Below, piece by piece: positions 1-64,000 of a stretch of 64,000 bases of DNA. The notes under the pieces are model-generated. The model was not told the origin of the DNA, did no database searches, and worked only from the letters and a program-made list of their open reading frames with translations. The position numbers and the translations under genes were made by a program. The first letter of the stretch is position 1. Each line of letters starts with the position of its first letter. Origin of the DNA: Betaproteobacteria bacterium (GTDB lineage Bacteria; Pseudomonadota; Gammaproteobacteria; Burkholderiales; WYBJ01); contig WHTS01000013.1 of NCBI GenBank assembly GCA_009377585.1, positions 1 to 64,000 on the forward strand. The letters run 5' to 3'.

Positions 1-183
1 GCTGAATGCGGCAAGCGTCGTGGTGGGATCGCCGAGACGGGCGAGGAAGGCGTGCACGAGCGAGTGCGAAAGCTGGTGCAACTCGGTCGTGAGAATCAGC
101 GGAGCGAAGAACCAGACCGCCGTGCGGATGTTCAGCGGCGCCGGCGAGTGCAACGGAGAATGTGTGTGAGGTACGGCAACCAT
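1..183 (-). CDS. Partial integral membrane protein, possibly MATE-like (N-terminus only)
   Basis: An open frame reads leftward from ATG 183 and leaves the window at base 1, giving 61 N-terminal residues. After a polar start with several His and Pro residues comes a hydrophobic segment (AVWFFAPLILTTELHQ), then SHSLVHAFLARLGD and TLAAFS. That layout, a helix followed by a short polar stretch ending in LAAFS, resembles the first helix of MATE/multidrug-oligosaccharidyl-lipid exporters, but too little is present to be sure. It diverges from the gamma-glutamyltransferase gene across about 170 bp. No strong Shine-Dalgarno is visible before the ATG. The frame and start are fairly secure; the family is inference. 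Confidence 0.45.
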   Translation of the reverse strand, partial: MVAVPHTHSPLHSPAPLNIRTAVWFFAPLILTTELHQLSHSLVHAFLARLGDPTTTLAAFS

Positions 184-352
184 GATCCGGATGGAATTAT
201 CCACCGATCGCATCGAGCCGCGAGTCAGCGTGTCCACATGTTGGCTAGGGTTCGGACAATCGCATCGGGGCGCGCTACGATGTCGACATGCCCGGCCGTT
301 ATTCTCCAACCGCACATACCGCTGTGCGATTCGAACCTGAAGGGATGCGAGC

Positions 353-2068
353 TTGAGTCAAATGACCATCATGGGCGCCCGACACGTGATATCGGCCGGC
401 CACTATCTCGCCGCGCATGCCGGCTTCATGATCCTGGAAGCCGGCGGCAACGCGATCGACGCCGGGGTTGCCGCCGGCATCGCCATCGACGTGCTGCAGA
501 CCGATCGTGTGAGCTTCGGCGGCGTCGCGCCGCAAATGATCTACCTGGCGAAGAGCCGCAGCGTGCAGTCGATCGACGGCCTCGGCGTGTGGCCGAAGGC
601 GATCACGCCCGACTATTTCCTGAAGACGCACGGCGGACTGATCCCGCCGGGAGTCGAGCGCTGCATCGTGCCGGCCGCGCCGGATGCCTGGATCACGGCG
701 CTCGAGCATTTCGGCACCATGAGCTTCGGCGAGGTGGCCGCGGCCGCGATCCGCTTCGCGACCGAAGGTTACCCGATGTATCCGGCCTTGACGCGCTTCC
801 TCACCAACAACCGGGCTCGCTACGAGCGCTGGCCGTCGAGCGCGAAAGTATTCCTGCCCAGAGGCCGTGTGCCTCAGCCGGGCGAGTTGTTCGTGCAGAC
901 CGATCTCGGGCGCACGCTCATCTTCCTCGCCGACGAGGAGAAGCGTGCGGCACGCCGCAAGGGCCGCAAGGCGGGGCTTGCCGCCGTACGCTCAGCGTTC
1001 TACCGCGGCGACATCGCTGCGGAGATCGTGAAGTTCATTCGTGCGCAGGGCGGCTTCATGAGCCGCGAGGACCTGGCCGAGTATCGCGTGAGCTTCGAGC
1101 CGACCCTGAAGACGCGTTTCGCCGGCATCGAGCTGCATGCCTGCGGCCCATGGTCACAAGGGCCGGTGTTGCCGATGGCGCTCAACATCCTGAAGGGCTA
1201 CGACCTGGCGTCGCTCGGTCACAACTCGCCCGAGTACATCCACCTGCTGGTGGAAGCGTTGAAGCTCGCGTTCGCGGACCGGCACAACCACGTCGGCGAT
1301 CCGAAATTCGTCAAGGTTCCGATCCGGGGTCTGCTCTCGGAGCGCTATGCGGCCCATCGGCGCTCGCTCATCGATCCGGCCAAAGCCTGGGCCGAGATGC
1401 CGCCCGCCGGCGATCCGCGCACGTTAAGCGAAATCGCCAATCGCTGGATGCCGCCGCCCGAGACCGAGCACGGGCCGGGTCCGGGCGACACGTCGTACAT
1501 TTGCGTCGTCGACAAGGATCGCAATGCCTTCTCCGCCACGCCGAGCGACGGCAGCGACCAGACCCCGACCATCCCGGGTGTGGGCATCGTGTGCTCGGGT
1601 CGCGGCACCCAGTCGTGGGCCGAGCCCGATCATCCCGCGTCGGTCGCCCCGGGCAAGCGCCCGCGCCTGACGCCCAATCCGGCACTGGCGTTCAAGAACG
1701 GCGAGCTGCTCATGCCGTTCGGCACGCCCAGCGGCGACGTGCAGCCTCAAGCCATGCTGCAGGTTTTCCTCAACATCAACGTATTCGGCATGGCAGCGCA
1801 GGACGCCGTCGAAGCGCCGCGCTTCGCGACCTACAGCTTCCCGGGCTCGTTCCAGCCGCATCCCTATTTCCCGGGCCGGCTGCAGATCGAGAACCGGATC
1901 GACTCTGCAGTGAGCGATGCGCTCGAACGCAGGGGGCACAAGGTATTTCGCTGGGGCGACTGGACGCCCCGCGCAGGATCGGTGTGCGCCATCGTCAACG
2001 ATCGCAAGCACGGCGTTCTCCACGGCGGCGCCGATCCGCGCCGGCCGGCTTACGTGCTGGGATGGTAG
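353..2068 (+). CDS. ggt: Gamma-glutamyltransferase family protein
   Basis: This 571-residue protein belongs to the Ntn-hydrolase gamma-glutamyltranspeptidase family, which cleaves and transfers gamma-glutamyl groups after self-cleavage at a threonine. The N-terminal part has the family opening (ISAGHYLAAHAGFMILEAGGNAIDAGVAA). The nucleophile region reads GDTSYICVVDKDRNAFSA, placing the predicted autocleavage threonine at residue 380. Bacterial GGTs usually have TTH there, so this is a divergent member and its donor cannot be assigned. PGKRPRLTPNPALAF matches the conserved small-subunit motif. No signal peptide is evident, so it may be cytoplasmic. The start is TTG 353, chosen because an AAGGGA element lies about 7 nt upstream; ATG 362 is the alternative. 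It ends just before a strong double hairpin. Confidence 0.9.
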   Translation: MSQMTIMGARHVISAGHYLAAHAGFMILEAGGNAIDAGVAAGIAIDVLQTDRVSFGGVAPQMIYLAKSRSVQSIDGLGVWPKAITPDYFLKTHGGLIPPGVERCIVPAAPDAWITALEHFGTMSFGEVAAAAIRFATEGYPMYPALTRFLTNNRARYERWPSSAKVFLPRGRVPQPGELFVQTDLGRTLIFLADEEKRAARRKGRKAGLAAVRSAFYRGDIAAEIVKFIRAQGGFMSREDLAEYRVSFEPTLKTRFAGIELHACGPWSQGPVLPMALNILKGYDLASLGHNSPEYIHLLVEALKLAFADRHNHVGDPKFVKVPIRGLLSERYAAHRRSLIDPAKAWAEMPPAGDPRTLSEIANRWMPPPETEHGPGPGDTSYICVVDKDRNAFSATPSDGSDQTPTIPGVGIVCSGRGTQSWAEPDHPASVAPGKRPRLTPNPALAFKNGELLMPFGTPSGDVQPQAMLQVFLNINVFGMAAQDAVEAPRFATYSFPGSFQPHPYFPGRLQIENRIDSAVSDALERRGHKVFRWGDWTPRAGSVCAIVNDRKHGVLHGGADPRRPAYVLGW

Positions 2069-2084
2069 AAAGGTGTTTGAATCT

Positions 2085-2122
2085 CCCCTCCTCTCATGAG
2101 GAGGGGTGTCGGCGCAGCCGAC
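2085..2122. terminator. Double hairpin after gamma-glutamyltransferase
   Basis: A perfect 9-bp stem (CCCCTCCTC, 2085-2093, pairing with 2098-2106 around a TCAT loop) is followed at once by a 6-bp GTCGGC/GCCGAC stem (2108-2122). It sits between two convergent genes and could terminate transcription from both sides. There is no T-tract, so it is not a classical intrinsic terminator. The same CCCCTCCTC-type hairpin plus GC hairpin layout suggests a dispersed palindrome. Confidence 0.5.
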
Positions 2123-2143
2123 GGAGTGGTGTGGTTCTAACAG

Positions 2144-3281
2144 TCAGTCGTCGAGCACGAGCAGCCAGTCGACCGCATACAGCGTCGCCCCCGACGCGAT
2201 CACCGGATTGAGATCCAGCTCGCGCAAGCGCGCGGCGTGCTGTGCGCCGAACAGGGAGACGCGCACGAGCAGATCCGCGATCGCCGCTTTGCTGATCGCC
2301 GGTTTGCCGCGCACGCCGTCGAGCAGGGCGCGGCGTTGCAGCTCATCCAGCATGGCGAGCGCCTGAGCTGGCGTGACCGGCGCCTTGCGAAACGCTACAT
2401 CCCGCAGAACCTCGATCAGAATTCCGCCCAGGCCCGCCATGACCACGACGCCGAAGACCGGATCGCGCTGCAGGCCGATGACGAGCTCGGTGCCCGGCGG
2501 CGCCATCGGCTGAACCGCGACGCCCTCGATGCGTGCGCGGGGAAAGCGTGCCGCTGCATTGCCCACGATTTCGTCGTAGGCGGCGCGAATCGAAGTCTCG
2601 GTAGCGAGCCCGAGGCGCACGCCGCCGGCATCGGTTTTGTGGGCGATGTCGGGGGATTCGATCTTGAGCGTCGCGCATCACTTCGGCGAAGGTGACGTCG
2701 ATCTCGTTGCCGGTATTGACGAAGTAACCCAACCCGAGATTACGCCGGCGGGCGAGCGCGGCGATCGCGGTTCCGAAAGCTCCAGACTGGGTGACGAACG
2801 CCACCGGCCCTGGAGGGGTCGGTCCGTCGGCGTATTGGCCGAAGCTCGCCATGACGCGGTCGAACGCGTTCACGAGCCCCAAACAGTTCGGGCCGCAGAC
2901 TCGGATACCTGCCGCTCGCGCACGAGACCGGAGCTCGGCTTCGAGCTTGGCACCTTCGGTGCCCATCTCACCGAAGCCCGAACTGAATATCACCGCGGCC
3001 CGGACGCCTTTCCTTCCGAGGTCGTCGATCGCCGCAGGAACGACTGCAGCCGGAACGGCTACGATGGCGAGATCGACCTCGCCCGGAATGGCAGTCGCAT
3101 TGGGATAGCATGCAAGGCCCGCGATGCGGTCGTATCTCGGATTGACCGGATGGATCGCGCCCGCGTACTGCTTCTCCAGCAGGAACTTGAGCGGGCGGCC
3201 GTTCACCTTGCGAAAGTCGGCCGAGGCGCCGACGATCGCGATGGAGCGCGGGCGAAGCAGCGGCGCCAGCGATCCGTTCAT
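2144..3281 (-). pseudogene. ADP-forming acyl-CoA synthetase (acetate-CoA ligase family), internally deleted and frameshifted
   Basis: The intact family (about 700 residues) joins a CoA-binding domain, CoA-ligase domains and an ATP-grasp domain. Here the N-terminal part is clear: LRPRSIAIVGAS nucleotide-fold start, GVRAAVIFSSGFGEMG, GIRVCGPNCLGLVN, and VAFVTQSGAFGTA, up to VTFAEVM. After about residue 220 the frame turns nonsensical. A second frame carries the end of the ATP-grasp domain (LKIESPDIAHKTDAGGVRLG, then GVAVQPM, GLGGILIEVLRDVAFRKAP and LDLNPVIA), ending at 2144. The join lies near 2668-2678. About 300 residues covering the middle of the protein are missing, so it should be non-functional. 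The start is ATG 3281; a 22-bp-armed inverted repeat abuts it and supplies no good ribosome site. Confidence 0.85.
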
Positions 3282-3284
3282 GCG

Positions 3285-3377
3285 CGAAATGGGGACGCAC
3301 ACAATTTTCCTACGCCACATCCGCATACGACGGTACGCTGGAAAACTGCGAGGAGAATTGTGTGCGTCCCCATTTCG
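3285..3377. repeat. Inverted-repeat element, copy 1 (22-bp perfect arms)
   Basis: Arms at 3285-3306 and 3356-3377 are perfect reverse complements, with core AAATGGGGACGCACACAATT, separated by 49 bp. The element fills essentially the whole gap between the stop of the cyclopropane synthase gene (3382) and the ATG (3281) of the broken acyl-CoA synthetase gene. A second copy with a 16-bp arm match is at 62096-62150. It has no ORF and looks like a short non-autonomous (MITE or REP-like) element. The GGGGACGCACAC-type termini recall repeats mobilised by REP-associated Y1 transposases, but no such gene is in the window, so that link is inference. Confidence 0.85.
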
Positions 3378-3381
3378 GGAC

Positions 3382-4626
3382 TCACGTCGACCCGGCCCCG
3401 CTTGCGGCCCGCAGCTTGGTCAGGTACTGATGCTCGCGCGTCCACAGCAACGGCTTCATCGTCTTGCGATCTGCCTTGGCGGCCAGGATCTGATGCAGCG
3501 AGATCCATCCGCTGGAAAAGGCGTGCGCGCAGCCGGCGAGGTATACGAGCCAGGTGCGGTAGCGCTGTTCGCCCACCAGGTCGCGCGCCTTGGCCTGCGC
3601 CGATTCCAGGCGCGATGCCCAGGAGTCGAGCGTCCTGGCGTAGTGATACCGCAGCGACTCGACGTCGACCGCTTCCAGGTTCTGCTCGCTCATCGCGCGG
3701 ATCGCCAGGCTCAAGTGGGGCAGCTCACCATGGGGAAAGATGTAGCGGTCGATGAACGCACCCGCGCCCAGCCCGACCGCGCGGCTTTTCGGGTCCATAG
3801 TCGTGATGCCGTGGTTCATCACCAGGCCGTCGTCGGCCAGCAGGCGCTCGATCTTGCGAAAGTAAACCGGCAGATTGGCAAGACCCACGTGCTCGAACAT
3901 GCCGACGCTCGCGATCTTGTCGAACTTCTCGTTCTCCGGCACATCGCGGTAATCGAGCAGCTCCACGCTGCAACGGTCGGCCAGCCCTTCGCGTGCGATG
4001 CGTTCGCGCACGAACTCGAACTGATTGCGCGACAGCGTGATGCCGAGCGCCCGCGCGCCGTGATGGCGGGCGGCATGCAGGATCAAGCCGCCCCAGCCGC
4101 AGCCGATGTCCAGCAGACGCTCGCCGGGCGCGAGCATGAGCTTGCGGCAGATGTGCTCGAACTTCTGCTCCTGCGCCGCATCGAGGCTATCGTCGTCGCT
4201 GCGAAAGTAGCCGCACGAATAGGTCATGTTTCGATCGAGCCAAAGGCGGTAGAACTCGTTCGACACATCGTAGTGATGTTCGATCGCCCTCGCATCCTGC
4301 TTGCGCGAATGGCCCATCACGCGCCGCAGCCGGGTCCAGGTCGCCGCATGCGGCCGGGCGCCGTGAACCAGGGCGTCGGCGGCCCGCATCGCCTCCAAAA
4401 TCGACCCTTCGACATCGATCAGCTCATGGATGAAGGCTTCGCCCAGCTCGGAGAAGTCGGCTCCCACCAGCGCCCTCACGGCCGAGGGCTTCTTCACCTT
4501 GACGGTGACGGCGGGCGCAGGGCCGAGGTCGTAGGCGAGGCCGTTCCAGAGTTGCAGGCGCATCGGCACCGGCGCGGTGGTCATGAGATGCTGGGCGAAT
4601 CGTGCAAGGCGCTTTTCGACGAACAC
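3382..4626 (-). CDS. cfa: Cyclopropane-fatty-acyl-phospholipid synthase
   Basis: A 414-residue SAM-dependent methyltransferase that adds a methylene bridge to unsaturated acyl chains of membrane phospholipids. Residues 1-100 form the N-terminal lipid-facing domain. The diagnostic HHYDVSNEFYRLWLD and MTYSCGYF signatures follow at about 117-141. The SAM-binding glycine loop LLDIGCGWGG is at 171-180 and the motif SVGMFEHVG lies further on. Length and motif order match the family. The gene starts at ATG 4626 and sits 14 bp downstream of the end of the NAD synthetase gene on the same strand, so the two may be co-transcribed. I see no lesion. Substrate is probably cis-unsaturated phospholipid; regulation is not visible. 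Confidence 0.95.
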   Translation of the reverse strand: MFVEKRLARFAQHLMTTAPVPMRLQLWNGLAYDLGPAPAVTVKVKKPSAVRALVGADFSELGEAFIHELIDVEGSILEAMRAADALVHGARPHAATWTRLRRVMGHSRKQDARAIEHHYDVSNEFYRLWLDRNMTYSCGYFRSDDDSLDAAQEQKFEHICRKLMLAPGERLLDIGCGWGGLILHAARHHGARALGITLSRNQFEFVRERIAREGLADRCSVELLDYRDVPENEKFDKIASVGMFEHVGLANLPVYFRKIERLLADDGLVMNHGITTMDPKSRAVGLGAGAFIDRYIFPHGELPHLSLAIRAMSEQNLEAVDVESLRYHYARTLDSWASRLESAQAKARDLVGEQRYRTWLVYLAGCAHAFSSGWISLHQILAAKADRKTMKPLLWTREHQYLTKLRAASGAGST

Positions 4627-4640
4627 GGTCGGTCCCCCGT

Positions 4641-6713
4641 TCAGGATTGAGCAGGTTTATCCGGGATATCGTCCAGCTGCGCGAGCCACACGGCGGCTTC
4701 GGCATCGCTCGGCGCACGCCAGTCGCCGCGCGGCGAGAGCGATCCACCGGAGCCCACCTTCGGCGCGTTGGCGATGCAGCTGCGCTTGTATTGGCTCAAT
4801 TGGAAGAACCGGCGCAGGAACACGTGCAGCCAGCGCTTGATCGCTGCGAGCGAGTATTCGTTGCGCTTCGCCTCCGGCACATCGGGCCACGTGCCCGAAC
4901 GCCGGTCGCCCCAGGCTGAATGGGCGAGGTACGCAACCTTGGCAGGCGCGTAGCCGAAGCGCAGCACATAGTAGAGGCAAAAGTCCTGCAGCTCGTAGGG
5001 GCCGACGGTCGCCTCGGACAGCTGGCCGGGCTGGTCTTCGGCATCCCCAGGCACCAGCTCCGGGCTGATCGCGGTATCGACGATGTCGCGCAGCACGCTG
5101 GAGGCATCCGCCCCCAGCTGGCCGGTCGCCGCGACCCAGCGCACCAGGTACTGGATCAGCGTCTTCGGAATGCTCGCGTTGACGTGGTAGTGCGCCATGT
5201 GATCGCCGACGCCGTAGGTCGACCAGCCGAGCGCGAGCTCGCTCAGGTCGCTCGTTCCCACCACCGGTGCCCCATGCTGGTTCGCGAGCCGGAACAGGTG
5301 GCTCGTCCGCTCCCCGGCCTGCACGTTCTCGAAGGTCACGTCGAATACCGGCTCGCCGCGGGCGTACGGGTGCTCGATGTCCTTCAGCATCTGCAGGCAT
5401 GACGGCCGAATGTCGATTTCCCGCGCGGTGGCGCCGACCGCTTGCATCAATCGGTGTGCCTGGCCCAACGTGCGCTTGCCGGTGGCAAAACCCGGCATGG
5501 TGTAGGCCATGATGTCGGCACGCGGCAGTTTCAGCACATCCATCGCGCGCGCGCACACCAGCAGCGCATGGGTCGAGTCGAGCCCGCCCGATACACCGAT
5601 CACCAGCTTGCGCGCCTGCATCGCCTGCATGCGTTTCACCAAGCCCTGGATCTGGATCTCGTAGATCTCGGCGCAGCGCACATCGCGCGTCGCCGGATCG
5701 TTGGGTACGTATGGGAACCGGTCGTAGCTACGCGCCAGCGATACCACCCGCTGGGCCGGGCGATTCAGGTTGAATTCGACCGTGCGAAACCGATCGACGC
5801 TCTCCCGATGCCGCAGCGCCGCCTGTGCGAACGTATTCTGGCGCATGCGATCGGCCACCAGACGGTCGAGATCGATATCGGCGCAGGTGAGCTGAGACTG
5901 GTAGCGGAAGCGATCGGATTCGGCCAGCAGCGTGCCGTTTTCGTAGATGAAGCCGTGACCATCCCAGGCCAGGTCGGTGGTGGATTCGCCGTAGCCGGAG
6001 GCGCAGTAGAGATAGGCTGCGATCGAGCGTGCCGACTGGCTTGCGCCCAGCAGCCGCCGGTACGAATCCTTGCCGATGACCACGTTCGATGCCGACAGAT
6101 TGAGCAGCACGGTCGCACCGGCCAGGGCGCCGTACGACGACGGCGGAATGGGCGACCACAGGTCTTCGCAAATCTCGACGTGAACTGCCAGCCGGTCGAG
6201 ATCCTCGGCGCGGAACAGGAGCTCGGCTCCGAACGGGACATCGTGCTGCCCGCACAGGCTGATCGACGCGCGCCGGCAGGCATCGCCGGACGTGAACTGC
6301 CGCAGCTCGTAGAACTCGCGATAGTTCGGAATATAGGTTTTCGGCACCACGCCGAGGATGCGTCCGCGGCACGCCACGATGGCACAGTTGTAGAGCGCGC
6401 CGTCGATCTGCAAGGGTGCGCCGAAGACGGCGAGCAGAGAGTGCGCGCGAGTCGCCTCCAGCAGCGTTTTCAGAGCGCGTTGGGCGCCTTGCAGCAGTGC
6501 CTGCTGGTGAAACAGATCGTCGCAGGTATACCCGGTGATTCCGAGCTCGGGGAACGCGATCAGGCAGACGCCTTGGCTGGCCGCCTGCTCCAGAAGCTGC
6601 GTGGTTTGCGCAGCGTTGAATTCGGCATTGGCGACGCGGACTTCGGGAACGGCGACGGCGGCGCGGATGAATCCGTGTCGATACAGATCGAGGAAGGCCT
6701 CAGTTTCGCCCAT
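4641..6713 (-). CDS. nadE: Glutamine-dependent NAD(+) synthetase
   Basis: A 690-residue two-domain enzyme that amidates nicotinic acid adenine dinucleotide to NAD using ammonia released from glutamine. The N-terminal nitrilase-type glutaminase domain shows all three catalytic residues: Glu56 in [10 protein letters not shown], Lys125 in [13 protein letters not shown] and Cys182 in [11 protein letters not shown]. The C-terminal ATP-pyrophosphatase domain has the P-loop-like GVSGGLDST (about 373-381). [20 protein letters not shown] is also typical. The length fits the long bacterial/eukaryotic form. I chose ATG 6713 (MGETEAF) because family proteins start close before the first nitrilase strand; an upstream ATG at 6749 would add 12 atypical residues. 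About 300 bp upstream carries no gene. Confidence 0.95.
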
Positions 6714-7012
6714 TGTCCGAGCCGTGTATGCGAATCCGATGCGACGCACCCGTCATGCCTGCTCAGCTGGCGCATGACGCCTGCCTGCGTTCTTGCCTTC
6801 CCGCGCGAACGCATTGCCGATTGCGAATTCACAGCGGGTGCGCGCGAACGCATCGATTCTACCAGTAGCCGGGGCCGCGACTGCCAGCCGCCGCGCACGG
6901 AGTGTCGACTCGCATCGCAGATTGTTGTAACCGTGCCCCGCACCGCCGACCGCGCCTCGCGAAACGGGGCGGAGGGGATCGTGCGTCTCGCCTCGATGCT
7001 ATTGTGATTCTG
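6714..7012. other. Non-coding stretch upstream of nadE
   Basis: About 300 bp between nadE and the next gene. No convincing coding frame, hairpin or repeat was found. It probably holds the nadE promoter, but no clear -35/-10 pair can be claimed. Confidence 0.4.
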
Positions 7013-7429
7013 TCAGTGTGACTCGGCTGCCCGCCGCGACCGGGACCAGGCGAGCAGCCGCTCGAAATCCCCGGCGAAATGTTTCCTCAGCAGGACGTCG
7101 TAGCCGATCGAGCACGCCATCGCCTCGCCACCGTCGAGCCGGCGGGAAATGCCCTCCTGCGAGCAGCGCGTGTAGAACAGCTTCATTTCCTGCTCGGAAA
7201 ACTGCTCGAAGCGGGCACGGACGGGATCCTGGCCAGCGGCCGACGCTTCGCTGCCTTCCAGCCCCGTGCGCTCCACGAGAGCGCGATGCTGTTGCACCCG
7301 TGGCGCATCCGCCGAGCTGCCCGAAGCTGCGATGGCCGCGCAATACCAAACGAGCCAGATGGTCGCGGCAATGCCGAGAATGAACGAAGCCTTGCTGCAA
7401 ACGCCCCATTGCTTGCAACTGGTTGGCAT
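7013..7429 (-). CDS. Small membrane-anchored protein of unknown function
   Basis: Translated from ATG 7429 this gives 138 residues: a short cytoplasmic start, a single hydrophobic helix (FILGIAATIWLVWYCAAIAA, about residues 13-32), then a soluble domain with no family I recognise. The soluble part contains ARFEQFSEQEMKLFYTRCS and GEAMACSIGYDVLLRKHF, which look like amphipathic helices with Cys residues that could be paired. A GAGGA ribosome site precedes this ATG, favouring it over a GTG or ATG further upstream. The topology is most likely N-in with a periplasmic domain. Several long frames overlap it on both strands, but only this one has a coherent signal anchor. Confidence 0.55.
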   Translation of the reverse strand: MPTSCKQWGVCSKASFILGIAATIWLVWYCAAIAASGSSADAPRVQQHRALVERTGLEGSEASAAGQDPVRARFEQFSEQEMKLFYTRCSQEGISRRLDGGEAMACSIGYDVLLRKHFAGDFERLLAWSRSRRAAESH

Positions 7430-7590
7430 GGCGGTGTCCTCGCTCCACGTCGATGCGCCCACGCTCTCGACTGCACGAATGCGGCCCGGGCTCCCCCGGC
7501 GCTCGCGCCGGGCTTGTCGTACGAAGCACATTGTCGACGGCGAGCCTGCGCCTTGCCATCCGACAAAAGGATCAACCGTTGCCTACCAAA

Positions 7591-7618
7591 GTCTAGCGTC
7601 TAGCGTCTAGCGTCTAGC
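7591..7618. repeat. 7-bp tandem repeat GTCTAGC, four copies
   Basis: Four perfect consecutive GTCTAGC units between two minus-strand small genes. The copy number may vary by slippage. Each unit includes CTAG, a tetranucleotide usually rare in bacterial genomes. No coding frame depends on it. Confidence 0.8.
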
Positions 7619-7693
7619 GCTCGGATCGATGCCGGCACATGCAGCTGTCGTGCGGCTGCTTTACGGATGTTCGTGGCGCGGACGCCCGGGCGC

Positions 7694-7975
7694 TCAGAGC
7701 AGCGACGGCCGTTGGAAGGCTCCGGGATCGGCAGAAATCGCGGGGTCGCCTGGGTATGATCCATCGATGGCGAGCGTTCCGTCGCGAAAAGACAAGCGGG
7801 TTTCGAGCTTGTTGCGAGCATCGAAGACATCCACCGCCGATCCCCGCTCGGCGGCAACCTTGCAGGCGATTTGCACCAAATAGCTCCGATCGTCGCTCTG
7901 CAGAAGCCCGCATTCCTGGCCCTCGATCATCAGGTGCCATTGCTGCTCGCGCCAAACGATCTGGTATTGCTTCAT
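7694..7975 (-). CDS. Hypothetical protein (DUF2188-like size and fold)
   Basis: A 93-residue frame from ATG 7975 (MKQYQIVWREQQWHLMIEGQ). The pattern of a short beta strand, WHL, then a helix (KVAAERGSAVDVFD) followed by another strand (KLETRLSFRDGTLAIDGSYP) looks like small alpha/beta proteins of the DUF2188 kind, where repeated W-V/x-G strands flank a helix. The assignment is by eye only. A GAGG sequence lies upstream of the ATG. It is the last gene before the response regulator on the same strand, with about 195 bp between, so it is probably a separate unit. No catalytic motif can be named. Confidence 0.55.
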   Translation of the reverse strand: MKQYQIVWREQQWHLMIEGQECGLLQSDDRSYLVQIACKVAAERGSAVDVFDARNKLETRLSFRDGTLAIDGSYPGDPAISADPGAFQRPSLL

Positions 7976-8169
7976 GGGAGCCTCGCCCTGGGGTGAAGAC
8001 CCAACCGCACCCGATTGCGGAAGGGCACTACAATTGCATGCCAAGGTACTCTGGCACGCACGGGCACGCAGCGCGATACAGGATAGGGGTGCACAGCCCC
8101 GGGGATATCCCGGGCGTGCCGGTACGGACTCGGGGTGCGCCAGAGCCGCTTCGGGGTGCGTCAGAGCCG

Positions 8170-8838
8170 CTAATCGGGCGCCACGTCTTCGGACAGCCAG
8201 CCGCGCGCAACGGCGTAGCGCACGATGTCGGCACGGGTGCGCAAGTGTAGCTTTTCGATCGCGGCCGACTTGTAGGATTCGACGGTCTTGATGCTCAGCG
8301 AAAGCGCCGCGGCGATTTCCTTGTTGCTGCGGCCCCACGCAATGCCCTGCAGTACTTCTTCTTCGCGTGCGCTCAGGACCTCCTTGGAATGCGACCGCAC
8401 GGCAGCGACCGGATGGCTGAAGGTTCGCTGCAGCAAAGGCCCCGCCAGGCCGGGCTCGATGTACGTGCCCCCCTGAGCGACGATTCGTATGGCATTGATC
8501 AAGGTATCGGCGGCGCTCTTCTTGAGCACATAGCCGCATGCGCCCGCTTGCAGCAATCGGCGCAGATAGGCCTGGTCGGCATGGCGTGTCAGCGCCAGGA
8601 CTCGCACCGAGGGACAGTGCTCGGCGATCTTCTCGGCCGCTTCCGGCCCACCCATATCGGGCATGGACACGTCCAGGACCGCGACGTCGGGCCCCTTCTC
8701 CATGGCAAGTCGCACGGCTTCGCGCCCCGTGCCCGCCTGCGACACCACTTCCATGTCCGGCTGGCCATTGATCAGCATGCCCAGCCCATCGCGCACGATG
8801 GCATGGTCATCGGCCAGAAGAATACGTAGTTTGGTCAT
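8170..8838 (-). CDS. NarL/FixJ-type response regulator
   Basis: A 222-residue transcriptional regulator with an N-terminal receiver domain and a C-terminal LuxR-type helix-turn-helix. In the receiver, the acidic pair is Asp10-Asp11 (LLADDHAIVRDG) and the phospho-acceptor is Asp56 (VAVLDVSMPDMGG). The conserved Lys is in GYVLKKSAAD. The HTH reads LSAREEEVLQGIAWGRSNKE, then IKTVESYKSAAIEKL. It starts at ATG 8838, 50 bp after the stop of the CheB-CheR-PAS-kinase gene on the same strand. The kinase has a HisKA_3-type core, the usual partner of NarL-type regulators, so the two very likely form one two-component pair. The target genes are not evident. Confidence 0.93.
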   Translation of the reverse strand: MTKLRILLADDHAIVRDGLGMLINGQPDMEVVSQAGTGREAVRLAMEKGPDVAVLDVSMPDMGGPEAAEKIAEHCPSVRVLALTRHADQAYLRRLLQAGACGYVLKKSAADTLINAIRIVAQGGTYIEPGLAGPLLQRTFSHPVAAVRSHSKEVLSAREEEVLQGIAWGRSNKEIAAALSLSIKTVESYKSAAIEKLHLRTRADIVRYAVARGWLSEDVAPD

Positions 8839-8888
8839 GCCATCGTCCGGTGATCGCAGGTTCTGGCGCATCTCCGCGTCCGTTGCGG

Positions 8889-11800
8889 CTACTCGATCGG
8901 CGCATCGCCACTTCCGCAACGCTCATTCCCCGCGTCATGCCGTTCCCAGGCAGGGACGCAAACACGCACGGTCGTTCCTCCTGGCCCGGAATCGATCTCG
9001 ACCGTTCCCGACACCAGGCCGGCCCGCTCCCGCATGCTGAGCAAGCCCAGCGCTCGCGGATCGACCGGTGCCGAAATATCGAATCCTACGCCGTTATCCT
9101 TCACCACCAGGGAAACATCCGCGGCATCGCGTTCCAGCAGCAGCTCGACCTCGGTGGCTTGCGCGTGCTTGGCCACATTGTTGAGCGCTTCCTGCGCGAT
9201 TCGGTACAGGACGGTCTCCATCTCGGCCGGAAGGCGCGCCGTAAGACGCGACTGCAAGCGGACAGGAATGTCGAAGTACTTCGACCAGCTTGCAATGTAG
9301 TCCGACAGGGCCTCGGACAAACCGAGGTCGTCCAGCGCCGTGGGGCGCAACTCCCAGACCAGAAAGTCGACATCGCTGTCGAGTCGCTTGACGATGTCTT
9401 CCAAGGCTGCGATCTGCGCCCGGAGCGGCGCTGTCGCGTCGGCCGAGGATTTCATCGCGGCGAGCTGGAGCCCCAGGGCGGTGATCTCCTGTCCGAGCTG
9501 GTCGTGCAGCTCGCGCGAGATGCGCCTGCGCTCCTCCTCCTGCGCACGCACCAACCGGCGCAGCAGGCGCACGCGCACCGCCTCGGCCCGCACGCGCTCG
9601 TCCATCTCTCGCCGCAATGCCGCATTCGCTTCCGCGAGCTCCTGGGTCCGCGCCACGACGCGCGCTTCCAGCTGTTCATGCGCAGCACGCAGGCTTTCCT
9701 CGCTCTCGCGCAGCGCCTGCTCTGCCCGCCTGCGCTCGGTGATGTCGGTAAACGTGAGCACGACACCCACGATCCTGTCGTCGGCGGTGCGATACGGCAG
9801 CACCCGGGCGATGTACCAGTGACCGTCGGTTGCCTCGACCTCGCGCTCGCCGACCGACAGCGTGTCCAGCACCCGCTCGATGTCGTGCACCAGCTCCCGA
9901 TAGGTCAGCCGATGGGTGATGTCCATGAGCGGCCGGCCAGCATCGGCCGGGATCAGGTTGAAGATCGATCGCGCCCGCGGGGTGAAGAGCTTGATGCGCA
10001 TGGCCCGGTCGACGAAGACGGTGGCGATGTCGGTCGAATTCATCAGGTTGCGCGTGTCGTTGTTGGCCGCCGAGAGCTCGTCGATCTTGATCTTCAGCTC
10101 CTGGTTGACCGTGGTCAGCTCTTCGTTCAGCGACTGCAGCTCCTCTTTGCTGGTCTCGAGCTCCTCGCCGGACGAGCGCAGCTCCTCGTTCATCGCCTGC
10201 AGCTCTTCGTTGGAAGCCTTCAACTCCTCCTGCTGCAGCTCGTGCTGCTCGATGGTGGTGCGCAGCTTCAGCTTGACCCGCATCAGCTCCTCTTCGAGCT
10301 GGCGGGCAATGGGCTCGACCCGCTGCACGGCATCGCCCACCCGGGCGGGCTCGTCGGCTTGCGTTCCGTCGATCGTTTCGAACAGGACCAGGATCATGCC
10401 GCGTGACGTGTCGATTTCGCTGAACACGGGCCGCACGATCAGCTTGACGTGCTCTGTTGCGCCATCGATCTGGATGGGGCCCGCGATCGTCTCGGCGCTG
10501 GTCCGGTACTGGGCGGCGTGGTTGAGGGCGCTGTGCAGCTCGAGGCGCAGCTCGGAACGGACCACCTTGAGCAGATTCTGCGACGGCTCGCCGCCGACGA
10601 ACTGCAGGTAGCGGCCAGCGTGTTCGGACAGGTGCAGGATGTCGTAGTCCTGGCCTACGACCACCGAGGGCGCGGCATAGTGCTCGAGCAGGCATTGATG
10701 CAGTTCCTGGTACGACATGCGCTCGCGCAGGCGCGACTCCGGCGCGCGCGCATCGGCGGACCATTGAATAGCCGGCAACGTCGTCGCGCTGACCGGGGGC
10801 AGCGTCACCGGGGTTTCGACGTTACGGCTCTGGAATATGTGATGTTCCTTGTACAGGGGAACATAGAGATTGCCGGCGTCCTCGGCCGACTCGGAATTGC
10901 CCAGGAACAGAAAGCCGTCCGGGTTCAGGGCGAAGTGGAACAGGCGCAGGATGCGGTCCTGCGCGGCCCGGTTGAGATAGATGAGCAGGTTGCGACAGGT
11001 TACGAGGTCGAGGTGGGAAAACGGCGGGTCCACCAGCACGTTGTGGGGAGCGAACAGAACCATCTCGCGCAGCTCCCGGCGCACGCGGTACGAATCGCCC
11101 TCCTTGATGAAAAAGCGCCGCAGGCGCTCCGGCGGCACGTCGGCGGCGTCGTTCAGCGTGTACAAACCCGACCGCGCCTTCGCCAATGCGGCGTGGTCGA
11201 TGTCGGTGGCGAACACCTGGATGGTGGGCGCGCTGAGCGGATTTGCGATCTGCTCGGCGAGCAGCATGGCGGTGGAATAGGCCTCTTCGCCGGTCGCGCA
11301 TCCCGCCGCCCACACCCGGACATGATCCTGGGAGGTACGGTGGTCGAACAGCTTCGGGACGACATGGCGTTCGAGTGCGGCCCACGATTCGGGATCGCGG
11401 AAAAAATTCGTGACGCTGATCAGCAGATCGCGCAGCAGCAGGCGCGCTTCTTCCCGATTCTCGCGCAGGTAACGCGCGTATTCGACGATCGAGTGAAGAT
11501 CCTGCACGTTGATGCGGCGCTCGATGCGCCTCAGTACCGTGGAGCGCTTGTAATTGGTGAAATCGTGGCTCGTGCGCACGCGCAGCAGCGCGAACACGTC
11601 GCTCAGCGCCTTCTCGTACTCGTCGGCTGCGTCGCGCTCCACGGCCTTCGCCGTATTGAGCTGGCTGTGATAGTGGACAAGCCGGGCCGGAATCTCGGTG
11701 GCGGGCAACACGTAGTCCACCAGCCCGGTCGCAATGGCGTTGCGCGGCATGTCGCTGAAGTCGGCCTCGGTCGGCTCCTGGACGACGCATATCCCGCCGC

Positions 11801-12275
11801 ACTCCTTGATGCGCTTCATCCCCATCGAGCCGTTGGCGCCGGTTCCCGACAGGATCACCGAGATCGCGCGCGTGCGCTGCGCCTCGGCGAGCGTGCGGAA
11901 GAACATGTCCACCGGCGCACGCCGTTCCTCGGCGCCGTTCATCGGCATGACTTCGATATGCCCATCGGCCAGAAACAGCCGGTTGTTCGGGGAGACCACG
12001 TAGACCTGGTTCGGGGCGATGCGAACGCGAGCGCGAACCTGCGTCACCGGCAGCGGCGTCGCTTGCTGCAGAACCTGGGCGAGATGGCTTTCATGCTCGG
12101 GGGACAGATGCAGAATGACCACGTAGACCATCCCACTGTTGTCCGCCACGGCACTGAAGAACTGCTTCAGCGCTCGGATGCCGCCCGCCGAAGCGCCCAG
12201 CCCGACGACGGTGTTGTCGTCGAAGGTGGGCAGCTCGTCCGGCGCGCACGGCATCGTGCTTGCTGTCTCGCTCAT
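8889..12275 (-). CDS. CheB-CheR-PAS-histidine kinase fusion
   Basis: A 1128-residue multidomain sensor. Residues 20-205 are a CheB methylesterase domain with the serine in GLGASAGG (Ser29) and His56 (VILHLSPEH). The expected catalytic aspartate is an asparagine: LSGTGANGS has Asn148. Residues 215-475 are a CheR methyltransferase with SAM motif VWAAGCATGEEAYS (321-334) and TCRNLLIYL. A long heptad-rich coiled coil follows (about 655-740), then a PAS domain ending DITERRRAEQ, and a NarL-type kinase with His924 (SRELHDQLGQE) and ATP-binding VVKDNGVGFD. ATG 12275 is preceded by AGGAG. The stop is 50 bp before the response-regulator start. It probably senses an intracellular or redox cue through PAS; substrate methylation is unproven. 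Confidence 0.93.
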   Translation of the reverse strand: MSETASTMPCAPDELPTFDDNTVVGLGASAGGIRALKQFFSAVADNSGMVYVVILHLSPEHESHLAQVLQQATPLPVTQVRARVRIAPNQVYVVSPNNRLFLADGHIEVMPMNGAEERRAPVDMFFRTLAEAQRTRAISVILSGTGANGSMGMKRIKECGGICVVQEPTEADFSDMPRNAIATGLVDYVLPATEIPARLVHYHSQLNTAKAVERDAADEYEKALSDVFALLRVRTSHDFTNYKRSTVLRRIERRINVQDLHSIVEYARYLRENREEARLLLRDLLISVTNFFRDPESWAALERHVVPKLFDHRTSQDHVRVWAAGCATGEEAYSTAMLLAEQIANPLSAPTIQVFATDIDHAALAKARSGLYTLNDAADVPPERLRRFFIKEGDSYRVRRELREMVLFAPHNVLVDPPFSHLDLVTCRNLLIYLNRAAQDRILRLFHFALNPDGFLFLGNSESAEDAGNLYVPLYKEHHIFQSRNVETPVTLPPVSATTLPAIQWSADARAPESRLRERMSYQELHQCLLEHYAAPSVVVGQDYDILHLSEHAGRYLQFVGGEPSQNLLKVVRSELRLELHSALNHAAQYRTSAETIAGPIQIDGATEHVKLIVRPVFSEIDTSRGMILVLFETIDGTQADEPARVGDAVQRVEPIARQLEEELMRVKLKLRTTIEQHELQQEELKASNEELQAMNEELRSSGEELETSKEELQSLNEELTTVNQELKIKIDELSAANNDTRNLMNSTDIATVFVDRAMRIKLFTPRARSIFNLIPADAGRPLMDITHRLTYRELVHDIERVLDTLSVGEREVEATDGHWYIARVLPYRTADDRIVGVVLTFTDITERRRAEQALRESEESLRAAHEQLEARVVARTQELAEANAALRREMDERVRAEAVRVRLLRRLVRAQEEERRRISRELHDQLGQEITALGLQLAAMKSSADATAPLRAQIAALEDIVKRLDSDVDFLVWELRPTALDDLGLSEALSDYIASWSKYFDIPVRLQSRLTARLPAEMETVLYRIAQEALNNVAKHAQATEVELLLERDAADVSLVVKDNGVGFDISAPVDPRALGLLSMRERAGLVSGTVEIDSGPGGTTVRVCVPAWERHDAGNERCGSGDAPIE

Positions 12276-12454
12276 CTCCCAATCTCCTGGTCGGCCGGTG
12301 CCGCCGCTACCGCGATCAGCGCTGGGCGACCTCTGCGTCCATGATATCGGAAGCCGCCGGTCCGGGAACGAGGCGTGCGATAATCGCGGCATCTCGCATC
12401 CGCGAGAGACCCAGGACTGGCGGCGCAAGCCGCTCTGGCCGAACCAAGGCCCGA

Positions 12455-13399
12455 ATGATGCGGCGGAATCTCATGGTAGTGGGGGCATCGGCTGGCGGTA
12501 TCGATGCGCTGCGCACGATCGCCGCGGGCCTGCCGGCGGATTTTCCTGCCGCGCTGTGTGCGGTGATCCACGTAGCGCCCGATTCCCCGGGCATCCTCGA
12601 TCGCATCCTCGAGCGCGCAGGTCCGCTGCCTGCCGTGATGGTGAATGACAAGGAGCGGCTGCGCGAAGGCGTCATCTACGTGCCGCGGCCCGACCACCAC
12701 CTCATCGTCGAGCCGTCGCGGCTGTGCGCGACCCGGGGGCCGAAGGAAAACCGTTTTCGGCCCGCGGTGGATCCGCTCTTTCGCTCGGCGGCGCAGACCT
12801 ATGGTCCGCAAGTCATCGGGGTCATTCTGACCGGCGCACTGGACGATGGAACCGCCGGCCTTTGGACCGTGAAGCAACTCGGCGGCGTTGCCGTCGTCCA
12901 GGACCCGGACGATGCGGAAGCTCGCTCGATGCCGCAAAGTGCGCGCGAGCACGTGCGTGTCGACCACTGCGTCCCGCTGCGCCGAATAGCCAGCCTGCTG
13001 GTGGAGCTGGCGAGGCAGGACATTGCCGAGGCAGGAGGCTATACCCTGCCCGAACCCATCAACATCGAAGTCGAGATCGCCAAGGAAAATGCCGCCCTGG
13101 AGGCCGGAATCGAAGCGTTGGGCGAGCCCTCGAGGTACGCCTGCCCGGAATGCCATGGCGTGCTGCGGCAGTTGAAGGAAGGCGATCGCATGCGCTTCCG
13201 CTGCCATGCCGGGCATGCGTACTCGGCTGAAGCGCTGGTAGCGGACATGGATCAGGCGATCGAGGAAAGCCTGTGGAGCTCGATACGGGCAGTCGAAGAC
13301 CAAAGGCGTCAGGCGGGCCTGAGCTCCCAGACCCAGGCGACGAGTGGCACCCCCGCCAGAACGACCAGAATCGACAAAGGCAGGCCGAACTTCCAGTAG
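12455..13399 (+). CDS. Stand-alone CheB-type methylesterase with C-terminal zinc-ribbon-like segment
   Basis: This 314-residue protein is a CheB effector domain without the receiver found in chemotaxis CheB. The triad is complete: Ser12 in GASAGGIDAL, His39 in VIHVAP, and Asp131 in LTGALDDGTAG. After residue 225 comes a Cys-rich stretch, YACPECHGVLRQL then RFRCHAGHAYS, a likely metal-binding ribbon. Such proteins (YfmS-like/CheB family) accompany CheB-CheR-kinase sensors and may demethylate non-chemotaxis targets. It is divergent from the fusion kinase across about 180 bp. The last 90 nt overlap the convergent permease gene and the tail (GLSSQTQATSGTPARTT) is low-complexity, so the true C-terminus may have been altered by a frameshift. 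Confidence 0.88.
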   Translation: MMRRNLMVVGASAGGIDALRTIAAGLPADFPAALCAVIHVAPDSPGILDRILERAGPLPAVMVNDKERLREGVIYVPRPDHHLIVEPSRLCATRGPKENRFRPAVDPLFRSAAQTYGPQVIGVILTGALDDGTAGLWTVKQLGGVAVVQDPDDAEARSMPQSAREHVRVDHCVPLRRIASLLVELARQDIAEAGGYTLPEPINIEVEIAKENAALEAGIEALGEPSRYACPECHGVLRQLKEGDRMRFRCHAGHAYSAEALVADMDQAIEESLWSSIRAVEDQRRQAGLSSQTQATSGTPARTTRIDKGRPNFQ

Positions 13400-15165
13400 T
13401 CGCCGAAGCGGTAGCCGCCGGGACCCATCACCAGCGTATTGCACTGGTGCCCGAAGGGCGTGAGGAAGTCGCATGCGGCGCCGACCGCAACCGCCATCAG
13501 GAACGGATCGACGTTGAGCCCGAGCTTGCCGGCGAGGCTGGCGGCGATGGGCGCCATCATCAACACCGTTGCCGCGTTGTTGAGAAACGGCGTGACGGCC
13601 ATGGCTGCCACCATGATGAGCGCCAGCGAGCCGAGGGGCGGCAGCGCGTTGGTGACGCTCGACAGCCACCCCGCCACCAGGTCCGAGGCTCCGGTGGTGC
13701 GAACCGCCTCGCTCACCGGAATCAAGGCACCGATCAGAATGATGATGGGCCACTCCACGGTCTCGTACACTTCGCGCAGTGAAAGCGACTTGGCGAGCAG
13801 GATCGCGACCGCGGCGCCGAAGAATGCCAGCGCGACCGGCAACAGCTCGAATGCGACCGCGCCCATGGCGGCGGCGAGCACGAGCAGCGGAACCTAGCGT
13901 TTGCGGTTGCGCCCCAGCGCCACGTCGCGCTCCGCGAGCGGCAGGATGCCGAGCGCCTTCAGCGCATCGGGCAAGCGATCGAAGCGGCCCTGCAGCACCA
14001 GCACGTCGCCGGCGCGTAAACGAACCGAGCGCAACCGCTCGGTCAGATTCTCGCCGCTGCGGCTGATGGCGATGAGATTCAGGCCGAAACGGCTACGCAG
14101 ATTCACTTCCGCCGGCGTGCTGTACACGAGCGCCGAGTCGGTCGTGATCACGCCCTCGATTACACCGACGTTGTCCTCGTCGTGCTTTTCGTCCTTGTCG
14201 TTCTCGTCATCCTCGCCCTTGTCGTCCTTCTCCTTGGAATCCTGGGGGTCCTTGTCTTCCTTGCGATCCGACTTGGCATCCTGCCCGGGCAGGTTGAGGC
14301 CCCCGCGCGCAATGGCGCGCTCGAGGTCTTCCGGGTCGCCCTTGATGAGCAGAACGTCGCCCTCCTGGATCCTGACGTTGGCATGGGGCTTCAGCTGGCG
14401 CGTATCGTCGCGCACCACCGAGGTCACCTTGGCTTCGCCCTCGGCCAAAGCCTCCACCTCTCGCGGCCCCTGCCCCACGATCGGGGACGAGGCCGGCACC
14501 CTCGCCTCCACCACGTAGTCCTCGATGTCGATCGCGGTATTGAGCGCCCCCGCGCCGCGCCGCTTCGGCAGCCAGGTGCAGGTGAGCGTGATCCAGACGA
14601 GACCGAGCGCGGACAAAGCGAGACCCACTGGGGCGTAGTCGAACATGCGGAACGGCTCGCCGCCGAGCTCTTCGCGCACGCGTGCCACGATCAGGTTCGG
14701 CGAGGTGCCGATCAATGTTATGAGACCGCCCAGGAGCGAGCCGGATGCGAGCGGCATGAGCAGCTGCGAGGGCGAGGTGCCCGAGCGCTTCGCCATCTGG
14801 AACGCCACCGGAATGAGTATCGCGAGCGCACCGACGTTCTTGATGAAGGTCGAGAGCAGCGTCACGGCGAGGACCAGGACGAACACCTGCGCACGCAGCG
14901 ACGTGAGATGTGGACCGAGTGGCCGCAACGCGACCTCGGCGATGCCCGATTTGGCCACCGCGGCGCTCACGACCAGGGCGGCGGCCACGATGATCACGAT
15001 GTCGTCGCTGAAGCCGGCGAACGCGCCTTCGGCCGGCACGATGCCGACCATCACGGCTGCGAACAACGCCAGCATCGCAACCAGGTCGTAGCGCAGGCGA
15101 TCCCATACGAATAGCGCCATCATGATCGCGACGATGGCGAATACCGCGCCCTGGTCGAACGTCAT
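13309..15165 (-). pseudogene. SLC13-family permease with RCK-C (TrkA-C) domains, interrupted by an in-frame amber codon
   Basis: Read from ATG 15165 the frame encodes an anion/Na symporter-type permease: several helices, GTSPNLIVARVREELGGE (a DASS-like substrate loop), then two RCK-C regulatory domains (VEALAEGEAKVTSVVRDD; VNLRSRFGLNLIAISRSG). Between the two RCK-C domains is a run of about 35 almost entirely charged residues (14170-14280). Translation stops at TAG 13894-13896, and the same frame continues past it as VPLLVLAAAMGAVAF through the remaining helices, including FLNNAATVLMMAPIA, to 13309. Reading through would give about 618 residues, the family size. A TGG-to-TAG change is the simplest explanation. 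The frame 13309-13881 alone lacks half the carrier, so the gene is probably dead unless the stop is suppressed or is an error. Confidence 0.75.
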
Positions 15166-15185
15166 AGGCAGAATTCCGCGATACT

Positions 15186-15208
15186 CCCCTCTCCCTTCGG
15201 GAGAGGGG
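15186..15208. repeat. CCCCTCTCCC hairpin family, copy 1
   Basis: A perfect 10-bp stem CCCCTCTCCC/GGGAGAGGGG with a TTC loop, followed by CTGGGGTGAG. It lies between two tandem minus-strand genes and recurs elsewhere in the window (36.4 kb, 39.35 kb, 52.85 kb and 52.97 kb). It is a dispersed REP-like palindrome that may also act as a transcript end. Confidence 0.8.
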
Positions 15209-15257
15209 CTGGGGTGAGAGAGAGGGACCGAGTTGTGGAGCAGCGACCGGAAGCTCG

Positions 15258-17036
15258 TCAGCGCGCAGCCAGCAAACCCCCTTCGATCGCCTTGATCTGC
15301 AGCGCCAGGTACCTGGAGTAGATGCGACACTGCGCGAGGCTGCCGGCCATGAACCAGAGGCCTTCCTGCGGCGTACGCTTCCACATGTTCGCCATCTCGC
15401 CGTCGTCGCCGAAACCCCAGATCGGTCCCACCCGCTCCGAGATCGCAGCGCCGAGCAGGCGCCGCACCAGCTCCTGCTGCGTGTAGTAGCCGGTGGCGAG
15501 CACGAGCAGCTGCGCGGGCAGCACGGTGCCATCTTTCAGCCGCACCCCTTCGGGTACGAAGCGATCGATGCGATCGAACTGCAGCAGGCCGACTTCGCCG
15601 TCGACGATGAGCTGCGAGCAGCCGACGTCGAGGTAGTAGCCGCCGCCGCGGCGTCGATACTTCATCTGGTGGCCGGTGCCGTCTTCGCCGATGTCCCATT
15701 TGAAGCCGCGCGCGACCAGCCCCGCGATCAAGTCCTTGTCGTACTCGACCATGCGCTCGACCGCCAGCTGGTAGCCGCGCACGATCAGCGGATAGGTGGC
15801 AGCCGTTGCGATCAGATCGCAATCGTCCAGCGGACCTTCGTCGTAGAGCGCATAGTTGAGCTTCGCGCTCGGGTCGACGCTCACCACGGTGGTGGAGCCG
15901 CGCTGGATGATGGTCGTATCGACGCCGTGGCTATGCAGGTCCTGCGCCACGTCGTGGCCGCTGTTGCCGGTGCCCAGCACCAATGCCTTCTTGCCACGCC
16001 AGGCCGAGCCATCGGTGAATTCGTGCGAGTGCACGATGTCGCCCGTGAAATCTTCGATGCGAGGCAGCGATGGCACGCGCGCAATGCCGCTGACGCCGTT
16101 GGCGAAGACCAGGTGCCGCGGATGCAAAATGCGCTCCGAGCCATCGGCGTTGCGCACTACCGCTCGCCAATGGCCCGCGTCTTCATCGTAGGCGCCGCCG
16201 GTGAACTCGGCGCCGGTCCACACGTCGAGCTCCAGTGCCCAGGCATAGTGCTCGAACCAGTTGGCGAGCATGTCTTTCGGGATGTATTTCGGCCAGGTCG
16301 GCGGGAACGGCAGGTACGGCAGGTGGTTCACCTGGATCTGGTTGTGCAGCGCGAGCGAGTGATAGCGCTTGCGCCAGTTGTCGCCGATGCGCTCATGCTT
16401 GTCGACGATCAGCGCGTCGATGCCGAGCTGGCGCAAGCGCGCGCCGAGCGCGAGACCTGCCTGGCCCGCGCCGACCACGAGCACCGTCGGCTCCCGATCC
16501 GCATACGCCTGGCTCTTGACGCGCTGGTCGAGCCAATTGTCGCCGCCGAAGTTGCGCGAATAGGCCTGGCCGGTCGGGCGGCGTTCGCCGCTCGTCTCCT
16601 CGAATCCTCTCAATTCATCCAGCGTGGTCAGGAATACCCAGGCCTTCGAAGGCTGATCGGCAAGAAACCTCACCACGCCGTTGCCGCGCCCGAGCTCGGT
16701 TTCGAACGTGAACAGTGCCTCGATCACCTCGACTCCGAGGCGGCGAATGCGCCGCGGCGGCGTGCGCCCGGGTGCGACGGCGAATGCCCGCGCCTTGGTC
16801 CTCACCTGCAGCCGGCTCAATTCGGCCGCAATGCGCGCGGCACCGCGATGCGGGGTCAGGTTCCAGGTGAAAGCGAGCAGGTCGCGCCAGTGGCTGTCGG
16901 GCGCGAACAGCGCCGCAATGGCATCGGCATTGCTTGCATGCAGAGCGGACTCGAACGATTCGAGCCAGTCTCGTACCAGGCTTTGTTCATCGTCGAGTAC
17001 GGCGTTCGCCAGGTGCGCTCGGTCCAGGTCGTTCAT
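15258..17036 (-). CDS. FAD/NAD(P)-dependent monooxygenase with N-terminal NTF2-like domain
   Basis: A 592-residue flavin-containing monooxygenase-like enzyme. Residues 1-145 look like an NTF2/SnoaL-type alpha+beta domain (ESALHASNADAIAALFAPDS, HWRDLLAFTWN). The FAD Rossmann fold follows (TVLVVGAGQAGLALGARLRQ). Next is the FMO-type fingerprint FTGDIVHSHEF, the NADPH loop ALVLGTGNSGHDVAQDL, and the ATGYY motif near the C-terminus. The same fused architecture is known for bacterial FMO/BVMO-like proteins of uncertain substrate. ATG 17036 has AGGAA about 7 nt upstream. It is likely to hydroxylate or oxygenate a small organic substrate. No neighbour reveals the substrate, and the hairpin repeat lies just downstream. 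Confidence 0.9.
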   Translation of the reverse strand: MNDLDRAHLANAVLDDEQSLVRDWLESFESALHASNADAIAALFAPDSHWRDLLAFTWNLTPHRGAARIAAELSRLQVRTKARAFAVAPGRTPPRRIRRLGVEVIEALFTFETELGRGNGVVRFLADQPSKAWVFLTTLDELRGFEETSGERRPTGQAYSRNFGGDNWLDQRVKSQAYADREPTVLVVGAGQAGLALGARLRQLGIDALIVDKHERIGDNWRKRYHSLALHNQIQVNHLPYLPFPPTWPKYIPKDMLANWFEHYAWALELDVWTGAEFTGGAYDEDAGHWRAVVRNADGSERILHPRHLVFANGVSGIARVPSLPRIEDFTGDIVHSHEFTDGSAWRGKKALVLGTGNSGHDVAQDLHSHGVDTTIIQRGSTTVVSVDPSAKLNYALYDEGPLDDCDLIATAATYPLIVRGYQLAVERMVEYDKDLIAGLVARGFKWDIGEDGTGHQMKYRRRGGGYYLDVGCSQLIVDGEVGLLQFDRIDRFVPEGVRLKDGTVLPAQLLVLATGYYTQQELVRRLLGAAISERVGPIWGFGDDGEMANMWKRTPQEGLWFMAGSLAQCRIYSRYLALQIKAIEGGLLAAR

Positions 17037-17240
17037 AGAAATTCCTGTGTGCTTGGATTGGAGCTCGTGCGTCGAGCTTTCCCGCCGAATGCTAGGCCAT
17101 TCCACCGAGGCGCACAAATCGCCACACAGGCATGGGACCATCTCTTGGAATCGCCGCGAATGAGCTCTCTACATAACGTTCACCGAGGTGCGGATGATCC
17201 GACCCGCGGCAGCCCCGCGATAGCTTGTCCGATCGGCGGC

Positions 17241-17615
17241 TCAGGATGGATTCGATTTCTTCGCGTCCAATCTTGCCTTCAGGTCCGCGAAGGGATTGTG
17301 GGTTGCGGGCGTGGCGGCCTGGCCACCAAGCGGCTCGCGTCCGGCGGAATCCTTCAACTTCGAATGCTCATGCTCGTGGCAATACGTGCAGAGCAGCTCC
17401 CAGTTGCTGCCGTCGGGCGGGTTATCGTCGTGATTCCCGTTCTTGTGATGGACTTCGAGCAATTGCAGGTTGCTGTGCGTGAACGTGCGCCCGCACACGC
17501 CGCACACCCAGGGATACATTTTCAACGCCTGCTCGCGGTAGCCGGCGGCGCGCTGCTCGGCATTGCGCCTTGCTTCGCGCACGATCTCCTCCAATCGGTC
17601 CTTTTTTTCGGGCAT
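17241..17615 (-). CDS. yajD: YajD-family HNH nuclease
   Basis: A 124-residue HNH endonuclease-like protein. Two CxxC knuckles (CGVCGRTF and CTYCHEHEH) flank the HNH core LEVHHKNGNHDDNP and NWELLC. The N-terminus is basic and helical (RLEEIVREARRNAEQRAAGY). This matches the small YajD proteins of proteobacteria, which are thought to nick DNA but have no established physiological role. It starts at ATG 17615 and ends at 17241. It lies about 90 bp downstream of the cupin gene on the same strand. There is nothing around it that looks like a restriction or phage module. Confidence 0.88.
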   Translation of the reverse strand: MPEKKDRLEEIVREARRNAEQRAAGYREQALKMYPWVCGVCGRTFTHSNLQLLEVHHKNGNHDDNPPDGSNWELLCTYCHEHEHSKLKDSAGREPLGGQAATPATHNPFADLKARLDAKKSNPS

Positions 17616-17705
17616 CAGTCCTCGGGTCCGTGTATCGCTCGATGCGCGAATGGGGTCTGGAAAGCGCGGTTCCTGCGGCGAACTGGGCGGCTCGCGCCTG
17701 CGTCG

Positions 17706-18260
17706 CTACGACGAGCGCCGGTTCGCTTCCTCGAACAGTCGCACGGCGCGTTCCACATCGTAGCGCTGTTCCAGCAGCGACTCCGGGTTCCATTCGCTGC
17801 GTTCGGCGGCGAAGAAATCGCCACCATACACATGCAGCGCGCCGGAAAGCCGTTCGATCGGGTTGGTGACCGAGTGGATGGTCTCGGCGCCGAGGAGCGC
17901 CACGTCCTTCTCGCACAGTGCCCGCGCGGAAGCCGCCTCCACTCGCCCGTTTGTCCCTTCCGGCACGCGGCGCCAGAAGATGTTGTCCTCGCGCCCGGTG
18001 TAGATCCCGATCACGGCCCACATGCGGTGGTCGTGCGGCATGATGGTCATCATCGGCGCCCATACTACGTTGAGGATCGTCAGATCGTCCGAGCGGTGCA
18101 GGGGCTGGATGGCCCCGCGGATCGGCGCGCCCAACCCTTCGAGAACGGCTGCAGGTTCCGAAACGGTGCGAGTCACGAGCTCGCGGATATGCCGGGAGGA
18201 ATCAGCGCCACGCAACGCCGACCGGCAGTCGGCAACGAACTGCTCCGCTTCGAACCGCAT
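17706..18260 (-). CDS. Cupin-fold protein, cysteine-dioxygenase-like
   Basis: A 184-residue single-domain protein of the double-stranded beta-helix class. Two metal-ligand clusters can be read: MPHDHRMWAVIGIYTG with Glu in GREDNIFWRR, and a later His in GAETIHSVTNP. These match the HxH...E and H motifs of cysteine-dioxygenase-like metalloproteins. The substrate is unknown; a non-haem iron dioxygenase is the most plausible role. The start is ATG 18260 because GGAGG lies 5 nt upstream; a longer frame from 18497 lacks such a site and would overlap the fic gene. It is downstream of fic on the same strand. Confidence 0.82.
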   Translation of the reverse strand: MRFEAEQFVADCRSALRGADSSRHIRELVTRTVSEPAAVLEGLGAPIRGAIQPLHRSDDLTILNVVWAPMMTIMPHDHRMWAVIGIYTGREDNIFWRRVPEGTNGRVEAASARALCEKDVALLGAETIHSVTNPIERLSGALHVYGGDFFAAERSEWNPESLLEQRYDVERAVRLFEEANRRSS

Positions 18261-18444
18261 CGCGACCTCCATCGGGCAACCTCGGAGCGGCCACGATATG
18301 CCGCATCGCGCCGCTTGTCCAATGCGCGTAGCCGGCCAGCCCGGGTTATGCCGGCTGGGTTCTGATGCGGTGGCCTGCGTCGTGTTTGAGCCGAGCGGGT
18401 GCATACCGTCACGCGCGACGATTGATGGTGCGGGCCGGAGATCG

Positions 18445-19836
18445 TCACCTTCTTTTCCAAGCCCGAAATTCGGGTAGTCGCAGTCGATAGCGGGCAATGT
18501 TGCCTTCGTGCAGATGATGGAGATCGTTGAAAGCCATCGCTACGAATTCGGCCAAGTCCCCGAGCTTGACGAGTGGCGCCGCCAGCTCGCGGACTAGTCG
18601 AGTGTCGATCGGCTTCCCGCCGCGGACGATGTTGCCAACGACATGGATGAGTGCTTCGCGGTTGCGCAGGCGTACCGGATCCGGTTCGGGAAGTGATTCC
18701 TTGATCGCGACGTAGCGTTGGCAAGAGCGCTCGTATGCCCAGACGAAGGCATCGCGCAGCAATTCGACGCGGTTGAGCTCGTAGACGCCCAATATCCCGT
18801 CCACGTATGCCGGCTCGGGCACGTCCACGAAGGACAGTGGCGACAGGTTGTGCTTGATGAGCGGGATGTTGGCGCCCAGTCTGGAGACGCGCTTGTTGAC
18901 GTCAAGGAACGGCTGCAGGTACGGGATCTGCACCATCAAGAAGAACGCCTGCTCGAAAGGATCGCGTATGACATTCGCCTTGTCGAGAATGAGGCGAAAG
19001 TATTCCTCGATCTGTTGAGGAACGGCCAGTGGAAGAAAGACGCTGCCGCTGATCTCGATAGTCGCAGTGCGTAGACGTCCCGATGCGCCTGGATCCATAA
19101 GGAGGTTTTCCGAGAGCAACGCATGCAGGTTGAAAAAGGTAAACGCGTCGAAGCTGATTTCCTCGGCGTGATCGACGAGCATCTCGATGGCGGCCTTGTG
19201 GTTGAGGATCATCTGCGCCTCGCGCTGATCCTTACCGTCCGCGGCGTGTCCGAACTCGATGAGGTTCTGAGTTTCCAGACGACTGTAGGTATTGCCTTCG
19301 AGCCGGCTAGATGCCCAGGAAAGGTCGATCATCAGCCGGCCAAGAACATCACGGGCGTAGGTGCCCGCTGATCGTTGCATTGCGGGCGAACGGCCGAGTC
19401 TGTGCAGAAGGCTGCGCACCGAGTCCGGTACATACGCAGAGCTGTTGGGTTCGTAACGTTCGAGGAACGCGCGGTTGTAGCCGACGGGTTTACGTTCAGC
19501 GATCGGCCGGCGTACAAGTGCCTTGAGCTCTTGGCTCTCGCGCGAGAGCGGAACGTAAACTTCGGCGGCGGCTACGAGCACGTCGGGCGCCTCGGTGAGG
19601 TGAGCCGCGGCGGTGATCGGGGCGAGCAAATAACGGCTGGCCCTGCCCTTGCCGGCCTTGAAGACCCGCCTTGCTTGGATGAGTCGCGCGACGCGTCGTT
19701 GGAGAGTCCTCCGGTCCAGGTCGAGACCAGCTCCCTTTGCGGCCTGTTCGAGATCGTGTATACCGAGGCCCGACTTGTGGCGAGCGAGAAGCGCGACGAA
19801 CCTGTCAAGCTCCTGGGCCGTAACGCGCTTAGGCAT
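18445..19836 (-). CDS. Fic-family protein with N-terminal winged helix, degenerate active site
   Basis: A 463-residue protein. The N-terminal 70 residues form a helix-turn-helix/winged-helix (GLGIHDLEQAAKGAGLDLDR, RTLQRRVARLIQARRV). An inhibitory-helix motif follows at 176-182 (SSRLEGN), the [S/T]xxxE[G/N] signature of auto-inhibited Fic enzymes. The Fic loop at 308-319 reads QPFLDVNKRVSR, where active Fic enzymes have HPFxxGNGRxxR. The catalytic His is replaced by Gln and the anion-hole Gly by Val, so AMP transfer is doubtful. Family members with an N-terminal HTH often autoregulate. ATG 19836 sits directly beside five operator-like TGTCGCGA copies. It is divergent from the CMD-family gene. 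Confidence 0.9.
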   Translation of the reverse strand: MPKRVTAQELDRFVALLARHKSGLGIHDLEQAAKGAGLDLDRRTLQRRVARLIQARRVFKAGKGRASRYLLAPITAAAHLTEAPDVLVAAAEVYVPLSRESQELKALVRRPIAERKPVGYNRAFLERYEPNSSAYVPDSVRSLLHRLGRSPAMQRSAGTYARDVLGRLMIDLSWASSRLEGNTYSRLETQNLIEFGHAADGKDQREAQMILNHKAAIEMLVDHAEEISFDAFTFFNLHALLSENLLMDPGASGRLRTATIEISGSVFLPLAVPQQIEEYFRLILDKANVIRDPFEQAFFLMVQIPYLQPFLDVNKRVSRLGANIPLIKHNLSPLSFVDVPEPAYVDGILGVYELNRVELLRDAFVWAYERSCQRYVAIKESLPEPDPVRLRNREALIHVVGNIVRGGKPIDTRLVRELAAPLVKLGDLAEFVAMAFNDLHHLHEGNIARYRLRLPEFRAWKRR

Positions 19837-19841
19837 TTATT

Positions 19842-19927
19842 TGTCGCGATTGGTCATTTCGCGACAGTATGAGGCGTAATTTGTCGCGAAATCAAGTTTA
19901 TTTTGTCGCGATGCAGCTTTTGCGACA
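19842..19927. promoter_or_regulatory. Array of five TGTCGCGA operator-like repeats in the fic divergent promoter
   Basis: TGTCGCGA occurs at 19842-19849, 19882-19889 and 19904-19911. Its reverse complement TCGCGACA is at 19859-19866 and a one-mismatch TTGCGACA at 19920-19927. Copies 1/2 and 4/5 form two palindromes with 8-9 bp spacers; copy 3 is single. Start-to-start spacings are 17, 23, 22 and 16 bp, so the sites lie on about two helical turns. They lie immediately upstream of fic, whose product carries a winged helix. Autoregulation, and possibly control of the divergent gene, is inferred. Confidence 0.75.
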
Positions 19928-20024
19928 TTAAGTCCGTGGCCGCGACGCCCCGAATTTCTATCTGCGCGAAGCGCCCTTGTCGCCCCGATGCTAACTTAGC
20001 GCTTTGCCACGCAAGGATGGGACG

Positions 20025-20642
20025 ATGAGCGCTTCCAACAACACCAACAGCACCGCCGACGCCCGCCGCTTCAAGCTGATTCCGGTCGACAATCTCACGC
20101 CCGAGCAGCGCACGCTGTACGACGCGATCCGCTCCGGCCCGCGCGCCAAGATTACAGGTTCGGGGGCGGCCAGCGCCGGCCCGCTCGGGGGACCGTTCAA
20201 CGTCTGGCTGCGCAGTCCCGGCATCGGCGATTGCGTGCAGCGCCTGGGCGAGGAGATCCGCTTCCGCAGCTCGCTGCCGCCGAAGCTCAACGAGCTGGCG
20301 ATCATCATCACGGCGCGCTACTGGACCTCCCAGTACGAATGGCACGCGCACTGCCGCCTGGCACTCGAAGCCGGGCTCGATTCCGCGATCACCCAGGACA
20401 TCGCCGAAAGCCGCAGGCCGGTCAGCATGGATGCGGACGAGGCGACGATCTACGATTTCTCGCACGAGCTGCACGAGACCCACGGCGTGAGCGATGCGAC
20501 CTACAAGCGCGCGCTGGAGCGCTTCGGCGAGCGCGGCGTGTTCGACCTGATCGCGGTGAACGGCTTCTACGGCTTGGTGTCGATGTGCCTCAACGTCGAT
20601 CGCACGCCGCTGCCGGCGGGCGTTCCCGTGCCGCTGAAGTGA
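20025..20642 (+). CDS. Carboxymuconolactone decarboxylase (CMD/AhpD-like) family protein
   Basis: A 205-residue all-helical protein of the CMD superfamily. The characteristic region is LPPKLNELAIIITARYWTSQ followed by YEWHAHCRLALEAGL, with the Glu-His-His-Cys pattern usual for CMD-like proteins lacking the AhpD CxxC pair. Such proteins range from gamma-carboxymuconolactone decarboxylases to peroxide-related enzymes. No aromatic-degradation neighbours are present, so the reaction cannot be assigned. ATG 20025 follows an AAGGATGG site; an upstream ATG at 20004 is a weaker alternative. It is divergent from fic and shares the region with the TGTCGCGA array. Confidence 0.85.
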   Translation: MSASNNTNSTADARRFKLIPVDNLTPEQRTLYDAIRSGPRAKITGSGAASAGPLGGPFNVWLRSPGIGDCVQRLGEEIRFRSSLPPKLNELAIIITARYWTSQYEWHAHCRLALEAGLDSAITQDIAESRRPVSMDADEATIYDFSHELHETHGVSDATYKRALERFGERGVFDLIAVNGFYGLVSMCLNVDRTPLPAGVPVPLK

Positions 20643-20657
20643 GCGGCAGCGGCGCGA

Positions 20658-20888
20658 TCACGTTCTATCCGAGCGGGTGAATGCCGCGAGCTCCCAGGCG
20701 TCGGGCATTTCGTCGTAGCGCAGGATGTAGAGATCCCCGTCGTCCGCGCGCGCCTTGAACCAGCGCTGCTCGGGCCCGATCCAGCGGTCGACGATCTCCA
20801 GCACTTCGAGTCGCCGCTCGCCGAGCCAGAAGGCGCGCGGCTCCTGCTCGCCGCGATAACCCGCGTGGCTTTCCACTCGAATCGCCAT
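20658..20888 (-). CDS. Small conserved-type hypothetical protein
   Basis: A 76-residue protein rich in beta strands: GEQEPRAFWLGERRLEVLEI, then DRWIGPEQRWFKARADDGDL, then YILRYDEMPDAWELAAF. The repeating aromatic/charged pattern resembles small uncharacterised proteobacterial proteins of about 75 residues that keep DRW and LYILRYD motifs. No catalytic residues can be pointed to. It converges on the CMD gene with 15 bp between stops, so it is separately transcribed. It starts at ATG 20888. Confidence 0.65.
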   Translation of the reverse strand: MAIRVESHAGYRGEQEPRAFWLGERRLEVLEIVDRWIGPEQRWFKARADDGDLYILRYDEMPDAWELAAFTRSDRT

Positions 20889-21131
20889 AGGGCGCCATAC
20901 TAGCGCGCAAATGGAGTTGCGGCGAGACGAGCTTCCGGCAAGCTCGAAGCTCCGCTGTTGAAGAAGTCGCGGCAGGCCGGCCGAATGCCGATGGGGTGTT
21001 TCGCCGAGTCCCGCGCGTACTGCCCCTATGATAGCGGGGCCGGCGGCGTTTGAGCGTACCTGTGCGCGTAGGCCTTTGCCGATGCCCCGTTGCCGGCGCT
21101 CGCGAGCGTTCCGAGCGTGTCGGCCGAAACG

Positions 21132-22109
21132 TTACTGCATCTTGACGCCGGATTCCTTGACCACCCGCCCCCAGCTCGCGATCTCGTTGCGCAGGATCTT
21201 GCTGGCCTCTTCCGGGGTGGTGACGCTCGCCTCCACGCCCTGCGCGGCGAGCTTGTCCTTCACTTCCTTGCTCGACAGCGCCTTGACGAACGCCTGGTTC
21301 AATTTCTCCACCGCCGTCTTGGGCGAGGCCGCGGCGGTCAGGACGTAGAAGTTGACGGGGACATCGAGCGTCGGAAAGCCGGCCTCGACCATGGTGGGCG
21401 TATCCGCAATAATCGGCAGACGCTCCTTTCCGGAGACGCCGATGATGCGGATCTTTCCGCTCTTGGCGAGCGGAATGCCGGTCGCGGTGGTGGTGAACCA
21501 GATTCCGACCCGATTGGAGATCACGTCGGGGACCGCGTCGCTGGTGCTCTTGTAGGAGACGAGCGAGATGTCGATCTTGCCCGCCGACTTGAGCATCTCG
21601 CCCATGAAATGCGATGCCGAGCCGAAGGTGCCGGCGTAGCTGAACTTGCCCGGATTCGCCTTGCACAGCGCGACCAGCTCCTTGATCGACTTCGCTGACG
21701 AAGTGACCGGAACCGCGAGTACATAAGGCAGCGTCGCCGGCCGAATGATGGCGGCGAAGTCCCTCTGTAGATTGTAATTGACCTTGGTCACGTAAGGATT
21801 GATGGTCTGGCTGGTGCTGGCGATGAGAATGGTATGGCCGTCGGGCGTGGCCCTGGCGGCGAGCTCGGTGCCGATCGCGCCGGCCGCCCCGCTGCGGTTC
21901 TCGACCACCAGCGGATTTCCCATGCTGTCGCCGATCTTCTGCGCGATCACGCGTGCAATGAGATCGTTGCCGCTGCCCGGCCCGTAGGGAACGATGAACT
22001 GGATCGGCCTGGTCGGGAAATTCTGTGCCGCGGCCGCGCCAAAGCCCAGGGCGGACGCGGCCAGCGTGACCGATACCTGCGCCGCGAATCGAACGAACTT
22101 CACTGCCAT
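21132..22109 (-). CDS. Bug/TctC-family periplasmic solute-binding protein
   Basis: A 325-residue extracytoplasmic receptor of the tripartite tricarboxylate transporter type. The signal peptide (positively charged start, SVTLAASALGFGAAAAQ) ends near residue 29. The mature protein begins with the family opening FPTRPIQFIVPYGPGSGNDL. Further landmarks are VVENRSGAAGAIGTELAA, DGHTILIAS, GSASHFMGEMLK and DTPTMVEAGFP. These proteins bind carboxylates for a TctAB transporter or act as orphan sensors. No tctA or tctB is nearby, as is usual for the hugely expanded Bug families of Burkholderiales. A GGAGGAGG ribosome site precedes ATG 22109, suggesting strong expression. The ligand is unknown. Confidence 0.95.
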   Translation of the reverse strand: MAVKFVRFAAQVSVTLAASALGFGAAAAQNFPTRPIQFIVPYGPGSGNDLIARVIAQKIGDSMGNPLVVENRSGAAGAIGTELAARATPDGHTILIASTSQTINPYVTKVNYNLQRDFAAIIRPATLPYVLAVPVTSSAKSIKELVALCKANPGKFSYAGTFGSASHFMGEMLKSAGKIDISLVSYKSTSDAVPDVISNRVGIWFTTTATGIPLAKSGKIRIIGVSGKERLPIIADTPTMVEAGFPTLDVPVNFYVLTAAASPKTAVEKLNQAFVKALSSKEVKDKLAAQGVEASVTTPEEASKILRNEIASWGRVVKESGVKMQ

Positions 22110-22518
22110 GTTACCTCCTCCTCTTTGTACTCAACGTTGTTTGCCGCACACGCGGCCCACGCCGTCCGCCGCGTCGGGATCGGCCGCGAGCCTCATTAGC
22201 CCACTTGCTGGACAGCGCGCTCGAACTTTACACCATCCGGAGGCGAGTCCGCGCGCGCTTTAAGCACGTTGCGCCGGGCGCAGTTTGCGCTAAGCTCTTT
22301 GCATCTTCCTCAATGACGCAAGTGAGGTCTGCCGCTGGAAAGCGAGATCGAGGTCGGTTCTTTGCGCAGTGCTTCTAACGGCAAGCCGTTCGCCATCGAG
22401 GCGAATGCCGCCGGTCGGAACCGCTGAACCGGTTGCGTTGTCGAGAAAATATAGCGGACGCGCTTGCCGTCGCGGCGTGGCGTGCGTGCCGCGCCCCTTG
22501 CATCGCGGAGCCTGACCC
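22110..22518. other. Divergent intergenic region between Bug receptor and YihY gene
   Basis: About 400 bp. It holds the promoters for both neighbours by position, but no clear promoter box, repeat or RNA was recognised. Overlapping frames here have no start signal or recognisable content. Confidence 0.4.
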
Positions 22519-23397
22519 ATGTCGAGCCTGCGCCTTAGCTCTGCGAAAGCCCCCGTCCGGAACGCATTCGGCATCGGCAGGAAGGCCGTGGCGGATTTCA
22601 GTCGCCACGACATGTCGACCTACGCCGCGGCGCTCGCGTACCGCCTGCTGTTTTCGCTCTTTCCCTTCCTCGTGTTTCTCGTCACGCTGCTCGGTTTTTT
22701 GGGCGTGCCCGAGATGTTCGACTGGCTGCGCGAACAGGCGGGGTACATGCTGCCGGATCAGGCGATGGAGCTGGTGAATACGGTTGTGACCGAGGTCGAA
22801 ACGCCGCGCGGCGGGCTGATGTCGGTTGCCGTCGCACTCGCGATCTGGTCGGCGTCCGCGGGGGTGCTCGGAACGATGAATGCGCTCAACGTGGTGTTCG
22901 AGGTGCGGGAGCGGCGCGCGGCATGGAAGCGCATCCTCGTCTCGCTGCTCTACACCCTGGCGCTCGCGCTCATGCTGGTGATCGCCGCGGGAATGATGAT
23001 CACCGGCCCCGAGCTCCTCGCCTGGGCCGCGCGTTATGTGCGGCTCGATGCCTACTTCATTCTGCTATGGGGCTGGATACGCTGGCCGCTGATCGTGTTC
23101 CTGCTCATCCTGGTGGTATCGATGGTGTACTACGCCGGGCCGAACCTGAAACAGCCCTTTCGACTCGTCACCGCGGGCGCGGTATCGGCGGTGGCGGCCT
23201 GGGTCGCGGCCTCGTTCGCGTTCGCCCTCTACGTGCAGACCTTCGCCAGCTACAACAAGACCTACGGCAGCATGGGTGCGGTGATCGTGCTGCTGCTGTA
23301 TTTCTTTCTTTCGGCCGCGGTGCTACTGTTCGGCGCCGAGATCAATGCGGTGCTCGCTCGCAGCCGCGGCGAGCCGATACGGGAAGACACCGGTTGA
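22519..23397 (+). CDS. YihY/BrkB-family inner-membrane protein
   Basis: A 292-residue polytopic protein. The family start is evident: DMSTYAAALAYRLLFSLFPF, followed by LVTLLGFLGVPEMF. Then come six to seven hydrophobic helices, WSASAGVLGTMNALNVVFEV, the conserved YYAGPNLKQPFR motif, and near the C-terminus TYGSMGAVIVLLLYFFLSA and GAEINAVL. BrkB/YihY proteins were linked to serum resistance in Bordetella and miscalled RNase BN; their real function is not settled, with lipid or solute export proposed. It begins at ATG 22519. The downstream small secreted protein starts about 40 bp after the stop and may be in the same unit. Confidence 0.92.
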   Translation: MSSLRLSSAKAPVRNAFGIGRKAVADFSRHDMSTYAAALAYRLLFSLFPFLVFLVTLLGFLGVPEMFDWLREQAGYMLPDQAMELVNTVVTEVETPRGGLMSVAVALAIWSASAGVLGTMNALNVVFEVRERRAAWKRILVSLLYTLALALMLVIAAGMMITGPELLAWAARYVRLDAYFILLWGWIRWPLIVFLLILVVSMVYYAGPNLKQPFRLVTAGAVSAVAAWVAASFAFALYVQTFASYNKTYGSMGAVIVLLLYFFLSAAVLLFGAEINAVLARSRGEPIREDTG

Positions 23398-23437
23398 GGG
23401 CGGCAAGCCGCACCGGGTTTTCATGGAGGCAGATGCA

Positions 23438-23872
23438 ATGACCGTCGACCGAAGCACCGTTGTCGAATGCGCGTTGCCAACGTGCCGGCAAAAATGCTAC
23501 CGCCGCATTGCCAGGACGCTCGGTTGCGCCCTGCTATGTTGGCTTCTCGTCCCGACGCCCGCGCTGGGCCAGACGATACTGGGCGCCGAATACGATGCGT
23601 CGTCCGATGCGCTGGTCATCGCGATCGCCTACCAGGGCACCAACCCGAATCACGATTTCGCGCTCACCTGGGACAAGTGCGAGCCGACCGGCGGCGGTCA
23701 TTCCGTGGTGGCGCGCCTGATCGATCACCAGGGCAAGGACACTGCGCAGAAGGATTACCAGGTCAGCCGGCGCTTCGAGTTGTCGGCGCTCGAATGCCGG
23801 CCTGCGGAGGTGATGGTTCGACTGGGCCCGGTCTCGAACCGGACGGTGTCGGTGCCTGCGCGCGGCCGCTGA
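23438..23872 (+). CDS. Secreted hypothetical protein
   Basis: A 144-residue protein with an N-terminal signal segment (RRIARTLGCALLCWLLVPTPALG) probably cleaved before QTIL. The mature part has LVIAIAYQGTNPNHDFALTW, a two-Cys pattern (DKCEPTGGG and LECRPAEV) that could form one disulfide, and ends in a Val-rich strand. I recognise no family. ATG 23438 has GGAGG 8 nt upstream, better than the longer frame from 23345 that overlaps the YihY gene. Periplasmic location is inferred from the signal and cysteines. Confidence 0.65.
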   Translation: MTVDRSTVVECALPTCRQKCYRRIARTLGCALLCWLLVPTPALGQTILGAEYDASSDALVIAIAYQGTNPNHDFALTWDKCEPTGGGHSVVARLIDHQGKDTAQKDYQVSRRFELSALECRPAEVMVRLGPVSNRTVSVPARGR

Positions 23873-24056
23873 GCGCAACCTCGACATTGCGGTCGACATG
23901 CCGTCGGCGTTTACCGTCGTCATGCCGGAGGGCTAACCAGCCCGTGGGCCGCCTGCACCGGAGCGTTGCGGCGCGCGAAGGACATTGCCACGATCGTGCA
24001 CCAGCTTCAGGCGCACCTTCACCGAGGCCGATGCAAGGTTGTCTGCGCCACGCCTT

Positions 24057-24350
24057 TCATCGCGTCATCTTGTTCAGACGCGCGCGCAAGTCGTCGCGTA
24101 CCCGGCGGATGAGCTGAGCGTCTTCGTCGCCGCCGGCCGACTCCGCCAGGAAGTAGGTCATGGCGGTCAATGCGCGCCGGGCGCGCGAAACGCTGCGCCG
24201 CTGGACCTCGTCGTCGAACGAGCGTTGAGCCATGTCGAGATATGCCTCGGCCGTTCGCGCTTCGAGCAGGAGGAAATCCGCGCTGCCTATCCCGGAGCGC
24301 GGGGTCTTGCACCCGGTCGATTCCGGTTTACTGAACGATTCGGTACGCAT
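24057..24350 (-). CDS. Small helical hypothetical protein (paralogue of the 27433-27900 protein)
   Basis: A 97-residue protein, nearly all helix and no signal peptide. It shares with the C-terminal half of the protein at 27433-27900 the pattern AYLDMAQ / AFLDIAQ, RALTAMTYFL / RALAAVDYFL, and RDDLRARLNKM / RDKLRTRIEGM. The two genes flank the YfiR-kinase locus on the same strand. No domain name is known to me. It starts at ATG 24350 after a GAGG site; a longer frame to 24383 is possible. A role beside YfiR/kinase signalling is suggested only by position. Confidence 0.6.
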   Translation of the reverse strand: MRTESFSKPESTGCKTPRSGIGSADFLLLEARTAEAYLDMAQRSFDDEVQRRSVSRARRALTAMTYFLAESAGGDEDAQLIRRVRDDLRARLNKMTR

Positions 24351-24419
24351 GATCGGGCCTCGAGTTGCGGATGACAGGCGCACTGAATCAAACCCTACTG
24401 CGCCCAGTTTGCCCAGGAA

Positions 24420-24452
24420 ACCCGGGAAATCCTCATTGGGTTATTCCCGGGT
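24420..24452. other. 9-bp hairpin ACCCGGGAA/TTCCCGGGT
   Basis: Perfect inverted repeat at 24420-24428 and 24444-24452 with a 15-nt loop. It lies between the yfiR stop and the start of the next minus-strand gene, so it may be a terminator or an attenuator. No T-run follows on the minus strand. Confidence 0.4.
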
Positions 24453-24572
24453 CTGGCAATTGCTCGGAGCACTGTGTACGCTGCCGGCGGGACACTCGCA
24501 TCTCCCGGCGCGAGTCAGGGTCCGCAACGTCCCTTGCGTCCTGCTCCGGCGGCGTGCCTGCGCGCTGCGCCG

Positions 24573-25226
24573 CTAGTGCAAACGGCGCGCTGTGGTAATG
24601 AAACCCTCACGCCGACCCGGAAGCGGCGTGTACCGGTACGCGTACATCAAAGCGCCGCCTTTTTCGCCTTTCTTGATCCGCGTCGCTACGCCAAGGAGGC
24701 GCGAGTTGAGCTGCAGCCCGGCATTTGCGGCGGCCGCCAAAGAGATTTCGATCTGGACCCGGTTCGTGGTCACCAGGTTGATGATGCTGCCACGCTCCAA
24801 TCCATCGGCAACCTCGGTGACGGTCAAAACAGGCCGGTGCCCCACGAGCCCGAGAATGCGCCCGAGACGATCGGTTTCGGCTGCGCCAATGAAAAGGATG
24901 TGCACGCCGCTCAAATCGTTTGCGCTTTCCACGCGCCGGACGCTGACGGGGCGACCGGGTGCGGTTTGCCCAGGCGAACTGCGGCGCAAGTGCATCTCCA
25001 CATCTTCGTTGCTGAGCACGCCGATGACGACTTCCTTGTGAGCGCCGGTACTTTCCGGCCACGTCACGAAGTTCGCGAAGTTGTAGAGGAAGGCCGCCTT
25101 CACCTCGGCGGCTGAAGCGCGTAGCGGCGCTTGCGCGCGCGCGCCGCCACCGACGGCGATAAACCCAAGGAGCAACACAAGGTAGGCAAATCGGTAGGCA
25201 AATCGGTAAGCAAATCGTATCCGCAT
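24573..25226 (-). CDS. YfiR-family periplasmic protein (DUF4154)
   Basis: A 217-residue periplasmic protein of the YfiR family, best known as the repressor of the diguanylate cyclase YfiN in Pseudomonas. The start is a signal peptide containing a tandem FAYR repeat encoded by a 12-bp DNA repeat. The mature domain has the hallmark VKAAFLYNFANFVTWPES, VIGVLSNEDVEMHLR, HILFIGAAE and TVTEVADGLERGSIINLV. It ends NSRLLGVATRIKKG. ATG 25226. It is divergent from a CHASE8-type hybrid histidine kinase about 260 bp away, which suggests YfiR here gates a kinase instead of a cyclase. No YfiB-like lipoprotein is visible. Confidence 0.9.
   Translation of the reverse strand: MRIRFAYRFAYRFAYLVLLLGFIAVGGGARAQAPLRASAAEVKAAFLYNFANFVTWPESTGAHKEVVIGVLSNEDVEMHLRRSSPGQTAPGRPVSVRRVESANDLSGVHILFIGAAETDRLGRILGLVGHRPVLTVTEVADGLERGSIINLVTTNRVQIEISLAAAANAGLQLNSRLLGVATRIKKGEKGGALMYAYRYTPLPGRREGFITTARRLH
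25181..25216. repeat. Three 12-bp tandem repeats in the yfiR signal sequence
   Basis: GGTAGGCAAATC occurs twice and GGTAAGCAAATC once, end to end, on the plus strand. On the minus strand they encode FAYR-type units in the signal peptide h-region. Twelve-bp steps keep frame, so copy changes would lengthen or shorten the signal without breaking the gene. Confidence 0.85.
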
Positions 25227-25485
25227 TTAATGCCGCCACAGGAGTGTCACAAAAATGGATCGGGCAATTTCGGCGCTGGTCCGATCGCCCCATTCCCGGT
25301 GGTACGGATCGAAGGCGTTTTGCGCGACCAGGGAGAGCTCCAGATTTCGCTTCACGTGGACCTCACCGTCATCTTCCTCATCGTTCGATTTATCGTCCGG
25401 TCGCTCGAAAGCCCGAGGTCGGGTGCGCGAAATGGTAGTCTAGCAGACGACGCCGGACGCTCCGGAGCTTCTCAAGAACACCCGC

Positions 25486-27327
25486 ATGCCAAAGCCTGCC
25501 TCGATCCGGCGCAGCGTGACCCGGGTGGTGTTGCTGACGACGGCAACGGCGCTACTCATCAACGCGATCGCCTTGATCGCCTTGGATATCGGCGCGTTCC
25601 GTAACGCGGAGCTGGCGGACTTTCAAGTGCAGGCCGACATGCTCGCGCGCGCCTCGGCAGCGGCCGTCGCGTTCAATGACGTGAAGGAGGCCAACCGGGC
25701 GTTGCGCCTGTTCGAGCAGAATCCGAACTTGCAGGCTGCGGCCATCTACCGTGCCGACGGGCGTCTGTTTGCTTCCTATGCGCGCAAAGGTGCATCCAAG
25801 CCGCCTCCCATGGCGAACGCCAGCGGGGTTGATTTCGAACGCGACCGGCTGCGCGGCTTTCATACCGTTCACGAGGACGACGGGGCCGTCAACACGGTCT
25901 ACCTCCATATGAACTCGCTTCTTTATGACCGGGCGCTGCGCTATCTCGCCATTCTCGCCGCAGTCATGGCGGGTGTACTGGGTATCGCCCTGTTCCTCGC
26001 GCATCGGCTGCAACAATCGGTGACAGGCCCCATCCTGGTCGTGGCAGACGCGGCCAAGCAGGTGGTCGAGCGCCGCGACTACAGTGTTCGCGTCGCGCCG
26101 CAGCCGGGAACGGAAACCGGCGTGCTCGCCGAGGCATTCAATTACATGCTGGCGGCGCTGGGCGATGAGATCCGGGAACGCCGGCACGCGGAGTCGGCGC
26201 TGCGCGAGGCGGATAGCCGCAAGGACCGCTTTCTGGCGACGCTCGCACACGAGTTGCGCAATCCGCTCGCGCCGATCGTCACGTGCTTCCAGCTGCTGCG
26301 GCGCTACGGCGGCGGCGACGCCGCGCAAGAACGGGCGCACGAGGTGATCGACCGACAGGTGCGCCATATGACCCGGCTGCTCGACGATCTGCTCGATGTC
26401 GCTCGAATCACCAACGACAAGGTGCAGTTGCGCAAGCAACGCCTCACCCTGGCATCGGTGATCGAAGCGGCGGTCGAGGCCACGCGGCCGGCGATCGATC
26501 GCGCCGGGCATAAGCTCTCCGTCGCCATCCCACAGGAGCCTCTTTATATCGACGGCGATGCCGTCCGCCTCGCCCAGGTCTTCGCCAACCTGCTCAACAA
26601 TGCCGCCAAATACACGAACCGCGGCGGAATGATTGCCCTCACCGCCGCGCGCAAGGACACGCATGCTGAAGTGACGGTCGCGGACCAAGGCATTGGCATC
26701 GCCGCAGAAGACTTGCCGAAGATTTTTTCGATCTTCGCCCAATCCGATCCGGCGCGCGACCGCTCGGAAGGCGGCCTCGGAATCGGACTGTTTCTGGTAA
26801 AGGCGCTCACCGAGTTGCACGGCGGCGCCGCCAGCGTCGCCAGTGCCGGCCTGGGACGGGGCAGCCAGTTTACGGTCCGCCTGCCTCTTGCCGATGTTCA
26901 GGGGCTGGAGCTGGTTGCGGGAACGCAGATCGCGCCTCCCGAGAGCGTGCCGCGCCGGATTCTGATCGCCGACGACAACCGAGACGCTGCCGAATCGCTG
27001 GCCACGATGCTGCGCTTGCAGGGCAACGACGTGCAGGTCGCACTCGATGGTGTCGAAGCGATGGCGATCGCGCACAACTATCAGCCCGATACCGCGCTGC
27101 TGGATATCGGCATGCCCGGTCTCACCGGCTACGAGGTGGCCCGGCGTATCCGGCAAGCACCGTGGGGTCGAACGATGGTGCTGGTGGCGGTTACGGGCTG
27201 GGGGGCGATGGACGATCGGGAACGTGCGCGCGAGGCGGGCTTCGACCATCACCTCACGAAACCCGCCCGCATCGAGGATATCGAGCGCATCTTACGGGAA
27301 GAGCCGATGCGCCGGGTGGCGGGGTGA
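25486..27327 (+). CDS. Hybrid sensor histidine kinase/response regulator with CHASE8-like sensor
   Basis: A 613-residue membrane kinase. The N-terminal helix (VVLLTTATALLINAIALIAL) is followed by a periplasmic sensor of about 120 residues resembling CHASE8 (SAAAVAFNDVKEANRALR, LQAAAIYRADGRLFASYAR). A second helix and HAMP linker precede the HisKA domain, with the phospho-accepting His in FLATLAHELRNPLAPIV. The ATPase has LNNAAKYTNRGG and EGGLGIGLFLVKAL. The C-terminal receiver shows IADDNRDAAE, phospho-acceptor ALLDIGMPG, a Thr in AVTGWG and Lys in HLTKPAR. CHASE8 is the periplasmic partner of YfiR in YfiN. It is divergent from the yfiR gene, so the two probably work together. Confidence 0.9.
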   Translation: MPKPASIRRSVTRVVLLTTATALLINAIALIALDIGAFRNAELADFQVQADMLARASAAAVAFNDVKEANRALRLFEQNPNLQAAAIYRADGRLFASYARKGASKPPPMANASGVDFERDRLRGFHTVHEDDGAVNTVYLHMNSLLYDRALRYLAILAAVMAGVLGIALFLAHRLQQSVTGPILVVADAAKQVVERRDYSVRVAPQPGTETGVLAEAFNYMLAALGDEIRERRHAESALREADSRKDRFLATLAHELRNPLAPIVTCFQLLRRYGGGDAAQERAHEVIDRQVRHMTRLLDDLLDVARITNDKVQLRKQRLTLASVIEAAVEATRPAIDRAGHKLSVAIPQEPLYIDGDAVRLAQVFANLLNNAAKYTNRGGMIALTAARKDTHAEVTVADQGIGIAAEDLPKIFSIFAQSDPARDRSEGGLGIGLFLVKALTELHGGAASVASAGLGRGSQFTVRLPLADVQGLELVAGTQIAPPESVPRRILIADDNRDAAESLATMLRLQGNDVQVALDGVEAMAIAHNYQPDTALLDIGMPGLTGYEVARRIRQAPWGRTMVLVAVTGWGAMDDRERAREAGFDHHLTKPARIEDIERILREEPMRRVAG

Positions 27328-27432
27328 AGCGCCCATTCGTCCGTGCCGGCGAAGTCGGTCAAGGAGCTGACCGGCAAGCTGTCGGCAATGCTGCGCCGAG
27401 TGCCAGGTGGTACGCTCGAAGCCCTGGCGAGA

Positions 27433-27900
27433 TCATGCGCGCCTCATCCCTTCGATCCGCGTTCTGAGCTTGTCGCGAGCGGCGACAACCTCGTCGCGCA
27501 GCGGCGCGTCGACATTCAACTGCCCCAGGAAGTAATCCACCGCAGCCAGCGCGCGTTGCGCCAGCGCGAGGTTACGATCGAAGCTGCCTTGATCGGCGGC
27601 GGCCTGCGCAATATCCAGGAACGCATGTGCCGAGTCGCAGTCCGCAAGGATGGACGCAGTACCGGTGTGCGCCGCCTTTTGCAGCTCGCTGCGCGGTCGG
27701 CCTTCGTCCCATGCTGCGCGCGCATGATCGTAGCGCCAGCTCATGCCCGGCACGGAGGCCGACAAAGATCTGATCTCGACATCGCGACCCGCGTCGATAT
27801 GATCGGCCGCGATGCGCTGCGCCTGATCGAGCGAGCGGAATATGCCTATCGGCCGACCGTCCGCCCGCAGCTCGTAACCGACCGGGTCATCGATACTCAT
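27433..27900 (-). CDS. Hypothetical protein related to the 24057-24350 product
   Basis: A 155-residue protein. The first 65 residues are an alpha/beta domain (GYELRADGRPIGIFRSLDQA, GRDVEIRSLS), and the last 75 a helical part that matches the small protein at 24057 (AFLDIAQ, RALAAVDYFLGQ, RDKLRTRI). No signal peptide. I know no named family. ATG 27900 follows a GGTGAGG site. It overlaps the damaged end of the patatin gene by 14 bp on the same strand, so translation coupling to that gene is possible. It lies downstream of and convergent with the hybrid kinase. Confidence 0.65.
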   Translation of the reverse strand: MSIDDPVGYELRADGRPIGIFRSLDQAQRIAADHIDAGRDVEIRSLSASVPGMSWRYDHARAAWDEGRPRSELQKAAHTGTASILADCDSAHAFLDIAQAAADQGSFDRNLALAQRALAAVDYFLGQLNVDAPLRDEVVAARDKLRTRIEGMRRA

Positions 27901-30064
27901 GCGACGTACACCTCACCGAAGAATCATACTCGCCTCGGGGCGTGCGTCTACCACATTGCTCCAGCGGATTGCCGACTTTGCCGAATTCGATGGAAGCGCC
28001 GCCGTACGCGCCCTCCAGCAGAGTCCCTCGGAGGATTCGGTGGTAATACATCAATCGGCCGAATTTCATGTTCTCGCCAACCAGTTGACCGGTCGCGTAT
28101 CCCGATTGCTGCAAGAAGCCACCCCATTGAAACAAATCGAAGCGCGGCAGCGAATTCGACCCGATCTTGCCGCCGAATTTCAGAGCGACATTGAACGTGT
28201 GACTACCGAACGAATACGCGCCGGTCGCTTCGGCGTCCCACTTGGCGTAGTCATCGTCGGCGCCCAGCTGGCTTGTCGACTTGTACAGCCTCATCCCGCT
28301 GCGCCACCCGTTGCGCGGGAAATGCACGCTGTCGGCTCGATCGAAAAGCAGACGAAGCGTGTACGCTCCTCGAGTAACGTTCGACGCCCCGGGGGACAGG
28401 GTTTCGGGTCCGGTGTCGAGCTTCGGCTCGAGCGTGCCGCCCTCGATTCCCAAGCGCAGCTCGCCATATTGGCCCATCACGCTTCCAAGGTCCACGGCCG
28501 CAAGGGCGGATGTCGTATCGTAGGTCGCAATGCGGCGATCGCCCTGATAGAGGTCGGCCGAGCGGCGCTCGTAACTCACACGCGGTGCGACGAAGAACTG
28601 GCCCTCCGGAGTCAGCGGCTGGTAGAACTCGCTCCCCACGCTGCTGGTGCGGCCGATCTGTAGGTCGGTTCGCCATTCCGCGCCCAACGTGTTGAGCCAG
28701 CGTTTCCGATAGCTGCCGATCAGATTGAAGTACGCATCGCCCTTGAAATCGCTGGAAAGGCCGATCCCGAACCGCAGCGTGTCCAAGCCCCAGGATTTCT
28801 CGATCGCATCGACCACCAGTACTCGCTTGCTCGGTTCCTCCAGGAAGCGGTAGCTCACGTGTTCGAAGTCTCCCGTTCCGTAGATGCGGCGCATGTCGCG
28901 GTCGAGGACTTGCTGGTCGATTGGCCGTCCGGACCGAGTTTCCATGCCTGCCTGCGCGGTGCGCGGATTGACGCTGCGCATGGGCGCAAAACGGATTTCG
29001 TCGACGGGTTGCAGGTCGGGCACTACCTCCACCGTTTGGCGTTGGCGTAGCGCAGCGTATTCGGCTGCCGGGAGCGAGAGCCGCGCGAGCTGATCGGCCA
29101 CCTTGCGCGCAGCCGCTTCGCCGAGGGGCTCGATTTTTGGCAGGTTGTCGAAGTCGCCTGTCGTGAAATCTCCCAGGTCCGGGGAAATGAGGATGTCGGT
29201 GCTCTTCAGCGAAGCCAGGGAAACCTGGACATTCTGTTCCGTGAGAATACTGAACATCTGGCTGCTCACACCGAGAATCCCGTTCAGCTGCTCGCGCTTC
29301 AGAAGGGGTGTGCCGACATTCACGGCGATGACGATGTCGGCACCCATTGCCCGCGCCGTCTCCACCGGCAGGTTGCTGGTGAGCATGCCATCGACCAGCA
29401 TCATGCCGCCGAACTCCGCGGGCGCCACCGCTCCGGGAACGGACATGCTGGCGCGCATGACATTCGCGAGCTCGCCCTCGCTGAAGACGACCGCTTTGCC
29501 GGTCACCAGGTCCGTCGCAACGGCACGAAACGGGATCGGAAGATCATCGAAGCGGTGGAATCCCTTTACCTTCGACAGCCGACGCAATACCGTCTCGAGC
29601 TGCACGCCGGTGACCAGGCCCTTGGCGAGCGTCAAACCGCCGCTGCCGATCCCGATCTCGGGACCTACGAAATTCTTGATGTCCTCCTGTTTCTGCCGAA
29701 TGGATCGCTCCTGCCGCGGCGGGCGTTCCTTGAACAGCAGCTCGGTCGAGATACTGGCGTTGATCTTCTCCATTTCCGCGACACTCATGCCGGTCGCGTA
29801 GGCTGCACCTACCAGAGAGCCCATGCTGGTTCCGGCTATGCAGTCGATCGGTACACGGTATTCCTCCAATACCTTTAGCACGCCGACGTGCGCCGCGCCA
29901 CGCGCGCCTCCTCCGGATAACACCAGGCAAATCTTCGGTCGCGTCGTGCCACCGGCGGCGGAACCCGTGTCCGGCGTTGCAGGCAGCGCCACGCTGGGCA
30001 GCATGGCGGCGACGGCCAAGAAGGCGGCTGCTGTAAATGGTTTGCAACGCAGTTGGCTCAACAT
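27887..30064 (-). CDS. Patatin-like phospholipase with beta-barrel (type Vd autotransporter), C-terminus damaged
   Basis: A 725-residue PlpD-like protein. A signal peptide ends near residue 29. The patatin domain has the oxyanion loop LSGGGARGAAHVGVL (50-64), the nucleophile Ser80 in GTSMGS, and the Asp in LVDGMLTSNLP. After a linker, a POTRA-like element (VSYRFLEEPSKRVLVVDAIE) leads into a 16-strand-type barrel. The last 35 residues after GGASIEFGKVGNPL (QCGRRTPRGEYDSSVRC...) are polar and unlike a barrel; the expected final strands and terminal aromatic residue are absent. The barrel is therefore probably incomplete. ATG 30064. It likely once exported a phospholipase to the surface. A frameshift or deletion near 27950 is the cause. 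Confidence 0.85.
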   Translation of the reverse strand: MLSQLRCKPFTAAAFLAVAAMLPSVALPATPDTGSAAGGTTRPKICLVLSGGGARGAAHVGVLKVLEEYRVPIDCIAGTSMGSLVGAAYATGMSVAEMEKINASISTELLFKERPPRQERSIRQKQEDIKNFVGPEIGIGSGGLTLAKGLVTGVQLETVLRRLSKVKGFHRFDDLPIPFRAVATDLVTGKAVVFSEGELANVMRASMSVPGAVAPAEFGGMMLVDGMLTSNLPVETARAMGADIVIAVNVGTPLLKREQLNGILGVSSQMFSILTEQNVQVSLASLKSTDILISPDLGDFTTGDFDNLPKIEPLGEAAARKVADQLARLSLPAAEYAALRQRQTVEVVPDLQPVDEIRFAPMRSVNPRTAQAGMETRSGRPIDQQVLDRDMRRIYGTGDFEHVSYRFLEEPSKRVLVVDAIEKSWGLDTLRFGIGLSSDFKGDAYFNLIGSYRKRWLNTLGAEWRTDLQIGRTSSVGSEFYQPLTPEGQFFVAPRVSYERRSADLYQGDRRIATYDTTSALAAVDLGSVMGQYGELRLGIEGGTLEPKLDTGPETLSPGASNVTRGAYTLRLLFDRADSVHFPRNGWRSGMRLYKSTSQLGADDDYAKWDAEATGAYSFGSHTFNVALKFGGKIGSNSLPRFDLFQWGGFLQQSGYATGQLVGENMKFGRLMYYHRILRGTLLEGAYGGASIEFGKVGNPLEQCGRRTPRGEYDSSVRCTSHEYR

Positions 30065-30124
30065 TCTTCGCCTGCCTTCTGAAGCGATGTCGTGTTATTC
30101 GAATTCGGGCGAGCGATCATGCGT

Positions 30125-31239
30125 TCAGCGCCCCGGTTTCTCGATGATTCCGCCCGCGCCGCTGGCAGTCGGCGTTACCGGATGCGCGCGGATGCGCAGG
30201 GAGAAGTCCGCGGCGCTATCTGCGGCTTGCGCCCGGGAATTGACATGAGCGCGCTGCTTGAGCTCCGGAAACGCCACGCCGGTATCGAGCCGGCCCGTGT
30301 CGTACAGGTACTCCGGTACATAGCCGCTTGCCAGGATCTTCCAGCTGAACCGTGGATGTCCGGCATTGACCAGGGTATGAAACCAGATGTTGGTCGTGCA
30401 GTTGGTGGTGAGCGTGTTGTAGAACTCGGGCTGCGCTTTGAGGGCGTTGATCTTCTTTACGTACTCCATGAATAGTCGCCGGCCGTTCTCGATCGGGCCT
30501 CGCATGCGAAAGATGTAGACGTCCTCCGGCGGATCGCGGCGATAGTTGGTGCGCAGGCGAACCACGTCACGCTCGTCGGCCACCACGTAGTAGAGCTGGT
30601 ACTGACGGAAGAATCCCTTGAGCGTGGAATAACTTTCTCCCCGTTCCTTGCGCGTCTCGATGGAAACAGCGAGCTGGTCGCCGCCGGCAAAGGCGAAGCT
30701 GACGAAGATGTGTGCGATAGCCGTCCCCATCCAGTAGACGGCCACCAGATCGACCCCTTCCAGCTTGCTCAGATCGAAGCGCTTGCCGTAGTGGGCGGGG
30801 GTGTAATCGGTCTCGCTGCGGTAGGCGAAATTGCGAATGTTGTGCAGCGTGACGAAATCGCCCCCGACCGTGGCATGCGGCAACACCGCCACGTCGGCTT
30901 GCCAGTCGCGGTCGTTGGATGGCTCCAGGGCGCTCCACCACAGCAGCAGCCCTGCGAATAATGCGACGTAAGCCACGAGGGCCCGCCAGCGCCAGCGGCG
31001 GCAGCCCAGTGCGATCAGCGCGCCCAGCGATGCCACCGCGCGAATGCCACCGCCAGGCCATTGCGCAGCGCATCGTCGGACGGGCCGGCGTTGATGATCG
31101 CGAGCACGCCCCAACCGCTGGTTGCAAGCATGAGCACGCCGAGCAAACCCAGTCCCAGGGCGGCGGCGATTCGGACCGGGACATTGCGCATTGCGGACGC
31201 GCGCGTGAGATCGGTGATGGATTGATCGCTGGAGGTCAT
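30125..31239 (-). pseudogene. DUF4105 (Lnb periplasmic-domain) membrane protein with a frameshift
   Basis: From ATG 31239 one frame encodes a membrane N-terminus (MTSSDQSITDLTRASAMRNV, ALGLGLLGVLMLATSGWGVL, then DDALRNGLAVAFA). It closes soon after. The next frame continues the protein as SLGALIALG, RRWRWRALVAYVALFAGLLL, and the periplasmic domain: VTLHNIRNFAYRSETDYTPA, FVSFAFAGGDQLAVSIETRK, DVVRLRTNYRRDPPEDVYIF and the Cys motif TLTTNCTTNIWFH. A single missing base near 31038-31046 explains the shift. Downstream of the lesion the domain reads cleanly to 30125, so it is recent or a sequencing error. Family members have unknown biochemical roles; the NCTTN motif is their conserved core. Confidence 0.75.
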
Positions 31240-31267
31240 CGTTCGAATCGTCTCGATGTCGGCAAGG

Positions 31268-32494
31268 TCAAAGGCCGAACAGCATCTTGAGTAACCGCTG
31301 CGCCAGTTCGTCGGTCGGAAAGAACAACAATACGAGGGGCAACAGAGGCAGGACCGCGGATGCCACAAACGTGACCAGCAGCCGCTGGCTCACCGGAATC
31401 AGACGCATATCGCGCACGATGCCGACGCTGGTGGCAAAGTCGGCCATCGACTGCACATCCCCCGTGCCCAACAGTTCATCTGGGCGGATCGCGGCTGCAC
31501 CCAGCCATTTCCTCTCGAATTCGTTCACGTAGCGCGCTGCAAGCTGCATGTACGTATCCAGGCCCTTCACTCTGCATAGCCAGAGTTGCGGGGCGAAAAC
31601 GAACATCGGCCCCAGGAACATCGCTGCTTCGATGACGAGCACGAATGCGATCGCCGGGTATATCGCCGTCGGCGTCGTCGTGCCGGAGACAACGCTCTCC
31701 GCCAGCATGGCCGCTTGCAGCGACGAGAGTGCGACAATCAGCAGGGCGAATTCGGAATGCACCACCTCCAGATATCCCAGCCCGCCGGCGCCGTCGGGAT
31801 GCGTCGGCACGAGGTGCAATTCCAGCCTCGCCACGCGCCAAAGAAAGTACGACCAAAGACAAATGCGCCACAGCCACCGGAGAACAAGGAAGCGAAAGAG
31901 CGTGAGGCACACGAGCCAGTACCACTGAGCCGTCAAGCCAGGTTCGCTCGCGACGGGGCCCGTCGCAGTCGATCCGAGCAGGGGCAGCACCGGGGCAATC
32001 GTGGACATCACAACGGCCGCCAGCAGGCACACCGACTCCGGCAGCCACGAGTCCTTCCATCGCCTGATGCGTGCGAGCTCGGCGTCGAAGGCCGGCAATA
32101 CCGTATCCGGAACGACGCCCGAACGCACGATCGTGTGCACGAACACGGCCATTCGCGGATCCAGCAGGCTTTCGCACCAGAAGAACAGCGGAATGGCGAC
32201 CAGCAAGCGAACATGCCCGCCGATCACCGAGAGGGAAAAAACCTGATCGACGATGCCCTCGATCGCTGCCAGCAGCAGCAGGATGCTCCAACAGGACACG
32301 CCCAGCGCGAGTCCCAAAGGAACCGTGTTCGATCCGCCTCGGACGAGTCCGAGGCGCTGTCCGAGCCGGTGCAGCGGGCCGCCCAGCAGCGAGAAATCGT
32401 CGAGCTTCCTGGCCTCGTTCGAAATTGGGCACCTATCCGTCGTCTGGCTCGAGCAAGGCGCTGGCACAGATCCGCCCGTGCCATCCGAATTCAT
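31268..32494 (-). CDS. Polytopic membrane protein of unknown family
   Basis: A 408-residue protein with about six hydrophobic segments: LGVSCWSILLLLAAIEGIV, LLVAIPLFFWCESL, CLLAAVVMSTIAPVLPLLG, LVCLTLFRFLVLRWLWRICL, FVLVIEAAMFLGPMFVF and SAVLPLLPLVLLF. Between helices 4 and 5 is a polar stretch with HLVPTHPDGAGGLGYLEVVH, which is the most conserved-looking region and may carry functional His/Asp residues. I do not recognise a named family. It lies 28 bp upstream of the frameshifted DUF4105 gene on the same strand and probably shares its mRNA. ATG 32494 overlaps the stop of the primase fragment by ATGA. Confidence is high that it is coding. Confidence 0.75.
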   Translation of the reverse strand: MNSDGTGGSVPAPCSSQTTDRCPISNEARKLDDFSLLGGPLHRLGQRLGLVRGGSNTVPLGLALGVSCWSILLLLAAIEGIVDQVFSLSVIGGHVRLLVAIPLFFWCESLLDPRMAVFVHTIVRSGVVPDTVLPAFDAELARIRRWKDSWLPESVCLLAAVVMSTIAPVLPLLGSTATGPVASEPGLTAQWYWLVCLTLFRFLVLRWLWRICLWSYFLWRVARLELHLVPTHPDGAGGLGYLEVVHSEFALLIVALSSLQAAMLAESVVSGTTTPTAIYPAIAFVLVIEAAMFLGPMFVFAPQLWLCRVKGLDTYMQLAARYVNEFERKWLGAAAIRPDELLGTGDVQSMADFATSVGIVRDMRLIPVSQRLLVTFVASAVLPLLPLVLLFFPTDELAQRLLKMLFGL

Positions 32495-32823
32495 GGCGAA
32501 TAGTGTCTTCGAATCGTGATGGATGTCGGTGTTGGTGCTGGTGTTGGCGTTGGCGACTTGCGCACCGTCGCTCGGGAGCGCACCGTCGCTTGGCGTGTCG
32601 TCGGCTCGTGCGCACGCCCATTGATCAGCCCACGGGCGGTAAGTGCATCGCTTATGGCATCCTGCGAGCAGCCGGCGCGGCAGTGCCAGAGCAGCCGGCC
32701 ATCGTCGCCTGTGTGCAGTGCCAGACTCGGGTGCGCATCGTCATGGCAGGGGCATATCGCCACAAACCCGGCACCATCGCGCCGTGCACCGCCGAGTGCG
32801 TCAGCGATCTGTTCGGGCGACAT
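32491..32823 (-). CDS. CHC2-type primase zinc-ribbon fragment
   Basis: A 110-residue product (ATG 32823) that looks like the N-terminal zinc-binding domain of a phage or satellite DNA primase: MSPEQIADALGGARRDG, CPCHDDAHPSLAL, and LLWHCRAGCSQDAISDAL. In full-length enzymes this is followed by a Toprim and helicase domain, but here the frame turns into a Pro-Thr rich tail (PTPTPAPTPTS) encoded by a G/T-rich repeat and stops. It is therefore probably a remnant. It belongs with the integrase 0.7 kb away. The stop overlaps the start of the unknown membrane protein. Confidence 0.6.
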   Translation of the reverse strand: MSPEQIADALGGARRDGAGFVAICPCHDDAHPSLALHTGDDGRLLWHCRAGCSQDAISDALTARGLINGRAHEPTTRQATVRSRATVRKSPTPTPAPTPTSITIRRHYSP

Positions 32824-32945
32824 GCTAAGCGGCTGTCCGCCTCGACCAGGGCGGCGTTTGCGGTCGCGTCGCCCTGGCGCCGGCCAGGTATTCACTCCGC
32901 TCCGGCGTTTCTTCTTCGAGTCGCGTCATGCAGCGGCTCGCTCGC

Positions 32946-33092
32946 TCAGGCGATTACAGTAAGCGCTGCTCTGATCTCGCCGGCGCTATGCGTGCCGTGC
33001 TTCGCTTTCGGGATTAGGCCCTTCTTGACCCAACGTCGATACGTTGGCTCTGCAATGCCGCCGAATAGCGCGCGCACCACACACGGCTGCAC
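32946..33092 (-). CDS. AlpA-like HTH fragment
   Basis: A 48-residue frame from GTG 33092 reading FGGIAEPTYRRWVKKGLIP, then KAKHGTHSAGEIRAAL. This is the helix-turn-helix pattern of AlpA/excisionase-type proteins. It overlaps the 3' part of the gene at 33014-33397 in another frame and may be its true C-terminus after a 1-base change near 33100. Start and independence are uncertain. Confidence 0.35.
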   Translation of the reverse strand: MQPCVVRALFGGIAEPTYRRWVKKGLIPKAKHGTHSAGEIRAALTVIA

Positions 33093-33397
33093 GCGGGCAT
33101 CGTCAGGAAGCGACGGCCACAGGCGCTAAATCGCTCCGGAGGAAGATCGAGGATTCCGACTAGTTCGCCGCTAAGGTGGGCCTGTTCCATTGCCTTGCAA
33201 AGTTTAGAAGTCGCTGCAGGATCGTTTGGATAAAAGAGACGCACGATATCGTCGCACGACCAAGCGGGCACGATTCCTTGTTTGATGCAGTCTTCGATGT
33301 GTTCCACCATGCGTTGCCGCATCCGCGCGTCGTAGTATGGCGCGAGAATTCGGATACACTCGCGAAGCGCATTCGCCCCTTCGTCCGACAGGCTCAT
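33014..33397 (-). CDS. Hypothetical protein of the integrative element
   Basis: From ATG 33397 this 127-residue frame begins MSLSDEGANALRECIRILAP, then MRQRMVEHIEDCIKQGIVP, DIVRLFYPNDPAATSKLCKA and GILDLPPERFSACGRRF. The first 90 residues are helical and look coding. The last 30 (TMPACSRVWCARYSAALQSQ) are unlike a folded domain, whereas the +1 frame there carries an HTH. A frameshift joining the two is likely. I do not recognise the family. It lies between the primase fragment and the integrase and is part of the same remnant. Confidence 0.5.
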   Translation of the reverse strand: MSLSDEGANALRECIRILAPYYDARMRQRMVEHIEDCIKQGIVPAWSCDDIVRLFYPNDPAATSKLCKAMEQAHLSGELVGILDLPPERFSACGRRFLTMPACSRVWCARYSAALQSQRIDVGSRRA

Positions 33398-33545
33398 AGC
33401 ACGCCTTCCAGTGCTTTCCTTCAAGCGAGGAAGTCGCGCCAAGCCGGTGAAGGTGCCGGCGTTTCGGTGATCAGCCTAGGCGCGACAATTCAATCTTACC
33501 TTCGCCATTCCAGCCATCGAGTTTTGAGAGTTGCCGGCGCGGGTC

Positions 33546-34781
33546 TTACCCTGCTGCCTTGCGGATCGGGAGAACTTTGCGCCCGCGCGCCGCTGCGTCC
33601 AGATAGTCGGCCCATGATTGCATCATCTGGATGCGCTCGGGCAGGTATTGCGCATGGTTGTACGCGGCGCGGACTTTGTTCCCTTCGACGTGCGCGAGCT
33701 GCCGCTCGATAACGTCCGGCTTGAAGCCGATCTCATTGAGGATCGTGCTGGCCGTCGACCGGAAGCCGTGCACCGTGGCGCGGCCGTGGTAGCCCATGCG
33801 ATAGAGCGCATAGAGCAGCGTATTCTCGCTCATGACCTTGCCGCCGCCGGTCGTCGCAGGAAACAGCAGGTCATCGTGCCACGAGTGCTTCTTGATCTCG
33901 GCCAGGACCTCCAGCGCCTGGCGCGACAGCGGGACGATGTGCCCCTGCCTGCCGCCCTTCATCCTGGCAGCAGGAACACGCCATTCGGCCCGGTCCATAT
34001 CGAACTCATCCCACCGGGCGCCGCGGAGCTCGCCGGAGCGCACGAACGTGAGCAGCACCAGGCGCAGCGCAAGTATGGTCAGCGGATGCCCGTCGTAGCC
34101 CTCCAGACGCTCCAGGAACGCCGGCAGCTCGTCGCGCTTGATCCACTTGCGGTGCTGAACCTCGGGCGCCTCTATCGCCTCAGGATCGATCTGCGCGGCC
34201 GGGTTGTACGTCGCCTTGTGGGTGGCGATCGCGTAGCGAAACACCGACGAGCAGCGTTGCTTGATGCGGCCCGCTACATCGTAGGCGCCACGGGCAATCA
34301 CCCGATCGAGCAGGCGCAGAATCTCCGGGGTAGTGATTTCGGCAATCGGCCGCCGGCCGATGTACGGAAACACGTCGCGCGTCAGCGAATCCAGCACACG
34401 GTCGCCGTGGTCCGAAGACCATTTCCGCCGCCGCTTGGCGTCCGATACCTTGCGCTTGCACCAAGCACGAGCCACCGCCTCGAACGAGTTCGCCGCGCGC
34501 TCGATCTGCTCGCGCTTCGTCTCGTGCTTCGTTACGACCGGGTCTTTGCCTTCGGCGATCAGGCTGCGCGCCTCGTCGCGTGCCGCGCGCGCCTGCTTCA
34601 GCTTGACGGCCGGGTAGACCCCGAGCGCAAGCACCCGCTCTTTGCCATGCAGCCGGAACTTCAGGCGCCAGTATTTCGAGCCGTTGGAATGGACGAGAAG
34701 AAAGAGGCCGTCACCGTCGAACAGCTTGCGCTGCCTGTCGCCGGCCTTCTCCGCTTTGATGCGAGCATCGGACAGTGCCAT
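33546..34781 (-). CDS. Tyrosine-type site-specific integrase with DUF4102 arm-binding domain
   Basis: A 411-residue recombinase. It opens with the arm-binding domain of P4-like integrases (MALSDARIKAEKAGDRQRKL, LFLLVHSNGSKYWRLKFRL). The catalytic domain has Arg in TFVRSGELRGARWDEFD, the HxxR box VHGFRSTAST, His in QRQLAHVEGNK, and the nucleophile Tyr in RAAYNHAQY. All required residues are present, so it may be active. ATG 34781 follows a GGGAGAT site; a longer frame to 34838 is less likely. It starts 193 bp from the 3' end of tRNA-Leu, the usual attachment target for this class. The remaining element is only about 2 kb and lacks a full primase. Confidence 0.93.
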   Translation of the reverse strand: MALSDARIKAEKAGDRQRKLFDGDGLFLLVHSNGSKYWRLKFRLHGKERVLALGVYPAVKLKQARAARDEARSLIAEGKDPVVTKHETKREQIERAANSFEAVARAWCKRKVSDAKRRRKWSSDHGDRVLDSLTRDVFPYIGRRPIAEITTPEILRLLDRVIARGAYDVAGRIKQRCSSVFRYAIATHKATYNPAAQIDPEAIEAPEVQHRKWIKRDELPAFLERLEGYDGHPLTILALRLVLLTFVRSGELRGARWDEFDMDRAEWRVPAARMKGGRQGHIVPLSRQALEVLAEIKKHSWHDDLLFPATTGGGKVMSENTLLYALYRMGYHGRATVHGFRSTASTILNEIGFKPDVIERQLAHVEGNKVRAAYNHAQYLPERIQMMQSWADYLDAAARGRKVLPIRKAAG

Positions 34782-34974
34782 GGGGGTATCTCCCTGCGGG
34801 CCTAAAACCCGTCTGTACCCCGCGAATGTACCCCCCATTAGATTGGGTCGTCAAATCCAGCCATCACCTGACCATTCGGCGCTAGCCGGGCAGTGTTTCA
34901 TAGGGCAATTCGTCGATATAGGCTTCATGGCCCGTCTGATATGGCGGCAAATGACGGCGATTGAATTTCGGTAC

Positions 34975-35062
34975 TGGTGCCCGAGGCCGGATTCGAACCG
35001 GCACGCCGTATTAGGGCGAGGGATTTTAAGTCCCTTGTGTCTACCGATTCCACCACCCGGGC
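34975..35062 (-). tRNA. tRNA-Leu (UAA anticodon)
   Basis: Cloverleaf read on the minus strand, 88 nt with encoded CCA. The 7-bp acceptor stem GCCCGGG pairs with the 3' CUCGGGC (one G-U). The anticodon loop is CUUAAAA with anticodon UAA inside a perfect stem. The T-loop reads GGTTCGAATCC. A long variable arm, as expected for Leu, is present. It is the probable insertion target of the neighbouring integrase. Confidence 0.96.
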
Positions 35063-35142
35063 GAAGGACTAGGCTCCGACAGATCGGCCTATCCTATTGT
35101 AAACGGCCCGAGTCGGTGCAGGCGTCTCGAAGCTCACTCTGG

Positions 35143-35162
35143 ATTCCCGCCTGCGCGGGAAT
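35143..35162. repeat. ATTCCCGC/GCGGGAAT palindrome
   Basis: Perfect 8-bp stem with a CTGC loop within TGGATTCCCGCCTGCGCGGG. This is a common dispersed REP-like palindrome of high-GC proteobacteria. Only one copy was seen in the window. Confidence 0.6.
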
Positions 35163-35194
35163 GACGAACTACTCCGAATTTACGATTCACCGCA

Positions 35195-36178
35195 CTAGAA
35201 GCGGGTCGTGAGCCCCACGACGGCAGCCCAATCCGCCGTCAGTTGCACGCCGTTCACGTGCTGATATACGGGCAATTGCACGAACCCGTAGAGCTGGGTG
35301 CGTTTCGAAAGCGAGTAGCTGATGCCCGGACTGACGTGGACGAAGCGGCCACCCGTGTCCTCGGGCTCGGCTTGCGCGCCGCGGTCCCGGCGTCGGACCT
35401 GGATATTGGCCTGCAGCATGAGGCCGACGTTCTCGGATGCTTCGTACCGATAGCCCACGTCCAGGGTGTAGCGCTTGCCCGGGCGGTAGTCCTGGCGACT
35501 ATCGAGAGGGGTCTGAACAAGCACCTGCGCGAACCACGACGAGTCGAAGCCGGGAATGACCTGGCTGAAAAAACCGCCGATCAGCGCATCGGTCGTGCCG
35601 CTGCCTGGCTGCAAGGAGCGTTCCGCGAGGGCTCCCTCGTCGTTGCGAACATCGTGCTTGCCCGTGGGAAGCTTCAGACCGAAATTGATGCCGAAGAAAC
35701 TCAACCGTCCCGTCGCCGGATTGCTCGCGGCAGTTTGAAACCGCCCGAGAACACGGATGTCCCCCAACCGCGTGAAGTCCCAGCTTTCGGCAATCGGCGT
35801 GCCGCGGTGGTTATGGATGTGGCGGTGGCTCGGGTGCACGACGGGAACGACGGCGCTCACGCCCCAGTTGCGATCGAACGTGTAATCGAGCGTCGAGACG
35901 AGGTTGCGATTGATGCTGCGCACCTCGTCGTGATGCTTGGAAATCTCGCCGACACCCACCTTCCTGGAGCCGGCGCGAGGCTGGTCCTGGTCCACGAACT
36001 CATAGCGCATATCGAGCCGCAGGCCAGGCTCGGCCACGAGCCCGTACAGGTTCCAGTTGGTATTCACCATGCAGTAGGCCAGGCCGCAGGTCGCATTCGC
36101 ATCTGCCATGGCCATGATCGACATGGCCGATACGAGCAATATCCTTCTCGATGCACTTTGGGCCATGAACGACGACAT
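35195..36178 (-). CDS. Outer-membrane beta-barrel-like protein of unknown substrate
   Basis: A 327-residue exported protein. The N-terminus is a signal (ILLVSAMSIMAMADANA) ending before a CGLAYC pair. The rest alternates amphipathic strands, e.g. LRLDMRYEFVDQDQPRAG, GVSAVVPVVHPSHRHIHNHR (His-rich), RLSFFGINFGLKLPTGKHDV and YTLDVGYRYEASENVGLML. The last residue is Phe (AAVVGLTTRF), as barrel-assembly machinery prefers. The His-rich loop and KLPTGKHD resemble metal- or transport-related outer-membrane proteins (phenol-degradation/MetA-type transporters), but no specific ligand can be assigned. ATG 36178. Confidence 0.75.
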   Translation of the reverse strand: MSSFMAQSASRRILLVSAMSIMAMADANATCGLAYCMVNTNWNLYGLVAEPGLRLDMRYEFVDQDQPRAGSRKVGVGEISKHHDEVRSINRNLVSTLDYTFDRNWGVSAVVPVVHPSHRHIHNHRGTPIAESWDFTRLGDIRVLGRFQTAASNPATGRLSFFGINFGLKLPTGKHDVRNDEGALAERSLQPGSGTTDALIGGFFSQVIPGFDSSWFAQVLVQTPLDSRQDYRPGKRYTLDVGYRYEASENVGLMLQANIQVRRRDRGAQAEPEDTGGRFVHVSPGISYSLSKRTQLYGFVQLPVYQHVNGVQLTADWAAVVGLTTRF

Positions 36179-36412
36179 TCTTCCAGCCGGGCGTGGCAGG
36201 CGCGGGGGCGAGCAGCGGCATTCCTCGTGGCGCATGGGCGCGAATTCCTTTGTCTACCCATGCCGTCATTGAGGCGAAGGGATATATGTGTGTCGGCGAG
36301 CTACGCCGATGCAGCATCCGTGATCGGTGCGCGCGCTATTGTAATCGTGCCGCGTCGCGACACCATTGGACGCAGCGTCGATGGCATCCGACAATAGCAG
36401 CCTTTCGCTTCA

Positions 36413-36541
36413 AACTCCCTTCGGGAGAGGAGTTGGGGTTGAGGGAAGTCGTGAGCACGACGCGTAATTTTCCCTCACCCTCGATCCATCTCCCGAAGGG
36501 AGAGGGAAGACAAGCACACCCCCTGGACAACATACAAGGGG
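36413..36541. repeat. Inverted pair of CTCCCTTCGGGAGAGG-type palindromes
   Basis: The 410-bp gap 36179-36588 contains no gene. One palindrome lies near 36415-36432 (CTCCCTTCGGGAG). A second, in opposite orientation, lies at 36471-36510 (CTCCCGAAGGGAG). The second continues into a 68-bp stretch that is repeated at about 80 percent identity at 39346-39414, including ACATACAAGGGGT. This is a BIME-like arrangement of the CCCCTCTCCC family. Confidence 0.75.
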
Positions 36542-36588
36542 TGGCGTGAGGGATCGAAGGCTCCCGCGCCGGTTCAGGAACAGATCGA

Positions 36589-37212
36589 ATGAGCGACGCA
36601 CTCGACTACCTGCTCAAGGTTCGGCCCGAGGCCATGGGCCATTACTTCCGTTTCATGCGCGAAGCGGGGCGCCATCTCGACCCGAAGACGCGGGCGCTCA
36701 TCTCGGTCATCACCAAGGTTCATGCGCAAACCGAAGCCGGGTTCCGGCAATACCTGCGTCGGGCGCTCAAGGAAGGCGCGCAACCGATCGAAGTGCTGGA
36801 TGCGCTGCTGATGGCGTTTCCGGCCCTCGGGCTCACCCGGATCGTCTGGGCGGTCGACGTGTTGCTCGCGATGGACCTTCCCGAATTCCGGGCCGATGCG
36901 CTTCTGGGTGAAACCGGCTGGCATCGAGTCTGCGCACTGGATGATTTCGAGGTCGGCGAGACGGCCCGCATCGAGGTCGATGGCAAGCCGCTGCTCGTCC
37001 ATCGCACCGAGGACGGGATACGAATATACGATGCACATTGTCCGCACCAGGCCACCCTGCTGTCCGCGGACGCGGTGAAAGGAACTCGGCTCGTATGCCC
37101 GAAGCACGGCTGGGAGTTCGATGTGCTCGATGGCCGATCGATCAAGGGCAACGCGCCGCTGCGCGAATTCCCGAACCGCATCGATGAACGCGCCGTGCTC
37201 GCGTACTGGTGA
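36589..37212 (+). CDS. CMD/AhpD-like domain fused to a Rieske [2Fe-2S] domain
   Basis: A 207-residue two-domain protein. Residues 1-100 are helical CMD-like (KTRALISVITKVHAQTEAGF, VLDALLMAFPALGLTRIVWA), without the CxxC of AhpD. Residues 105-207 form a Rieske domain with the two ligand pairs intact: CPHQATLL and CPKHGWEFDV. The fold resembles small Rieske ferredoxins that deliver electrons. The combination suggests an electron-input module attached to a carboxymuconolactone-like partner, but the reaction is unknown. ATG 36589 has AGGAA upstream. The stop overlaps a possible GTG of the haem A synthase gene (37209-37212), so the two are translationally linked. Confidence 0.85.
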   Translation: MSDALDYLLKVRPEAMGHYFRFMREAGRHLDPKTRALISVITKVHAQTEAGFRQYLRRALKEGAQPIEVLDALLMAFPALGLTRIVWAVDVLLAMDLPEFRADALLGETGWHRVCALDDFEVGETARIEVDGKPLLVHRTEDGIRIYDAHCPHQATLLSADAVKGTRLVCPKHGWEFDVLDGRSIKGNAPLREFPNRIDERAVLAYW

Positions 37213-37214
37213 GC

Positions 37215-38252
37215 ATGGCGCGAGCGCGCATGGACGACCGGACACGCCGGCAGGTCGCAACCTGGCTGTTTGCGTTATGCGCGCTGCTGTTCGTCATGAT
37301 CGTGGTCGGCGGCATCACGCGTCTCACCCGATCGGGACTTTCGATCGTCGAGTGGCAGCCGATCGTGGGCACCCTGCCGCCGCTGAGCGAGGCGCAGTGG
37401 CTCGATCTGTTCGACAAGTACAAGCTCACGCCGGAATACAAGCAGGTCAATCTCGGCATGAGCCTCGCGCAGTTCAAGAGCATCTTCTGGTGGGAATACA
37501 TTCATCGGCTGCTGGGCCGGCTGATCGGTTTGGGATTTCTCCTGCCCTATCTCGGGTTCCTGCTGCGCAAGCGTCTCGACCGCTATTACGCCTGGCGGCT
37601 CGGATTCGTTTTCCTGCTGGGCGCGGCGCAGGGCGCGATGGGCTGGTACATGGTGATGAGCGGCCTGGTGGACGATCCGCGCGTGAGCCACTTCCGGCTC
37701 ACCGCGCACCTGGGACTTGCCTTCGCCATCTTTGCCGCGATGTTCTGGATCGCGCTCGACATGCTCAAGCCGAGCCCAGGACGGGCCGCGCATCGCACCC
37801 GGCTCTCCGGCGGCGCTCTCGCACTGGTGGCGCTGGTGTTCCTGATGATCCTGAGCGGCGGCCTCGTAGCCGGCATCCGTGCCGGCTATGCCTACAACAC
37901 TTTTCCGCTCATGAACGGCCACTTCGTCCCGCCCGAGATCTTCATGCTCGAACCGTGGCACCTGAACTTCTTCAACAACATGGCGACGGTGCAGTTCGAT
38001 CATCGCCTGATCGCGTGGCTGCTCATGATCGTCGTGCCGCTCATGTGGTGGGCCACGCGGCGCAACCCGGTGCCGCCCGCGGCGCGACTGGCAGCGAGCT
38101 GCCTGTTGGCCGCGGCTGCCTTGCAGGTGAGTCTCGGAATCACGACGCTGCTGCTGCGCGTGCCGGTCGTGCTCGGCGCTGCACACCAGGGCGGCGCGGT
38201 GCTCGTATTCGCGGCCGCCCTATGGCTCGCGCACGCCCTGCGCCCAACATGA
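37215..38252 (+). CDS. ctaA: Haem A synthase
   Basis: A 345-residue Cox15/CtaA-type protein that oxidises the C8 methyl of haem O to formyl for cytochrome oxidase. Eight helices are evident. The four haem-ligand/active-site His positions are in WWEYIHRLLGRLIG, HFRLTAHLGLAF, VQFDHRLIAWLL and VLGAAHQGGAVL. Conserved openings LFALCALLFVMIVVGGITRL and SGLSIVEWQPIVG match the family. Start is ATG 37215, although GTG 37209 overlaps the upstream stop. No cox genes or ctaB are here, so its oxidase lies elsewhere; the bd oxidase at 59.6 kb does not need haem A. Confidence 0.94.
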   Translation: MARARMDDRTRRQVATWLFALCALLFVMIVVGGITRLTRSGLSIVEWQPIVGTLPPLSEAQWLDLFDKYKLTPEYKQVNLGMSLAQFKSIFWWEYIHRLLGRLIGLGFLLPYLGFLLRKRLDRYYAWRLGFVFLLGAAQGAMGWYMVMSGLVDDPRVSHFRLTAHLGLAFAIFAAMFWIALDMLKPSPGRAAHRTRLSGGALALVALVFLMILSGGLVAGIRAGYAYNTFPLMNGHFVPPEIFMLEPWHLNFFNNMATVQFDHRLIAWLLMIVVPLMWWATRRNPVPPAARLAASCLLAAAALQVSLGITTLLLRVPVVLGAAHQGGAVLVFAAALWLAHALRPT

Positions 38253-38268
38253 ACGGAATGCCGCCGCC

Positions 38269-39321
38269 ATGCCCCAAGACAAGACCTTCGTGTTTCTGGT
38301 GATCCTCATCACCGCCGCCTTCATCTGGATCCTGCGGCCGTTTTATGGCGCGATATTCTGGGCGACGATGCTGGCGATCCTGTTCGGCCCGATGTTCCGG
38401 CGCCTGACGCTCGGCGGGCGGGCGCGGCGCACGCCGGCGGCGCTGCTCACCACCTTCGTCATCGTGGTGCTGGTGATCCTGCCGGCGGCCATCCTTACCG
38501 GCATGCTGGTGCAGGAAGGGCTGGGCGTTTACCAGCGCGTGCAGTCGGGGGAGCTCAATTTCGCGCGCTACCTGCAGCAGATCATCGGAGTGCTGCCGGC
38601 GTGGGCGACCGGATGGCTGGAGGAATCGGGGCTGACCGATTTCGCCACGATGCAGGAACGCTTGTCGGCGGGACTGATGAAAGGCGTCCAGTTCTTCGCC
38701 ACGCAGGCGTTCACGGTCGGAACCAACACGCTCGAATTCATCGTCGCCTTCTTCATCATGCTTTATCTGCTGTTCTTCCTGCTGCGCGACGGCGACCGGC
38801 TCGCCCAGCGCATCCGCTCCGCGGTCCCCTTGGAGCACACGCTGCAGCAAAACCTGGCGACGAAGTTCGCGGCCGTGGTGCGAGCGACCATCAAGGGCAG
38901 TCTCGTGGTCGCGGTCGTGCAGGGGGCGCTGGGCGGACTCATCTTCTGGATCCTGGGGATCAACGCGCCGGTGTTCTGGGGCGTGGTGATGGCGTTCCTG
39001 TCGCTGCTGCCCGCGGTGGGCACGGCGCTCGTGTGGGTACCGGTCGCGATCTACTTCCTGGTCACGGCTTCGCTCGTGAAAGGGCTCGTGCTGGTCGCTT
39101 TCGGCGTATTCGTGATCGGCATGGTGGATAACGTGTTGCGCCCGATCCTGGTGGGCAAGGATACGAAAATGCCCGACTACATCGTGCTCATCTCGACTCT
39201 GGGCGGCATGGCGATGTTCGGCATCAACGGCTTCGTCATCGGGCCGCTGATCGCCGCCATGTTCATCGCGGTATGGGATACCGTGGCGCAGGCGAATGCT
39301 GCTCGACACACCGAGCTTTGA
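38269..39321 (+). CDS. AI-2E-family permease (PerM/YhhQ-like membrane protein)
   Basis: A 350-residue polytopic membrane protein of the AI-2E transporter family. Eight helices are seen; landmarks are FVFLVILITAAFIWILRPFY, LLTTFVIVVLVILPAAILTG, YLLFFLLRDGDRLAQRI, GSLVVAVVQGALGGLIFWIL and the conserved DNVLRPILVGKDTKMPDYIV. Family members have been linked to autoinducer-2 export, fluoride or Na+/H+ transport, so the substrate is unknown. ATG 38269 begins 16 bp after the haem A synthase stop, giving a probable operon of CMD-Rieske, ctaA and this gene. Confidence 0.92.
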   Translation: MPQDKTFVFLVILITAAFIWILRPFYGAIFWATMLAILFGPMFRRLTLGGRARRTPAALLTTFVIVVLVILPAAILTGMLVQEGLGVYQRVQSGELNFARYLQQIIGVLPAWATGWLEESGLTDFATMQERLSAGLMKGVQFFATQAFTVGTNTLEFIVAFFIMLYLLFFLLRDGDRLAQRIRSAVPLEHTLQQNLATKFAAVVRATIKGSLVVAVVQGALGGLIFWILGINAPVFWGVVMAFLSLLPAVGTALVWVPVAIYFLVTASLVKGLVLVAFGVFVIGMVDNVLRPILVGKDTKMPDYIVLISTLGGMAMFGINGFVIGPLIAAMFIAVWDTVAQANAARHTEL

Positions 39322-39345
39322 GGCACGCGCTTTCCTCCCCTCCCC

Positions 39346-39414
39346 TCACCCTCGATCCCTCTCCCGAAGGGAGAGGGAAGACAACCATAGCCCTTGGGGC
39401 AAACATACAAGGGG
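39346..39414. repeat. Dispersed palindrome, 68-bp version, copy 2
   Basis: Shares TCACCCTCGATC, CTCCCGAAGGGAGAGGGAAG and ACATACAAGGGGT with 36474-36541. The palindromic core is CTCTCCCGAAGGGAGAGG. It lies just after the AI-2E permease gene and before the convergent lipoprotein gene, so it may serve as a bidirectional terminator. Confidence 0.75.
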
Positions 39415-39438
39415 TATGAAGCGGTCTTTGCTGCGGCG

Positions 39439-40128
39439 CTACGGCGGGGTATTGCTGCGAGAGCGTAGCGTCGCCGCCTCGCGCGCGAGCGCGCTGGCGA
39501 ATTCGCCCAATGCCTGCGCGGTAGCTGCGGCCACCGCGGATGGCTGCGCCGAGGCGAGCGGTACGTCGAGCTGCGTGCGACCCGAGTGATTGGCACGCTC
39601 GCCTCCGGCGGCGACGAAGCTCCAGCGCGCATCGAGTGCAAGACGGCCGTCGAGCGGGTCCAGCGTGAGAAGCTCGATCGTCAGGTCGGCATCGGGGATG
39701 CGGCCGTCGCCTTCGATCAACACGCGCCCGGGGCCGAGCCGTTGCGACAACGCGTCGCGCAGCACGCGCCCCGCGGCATCCGACAGCCGCTCGGCCCATT
39801 CGGCATCGGCCGCCACGATCAACGTCTCGCCTTGGCGGCCGGTCACGACCGGGAAGCCATCCAGATAGCCGGGTACGCTCACGTGCCGCAGCAGGATCGT
39901 CGGCTCCGCGGCTGAATCCGCTGCGGCGCTCGGCGCGGCGGGCGGCGGCGCCGGCAGCGCTACCAGCGTGGGCGGCGCGGACGCGCATGCAGCGAGCATG
40001 AGCAAACCCGATGTTACCAATGCCGCGCGAACAGTCGTCATCATCGTTCCCGAATGAGAATGCTCGGATCTCGAAGCAAGCATCATTAAACCCAATGTCA
40101 CGAATGCGCCGTGCACGGTCGTCATCAT
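39439..40128 (-). CDS. PqiC-like lipoprotein of the MCE system, with duplicated N-terminus
   Basis: A 229-residue lipoprotein, the likely ABC-type accessory lipoprotein (DUF330/PqiC) of the upstream MCE genes. The lipobox is LLMLAACASAP in the second signal segment (from ATG 40044). Family-like features are ILLRHVSVPGYLDGFPVVTG, WAERLSDAAGRVLRDALSQR and LTIELLTLDPLDGRLALDAR. An 84-bp tandem DNA duplication adds a first MMTTVHGAFVTLGLMMLA segment. ATG 40128 overlaps the MCE stop (ATGA), while ATG 40044 would give the normal-length lipoprotein. Which start is used is undecided. Confidence 0.82.
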   Translation of the reverse strand: MMTTVHGAFVTLGLMMLASRSEHSHSGTMMTTVRAALVTSGLLMLAACASAPPTLVALPAPPPAAPSAAADSAAEPTILLRHVSVPGYLDGFPVVTGRQGETLIVAADAEWAERLSDAAGRVLRDALSQRLGPGRVLIEGDGRIPDADLTIELLTLDPLDGRLALDARWSFVAAGGERANHSGRTQLDVPLASAQPSAVAAATAQALGEFASALAREAATLRSRSNTPP

Positions 40129-40154
40129 CGTCCCCGAATGAGAATGCTCGGATC
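39995..40154. repeat. 84-bp tandem duplication at the MCE/lipoprotein junction
   Basis: Segments 39995-40070 and 40079-40154 are the same sequence with about 15 differences, period 84 bp. The unit covers the last codons of the MCE gene and the first codons of the lipoprotein gene. It keeps frame for the lipoprotein. Confidence 0.9.
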
Positions 40155-41156
40155 GCGATCGGCGCGCTCGGCCAGGCTGCGCAGTCGCGCCGCCGCGGCG
40201 GCCAGATCGTCCACGGCGCGCTGGATCTGGATCATCGTGCGTCCGTGCGGGTCGAGCACCCGGCTCGCCCCTTCCAGCGCCTGCTGCGTTGTTTCGAGCG
40301 CCGGAGGCAGCGCAGCGAGTGCGGCATCGGCACCGGCGATGGTCTTGTCCACCTGCTGCAGCGTCGATCGGGCCGAGGCGGCCGTGCTGGCCGCTTCGCG
40401 CTCCAGCGTCGCGGCAAGGGCCTGCACCGATTGCAGCGTCTTGTCGAGCGAGCCGGCGCTGGTCGTCATCGTTGCGCGCACGGTGTCCGAAAGGCCCGCG
40501 ACTTCGGTGTCGACCGTCTTCAGGGTCTGGCGCAGCTGGGCAACGAGCAGCGGCAACTCCTGCATCGTCTGCGCGGTCTCGGGCGAGCCGAGGATGCGAT
40601 TGAGTGCGCCAAGCGTGCCCTGCAGTGCTTCCACTGCCGCGGGCAAGTCGATGTTGCGTGCCTTGCGGGCGAGCTCCTCGAGATCCGTGGGCACGGTCGG
40701 AATCTCCGTCGGCCAGGTGGTCTCGGCCTTCCGCGACTCGGCTTTGGGGCGAAAATCGAGATCCACGGTCAGGAGCCCGGTCACGAAATTCTGCTTCACC
40801 AGTTGCGCGGCGAGGCCGCGCTCAACCAGCGTGGGCACCAAGGTCTCGTCCATCGGCAGCTCGCCGCCGTAGAACTGCACCGAGTCGGGCACCAGGTCCA
40901 TGTCTACCTGCACGATGGTGCGGAAGACTTTCGGCTCGATGCGGATGCCGATCGCTTTCACCTGGCCGACCTCGACGCCCCGGTAAGTCACCGCGGCGCC
41001 GACCTGCAAGCCCGCAACCGAACCGCTGAAGAAACTGACTGCGCGCAGCCGATCGGCAAAGAACGCGCCGCGGCCGAACAACAAGATCGCAGCCACGATC
41101 AGGGCGAGCGCGCCGAGCACGAACAGGCCGATCGTGGTCGGTGCGCGCCGGCTCAT
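40125..41156 (-). CDS. MCE-domain (MlaD/PqiB-like) substrate-binding protein
   Basis: A 343-residue protein with an N-terminal membrane anchor (IGLFVLGALALIVAAILLFG) followed by the MCE domain: AVSFFSGSVAGLQVGAAVTY, RGVEVGQVKAIGIRIEP. Residues about 175-340 are a long alpha-helical, coiled-coil-rich region (LQGTLGALNRILGSPETAQT, VAGLSDTVRATMTTSAGSLD), as in proteins that bridge the periplasm. MCE proteins form rings and pass phospholipids between membranes. ATG 41156. The stop overlaps the start of the lipoprotein (ATGA). Gene order ABC permease, ATPase, MCE, lipoprotein is the standard MCE operon. Confidence 0.93.
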   Translation of the reverse strand: MSRRAPTTIGLFVLGALALIVAAILLFGRGAFFADRLRAVSFFSGSVAGLQVGAAVTYRGVEVGQVKAIGIRIEPKVFRTIVQVDMDLVPDSVQFYGGELPMDETLVPTLVERGLAAQLVKQNFVTGLLTVDLDFRPKAESRKAETTWPTEIPTVPTDLEELARKARNIDLPAAVEALQGTLGALNRILGSPETAQTMQELPLLVAQLRQTLKTVDTEVAGLSDTVRATMTTSAGSLDKTLQSVQALAATLEREAASTAASARSTLQQVDKTIAGADAALAALPPALETTQQALEGASRVLDPHGRTMIQIQRAVDDLAAAAARLRSLAERADRDPSILIRGR

Positions 41157-41265
41157 GCTGCCGCCTCCGAACGCACATCGCACGTCAACGGCCAAGCCGT
41201 CGGCGGCCGGCGTCGATTCGCTTTGCGGTCGATCCCCACTGCGTGGGGCCCCTCGCCCGGTAAGC

Positions 41266-42048
41266 TCACGTCGCCGCCTCCACTTCGGGTCTCGATTCGA
41301 CGCCTCTGCGCGCGAGGAATTCGCGCACCTTCGTGCTCTGCGCGGCGCGTGCCAGCTCGGCCGGCGGGCCGAGCGCGATGGGGCGATGCGTTTCGCCGTC
41401 GAGGAACAGCATGCGGTCCGCCACGCTGAACAGACTTTCCAGCTCATGCGTCACCAGCACGACGGTGATACCGAGGCCCGCGCGCAGGCTCGAGATGAGC
41501 TCGTCCAGGCGACGCGAAGAGAGCGGATCGAGCCCGGCCGAGGGCTCATCCAGGAACAGCACGGATGGATCGAGAGCGAGCGCGCGCGCCAGCGCCGCAC
41601 GCTTGCGCATCCCTCCGCTCAGGCTCGCCGGATAACGCGCTTCGGCGCCGGAGAGCCCCACCAGCGCAAGCTTGAATCGCGCCAGCGCGCTGCGGGCGCC
41701 CGGTTGCGCATAGCCGTGCAGCTCCATCGGCAGCATGACATTGTCGAGCACGCTCATGGACGTCCAGAGCGCGCCGCCCTGGAACAGGACGCCGAAATCC
41801 GGCGCACCGTCGCGCGGCATGCCGTCGGGGCGTGCCTCGATCAGGATGCGCCCGGACTGTGGCTGCAGCAGCCCGATCATGGCCTTCATCAGGGTGCTCT
41901 TGCCCGAGCCGCTGTCGCCCACGATGGCGAAGATCTCGCCCGCGCCGATGTCGGCGTCGATGCCCGATTGCACCGGGTGTCCGTCGTAGCCGACCGTAAC
42001 GTCCTCGATACGGATCCGGGGCGGTATGTCGCTATATGACGTGTTCAT
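41266..42048 (-). CDS. ABC transporter ATPase of the MCE system (MlaF-like)
   Basis: A 260-residue ATPase. Walker A is VGDSGSGKST (43-52), the signature is SLSGGMRKRAALARAL and Walker B is PSVLFLDEPSAGLD. H-loop: VLVTHELESL. The GLDPLSSRRLDELI stretch is typical of MlaF-like lipid-transport ATPases. It pairs with the permease 3 bp upstream. Energises lipid movement through the MlaE-like permease, probably in or out of the outer membrane. ATG 42048. Confidence 0.94.
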   Translation of the reverse strand: MNTSYSDIPPRIRIEDVTVGYDGHPVQSGIDADIGAGEIFAIVGDSGSGKSTLMKAMIGLLQPQSGRILIEARPDGMPRDGAPDFGVLFQGGALWTSMSVLDNVMLPMELHGYAQPGARSALARFKLALVGLSGAEARYPASLSGGMRKRAALARALALDPSVLFLDEPSAGLDPLSSRRLDELISSLRAGLGITVVLVTHELESLFSVADRMLFLDGETHRPIALGPPAELARAAQSTKVREFLARRGVESRPEVEAAT

Positions 42049-42051
42049 GGC

Positions 42052-43173
42052 TCATACGTCGAGGGCATTCGCGCACATCGCGAACACCGCGTCGAGAACG
42101 ATGATGACGACGATCGAGCTCACCACGGCCATCGTGGTGGCCTCGCCGACACCGGCCGCACTGCGCGCGGCCCGCAGCCCGTAATGGCAGCCGATCAGCG
42201 CGACCGAGGCACCGAAGATCAGCGCCTTGAGCGCCCCTATCGCAAAATTTGCTCCCGCGATCGCATCGCGCGTCTGCACCATGTAGGCCGTAGCCGAAAT
42301 GTCCAGCAAGGGGGTCGCCACGAGCATCCCCCCCAGCAGGCTCAGCGTGCAGGCATAGACATAGAGCAGTGGCATCGAGACGCTCAGTGCGACCACCCGC
42401 GGCAGCACCAGAAACTCCACCGGCGACACGCCCAACGTGGTGAGCGCGTCGATTTCCTCGTTGCTCTGCATGGTGGCGATGCGTGCGGCGAAGCTTGCGC
42501 CCGTCCTCCCGGCCAGCACGACTGCGGTCAGGATCGGCGACAGCTCGCGCACCGCCGCGATGCCGACCAGGTCCGCCACGTAGATCCCCACGCCGAACGC
42601 ACGCAGCTGCACCGCGCCCACGAAAGCCAGGATGGCGCCCATCAGCAGGTTCACGATCCCGACGATGAAAAGCGCTCGCGTGCTCGACTCCGCGATCACG
42701 TCGAGCACTTCTGCGCGGCGCACCTTGGCCCGGCCGGCGACGAATCGCGGCAGCAGCAGGACGACTTCGCCCAGCAGATCGATGAAGCGCTTGACGCCGG
42801 CCGCGTGCGCTTGCGCCAGCAATCCTACGCGGGCGGCGAAACCGGGCCGCGGTGCAGTCTGCGCCGGGCGCAGCGACGATGGCCGTCGCGCCAGCGCCAG
42901 CAGATCGGCCATGTCGGCGGGCAGACCTTCGATGGCAATGGGATGGCCGGGACGTTCCAGGTGGCTCACGAGTTGCGCGAGGAACGCCGCATCGTGGCTG
43001 CGCCAGTGCCACTGCGGGGGCGCCTCGATGCGCACGATCTCGACCTCGCTCCCCGGTTCGATGCCCCATCGCTCCGGGGGCTGTGCGAGCAGCGCCGGAT
43101 CGATGCCCATCTCCGGGATCCGTACCGTCAGCGCACCGTTGTGTAGATGGAAGGTGGGCGCCACGCGATTCAC
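42052..43173 (-). CDS. MlaE-type permease with N-terminal STAS-like domain
   Basis: A 373-residue protein. The first 110 residues resemble a STAS-like domain (APTFHLHNGALTVRIPEMGI, EVEIVRIEAPPQWHWRSHDA) of the sort often fused to MlaE homologues. From about residue 150 the MlaE permease begins: LFIVGIVNLLMGAILAFVGA, ELSPILTAVVLAGRTGASFA, and TMQSNEEIDALTTLGVSPVE. Start is GTG 43173, which overlaps the TGA of the PLD gene as GTGA, so translation is coupled. The final helices and an ALDV end are normal. Forms the transmembrane part of the MCE transporter. Confidence 0.9.
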   Translation of the reverse strand: MNRVAPTFHLHNGALTVRIPEMGIDPALLAQPPERWGIEPGSEVEIVRIEAPPQWHWRSHDAAFLAQLVSHLERPGHPIAIEGLPADMADLLALARRPSSLRPAQTAPRPGFAARVGLLAQAHAAGVKRFIDLLGEVVLLLPRFVAGRAKVRRAEVLDVIAESSTRALFIVGIVNLLMGAILAFVGAVQLRAFGVGIYVADLVGIAAVRELSPILTAVVLAGRTGASFAARIATMQSNEEIDALTTLGVSPVEFLVLPRVVALSVSMPLLYVYACTLSLLGGMLVATPLLDISATAYMVQTRDAIAGANFAIGALKALIFGASVALIGCHYGLRAARSAAGVGEATTMAVVSSIVVIIVLDAVFAMCANALDV

Positions 43174-45329
43174 GTCTGGCGGGCCGTTGCCGGGAGAGCA
43201 CTGTAGCGCCCGAACAGGCGCCATACCAGCAGTCCCCCGCCGATCAGGACGGCGGTCACGACGGCGAGGCCTGCGAGCGTGTCTAGTCCCGGCGACGCGA
43301 TCACGGCCTGCACGCGGTCGACGAAGACAACCGTGAGCGCGATCCGCGGGGCGATGCCCAACACCGTGCCGAGCCAGAAATCGCGCCAGCGAATATACGA
43401 AGCACCGGCGACGAGATTGGTCTTGGGAAACGAGGCCACCGGCAGCAGGCGAATGAGCGCGACGGCGAGGATTCCTTTGCGGGCGAGCCGGCGCGTAATG
43501 CGGTTCAACTTGTAGCCGGCGAGCCGGCGCACGACGTGGCGTCCGAGCCGTTTTCCCAGGGCGTACATGACACCGGCACTCAAAAGCGCGCCGCCGAAGG
43601 CGAAAATGCCGCCGAACAGCGGACCGAACACGAGGGCGGTCAGCACTACGAGCACCGTGACCGGGAAACCGAGCAGGTTGCCGACCACGTAAAGACCCAT
43701 GGTCGCCGCCGCGGCCCAGTGCCATGTGGCGAAGGCGCGCATCGTTTCGACGATCGGCCCGAGCTCGATCCAGTCGCGCAACGGCGTCCAGCGCAACGCC
43801 GCGGCGAGCCCGGCGACAACGAGCAGGGTGAACAGGTAGCGGGCGACGCGGCCCGCGATCGATCGGTGCGCTTCAGCAGGCACGAACTCGGCCACGAGCT
43901 TGTCCGGGTCGACCGGACGTTCGGGATCGACCAGCGCACTGGCGGGCAGCAGCGCATCGGCGTCGTCCGGGACCACGGGATCGATCGGCTTCAAGGTGCG
44001 CTCGGCGCCTTGCAGGGCCTCGATGCCCCGGATGAGGCTGCCGCGATGACGCTCCATTTCCTGCGCGACGGCGCGCGGCGTGGTGTTCAGGTGTTCGGCG
44101 AGCAGCCGGTTGCGGAATTCCGCGATCGCTTGCCGGATGCGTGGCTCTCCGCGCGCTTCCAGGGCCAGGTTGCACTCGGTATCGAAGCCCATCGAACGGT
44201 TGTTGAAATTGGCCGACCCCACGCTCAGGAACTCGTCGTCAGCGATCAGCACCTTGCTGTGCACGTTGAGCAGATTCGGCCGCTGCAGCCGCGGGATGTG
44301 TGGATAGAGCAAGCGGTAGCGACCGTGGGCGTCCGCACGTACCAGGCGTCGATGCAGCAGCGCGCGCAGCACGCCCATCGTTCGCTCCTCCAGCCAGCCC
44401 TCCTCGGTGAGCCGCGACACGACCACGACTTCAGGTCCGTTCGTCTCTCGCAGTCGCCGATCGAGTGTCGCCCCCAGCAGGCTGGAGCTGAAGTACTGGT
44501 TTTCCAGGTATAGCGTGCGCCGCGCTTGCGCGATGGCGTCGGCATAGAGATGACGGATCTCCTGCACCGGGGTCCCGTTTCCGTACCCGGGGTCCGTGCG
44601 CGCAATCGCGACGTCGACATCGAACAGCTCCGCTCGCGTGGTCTCGGGCCACGGGTCGGCTGGCAGCTCGGTGTCGTCGTAGCTTGGATGCCGGCCGGTC
44701 GCGCGCACCCAGCGATCGCGGCAAAGATCGCCCAGAGCAGCCGCCACCGGGCCGGAGACGAGCGCCTGCACGTCGTGGTTGGGTCTGCAAAGACGACCTT
44801 GCGCATCGCGGCGATAGGGCTGGATCGGGCGGTGTTCGGGTGTGTCCCAGCGCCCGTGCGTCAGATCCAGCCCGCCGACGAAAGCCACCTCGTCGTCCAC
44901 GACCACCACCTTCTGGTGGTGCGAGCTGCCGACGGGGTGCTTGTCGTCGAGCCGGAATTCCAGGCGTGCACGCGGATGGGTCTTCCAGCCCATCTTGTAC
45001 AACGGCACCCACTCGCGATCGCGCGCGAAGATCATCGCGAAATCCCATGACAGCACGTACATGTGCAGGTGTCGCCGGCGCTTCACCACTTCTTTCAAAA
45101 ACTCTCCCAGCTCCTCCGGGTAGCCGTCTCCAGCGCCGTGCGGTACGAGCCGGATCCTGCTGTCGAAATCCCAGCCGAGAATGTGTACGCTGCGCCGGGC
45201 TTGCGCGATCGCCGAGCGCAGCGCCGCGAAATACGCGCTCGCATCGATCAGAAAGGCGAGCCGGTGCGCGCGCTCGATGCGCCAGCAGTTGCGCCCCGGT
45301 ACCAGGAGCCGTCCGCGTGCCTCGCCCAC
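43170..45329 (-). CDS. Phospholipase D/cardiolipin-synthase-like enzyme fused to a VTT (DedA/SNARE-associated) membrane domain
   Basis: A 719-residue fusion. Two PLD half-domains carry HxKxxxxD signatures: SSHHQKVVVVDD (His138, Lys140) and NVHSKVLIADDEFLSVGSAN (His357, Lys359, Asp364). From about residue 500 a polytopic VTT domain follows (YLFTLLVVAGLAAALRW, GLYVVGNLLGFPVTVLVVL, VFGPLFGGIFAFGGALLSAG, LIRLLPVASFPKTNLVAGAS). PLD enzymes hydrolyse or transfer phosphatidyl groups; VTT proteins scramble or flip lipids. Start GTG 45329 lies 5 bp after the HdeD stop. The 3' end overlaps the MlaE start by GTGA, placing lipid editing in the same operon as MCE transport. Confidence 0.92.
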   Translation of the reverse strand: MGEARGRLLVPGRNCWRIERAHRLAFLIDASAYFAALRSAIAQARRSVHILGWDFDSRIRLVPHGAGDGYPEELGEFLKEVVKRRRHLHMYVLSWDFAMIFARDREWVPLYKMGWKTHPRARLEFRLDDKHPVGSSHHQKVVVVDDEVAFVGGLDLTHGRWDTPEHRPIQPYRRDAQGRLCRPNHDVQALVSGPVAAALGDLCRDRWVRATGRHPSYDDTELPADPWPETTRAELFDVDVAIARTDPGYGNGTPVQEIRHLYADAIAQARRTLYLENQYFSSSLLGATLDRRLRETNGPEVVVVSRLTEEGWLEERTMGVLRALLHRRLVRADAHGRYRLLYPHIPRLQRPNLLNVHSKVLIADDEFLSVGSANFNNRSMGFDTECNLALEARGEPRIRQAIAEFRNRLLAEHLNTTPRAVAQEMERHRGSLIRGIEALQGAERTLKPIDPVVPDDADALLPASALVDPERPVDPDKLVAEFVPAEAHRSIAGRVARYLFTLLVVAGLAAALRWTPLRDWIELGPIVETMRAFATWHWAAAATMGLYVVGNLLGFPVTVLVVLTALVFGPLFGGIFAFGGALLSAGVMYALGKRLGRHVVRRLAGYKLNRITRRLARKGILAVALIRLLPVASFPKTNLVAGASYIRWRDFWLGTVLGIAPRIALTVVFVDRVQAVIASPGLDTLAGLAVVTAVLIGGGLLVWRLFGRYSALPATARQT

Positions 45330-45334
45330 TGGGC

Positions 45335-45925
45335 TCAGGTTCCGCGCGGATGCGCGCTGGGATCATGAAAGCCGCTGTGCGGATCCGAATGCTTTTGCCA
45401 GCGGCGCGCGCGAAACGCCAGCACCAGCAGCAGGATGCCGGTTGCGACCGCATAGAAACTTACGAACAATGCGAGCGCCAGCGCGCCGGCCGGCGGAAAC
45501 ATCAGCACCAGAACGCCGAACACGATCGACACCACGCCGGTGAGGGCCAGCAGCCACTCATGCTCGATCTCCTTGCGCAAACGGATGGCGACGGCGATTT
45601 CGAGGACGCCCGTCACCAGCGCATTGGCCGCCATCAGCAGCACCAACGCGAACAAGGTGGCGCCGGGCTGGAACACCGCGATCACGCCGACGACCAGGCT
45701 GACGAGGCCGAGCAGCAGCATCAGCCACCAGCCGCCGTTCATGGTGCGATGCTTGAGCGCGCCGGCCACGGTGACCGCCCCGACGAGCAGCGCGAACGCG
45801 GCGAACAGCGAAACCAGCACCAGCAACGTGATGCCGGGCCAGATCAAGGCCAGTATGCCGAACAGCAGCGCGATGGCGCCGTGCAGCGCGAGCATCCACC
45901 AGGTTCTCGATAGCAGTTGTTCCAT
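45335..45925 (-). CDS. HdeD-family membrane protein
   Basis: A 196-residue six-helix membrane protein of the HdeD (acid-resistance) family. Characteristic segments are RTWWMLALHGAIALLFGILA, LIWPGITLLVLVSLFAAFAL, LGLVSLVVGVIAVFQPGATL and GVVSIVFGVLVLMFPPAGAL. HdeD confers acid resistance in Escherichia coli at high density by an unknown mechanism. ATG 45925 sits inside the extended 3' end of the NodT-like gene as sequenced; if that gene truly stops at 45962, the spacing is a normal 36 bp. The next gene begins 5 bp after the stop. Confidence 0.92.
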   Translation of the reverse strand: MEQLLSRTWWMLALHGAIALLFGILALIWPGITLLVLVSLFAAFALLVGAVTVAGALKHRTMNGGWWLMLLLGLVSLVVGVIAVFQPGATLFALVLLMAANALVTGVLEIAVAIRLRKEIEHEWLLALTGVVSIVFGVLVLMFPPAGALALALFVSFYAVATGILLLVLAFRARRWQKHSDPHSGFHDPSAHPRGT

Positions 45926-47403
45926 AGCGTCTCCTTTGCGGTCACAGTGATGGACGGACAGCTACTGTTGCACCCGCCGTTCCCCAGGCCCCCCCCCGGA
46001 CGCGACGGCTCGACATCGGCCGCGATGGCAGCCGGGTCCCATCCGCCTCCGAGAGCGCGGTACAGCGTCACGAGCGAAGTCAATTGGGTCTCGCGTGCCT
46101 GAACCTGCGCGAGCTCGGCGGTGAAAAGATTGCGCTGCGCATCGAGCACCTCGAGGAAACTCGAATAGCCGTTGCGGTAACGGGTCTCGGCGAGCGCCAG
46201 CGTGCGTTCGGTGGACGCGACCTGGGCCGCCTGGGTCGCATGCTGCGCGGCCGCGCCGCGAATCCGGATGAGCGCGTTCTCGACTTCCGCGAACGACGCC
46301 TGGACGGTCTTGGCGTACTGCGCGAGCAGCTCCTGCTGCTGCGCGGTGAGCAACTCCACCTGCGCGCGGGTGCGCCCGGCGTTGAAGATGGACTGCGCGG
46401 CGGCGGCACCGACCTGCCAGAACAGCGCCCCGCTGCTGAGCAGGTTCGACAGCGACGAGCTCGCCCAGCCGAAGGCGCCGGTGAGCGCTATGGTCGGAAA
46501 GTACAATGTCCGGGCAGCGTCGATGCGCGCGTTCGCCGCCAGCAGATTCTGTTCCGCCGTCAGGATGTCCGGGCGCCGGGCAAGCAGCACCGAAGGCAGG
46601 CCGACCGGGACGTCGGGGGGAGCGGCGAACGCCATGACCGGGACGCCGCGCGGGATCTCGTGCGGAAAGCGGCCGAGCAGCAATGACAGCGTGCTCTGCT
46701 CCACCCCCGTCTGCTGCTCGAGGTTCGTGATGACGGCCGCGGCGTTCTGCAGCGCGACCTCGGCTTGGCGATAGTCGAGCTCCGAGGTGACCCCGCCGCG
46801 CCAGCGCCGCTCGGCCAGGCGCAGCGCATCCTCGCGCACGCGCAGGGTGCGCTGCGCGATCTCCAACTGCAGGTCCAGGCTGCGCAAGGTGAAGTAGGAG
46901 CGCGCGACGTCGGCGATGAGGGTCAGGCGAACGGTCTCGCGCCCATAGGCAGTGGCGAGGAGATCGGCCCGCGCCGCGTCGGTCGAGCGTTGCAGCCGGC
47001 CCCACAGATCGACTTCGTAGGAGATCAGGCCTTCGAGCGCGAAGTCGTTGGCGATCCTCGGCGCACCGGGCAGCGTGACGGACGAGCGGGCGCGAGCGGC
47101 GCTCGCCTGCGCGCTGACCGTGGGAAACTGTTCGCTGCGGACCAGTGCGAGGTTGGCGCGCGCCTGGGCTACCCGCGCTGCTGCGATTGCGAGATCCCTG
47201 TTGCCGTCCAGGGCCGCGACGACGAGCTCTTGCAACACCGGGTCGCCGAACGTGCTCCACCAGACCGTGAGCGGCGCCGAGCTGGTATCGACCCCATCGA
47301 GGTGCCAGGCAGCGGGCATCCCGGCATCGACCGGCGGGTGATCGGTGCGCAGTGCGGCGCAACCGGCGAGCACGAGAACCCCCATGGCGAGCGCTCGCCT
47401 CAT
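45844..47403 (-). CDS. NodT-family outer-membrane efflux lipoprotein, 3' end suspect
   Basis: A 519-residue OprM/NodT-like channel for an RND pump. The lipoprotein signal has VLVLAGC (LAGC lipobox). Both outer-membrane-efflux repeats are present, e.g. AAARVAQARANLALVRSEQF, GLISYEVDLWGRLQRSTDAA, LLAANARIDAARTLYFPTIA and ETQLTSLVTLYRALGGGWDP. After PSRPGGG the tail (NGGCNSSCPSITVTAKE...) is unlike the family and runs into the HdeD gene by 81 bp. A run of nine C on the plus strand (45989-45997) is at that point. One extra base would end the protein at 45962 as GPGERRVQQ. ATG 47403 overlaps the RND stop by ATGA. Confidence 0.9.
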   Translation of the reverse strand: MRRALAMGVLVLAGCAALRTDHPPVDAGMPAAWHLDGVDTSSAPLTVWWSTFGDPVLQELVVAALDGNRDLAIAAARVAQARANLALVRSEQFPTVSAQASAARARSSVTLPGAPRIANDFALEGLISYEVDLWGRLQRSTDAARADLLATAYGRETVRLTLIADVARSYFTLRSLDLQLEIAQRTLRVREDALRLAERRWRGGVTSELDYRQAEVALQNAAAVITNLEQQTGVEQSTLSLLLGRFPHEIPRGVPVMAFAAPPDVPVGLPSVLLARRPDILTAEQNLLAANARIDAARTLYFPTIALTGAFGWASSSLSNLLSSGALFWQVGAAAAQSIFNAGRTRAQVELLTAQQQELLAQYAKTVQASFAEVENALIRIRGAAAQHATQAAQVASTERTLALAETRYRNGYSSFLEVLDAQRNLFTAELAQVQARETQLTSLVTLYRALGGGWDPAAIAADVEPSRPGGGLGNGGCNSSCPSITVTAKETLWNNCYREPGGCSRCTAPSRCCSAYWP

Positions 47404-49946
47404 GGCTTGTTATCGTCCGCGGGCGCGTTGGCGGTCGGCGCGGTATGGGGCGATCCGCGCTGTCTTCCGGCCATCAGCGTGTAGAACAGCGGGACGAACA
47501 GGATCGCGAGCGCGGTCGCTGCGAGCATGCCGCCGACCACGCCCGTTCCGATCGAATGCCGGCTGCCCGCACCCGCACCGCTCGCGACTGCCAGCGGCAG
47601 CACTTCGGCCGTGGTCGCTTCGATGGCCGAGAGGGCTTCGCCCGAGCTGTAGCCGGGAGCGGCGGAGCCGATCACGCGCGCGGAGGGAAAGCCGTTGAAG
47701 CGCTCGACCTGGCCGGCGCCGGTCACGCGTTCGACCTGGATCATGCTGGCGAGCGGAATCATCTCGCCCGCCGAGGAGCGCACGTGGATGCGGCCGATGT
47801 CCTCGGGCTGCGAGCGGAACGGCGCCTCGGCCTGCAGCTGCACCCGGTAGGTGCGGCCAAAGGCGTTGAAGTCATTCACGTACAGGGCGCCGAGGATGGT
47901 CTGGAGCGAATCGAAGATGTGGTTGAGCGGCACGCCATAGGCTTTTGCCCGCTCGCGGTCGACGTCGACATAGAGCTGCGGTATGTTGGCGCGAAACTGA
48001 GTGGACACGCCGCTGAGCTCGGGACGCTGATTGGCTGCGTCGACGAGCTTTTGCGTCGCCTGCGCGATTTCGACACTGTCCGCGCCGCCGAGGCTCTGGA
48101 TATTGGCCTCGAACCCGCCGGTCGCCCCGAGGCCCGGAATGGGCGGCGGGTTGAAGGCGAGCACGATCGCCTCCTTGATCGCCGCGGTCTGGGCGAAGAA
48201 CCAGGGGATGAGACTTTGCACGTCGGCGCCCGGCGCGGTGCGCTCGTCCCAGTGCTTGAGCCCGATGAACAGCGTCGCCGTCGCACTGTTGAGGCCGCCG
48301 CCCAGGAGATCGAATCCGACCAGTTGCACGACATTCTCGACATGCGGATTGTCCATCGCCATGCGCACGACGCGATCCGACACCTCTTCGGTTCGAGCGA
48401 GCGCCGATGCGTCGGGCAGCCGGATGGACGCGAAGAACACGCCCTGGTCCTCGGCCGGAACGAAGCTCGTGGGCACCGCACGGAAAAGGCCCACGGTAAG
48501 CGCGATCATCACGCCGAACAGAATCAGGGCGAGCGCAGAGCGCCGGATGAAAAAGGCGACGCCGGCGGTGTAGCGGCCAGTGAGCCAGTCGAAGCCGCGG
48601 TTGAAATAGCGGAACAACCCGCGCGGCTCGCGACGTTCGGGCTTGAGCATGACGGCGCACAGCGCCGGGCTCAGCGTCAGCGCCACCAGCCCGGAAATGC
48701 CGACCGATATGGCGATGGTGATCGCGAACTGGCGATAGAGAGCACCAGGCCGAGCAAGGTGAGCGTATTGACGGTGAAGCCGAGCGCCAGCATGCCTGCG
48801 AACGTGCCGATGAGCGAGACCGGAACGGCCAGCATCGGGATCAGCGTGGCGCGCCAGTTCTGCAGGAACACGTACACCACCACCAGCAGCACCAGCAGCA
48901 TCGCCTCGATCAACGTTTTCACGACCTCCTTGATCGAGGCGTCGATGAAGATGGTGGTATCGAACGGGACCGTATACACCATGCCTTCGGGAAAGCGCTG
49001 TGCGAGCTCGTCCATGCGCGCGCGCACCACCCGGGATACGTCCAGCGCGTTCGCGCCCGACTGCAGGTACACCCCCATGTTGACGGCGGTTTGTCCATTT
49101 CACCTTGCCGATGAAGTCGTAGCCCTGCGCGCCCAGCTCGACGCGCGCCACGTCCTTCAGGCGCAGCAGCGATCCGTCCGGGTTCGCACGCAGCACGATG
49201 TTCTCGAACTCGCTCGTTTCCAGCAGCCTGCCCTTGGTGGTGACGGTGTAGGTGAACGGTACCTTGCCGCCGTTGGGCGGCGCGCCGATCTGTCCGGCCG
49301 CGAACTGCGAGTTCTGCTCGCCGATCGCTTGAGCGATATCGGAGGTCGTCAGCGCGTATTGGCGCATCAGGTCGGGCTGGACCCAGATGCGCATGGCGTA
49401 GTTCTGGGTGCCGAAGAGAGAGGCATCGCCCACGCCGGGAATGCGTTTGAGCTCGTCGATGACGTTGAGCTGGGCGTAGTTGGTGAGCTCGACCGCGTTG
49501 TGGCGTCCGTCGGGCGACAGCAGCGAGGCGATCAGCACGATGTTGGTCGAGCGTTCGCGAACCACCACGCCGAGGCGGCGGACCTCCTCGGGCAGGCGCG
49601 GCTCGGCGAGCCGCACCCGGTTGTTGATGTCGACCGTGGCATCGGCCGGATCGGTGCCGATGTCGAGGGTCACCGTGATGGACGCGGAACCCGTGCCCGA
49701 AGTCGCGCTCATGTAGAGCATGCCTTCGGTGCCGTTCACCTGCTCCTCGATCGGCCCGGCCACGACGTCGGACATCACCTCCGCGCTCGCGCCCGGATAG
49801 TTGGCGCTGATGGTGACGGTCGGGGGCGAGACCTCGGGAAATTGCGCGACCGGGAGCGTGGTGAGCGACACCAGCCCGACCAGCACGATGACGATCGACA
49901 GGACGGTCGAGAAGATCGGCCGGTCGATGAAGAAGCGCGAGAACAC
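47400..49946 (-). pseudogene. RND (HAE1-type) inner-membrane efflux pump with deletions and compensating frameshifts
   Basis: An AcrB/MexB-like pump. The N-terminus is normal (FFIDRPIFSTVLSIVIVLVG, VNGTEGMLYMSATSGTGSA), as is the C-terminal half of the porter (PNPPPIPGLG, RANIPQLYVDVDRERAKAYG). Three lesions are visible. Near 49091-49100 a 5-base loss at a repeated ATGGA shifts frame. The true frame (48740-49078: [31 protein letters not shown]) ends at about 48735, where about 55 residues including the Asp-Asp proton-relay helix are deleted. Near 47592-47605 the frame jumps from EVLP to LAVASGAGAG, losing about 130 residues (four helices). The product should not pump. Confidence 0.85.
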
Positions 49947-49950
49947 GCCG

Positions 49951-51279
49951 CTACCGCTTCCGGTTCGGAGGCTCGGGCGCCCCCTTCTGCGGCGGCGCCG
50001 TGCCGGGGGCGGCCGGTTTACCGGCGTCAGCGGCGGGCGCGGGGACGGCCTGGACCGGCACGCCTGGCCGGAGTCTCACCACGCCGTCGACGATCAACCG
50101 CTCGCCGGCCTTCAGGCCCTCCACCACGATGATGTTCTCGCCGCGGGTCTGGCCGGTGACGATCGGGCGCAAATCGGCCTTACCGGATTCGGTCAGGACG
50201 TAGACGCTCTGCCCGCCGGGACCTTGCAGCATGGCACGCTGCGGGATGAGGATCGCATGGGGCCGAACCGCGCCGCGGATGCGCATGCGCACGAACGCGC
50301 CGGGGAGGATTTCGGCGTCGGGATTGGGAAACCGTGCCCTCGCCTGGATGGTGCCGGTCTTCGGGTCGACCGACGTGTCCTGGAAGTCGAGCCGCCCCGT
50401 GCGGCCATAGAACTCTCCGGTCTGCCGCTGCAGCTCGACCGTGAACTTCCGCTCCGGAGGCAGTTCGATGCGCCCGGCCGCGATTTCGCTTTGGATCTGC
50501 GAGTAGTCCTTGGAGGCGAAGCTGAAAGTCACCCAAAGGGGGTCGACCTGGAAGATGCGCGTGAGCAGCGTTTCCATCGCATTGACCAGGCTGCCTTCGG
50601 ATACGGCGGCGCGGCTGGTGACGCCGGATATCGGGGCGGCAATCGAGGTGTAGCCGACATCGATCTGGGCAGTCTTGTACTGCGCCCGGGCAGAGAAGAG
50701 ATTGGCTCGTGCGGATTGCATCGCGGACACCGCGTTGTCGAGCTCCTTCTTGCTGACCGCGTTGTCCGCGTACAGCGGCTGCAGGCGTGCCACGTCCTGC
50801 TCGGTTCGCGCCAGCTCGGCCTCGGCCTGACCCACGATGCCGCGGATCTGCTCGAGCGCCGTCTGAAAGGGCAGCGGATCGATGCGGAACAGCGCCGTGC
50901 CGCGCTTGACGAAGCTGCCCTCGGTATAGAGGCGCTCGAGCAGGATGCCGGTCACGCGCGGGCGCACCTCGACTTCGCGCGTGCCCTGCGTCTGGCCGAT
51001 GACTTCCCAGGTTACCGGTAGCGTTTGCGGCTCGACGGTGATCACGGTCACCGGCAAGGGCGCCGCCTGGCCCTTCTGCGCCGCCGCCTTGGGATCTTCC
51101 GCGCCGCGATTGCAGCCTGTGCAGATCAGGATCAGCCCGAGACAAACTGCGAATCGCGCTCCGGACCGGGAGGGAGGCCTCCCTGGTGCATGCAACCTGC
51201 ATCCATGCCCCGCTGTTGGCTTTTCTGGCCGCGACACCGAGCTTCGGCATTTGTCTTCGAAGACATTCGCCACTTCCAT
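49951..51279 (-). CDS. RND periplasmic adaptor (membrane fusion protein)
   Basis: An AcrA/MexA-type lipoprotein of about 442 residues as called. The lipobox is LILICTGCNRG. The lipoyl and hairpin domains follow (GTREVEVRPRVTGILLERLY, GSFVKRGTALFRIDPLPFQT, ARANLFSARAQYKTAQIDVG), then PISGVTSRAAVSEGSLVNA and the beta-barrel and MP parts. It ends in a Pro/Ala-rich tail (APAADAGKPAAPGTAPPQKG). The start is uncertain: ATG 51279 adds about 35 atypical residues before the signal, and a non-ATG start closer to the signal is possible. Stop is 4 bp from the pump ATG. Confidence 0.88.
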   Translation of the reverse strand: MEVANVFEDKCRSSVSRPEKPTAGHGCRLHAPGRPPSRSGARFAVCLGLILICTGCNRGAEDPKAAAQKGQAAPLPVTVITVEPQTLPVTWEVIGQTQGTREVEVRPRVTGILLERLYTEGSFVKRGTALFRIDPLPFQTALEQIRGIVGQAEAELARTEQDVARLQPLYADNAVSKKELDNAVSAMQSARANLFSARAQYKTAQIDVGYTSIAAPISGVTSRAAVSEGSLVNAMETLLTRIFQVDPLWVTFSFASKDYSQIQSEIAAGRIELPPERKFTVELQRQTGEFYGRTGRLDFQDTSVDPKTGTIQARARFPNPDAEILPGAFVRMRIRGAVRPHAILIPQRAMLQGPGGQSVYVLTESGKADLRPIVTGQTRGENIIVVEGLKAGERLIVDGVVRLRPGVPVQAVPAPAADAGKPAAPGTAPPQKGAPEPPNRKR

Positions 51280-51496
51280 GGTGTCGAGCGCCCGCACGGG
51301 AGCGCCGGGCCGGTCACTGCGTCGCGCAGGCGTATCACTGCGCGGGTGAGTCCATCGCCCGGACGAAAACGCTGTCGCGTGGGGCAACTCGCGTGCCCGG
51401 TTCCTGGAGAGCAGCGGACTCCGGGCTCCGCCGGTTCCTGCAGCGCGGGGCGCTCAAGTCGCCCCGCGGGGTCTGGAGCGCTCCGCCCCACGCGGT

Positions 51497-52738
51497 TCAG
51501 CGACGCGGCACGATCTTCCACAGCTCGCCGTCCGATTCGTCGGTCACCACGTAGAGCGCGCCGTCGGGTCCCTGGCGAACGTCCCGCACGCGCTGGCCGC
51601 GCTCGGCCAGCAGATGCTCTTCGCCGCGCACCCGATTGCCTTCGATCACGAGCCGTACCAGGCGGCGCTCCTTGAGCGCGCCGATGAAAAGACTGTCCTT
51701 CCAGGCCGGGAACAGGCTGCCCGTGTAGAACTGCGCGCCGGAAGGCGCGATCACCGGGTCCCAGTAATAGCTTGGCTGCTCAAAGCCCGGCCGGTCCGGG
51801 ACCGAGCCGGTGATCGGCTGTCCGGAATATTCGCGCCCGTAGGCCACTACCGGCCAGCCGTAGTTCTCGCCCTTGACGATGAGGTTGAGCTCGTCGCCAC
51901 CGCGTGCGCCGTGCTCCACCACCCAGAGCCTGCCCTTCGAATCGAATGCCGCCGCCTGGACATTGCGATGTCCCAGCGACCAGATCTCGGGCAGCGCATC
52001 CGGCTTGGCGACGAACGGATTGTCCTTCGGCGCCGAGCCGTCCGGCTGGATGCGCATGACCTTGCCGAGATGGCTGTCGAGCTGCTGGGCATACTTGCGC
52101 ATCGCCGTGACCGAGCGTTCGCCCGTGGTGACGTAGAGCCTGCCGTCGGGCCCGAATGCAAGCCGCGAGCCGTAGTGCATCGTGCCGTCATAGGTCGGAA
52201 GCACGCGGAAGATGACGCCCACCTGCTCCAGGCTGCGGCGGTCCGCGGACAGAACGCCTCGCGCCACACTGGTGCCGTTGCCGCCCTCGCGCGCTTCGGA
52301 GAAGCTGAGGTAAATCGTCCGATCGGATTCGAATTGCGGGCTCAAGGCCGCATCGAGCAGACCACCCTGCCCGCGCGCGTCGACCTTCGGCACGCCCGCG
52401 ATCGGCGCTCCGAGCTCGCCCTCGGCGCTCACGATGCGCAGGCGCCCCGTCTTCTCCGTGACCAGGACGTCACCGCCGGGCAGCGGCTCGACGGCCCAGG
52501 GCTGAACCAGTCCCTTGGCCAGCACGACAACCTCGAACGCGACGTTCGACTTCGCTGCGCAGGTGCGTGTCTGACCCACGAAGGCGGGCTTCTGTTCGGA
52601 GGCGTTCGCCGGGCGCGTCTCCAGTGATGGACAGGCACCGGGGCGCGCCGGCGCGCCCACAGCCGGCGTCTGCACTGCCGCCTGCGCGGCAAGCAGCAGC
52701 ACGATCGATACCGATAGCATTCGCATGAGAGTTCGCAT
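51497..52738 (-). CDS. PQQ-dependent sugar dehydrogenase (soluble aldose type)
   Basis: A 413-residue secreted beta-propeller of the glucose/sorbosone dehydrogenase family. The signal peptide is MLSVSIVLLLAAQAAVQ. The body shows the family motifs GLVQPWAVEPLPGGDVLVTE, GQGGLLDAALSPQF, NGTSVARGVL, GSRLAFGPDGRLYVTTGER, HLGKVMRIQPDG, SLGHRNVQAAAFD and VVEHGARGGDELNLI, which shape the PQQ and Ca sites. It should oxidise an aldose in the periplasm using PQQ. No pqq genes are nearby. It is upstream of the efflux array on the same strand with 217 bp between. Confidence 0.92.
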   Translation of the reverse strand: MRTLMRMLSVSIVLLLAAQAAVQTPAVGAPARPGACPSLETRPANASEQKPAFVGQTRTCAAKSNVAFEVVVLAKGLVQPWAVEPLPGGDVLVTEKTGRLRIVSAEGELGAPIAGVPKVDARGQGGLLDAALSPQFESDRTIYLSFSEAREGGNGTSVARGVLSADRRSLEQVGVIFRVLPTYDGTMHYGSRLAFGPDGRLYVTTGERSVTAMRKYAQQLDSHLGKVMRIQPDGSAPKDNPFVAKPDALPEIWSLGHRNVQAAAFDSKGRLWVVEHGARGGDELNLIVKGENYGWPVVAYGREYSGQPITGSVPDRPGFEQPSYYWDPVIAPSGAQFYTGSLFPAWKDSLFIGALKERRLVRLVIEGNRVRGEEHLLAERGQRVRDVRQGPDGALYVVTDESDGELWKIVPRR

Positions 52739-52840
52739 GCTCCGAGGTGTGTTCCCTTTTTTCCCTCACCTGCAGTGCGCGCATCGGCATGCAGGCCGAT
52801 GCCGTTCGGCCGGCGCGAACCATGGTTCGCGAAACACCGG

Positions 52841-53010
52841 CCTCACCCCCCAGCCCCTCTCCCGGAGGGAGAGGGGAGCTTGCCACTGCGTTCGCATTAG
52901 GGTGTGCATGGCTTCGAGCCGGCGTGTTTATCGAGATCTTCAAGCGGATAGCAAACCGAGCTCTGGAACTCCCCTCTCCCCCTGGGAGAGGGGCTGGGGG
53001 TGAGGGATGG
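52841..53010. repeat. Inverted pair of CCCCTCTCCC hairpins between PQQ dehydrogenase and P-type ATPase
   Basis: The 350-bp gap 52739-53088 contains no gene. Hairpin A: 52854-52863 with 52867-52876 (loop GGA), preceded by CTCACCCCCCAG. Hairpin B: 52971-52980 with 52984-52993 (loop CCT), followed by CTGGGGGTGAGG. The two are reverse complements of each other about 100 bp apart, so the gap can also fold as one long stem. REP/BIME-like. Confidence 0.85.
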
Positions 53011-53088
53011 AACGCACGACTGCCGCAATAAGCGTACCGCCTGACCGGACGGCTGTCTTCCCGCCTTCGACGCGCGCGCGAGAACAAT

Positions 53089-55309
53089 TTACCGTTTCGA
53101 GGTCAGCAGCCGCCACACGAGCTTGCGCAACTCGCTCGTCCAAAGCACCAGGCTGCCCATGGCGGCACAGAGCAGCCATTGCTCGAGCGTGAGCGGCACG
53201 GTGCCGAACGCGATGTTGAGAAAGCCCACGTTGACCACCGCCACTTGCAGCAGCAGCGAAAGCGCGATGGCGCCCCACAGCCAGTGATTCGCGAACATGC
53301 CGTGGAACGCGCTGGCCCGCTCCGAGCGGGCGTTGAAGCAGTTGAACAGCTGCGCAAAAACGAGCACCGTGAAACCCGCGGTGCGTGCATTGTCCAACGT
53401 GCGCCCGCCTTCGATGAGTCCGCCGGGCAGGTACATGTCGAGGGTGAGCAGCGTGGCCACCGCCATGACCAGGCCCACCTCCACGACGCCGGCCCACATG
53501 CGCCCGTCGATCACGCGCTCGCTGAGCTGGCGCGGCTTGCGCGCCATGACGTCCTCGGTCTCCGGGTCCACGCCCATCGCGGCCGCAGGCGCCGAGTCGG
53601 TGATCAGGTTGATCCACAGGATCTGCGTGGCGAGCAGCGGCAGCACCAGCCCGTCGCCGCCGCCGGTCAGCCCGATCACCCCGGCGCCGACCACGCCGAG
53701 GAACACCGTCAGCACCTCGCCCATGTTCGACGACAGCAGGTAGCGCAGGAACTTGCGGATGTTGTCGAAGATGCGCCGCCCCTCGCGCACGGCAACCACG
53801 ATGGTGGCGAAGTTGTCGTCGGCGAGGATCATCTTCGCCGCCTGCTTTGTGACCTCTGTCCCGGTGACACCCATGGCGATGCCGATGTCCGCGGACTTGA
53901 GTGCCGGCGCGTCGTTCACGCCATCGCCCGTCATCGCGACGATCTGGCCGTCGGCCTGCAGCGCGTCGACGATGCGCAGCTTGTGCGCCGGCGCAACGCG
54001 CGCGTAGACCGAAACCTTGCGCACGGCTTCGCGAAACCGCGTCTCGTCCAGCGCGTCGATCTCGAGCCCGGTGAGCGCACTGGCGCCACGTTCCACGATG
54101 CCGAGGTCGGCAGCGATGCGCGCGGCCGTGCGCGGATGGTCGCCCGTGATCATGATGACCCGGATGCCCGCGCGCCGGGCATCGCGGATCGCGACCGCCG
54201 CTTCCTCGCGCGGCGGGTCGATGATGCCGACGGTCCCGACGAAGATCAGGTCGCGCTCCAGCGATGGATCGGCTGCCGTTTCCTCGCCCGGCGCGAGTGG
54301 CCGGTAGGCGACGGCGAGCGTGCGCAGGGCGTCATCGGTCAGCGCGTCGACGTCAGCCAAAATGTGCTTGCGCGCCGATTCGTCGAGCGCAACGACCTCC
54401 ATGCCCTGGCGTACACGCGTGCAGCGTTCGAGCAGCACGTCGGGCGCGCCCTTGCTGATCAGCATGCGCTCGTCGCCGTGCTCGTGATCGATGTCGATCG
54501 TCGACATCATCTTGCGCTCGGAGGTGAACGGGATCTCGCCCACGCGCTCGAAGCGCTGCGCCCGCCGCTCGGCCACGCCGAGCTTGCGCTCGGCGACCAG
54601 GAAGGCGGCCTCGGTCGGGTCGCCCTGGATCTGCCATTCGCCATGCTCGCCCTGGCGCAAGTCGGCATTTCCGGCAAGGCTGCCGCCGCTCAGCACTCAT
54701 GTTGACGCGATCGCCCAGCGCCACCGGCTCGGGCAAGGTCGCCACGTCCTTGAGCACGGCTTCGCTCTCGCCGGTGAGCGACGCTTCCTGGATGCGCAGC
54801 GCCGCGGCCTGAACGAGGCGCGCATCGGCGCCGACCGAGTCGCCCTCGCCGAGCACGAGCAGGTCGCCGCGCACGAGCTCGGCGCTGGGGATGCGCAGGG
54901 GATGGCCATCGCGGATGACCGCGGAGGTCACCGCCGTCATCCGGGCGAGCGCTGCGACCGCGCTTTCGGCCCGCGCTTCCTGCACGAAGCCGAGCACCGC
55001 GTTGACCACGACGATCAGGGCGATCACCAGCGCATCGATCGGAACGCCCTGTGCGCCTTCGATGAACCACGCGACCAGCGAAATGACGATCGCCGCCAGC
55101 AGCAGGTAGATGAGCGGATCGCGCAACTGGCCGACGAGGCGCCGCCAGGCGGGAACCGGCGGCGTCTGACGCAGCTCGTTCGGGCCGTCCTGTGCAAGTC
55201 GGCGCGCCGCCTCTGCGGAGCTCAGCCCGCGCTCGAGATCGGTGCCGAGCGCCTGCGGGTCGACGCGGGAGGGATCCGGCCGCGAGTCGGGCTGATCGGA
55301 CTCCTTCAT
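53089..55309 (-). pseudogene. P2-type cation ATPase lacking the phosphorylation domain
   Basis: From ATG 55309 the N-terminal actuator part reads cleanly (GPNELRQTPPVPAWRRLVGQ, ESAVAALARMTAVTSAVIRD, AALRIQEASLTGESEAVLKD), ending at GDRVNM. It then jumps, with a frameshift near 54694-54701, to LSGGSLAGNADLRQ and QGDPTEAAFLVAERKL. The rest is intact: KGAPDVLLERC, MITGDHPRTAARI, MTGDGVNDAPALKSADIGI and six C-terminal helices. About 190 residues are missing: the core helices with the PEGLP-type ion site and the DKTGT phosphorylation loop. Without DKTGT it cannot be a P-type ATPase. The fragment 53089-54696 begins GTGCTG. It follows the GH65 gene by 9 bp. Confidence 0.85.
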
Positions 55310-55318
55310 GGGCGGCCG

Positions 55319-58300
55319 CTACATGAAAAGCTCACCGGCTGGCGCATCGCCTTCCTCCGGTTTGCTCGAATCGAGTCGGAACACCCGGGTGCCGCCGGCG
55401 AACTCGAGCTCCTTGTTGTCGAGCGCCATGCGAATCGGTACAGGGCCGCGCTCGCGCCCGCGCACCGTCAGCGTATCGGCCGTCACGCGCAGGTCGAGCG
55501 TGTGGCCGCGATAGCGGATGCGCAGGTCGAACCGCCTGATACCGCGCGCGAGCTTGGGATCGAGCCGCAGCACATTGTTCCTCACCTCGATGCCGGTCGA
55601 CACGCGCTGCAACAGGTCGACGGTGCCCGCCATGGCGCCCAGATGAATGCCTTCGGCGGTCGTGCCGCCCTGGATGTCGCTCACGTCGCTCTGCAAAGCC
55701 TCCGCGAAGTAGCGCGTCGCGCGCAGCCGATCCGAGCGGGCCAGCACCCAGGCATGCACCACGCGCGAAAGCGTCGAGCCGTGCGAGGAGCGGCAGTCGT
55801 AGTAGGCGATATTGCGCGGAATCGTCTCGTACTCGAAAGGATAACCCAGCCGCGAAAGCAGCTCGCCGAGCGCTTCCGACGAAAACAGGTAGAACAACAT
55901 CAACACATCCGGCTGCTTCGCGAGCTTGTAGCGGTTGGCGCTGTCGTTCTCCGCCTCCAGAATCAGGTCCAGGCGCTGGATGTTGCCGTAGCGGGCGCGG
56001 TAGCGCTCCCAATCAAGCTCGGCGAGCTTCTCGTAGCCTTCGAACTGGCTGATGATGCCGCCGTCGTGAAACGGAACGAACATCCTGCGGCTGATGTCGT
56101 CCCAGCGCGCGAGCTCTTCCGGCGTGAGCGCAAGCTGCGCCATCACCTCGGCGCGGCGCATGTCGGAGAGGTGGTCGAGCACATCGAGCGCGCGGCACAG
56201 CACCCACACCGCCATGATGTTGGTATAGGCATTGTTGGACAGGCCCGGCCGCGGGGCGTCGGGGTAACCTTCGTGGAACTCGTCGGGTCCCATCACGCCG
56301 TGAATCTCGTAGCGCCCGCGCGCTTCGTTGAAGGTGGCGATACTCGACCAGAAGCGCGCAATCTCGAGGATCAGCTCGGCGCCGTGGAAATGCAGGAACT
56401 CGAGGTCGTTGCTCACCTGGTAGTACTGCCACACGTTGAAGGCGATGGCGGCCCCGACGTGGCGCTGCAGGTAGCTGTTGTCGGGCACCCAGCGCTGCGA
56501 GCGGTGATTGAGGTTGAGCTCCTGCGTCTCCTCCTGTCCGTCGCTGCCGCTCTGCCACGGAAACATCGCTCCCTCGAAACCCGCGGCCCGCGCGGCCGCG
56601 CGCGCCTCGCCCAGGCGCCGGTAGCGGTACATGAGCAGCGAGCGCGTGATCTCCGGGGTGCGGAAGTTGAGAAACGGGAAGATGAACAGCTCGTCCCAGA
56701 AGATGTGGCCCTGATAGTGCTCTCCGGTCCACCCGCGCGCGGGGACGCCGATGTCGAGACTGATCGAATTGAGCGAGGTCGCCTGCAGCAGGTGAAGTAT
56801 GTTGAGCCGCGCCAGCATCGGCACGTTCAGCTCGAAGCGGGCGCCGGCGGGCTGCATGTGCAGGTCGAAGCGCCGCCACAGCTGCCGCCAGGCGTTCGCG
56901 TGCGCGGCCGCGAGCGCCTCGAAACGGCTGGCGCGGGCCGTGGCCTTGCACGCCGCGACACCGGGCTCGGAGATGGCGCGGTCGCGCGTGGTGTACAGAC
57001 ACGCGATCTTCTCCAGCGTGAGCGTCTCGCCCTGCGCCAATGTCATTTCGAGTTCCTGGCCGATGTAGCCGGGCTCGTCGACACGCTTTCGGTGCGCGAC
57101 GATCGGTTTGTCCGCCACGAACGCCTGGGTGCGTGCCGCCACCCCGACGTGCAGATGCGACTGAGTGGTGCGCACCAGCAGGTACACCGAATCGTCGCCG
57201 AGCTGCTCCGCGGCGAGGGGCACCAGGTGCCTGTTGTTGAACCGGGAGTAGAGCTTGGCGCCCGCGTTGACCACGCGCCCATCGATTGCCGAGCGTATCG
57301 CTGCCTGCCCCGACCAATTCTCCGCCGTCAGCGACAACTCGAGCGCGGCGAGGTGCATGTCCGCCATCGACACCAGACGCCGTTCGGCCAGCGTCGTGCG
57401 CCGACCCTTGGCATCGTCGAACTGCACGCGCCGAACCAGGATGCCGCGGCGCAGGTCGAGCTCCTGCCGGTACGCGACGATCTTGACCGATCCCAGATCG
57501 AACCATGGCTCATCCGCCAGGCGAAGCTCGAGCGCCAGCCAGTTGGGCAGATTGACCAGGTCCTCGTTCTCGACCACCCGGCCGGCGATGTCGGTTCGCA
57601 TCCGGTTGTAGCCCCCGGCGAGATAGGTGCCGGGATAATGGGTCCCGTCCGCCGTTACCCAGGGCAATGCACCCCGAGTAGTGAAGTAGCCGTTGCCGAG
57701 CGCGCACAACGATTCGCGAATGCCTTCGCACTCCGGGTCGAAGCCTTCGTAGAGGAGCGTCCAGGCATCGGGCGGCTCGGCCGAAACGCGCACCTGGGCG
57801 AGATCGGCCACCACGGCGTCTGCGCCCGCATCGTGCAGCGCCTGCGCCTGGCCGTGGCGGTCCACGCCGATCACGCTGCCGAAGCCGCCGGCGCGTCCGG
57901 CAGCGACTCCGGCGATCGCATCTTCGACCACGACCGCGCGTGCGTGCTCGACGCGCAGCCGCCGCGCTCCCTCCAGGAATGCGTCCGGTGCGGGCTTTCC
58001 CTTCAAGCCCAGGCGCGTCACATCGCCGCCGTCCACGCGAATGTCGAACAGCTGCGCGATGCCCGCCGCCTCCAGCACCGCCGCGCAATTGTTGCTCGAC
58101 GACACCACCGCGGTCTTCACCTCCTGCGCGCGCAGCGCATGCACCAGCTCGATCGATGAAGGGTAAGTCTGCACACCCTGCTGCTCCAGGCGCGAGGTGA
58201 AGTACTGGTCCTTGCGGCTGCCCAGCCCGTGCACGGTGCGCGCATCGGACGAATCGTCGTCCGTGCCGAAAGGAAGCTCGATGCCGCGCGCGGCGAGGAA

Positions 58301-58564
58301 CGATTGCACGCCGTCATAGCGCGGCTTGCCGTCGACATAGCGACGATAATCGGCGTCGATATCGAACGGCGCGAACGTCTGCCCGGTATCACGACCGTAG
58401 TCTTCCAGGAACGCGTCGAACAGCTGCTTCCAGGCCGCCGCATGCACACGCGCGGTCTGCGTCAGCACGCCGTCCAGGTCGAACAGGACTGCGTCGTAAT
58501 CGCGCGGCGACAGCGTGACGGTCTGGCCGGTGCTGCTCACGCGGGTGCGAAGGGTCTCAGTCAC
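55319..58564 (-). CDS. Beta-phosphoglucomutase/GH65 disaccharide phosphorylase fusion (trehalose or kojibiose type)
   Basis: A 1081-residue bifunctional enzyme. Residues 1-255 are a HAD-family beta-phosphoglucomutase: nucleophile Asp in DAVLFDLDGVLTQTA, VKTAVVSSSNNC, KGKPAPDAFLEG and VVVEDAIAGVAAG. From about 265 the GH65 phosphorylase follows (YEGFDPECEGIRESLCALGN, GHIFWDELFIFPFLNF, GVMGPDEFHEGYPD with the general acid Glu, and HGSTLSRVVHAWVLARSD). Phosphorolysis of trehalose-like disaccharide gives beta-glucose 1-phosphate, which the other domain turns into glucose 6-phosphate. Start GTG 58564 overlaps the aldo/keto reductase stop by 8 bp. The disaccharide is most likely trehalose; kojibiose is an alternative. 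Confidence 0.93.
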   Translation of the reverse strand: MTETLRTRVSSTGQTVTLSPRDYDAVLFDLDGVLTQTARVHAAAWKQLFDAFLEDYGRDTGQTFAPFDIDADYRRYVDGKPRYDGVQSFLAARGIELPFGTDDDSSDARTVHGLGSRKDQYFTSRLEQQGVQTYPSSIELVHALRAQEVKTAVVSSSNNCAAVLEAAGIAQLFDIRVDGGDVTRLGLKGKPAPDAFLEGARRLRVEHARAVVVEDAIAGVAAGRAGGFGSVIGVDRHGQAQALHDAGADAVVADLAQVRVSAEPPDAWTLLYEGFDPECEGIRESLCALGNGYFTTRGALPWVTADGTHYPGTYLAGGYNRMRTDIAGRVVENEDLVNLPNWLALELRLADEPWFDLGSVKIVAYRQELDLRRGILVRRVQFDDAKGRRTTLAERRLVSMADMHLAALELSLTAENWSGQAAIRSAIDGRVVNAGAKLYSRFNNRHLVPLAAEQLGDDSVYLLVRTTQSHLHVGVAARTQAFVADKPIVAHRKRVDEPGYIGQELEMTLAQGETLTLEKIACLYTTRDRAISEPGVAACKATARASRFEALAAAHANAWRQLWRRFDLHMQPAGARFELNVPMLARLNILHLLQATSLNSISLDIGVPARGWTGEHYQGHIFWDELFIFPFLNFRTPEITRSLLMYRYRRLGEARAAARAAGFEGAMFPWQSGSDGQEETQELNLNHRSQRWVPDNSYLQRHVGAAIAFNVWQYYQVSNDLEFLHFHGAELILEIARFWSSIATFNEARGRYEIHGVMGPDEFHEGYPDAPRPGLSNNAYTNIMAVWVLCRALDVLDHLSDMRRAEVMAQLALTPEELARWDDISRRMFVPFHDGGIISQFEGYEKLAELDWERYRARYGNIQRLDLILEAENDSANRYKLAKQPDVLMLFYLFSSEALGELLSRLGYPFEYETIPRNIAYYDCRSSHGSTLSRVVHAWVLARSDRLRATRYFAEALQSDVSDIQGGTTAEGIHLGAMAGTVDLLQRVSTGIEVRNNVLRLDPKLARGIRRFDLRIRYRGHTLDLRVTADTLTVRGRERGPVPIRMALDNKELEFAGGTRVFRLDSSKPEEGDAPAGELFM

Positions 58565-59492
58565 TGGCTGCGGTGAGGCGGTCGATTTCTTCCGGCGCCA
58601 GCGTGAGCTCGGTCGCGCGCACGAGGCTCTCGAGCTGCTCGATGCTGGTCGCGCTGGCGATCGGCGCGGTCACGCCTTTTCGTGCGATCAGCCAGGCGAG
58701 CGCCACTTCGGCCGGTTTGGCTGCGTGTGCCCGCGCCACCTCGTCGAGCGCGGCAAGGATGCGAACGCCGCGTGCATCGAGATGGCGCCGCACGCCCGCG
58801 CCGCGCACGCTCAGATTTAGATCGGCGCTCGAGCGATACTTCCCGGAGAGAAATCCGGAAGCCAGACTGTAGTAGGTAATGACTCCTATCCCTTCGGCGA
58901 TACACAGATCGCGCAGCGCTCCCTCGTAGCCGCTTCGATCGTACAGGTTGTATTCGGGCTGCTGCACTTCGAACCGGGGTAGGCCCTGGCCCGCGGCGAC
59001 ATCGAGCGCCTGACGCAGTTGCGCGGCCGAGTCGTTGGACGAGCCGATCACGCGCACCTTCCCCTGCCGCATGAGCTGCTCGAATGCGCGCAAGGTCTCG
59101 TCGATCGGCGTGCGTGGATCGGGCTTGTGGGCGAGGTAGACGTCGATGCGGTCGGTGCGCAAGCGCTTGAGCGATGCTTCCGCCGCCTCGAGCACGCGCT
59201 TGCCGGCCAGTCCCTTGTCGGAGCCCGCCTTGGTGATGATGACGACCTGGTCCCTGCGCCGTGGCGAGGCGGCTAGCCATTCGCCGATGATCGTTTCGGA
59301 CTCGCCGCCCTGATTGCCCGGGACCCAGCGCGAATACACGTCGGCGGTATCGATGGCATCGAGGCCCGCTGCGACGAAGCGATCGAGCAGTGCATGCGAG
59401 GTCGCCTTGTCCGCCGTCCAGCCGAAGACGTTGCCGCCGAAAACCAGCGGCGCGATCTCGATGCCGCTGCGGCCGAGAGGTCGTCTGTTCAT
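58557..59492 (-). CDS. Aldo/keto reductase
   Basis: A 311-residue NADPH-dependent AKR of the YajO/general stress type. The catalytic tetrad can be read: Asp and Tyr in DAIDTADVYSRWVPG, Lys in VVIITKAGSD, His in VYLAHKPDPR. The cofactor loop is YYSLASGFLSGKY. ATG 59492 follows GGAAGGAATTG; a longer frame to 59702 would overlap the cydA region and lacks a site. The last 8 bp overlap the GH65 fusion. Its place in that operon suggests reduction of a sugar or stress carbonyl. Substrate unknown. Confidence 0.93.
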   Translation of the reverse strand: MNRRPLGRSGIEIAPLVFGGNVFGWTADKATSHALLDRFVAAGLDAIDTADVYSRWVPGNQGGESETIIGEWLAASPRRRDQVVIITKAGSDKGLAGKRVLEAAEASLKRLRTDRIDVYLAHKPDPRTPIDETLRAFEQLMRQGKVRVIGSSNDSAAQLRQALDVAAGQGLPRFEVQQPEYNLYDRSGYEGALRDLCIAEGIGVITYYSLASGFLSGKYRSSADLNLSVRGAGVRRHLDARGVRILAALDEVARAHAAKPAEVALAWLIARKGVTAPIASATSIEQLESLVRATELTLAPEEIDRLTAASD

Positions 59493-59639
59493 GACAATTC
59501 CTTCCTGCAATTCGATGCGCAACAAGTTTTCGGAGCAGGCACATCGTATGCCCGAGGCCGCGGTTTCATTCCTGCCGATGGATGCTTGCCTTGGGTTTAT
59601 CATCGATCGCGCGCTTCCTGTAAAGGGTCGGAGTCGATC

Positions 59640-61082
59640 ATGCCGGAGTTCGATGCGCTTCTTTTGGCCCGCATCCAGTTCGCGTTCACGATCTCGTTCC
59701 ACATCATTTTTCCGGCGCTGACGATCGGGCTGGCGAGCTACCTAGCCGTGCTCGAAGGCCGCTGGCTCGTCACGAAGAACGAGGTCTACCGCGACCTCTA
59801 TCACTTCTGGCTCAAGATCTTCGCCGTGGCGTTCGGCATGGGGGTCGTGTCGGGCATCGTGATGGCATACCAGTTCGGCACCAACTGGAGCGAATTCTCG
59901 CGCGTCGCCGGCGGCATCGTCGGGCCGCTGCTCGCATACGAAGTGCTGACGGCATTCTTTCTCGAAGCGGGATTTCTCGGTGTGATGCTGTTCGGCTGGA
60001 ACCGGGTCGGTCCGGGGCTGCACTTTCTGGCGACCGTCATGGTGGCGCTGGGATCGGTCGTGTCCGCGTTCTGGATCCTCGCCTCGAACAGCTGGATGCA
60101 CACGCCGCAGGGCCACGCGATCGTCGACGGCGTGGTCGTTCCGGTCGACTGGCTGCAAGTGATCTTCAATCCTTCGTTCCCGTTCCGGTTCACGCACATG
60201 GTGACCGCGGCCTATCTCGCCACGGCGCTCGTCGTCGGCGCAGCCGCGGCCTGGCACCTGCTCAGAGGCGACGACACCGCGCCGGTGCGAAAGATGTTCT
60301 CCATGGCGATGTGGATGATCTTCTGCACCGCCCCCATTCAGGCTGTGATCGGCGACTTCCACGGCCTCAACACGCTCGAGCATCAGCCGGCCAAGCTCGC
60401 GGCGATCGAGGGCCACTGGCAGAACCGGCCCGGGGAAGGGGTGCCGCTCATCCTCGTCGGCTGGCCGGACATGGCGCGCGAGCAGACACGCTTCGCGCTG
60501 GAGGTACCCAATCTGGGAAGTCTCATCCTCACGCACACCTGGGACGGACAATTCCCCGGGCTGAAGGAATTTCCCCCCGAGGATCGTCCCAACTCGACCA
60601 TCGTGTTCTGGACCTTCCGCGTGATGGTCGGGCTGGGGGTGCTCATGATCACGCTCGGCCTGTGGAGCGTTTGCCTCCGCCGGGGCGGGCGGCTGTATCG
60701 CTCACGCGCGTTCCTGCGCTTTGCGACATGGATGGGAAGCGCCGGGCTCGTCGCCATCCTCGCCGGCTGGTTCACCACCGAGATCGGGCGCCAGCCGTGG
60801 CTGGTGTACGGCATGATGCGCACGGCCCAGGGTGTATCGGCACACGGCGCCGGTCAGGTCGGCCTGACGCTCGCCTTGTTCGTCATCGTTTATTTCGTCG
60901 TGTTTGGCGCCGGGACGATCTACGCGCTCCGGCTCATCCGGCATGGGCCTAAATTGCACGAGGGCGAGACGCCGGTACTGGGCGGGCCGGGCCAGCCGCG
61001 TCAGGCCATGCGGCCGCTCTCAGCGGCCGCTGCAGACCCCGATGCGCCATCGTCGCGCGATCCCGGCATGGAGACTACGTGA
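59640..61082 (+). CDS. cydA: Cytochrome bd-type quinol oxidase subunit I
   Basis: A 480-residue subunit I of the short-Q-loop (CioA-like) class. His21 in FTISFHIIFPALTIG is the expected haem b595 ligand; a second His is in FRFTHMVTAAYL. The GWFTTEIGRQPWLVYGMMRT motif is the quinol-site signature. The Q-loop is short, from EVPNLGSLIL to FPPEDRPNSTIVFW, as in cyanide-insensitive oxidases. Oxidises ubiquinol with O2 without haem A or copper. ATG 59640 has GGAG upstream; the frame upstream to 59394 is spurious. It overlaps cydB by TGATG. Confidence 0.96.
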   Translation: MPEFDALLLARIQFAFTISFHIIFPALTIGLASYLAVLEGRWLVTKNEVYRDLYHFWLKIFAVAFGMGVVSGIVMAYQFGTNWSEFSRVAGGIVGPLLAYEVLTAFFLEAGFLGVMLFGWNRVGPGLHFLATVMVALGSVVSAFWILASNSWMHTPQGHAIVDGVVVPVDWLQVIFNPSFPFRFTHMVTAAYLATALVVGAAAAWHLLRGDDTAPVRKMFSMAMWMIFCTAPIQAVIGDFHGLNTLEHQPAKLAAIEGHWQNRPGEGVPLILVGWPDMAREQTRFALEVPNLGSLILTHTWDGQFPGLKEFPPEDRPNSTIVFWTFRVMVGLGVLMITLGLWSVCLRRGGRLYRSRAFLRFATWMGSAGLVAILAGWFTTEIGRQPWLVYGMMRTAQGVSAHGAGQVGLTLALFVIVYFVVFGAGTIYALRLIRHGPKLHEGETPVLGGPGQPRQAMRPLSAAAADPDAPSSRDPGMETT

Positions 61083-62086
61083 TGGACCTGCTGCCGCTGC
61101 TGTGGGCGATCGTCATCCTGTTCGGCATCATGATGTACGTCGTCATGGACGGTTTCGATCTCGGTATCGGAATCCTCTTTCCGTTCTTCCCGGAGAAGGC
61201 GGATCGCGACGTGATGATGAATACGGTTGCGCCGATCTGGGACGGTAACGAGACCTGGCTCGTGCTCGGCGGCGCGGGCCTGCTCGCAGCCTTCCCGCTC
61301 GCGTACTCGGTGATCCTGAGCGCGTTCTATCTGCCGCTCATCCTCATGCTGATCGGATTGATCTTCCGCGGCGTGGCGTTCGAGTTCCGCTTCAAGGCCC
61401 GGCCCGGCCGGCGGCGCGCATGGGACAAGTCGTTCGCCGCCGGCTCGTTCGTCGCCGCCTTCTTCCAGGGCGTCACGCTGGGCGGCTTCGTGCAGGGCGT
61501 GCCGGTGCGCGACAACGCCTATGCCGGCGGGGCGTTCGACTGGATCACGCCTTTCGCGGTGTTCAGCGGATTCGGCCTGTGCGTGGCGTACGCGCTGCTG
61601 GGCGCGACCTGGCTCGTGATGAAGACCGAAGGGCCGCTGCAGGCGCAGATGCGATCGATCGCGCGCTATCTCGTTTGGGCGCTGCTCGCGTTCATCGGCG
61701 GCATCAGCATCTGGACCCCGCTCATCGAGGCATCGATCGCCCAGCGCTGGTTCGCCTTTCCCAACCTGTTGTGGCTCTCGCCCGTGCCGCTGCTGGTGGC
61801 GGCGACGACCTGGCTGCTGCTGCGCGAGCTGCGGCGCGACGCGCACGCCAGCCCGTTCGTGCTCACGCTCGGCATGATCTTTCTCGGCTACCTCGGGCTC
61901 GGCATCAGCATCTGGCCGAACGTGATTCCCTACCAGGTCTCGATCTGGGATGCGGCCGGGCCGCGGCTCAGCATGGGCTTCGCCCTGATCGGCACCTTGT
62001 TCATCGTTCCGATCATCCTCTTCTACACCGCCTGGAGTTATTGGGTGTTCCGCGGCAAGGTGCGCCCCGGCGAGGGCTATCACTAA
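61082..62086 (+). CDS. cydB: Cytochrome bd-type quinol oxidase subunit II
   Basis: A 334-residue integral membrane subunit. Family opening LWAIVILFGIMMYVVMDGFD then LGIGILFPFFPEKADRDVMM, NTVAPIWDGNETWLVLGGAG, LPLILMLIGLIFRGVAFEFR, and a C-terminal YWVFRGKVRPGEGYH. It supports subunit I and helps form the bd complex. Start is ATG 61082 within the cydA stop (TGATG); GTG 61079 is the alternative. The TAA stop at 62084-62086 is directly followed by a small subunit ORF that the inverted-repeat element has invaded. Confidence 0.96.
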   Translation: MDLLPLLWAIVILFGIMMYVVMDGFDLGIGILFPFFPEKADRDVMMNTVAPIWDGNETWLVLGGAGLLAAFPLAYSVILSAFYLPLILMLIGLIFRGVAFEFRFKARPGRRRAWDKSFAAGSFVAAFFQGVTLGGFVQGVPVRDNAYAGGAFDWITPFAVFSGFGLCVAYALLGATWLVMKTEGPLQAQMRSIARYLVWALLAFIGGISIWTPLIEASIAQRWFAFPNLLWLSPVPLLVAATTWLLLRELRRDAHASPFVLTLGMIFLGYLGLGISIWPNVIPYQVSIWDAAGPRLSMGFALIGTLFIVPIILFYTAWSYWVFRGKVRPGEGYH

Positions 62087-62272
62087 ATGGTCACTAAATG
62101 GGGACGCACACAATTTCTTGCGATGCGAAAAAAAGTGTGCGTCCCCATTTCCCCGATCTGGCGGCAACGCGTCGCCTGGCTCGTCGGGCTGTGGCTCGCC
62201 GGGGTGGCAGTGCTCGGCCTGATCGCCTTGCTGCTGCGGATTGTCATGCGCCTTGCCGGGCTGTCTTCCTGA
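62087..62272 (+). CDS. Small DUF2474-like subunit of the bd oxidase, with repeat-derived N-terminus
   Basis: A 61-residue frame beginning directly after cydB. The last 37 residues (RQRVAWLVGLWLAGVAVLGL, IALLLRIVMRLAGLSS) match the single-helix DUF2474/CydX-like proteins that follow cydAB. The first 24 residues are encoded by the inverted-repeat element at 62096-62150 (MVTKWGRTQFLAMRKKVCVP). A second in-frame ATG at 62123 lies inside the element. The insertion kept the ORF open but replaced the native start. No ribosome site is seen at either ATG, so coupling from cydB is the likeliest translation route. It overlaps the convergent TetR gene by 29 bp. Confidence 0.65.
   Translation: MVTKWGRTQFLAMRKKVCVPISPIWRQRVAWLVGLWLAGVAVLGLIALLLRIVMRLAGLSS
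62096..62150. repeat. Inverted-repeat element, copy 2 (16-bp arms)
   Basis: Arms 62096-62111 (AAATGGGGACGCACAC) and 62135-62150 (GTGTGCGTCCCCATTT) are perfect. The spacer is 23 bp and the whole is shorter than the 93-bp copy at 3285-3377. TCACTAAATGG is repeated twice at its left edge (62080-62101), which may be a remnant of insertion. Confidence 0.85.
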
Positions 62273-62921
62273 GCGCCGAAGCCGCGCGCTTGTCCGGCCG
62301 AGCCGCGGCGCGGCGCCCTTTAACGTGCGCGGCGATGAGCAGCCGCGCCGCCCTGCGCATGCCGAGTTGGCCGTGCTCGTCGAGCAGCCACAGGCGCAGC
62401 AGCCCGGCCAGGAACACGAGCGTATCGAGCGCAGCGAGCCGAGGCCTCAAGCCGTTCAAGCCCGCACCCTGGCGCTGGGCCTGGCGGTAAACGCGCGTGA
62501 GCGCATTGCACAGCCTGCGGTTCTTGCGCACGTATTCTTCCAGCTCGGAGGCGAGCTCGCCGACGTACTCGCAGCGAAACGACATGACCGCGAATACCAG
62601 GCGCGTGTGCTCGTCCTTCGCCACGGCATCGAGCAGGTCGCGCAGGAACCGATCGATCCGCTCGAGCGGCTCGGCGGCGGCAGCGTCGAGCAGGGTGAAA
62701 TCGCTCTGATCGACCAGCGGCAGGGAGACATCTTCGCGGATCGCGCGCAGCAGTGCCTGCTTGCCGGAGAAATGCCAGTAGATCGCGCCGCGCGTTACGC
62801 GGGCCGCGCGCGCCACCTGCTCCAGCGTCGTGCGCGCGATGCCGCGCCGGTGAAAGGTGCGCAGCGCCGCCTGCATGATCCGGCGGCGGGTCTGCTCCGC
62901 CTCTTCCTTGGTTCGACGCAT
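62244..62921 (-). CDS. TetR/AcrR-family repressor
   Basis: A 225-residue regulator. The N-terminal HTH is MRRTKEEAEQTRRRIMQAAL, RTTLEQVARAARVTRGAIYW, HFSGKQALLRAI, which is the AcrR/TtgR/MexL-type signature. The C-terminal ligand domain is helical (LFVLAGLLRLWLLDEHGQLG). It is divergent from an RND adaptor gene 90 bp away, and the shared promoter holds a 26-bp palindrome, so it very probably represses that pump in response to a drug or solvent. The C-terminus overlaps the bd small-subunit gene by 29 bp. Confidence 0.94.
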   Translation of the reverse strand: MRRTKEEAEQTRRRIMQAALRTFHRRGIARTTLEQVARAARVTRGAIYWHFSGKQALLRAIREDVSLPLVDQSDFTLLDAAAAEPLERIDRFLRDLLDAVAKDEHTRLVFAVMSFRCEYVGELASELEEYVRKNRRLCNALTRVYRQAQRQGAGLNGLRPRLAALDTLVFLAGLLRLWLLDEHGQLGMRRAARLLIAAHVKGRRAAARPDKRAASALRKTARQGA

Positions 62922-62950
62922 GCTGCTGGTGATCCTGTACCGATGGAAAT

Positions 62951-62976
62951 TTACCTACATTCGAGATTGTATATAA
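62951..62976. promoter_or_regulatory. AcrR-type operator palindrome
   Basis: TTA..TACA.TC.GA.TGTA..TAA symmetry centred at 62963/62964, between the TetR gene (start 62921) and the RND adaptor (start 63012). The TACATTC...GTATATAA layout resembles AcrR/TtgR boxes. Overlap with a -10-like TATAAT at 62972-62977 would fit repression of the adaptor. Confidence 0.75.
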
Positions 62977-63011
62977 TGCCCCGCTTGTCGGTCCATACCC
63001 ACCTTTCAACG

Positions 63012-64000
63012 ATGAAGCATCGCGAGTCCCGCTGCATGCATGCCGTTACGACCCCAACCCGCTTGCTGGCAGCCTGCGCCTTGGCTTTCGCGCTCGCCGG
63101 CTGCCAGAAGGAGCAGGAACCTGCTGCCGCCAACGCGGCCGCGGCCAATTCGCCGCCGCTGCAGGTGTCGGTGAAGCGGGTCGAGCGCGGGCGCGTGCCG
63201 ATCGCCCTGGAAGCGGTCGGCCAGGCCGAGGGCTCGCGCGAGGTCGAGATTCGCGCGCGCGTCGCTGGCATCCTGGAAAAGCGCCTCTACGCCGAAGGCC
63301 AGCCGGTGAAAGCGGGGCAGACGCTGTTCGTCATCGATCGCGCGCAATACGAGATCGCGCTCGCACAGGCGCAAGCGGCCCTAGCGCTCGAGCGCGCGCG
63401 GCAGGAGCAGGCCCGGCGCGAGGCGGATCGTCTGAAGTCGCTTGCCGACAATCGCGCCATCAGCCAGCGCGAGTACGACGACGCGGTGTCGACCCTCAAG
63501 CAATCCACCGCCGCGATCGAAGGCGCGCAGGCCCGCATCGCCGAGGTCAAGCTCAATCTTTCCTATACCAACGTGACCGCACCGATCCGCGGCATCACCA
63601 ACCGCGCGGTGCGCTCCGAAGGCAGTCTCGTGGCGGCGAATACCGATCTGCTCACCACCATCACCCAGGTCGATCCGATCTGGGTGCGATTCTCGTTGGC
63701 GGCAGCCGACTTCGAGCGCATCCGCGGCCACCAACGGCGCGCGCAGGTGCACCTGCTCGATCGGCAAGGCGCGGTGGTCGCCAGCAACGGACGGCTCAAT
63801 TTTGCCGCCTCCAGCGTCGATCCCAAGCTCGGCACGGTGCAACTGCGCGCGGAATTCCGCAATGCCGACCGGCGCTGGCTGCCCGGCCAGTTCGTCCCGG
63901 TGCGGATCCTCGCAGGCGAGCAGGAAGCGTTTCTCGTACCGCAGGCCGCGGTGGTGCAAAACGAGCAGACGAAGATGGTCTGGGTGATCGGCCCTGAAGG
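63012..64000 (+). CDS. RND efflux adaptor lipoprotein (AcrA/MexA-like), truncated by the window
   Basis: The first 330 residues of a membrane fusion protein; the frame is open to base 64000. A lipoprotein signal ends in ALAFALAGCQ. The lipoyl domain (GSREVEIRARVAGILEKRLY, GQPVKAGQTLFVIDRAQYEI), alpha-hairpin (RQEQARREADRLKSLADNRA) and beta-barrel (ITQVDPIWVRFSLAAADFER) follow. The pump gene is expected just outside the right edge. ATG 63012 is chosen; ATG 63036 would shorten the signal. The divergent TetR gene and the palindrome between them suggest inducible control. This is a second RND set, distinct from the damaged one at 47-51 kb. Confidence 0.93.
   Translation, partial: MKHRESRCMHAVTTPTRLLAACALAFALAGCQKEQEPAAANAAAANSPPLQVSVKRVERGRVPIALEAVGQAEGSREVEIRARVAGILEKRLYAEGQPVKAGQTLFVIDRAQYEIALAQAQAALALERARQEQARREADRLKSLADNRAISQREYDDAVSTLKQSTAAIEGAQARIAEVKLNLSYTNVTAPIRGITNRAVRSEGSLVAANTDLLTTITQVDPIWVRFSLAAADFERIRGHQRRAQVHLLDRQGAVVASNGRLNFAASSVDPKLGTVQLRAEFRNADRRWLPGQFVPVRILAGEQEAFLVPQAAVVQNEQTKMVWVIGPE

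Follow-up and report, generated by a model that had tools for sequence, protein, structure and literature searches.

The window, a 64,000-nucleotide stretch spanning positions 1 to 64,000 of contig WHTS01000013.1, carries on its minus strand a gene encoding a phospholipase D (PLD) fused to a VTT domain, hereafter PLD-VTT, placed ahead of an Mla/MCE transporter operon. The genes of this region and the parts of the fusion protein are:

39439 to 40128, minus strand: gene for a PqiC-like auxiliary lipoprotein, same transporter operon (domain search)
40125 to 41147, minus strand: gene for an MCE/MlaD-domain protein, same operon, start unsettled (domain search)
41266 to 42048, minus strand: mlaF-type ATPase gene, part of the transporter operon (Pfam/NCBIfam)
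42052 to 43173, minus strand: mlaE permease gene, adjoining PLD-VTT in this genome alone (Pfam, synteny)
43170 to 45329, minus strand: PLD-VTT fusion gene, GTG start, 719 amino acids (ORF listing, Pfam, alignment)
43317 to 43667, minus strand: VTT domain PF09335, residues 555-671; two re-entrant hairpins predicted (Pfam, models)
43344 to 43346, minus strand: Arg662, a Gly in nearly all relatives (G662R; alignment)
43431 to 43433, minus strand: residue 633 (P633S; alignment, VTT model)
43788 to 43859, minus strand: first predicted transmembrane helix, residues 491-514 (model)
43860 to 43949, minus strand: interdomain linker, residues 461-490, poorly ordered (pLDDT <50 over most of it)
43950 to 45305, minus strand: phospholipase D catalytic region of eukaryote-type fold, residues about 9-460 (fold and model)
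44238 to 44261, minus strand: second HKD motif, H357-x-K359-x4-D364 (alignment)
44490 to 44504, minus strand: ENQYF motif (residues 276-280), which aligns with ENQFF in human PLD1/PLD2
44895 to 44918, minus strand: first HKD motif, H138-x-K140-x4-D145, invariant in the 31-sequence alignment
45335 to 45925, minus strand: gene for a DUF308/HdeD-type membrane protein, immediately upstream; its end lies 5 nt from the start of PLD-VTT

A PLD with both HKD motifs and a VTT domain in a single chain had been predicted from the sequence, and the Pfam search proposed as a check, together with the intact motifs, confirmed it. The PLDc active-site motifs (best stretch, residues 136-160) and PLDc_2 (residues 264-406) were found above their gathering cut-offs, as was VTT_dom PF09335 (E 3.6e-21, 76.3 bits against a gathering score of 33.9). 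An AlphaFold2 model built on 31 sequences (mean pLDDT 80.6) showed a PLD domain up to about residue 460, a loose linker of about 30 residues, and a helical membrane domain whose first predicted transmembrane helix lies where the domain boundary had been expected, at about residue 500. In the N-terminal half, neither a clear signal peptide nor, ahead of residue 490, any strongly hydrophobic segment was found.

The possibility of an artefactual join at about residue 500 was excluded, since collinear versions of the fusion occur in many independent assemblies, complete replicons included. Thirty other sequences aligned collinearly with PLD-VTT without frame breaks, and the full chain was recovered by tblastn, with 40-51% identity across 96-98% of the protein, from replicons of Cupriavidus, Caballeronia, Burkholderia, Mycetohabitans, and Azospirillum. 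It occurs in dozens of independent assemblies of Betaproteobacteria, Gammaproteobacteria, Nitrospira, and Desulfuromonadales, and in five of 113 other genomes from an even sample of the class. Most of the 39 loci encoding relatives, which belong to several phyla, span the whole chain, while eight (L040-L047) match over the PLD half alone; the three of these that were examined encode a single terminal hydrophobic segment and lack the VTT domain. G+C at third codon positions is uniform across the PLD part (0.81), the VTT part (0.84), and mlaE (0.84). A phage origin was rejected, no match being found among 50,697 phage records. The fusion is thus real, widespread, and visible in databases, where relatives are already annotated as "VTT domain-containing protein". 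It is apparently uncharacterised in the literature searched, in which no paper describing a PLD-VTT fusion was found; the SNARE-associated and PLDc proteins reported in PMC6355987 are separate gene products.

Two further PLD-VTT genes, 41% identical to the window copy and each with relatives in same-genus genomes, are present in this genome. One of them (L087; C13:62000-80000) is located on the same contig about 26 kb away and stands, like the window copy, directly behind an MFP-RND-OEP efflux set, an arrangement not seen at other family loci. In one relative (G041, L094), PLD-VTT is broken across several frames and a hydrolase gene still adjoins it.

The enzyme had been expected to make or remodel cardiolipin or phosphatidyl products. 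Among solved structures, human PLD2 and PLD1 come nearest by sequence, and the family profile gave 126 bits for human PLD1 against 53, 20, and 15 for E. coli ClsB, ClsA, and ClsC, respectively. The top fold match was also human PLD2 (7svp_D; Z 33.8, rmsd 3.1 over 423 residues), followed by bacterial phosphatidylserine synthase and Streptomyces PLD (Z about 24-28). Both HKD motifs, together with many residues around them, show little or no variation across the 31 sequences, which carry ENQYF or close variants; no ENQ[YF]F-type motif was found in E. coli ClsA/B/C. PLD-VTT thus contains the two HKD motifs, the ENQ[YF]F-type motif, and the catalytic fold of eukaryote-type PLDs. The alternative that it is a PLD-superfamily cardiolipin synthase fused to a scramblase draws on the HKD chemistry common to PLD-type synthases, on the same kind of hydrolase neighbour beside E. 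coli clsB, and on the NCBIfam cardiolipin synthase models, which match all 31 members weakly, ClsB being the best NCBIfam match. However, the window protein reached only 47 bits against a curated cut-off of 281 in one of these models and 39 against 290 in another, so that membership of the ClsA/ClsB families was rejected, and eukaryote-type PLDs outscore the synthases in the profile comparison and rank first in the fold comparison. We consider this alternative quite improbable. From the profile bits, the fold ranking, and the weak cardiolipin synthase scores, we therefore call the PLD half a eukaryote-type PLD, for which cardiolipin synthesis is possible and not indicated.

The VTT domain had been described as DedA-like and of a lipid-scramblase type. 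DedA proteins in the strict sense (COG0586) are UndP flippases and are set apart from COG0398, whose members have no acidic residues at the tip of the first re-entrant hairpin and have been proposed as possible phospholipid scramblases (PMC10127716). According to the alignment, residues 541-570 of PLD-VTT, the segment examined for the first re-entrant hairpin, contain no Asp or Glu, the criterion being that of the same study. The domain is thus closer to the TVP38/COG0398 type than to the DedA/UndP-flippase type, and "DedA-like" in its narrow sense is not supported. The subfamily that it resembles is the one proposed to scramble phospholipids, and flipping by PLD-VTT is predicted from family membership. 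No solved structure homologous to the VTT half was found by profile search, and its transport role is accordingly argued from the family. Structural comparison (Foldseek/VIA) returned weak matches, the best of which, at Z 4.2, was an MlaE chain, a match that we read as chance. A separate model of the VTT half (pLDDT 81.7) showed helix breaks at FPVT and PVASF, as two re-entrant hairpins would give. At the second re-entrant tip, the family consensus is RLxPIAPFxVVN and the window copy reads RLLPVASFPKTN.

The window copy departs from the other sequences at five positions that are at least 90% conserved, including P633S, which sits at the tip of the second hairpin, and G662R, which also alters a nearly invariant VTT position. 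Its branch in the tree is 0.4 long, compared with 0.06-0.12 for its three sisters. These substitutions and the long branch raise the possibility of an altered VTT domain in this copy. The dN/dS to the nearest relatives, obtained with synonymous sites close to saturation, was about 0.17-0.31 for the PLD half and 0.37-0.44 for the VTT half; these values below 1 suggest that both halves appear to be under selection and that the gene does not look decayed.

These data also bear on a serious rival reading, in which the VTT domain does no more than anchor the enzyme in the membrane or regulate it, and PLD-VTT is a membrane-bound PLD that flips nothing. Alphaproteobacterial homologues do without a VTT domain and have one C-terminal hydrophobic stretch in its place, which would make flipping dispensable for the enzyme in general and is why we take this reading seriously. 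It would also fit the faster evolution of the VTT half than of the PLD half in every pair compared, and the loss of the two nearly invariant residues from the window copy. Yet ten VTT-half positions are invariant in the 31 sequences, which come from several phyla, and these include prolines and glycines at the predicted hairpins that an anchor would not need. Overall, we judge that a role as anchor or regulator alone is possible, if somewhat unlikely.

The gene following PLD-VTT had been described as overlapping it. The overlap amounts to 4 nt (GTGA) if mlaE starts at the GTG at 43173, whereas an alternative GTG three codons later, equally allowed by the sister-species alignment, leaves a short gap. 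Either arrangement makes co-transcription likely, and PLD-VTT and mlaE are probably co-transcribed in this genome. The MlaE protein (42052-43173, minus strand) has an N-terminal extension of about 150 amino acids with no Pfam match above the cut-off, which is kept in the sister species and is possibly an MlaB/STAS-like part.

The same strand, the 4-nt overlap or very short gap, and the probable co-transcription would favour the original prediction that lipid made and flipped by PLD-VTT is handed to the MlaE permease. Wider synteny argues against it. We searched for mlaE within about 5-6 kb, where the contig allows, of 42 other PLD-VTT loci and found it at none; the window itself was thus the single positive among 43. 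Among the 43 loci with enough downstream sequence, 34 instead had a gene of the PF03372 endonuclease/exonuclease/phosphatase family downstream of PLD-VTT (24/28 on genome contigs, 5/8 among relatives, 5/5 in the class sample, and 0/2 in this genome). In Thiogranum (L025, L026, and L030), PLD-VTT is separated from the hydrolase gene by one gene, for an NhaA-type Na+/H+ antiporter. The nearest homologues (62-64% identity) carry the hydrolase gene in place of mlaE, and the three betaproteobacterial sequences with which the window protein clusters (100/100 support) all have it. A sister species (G001) keeps orthologous mlaE and mlaF genes (81% and 80% identical), preceded by glucose/sorbosone dehydrogenase and P-type ATPase genes, and no close PLD-VTT was found in its assembly, which is 87% complete. 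A conserved coupling of PLD-VTT with MlaE was thus ruled out by synteny. These comparisons suggest that it was most likely in this lineage that PLD-VTT became placed ahead of mlaE, and the gene orders indicate a pairing without a lasting evolutionary tie. We therefore regard delivery of lipid to MlaE as highly improbable.

Upstream of PLD-VTT, the RND pump gene (47400-49946, minus strand) is damaged: its match to PF00873 is split into four pieces, one of which lies in a different frame and includes a TGA, and none of them covers profile positions 396-456 and 840-976. It is either a pseudogene or affected by sequencing errors. A tRNA-Leu(caa) gene (51420-51515, plus strand) adjoins the start of the efflux operon. 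A genomic island next to this tRNA gene was considered, but the 3' end of the tRNA gene is directed away from the cluster.

Our favoured reading, to which we give about an even chance, is that PLD-VTT is a PLD of the inner membrane that remodels lipids, held there by a VTT domain that may also carry lipid from one leaflet to the other, with a hydrolase partner in most bacteria. The data establish the domain content, the motifs, the fold class of the PLD half, the conservation of the fusion and of its hydrolase neighbour, and the adjacency to mlaE confined to this genome, whereas the activity, membrane side, flipping, and substrate are inferred as follows. The N-terminal two-HKD domain would most likely face the cytoplasm, given the lack of a clear signal peptide or preceding transmembrane segment. 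It would form a phosphatidyl-enzyme intermediate on an inner-leaflet phospholipid and then transfer the phosphatidyl moiety to an acceptor, either water or another alcohol, yielding phosphatidate or a new phospholipid. The TVP38/COG0398-like VTT domain would hold the enzyme in the membrane and probably allow passage of substrate or product through the bilayer. PLD-VTT may, in most bacteria, work with the downstream-encoded endonuclease/exonuclease/phosphatase-family hydrolase, a joint pathway suggested by analogy with E. coli ybhP-clsB-ybhN. In this genome, a rearrangement or transfer probably placed it ahead of the Mla/MCE operon, which it need not supply.

A more far-reaching version, in which the eukaryote-type PLD remodels inner-leaflet lipid, its own VTT domain delivers the product across the membrane, and the hydrolase completes the pathway, possibly wired to the Mla-type transporter here, seems to us unlikely. 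If true, it would describe a lipid-remodelling module that is widespread and has so far escaped study. A lipid-remodelling enzyme joined in one chain to a member of the scramblase superfamily offers a test of the cargo of COG0398/TVP38-type VTT proteins, because the enzyme half gives a clue to which lipid is moved. Its conserved association with a YbhP-like hydrolase would point to a pathway, for which no assay was found in the literature searched. The specific claim concerning MlaE cannot be generalised.

Among known systems, the protein WP_330555647.1 of Burkholderia multivorans has the same two-domain chain (46.8% identity over 98% of the query), but the next gene encodes the hydrolase and not mlaE, and its NCBI name covers the VTT half alone. 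Human PLD1 and PLD2 (6ohr, 6ohm, and 7svp) share the PLD fold, the two HKD motifs, and the ENQFF-type motif (Z 31-34, about 20% identity); they carry PX/PH modules and lack a VTT domain, whereas PLD-VTT is a predicted integral membrane protein. The alphaproteobacterial PLDs of about 511-514 amino acids (Sulfitobacter, Monaibacterium) are 37-41% identical over the PLD half and share the NCWR N-terminal start with the window protein. They differ in their single C-terminal hydrophobic segment without VTT domain, and the hydrolase neighbour was not found beside them.

In E. coli, the PLD-superfamily enzyme ClsB is encoded between a PF03372-family hydrolase (ybhP) and a membrane protein (ybhN), and ybhP-clsB-ybhN is treated as one operon (PMC9241728). 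The hydrolase of one PLD-VTT locus (L009) shares 29% identity with YbhP (E 4e-19). However, the E. coli components are encoded by separate genes, ClsB is distant from PLD-VTT (24% over 260 amino acids), and YbhN is annotated as PF03706, not VTT. Finally, the COG0398 DedA/TVP38 proteins, relatives of TMEM41B/VMP1, also contain PF09335 and likewise have no acidic residue in the first hairpin; 90% of them are single-domain proteins, and their commonest partners are oxidoreductase domains, PLD being unmentioned (PMC10127716).
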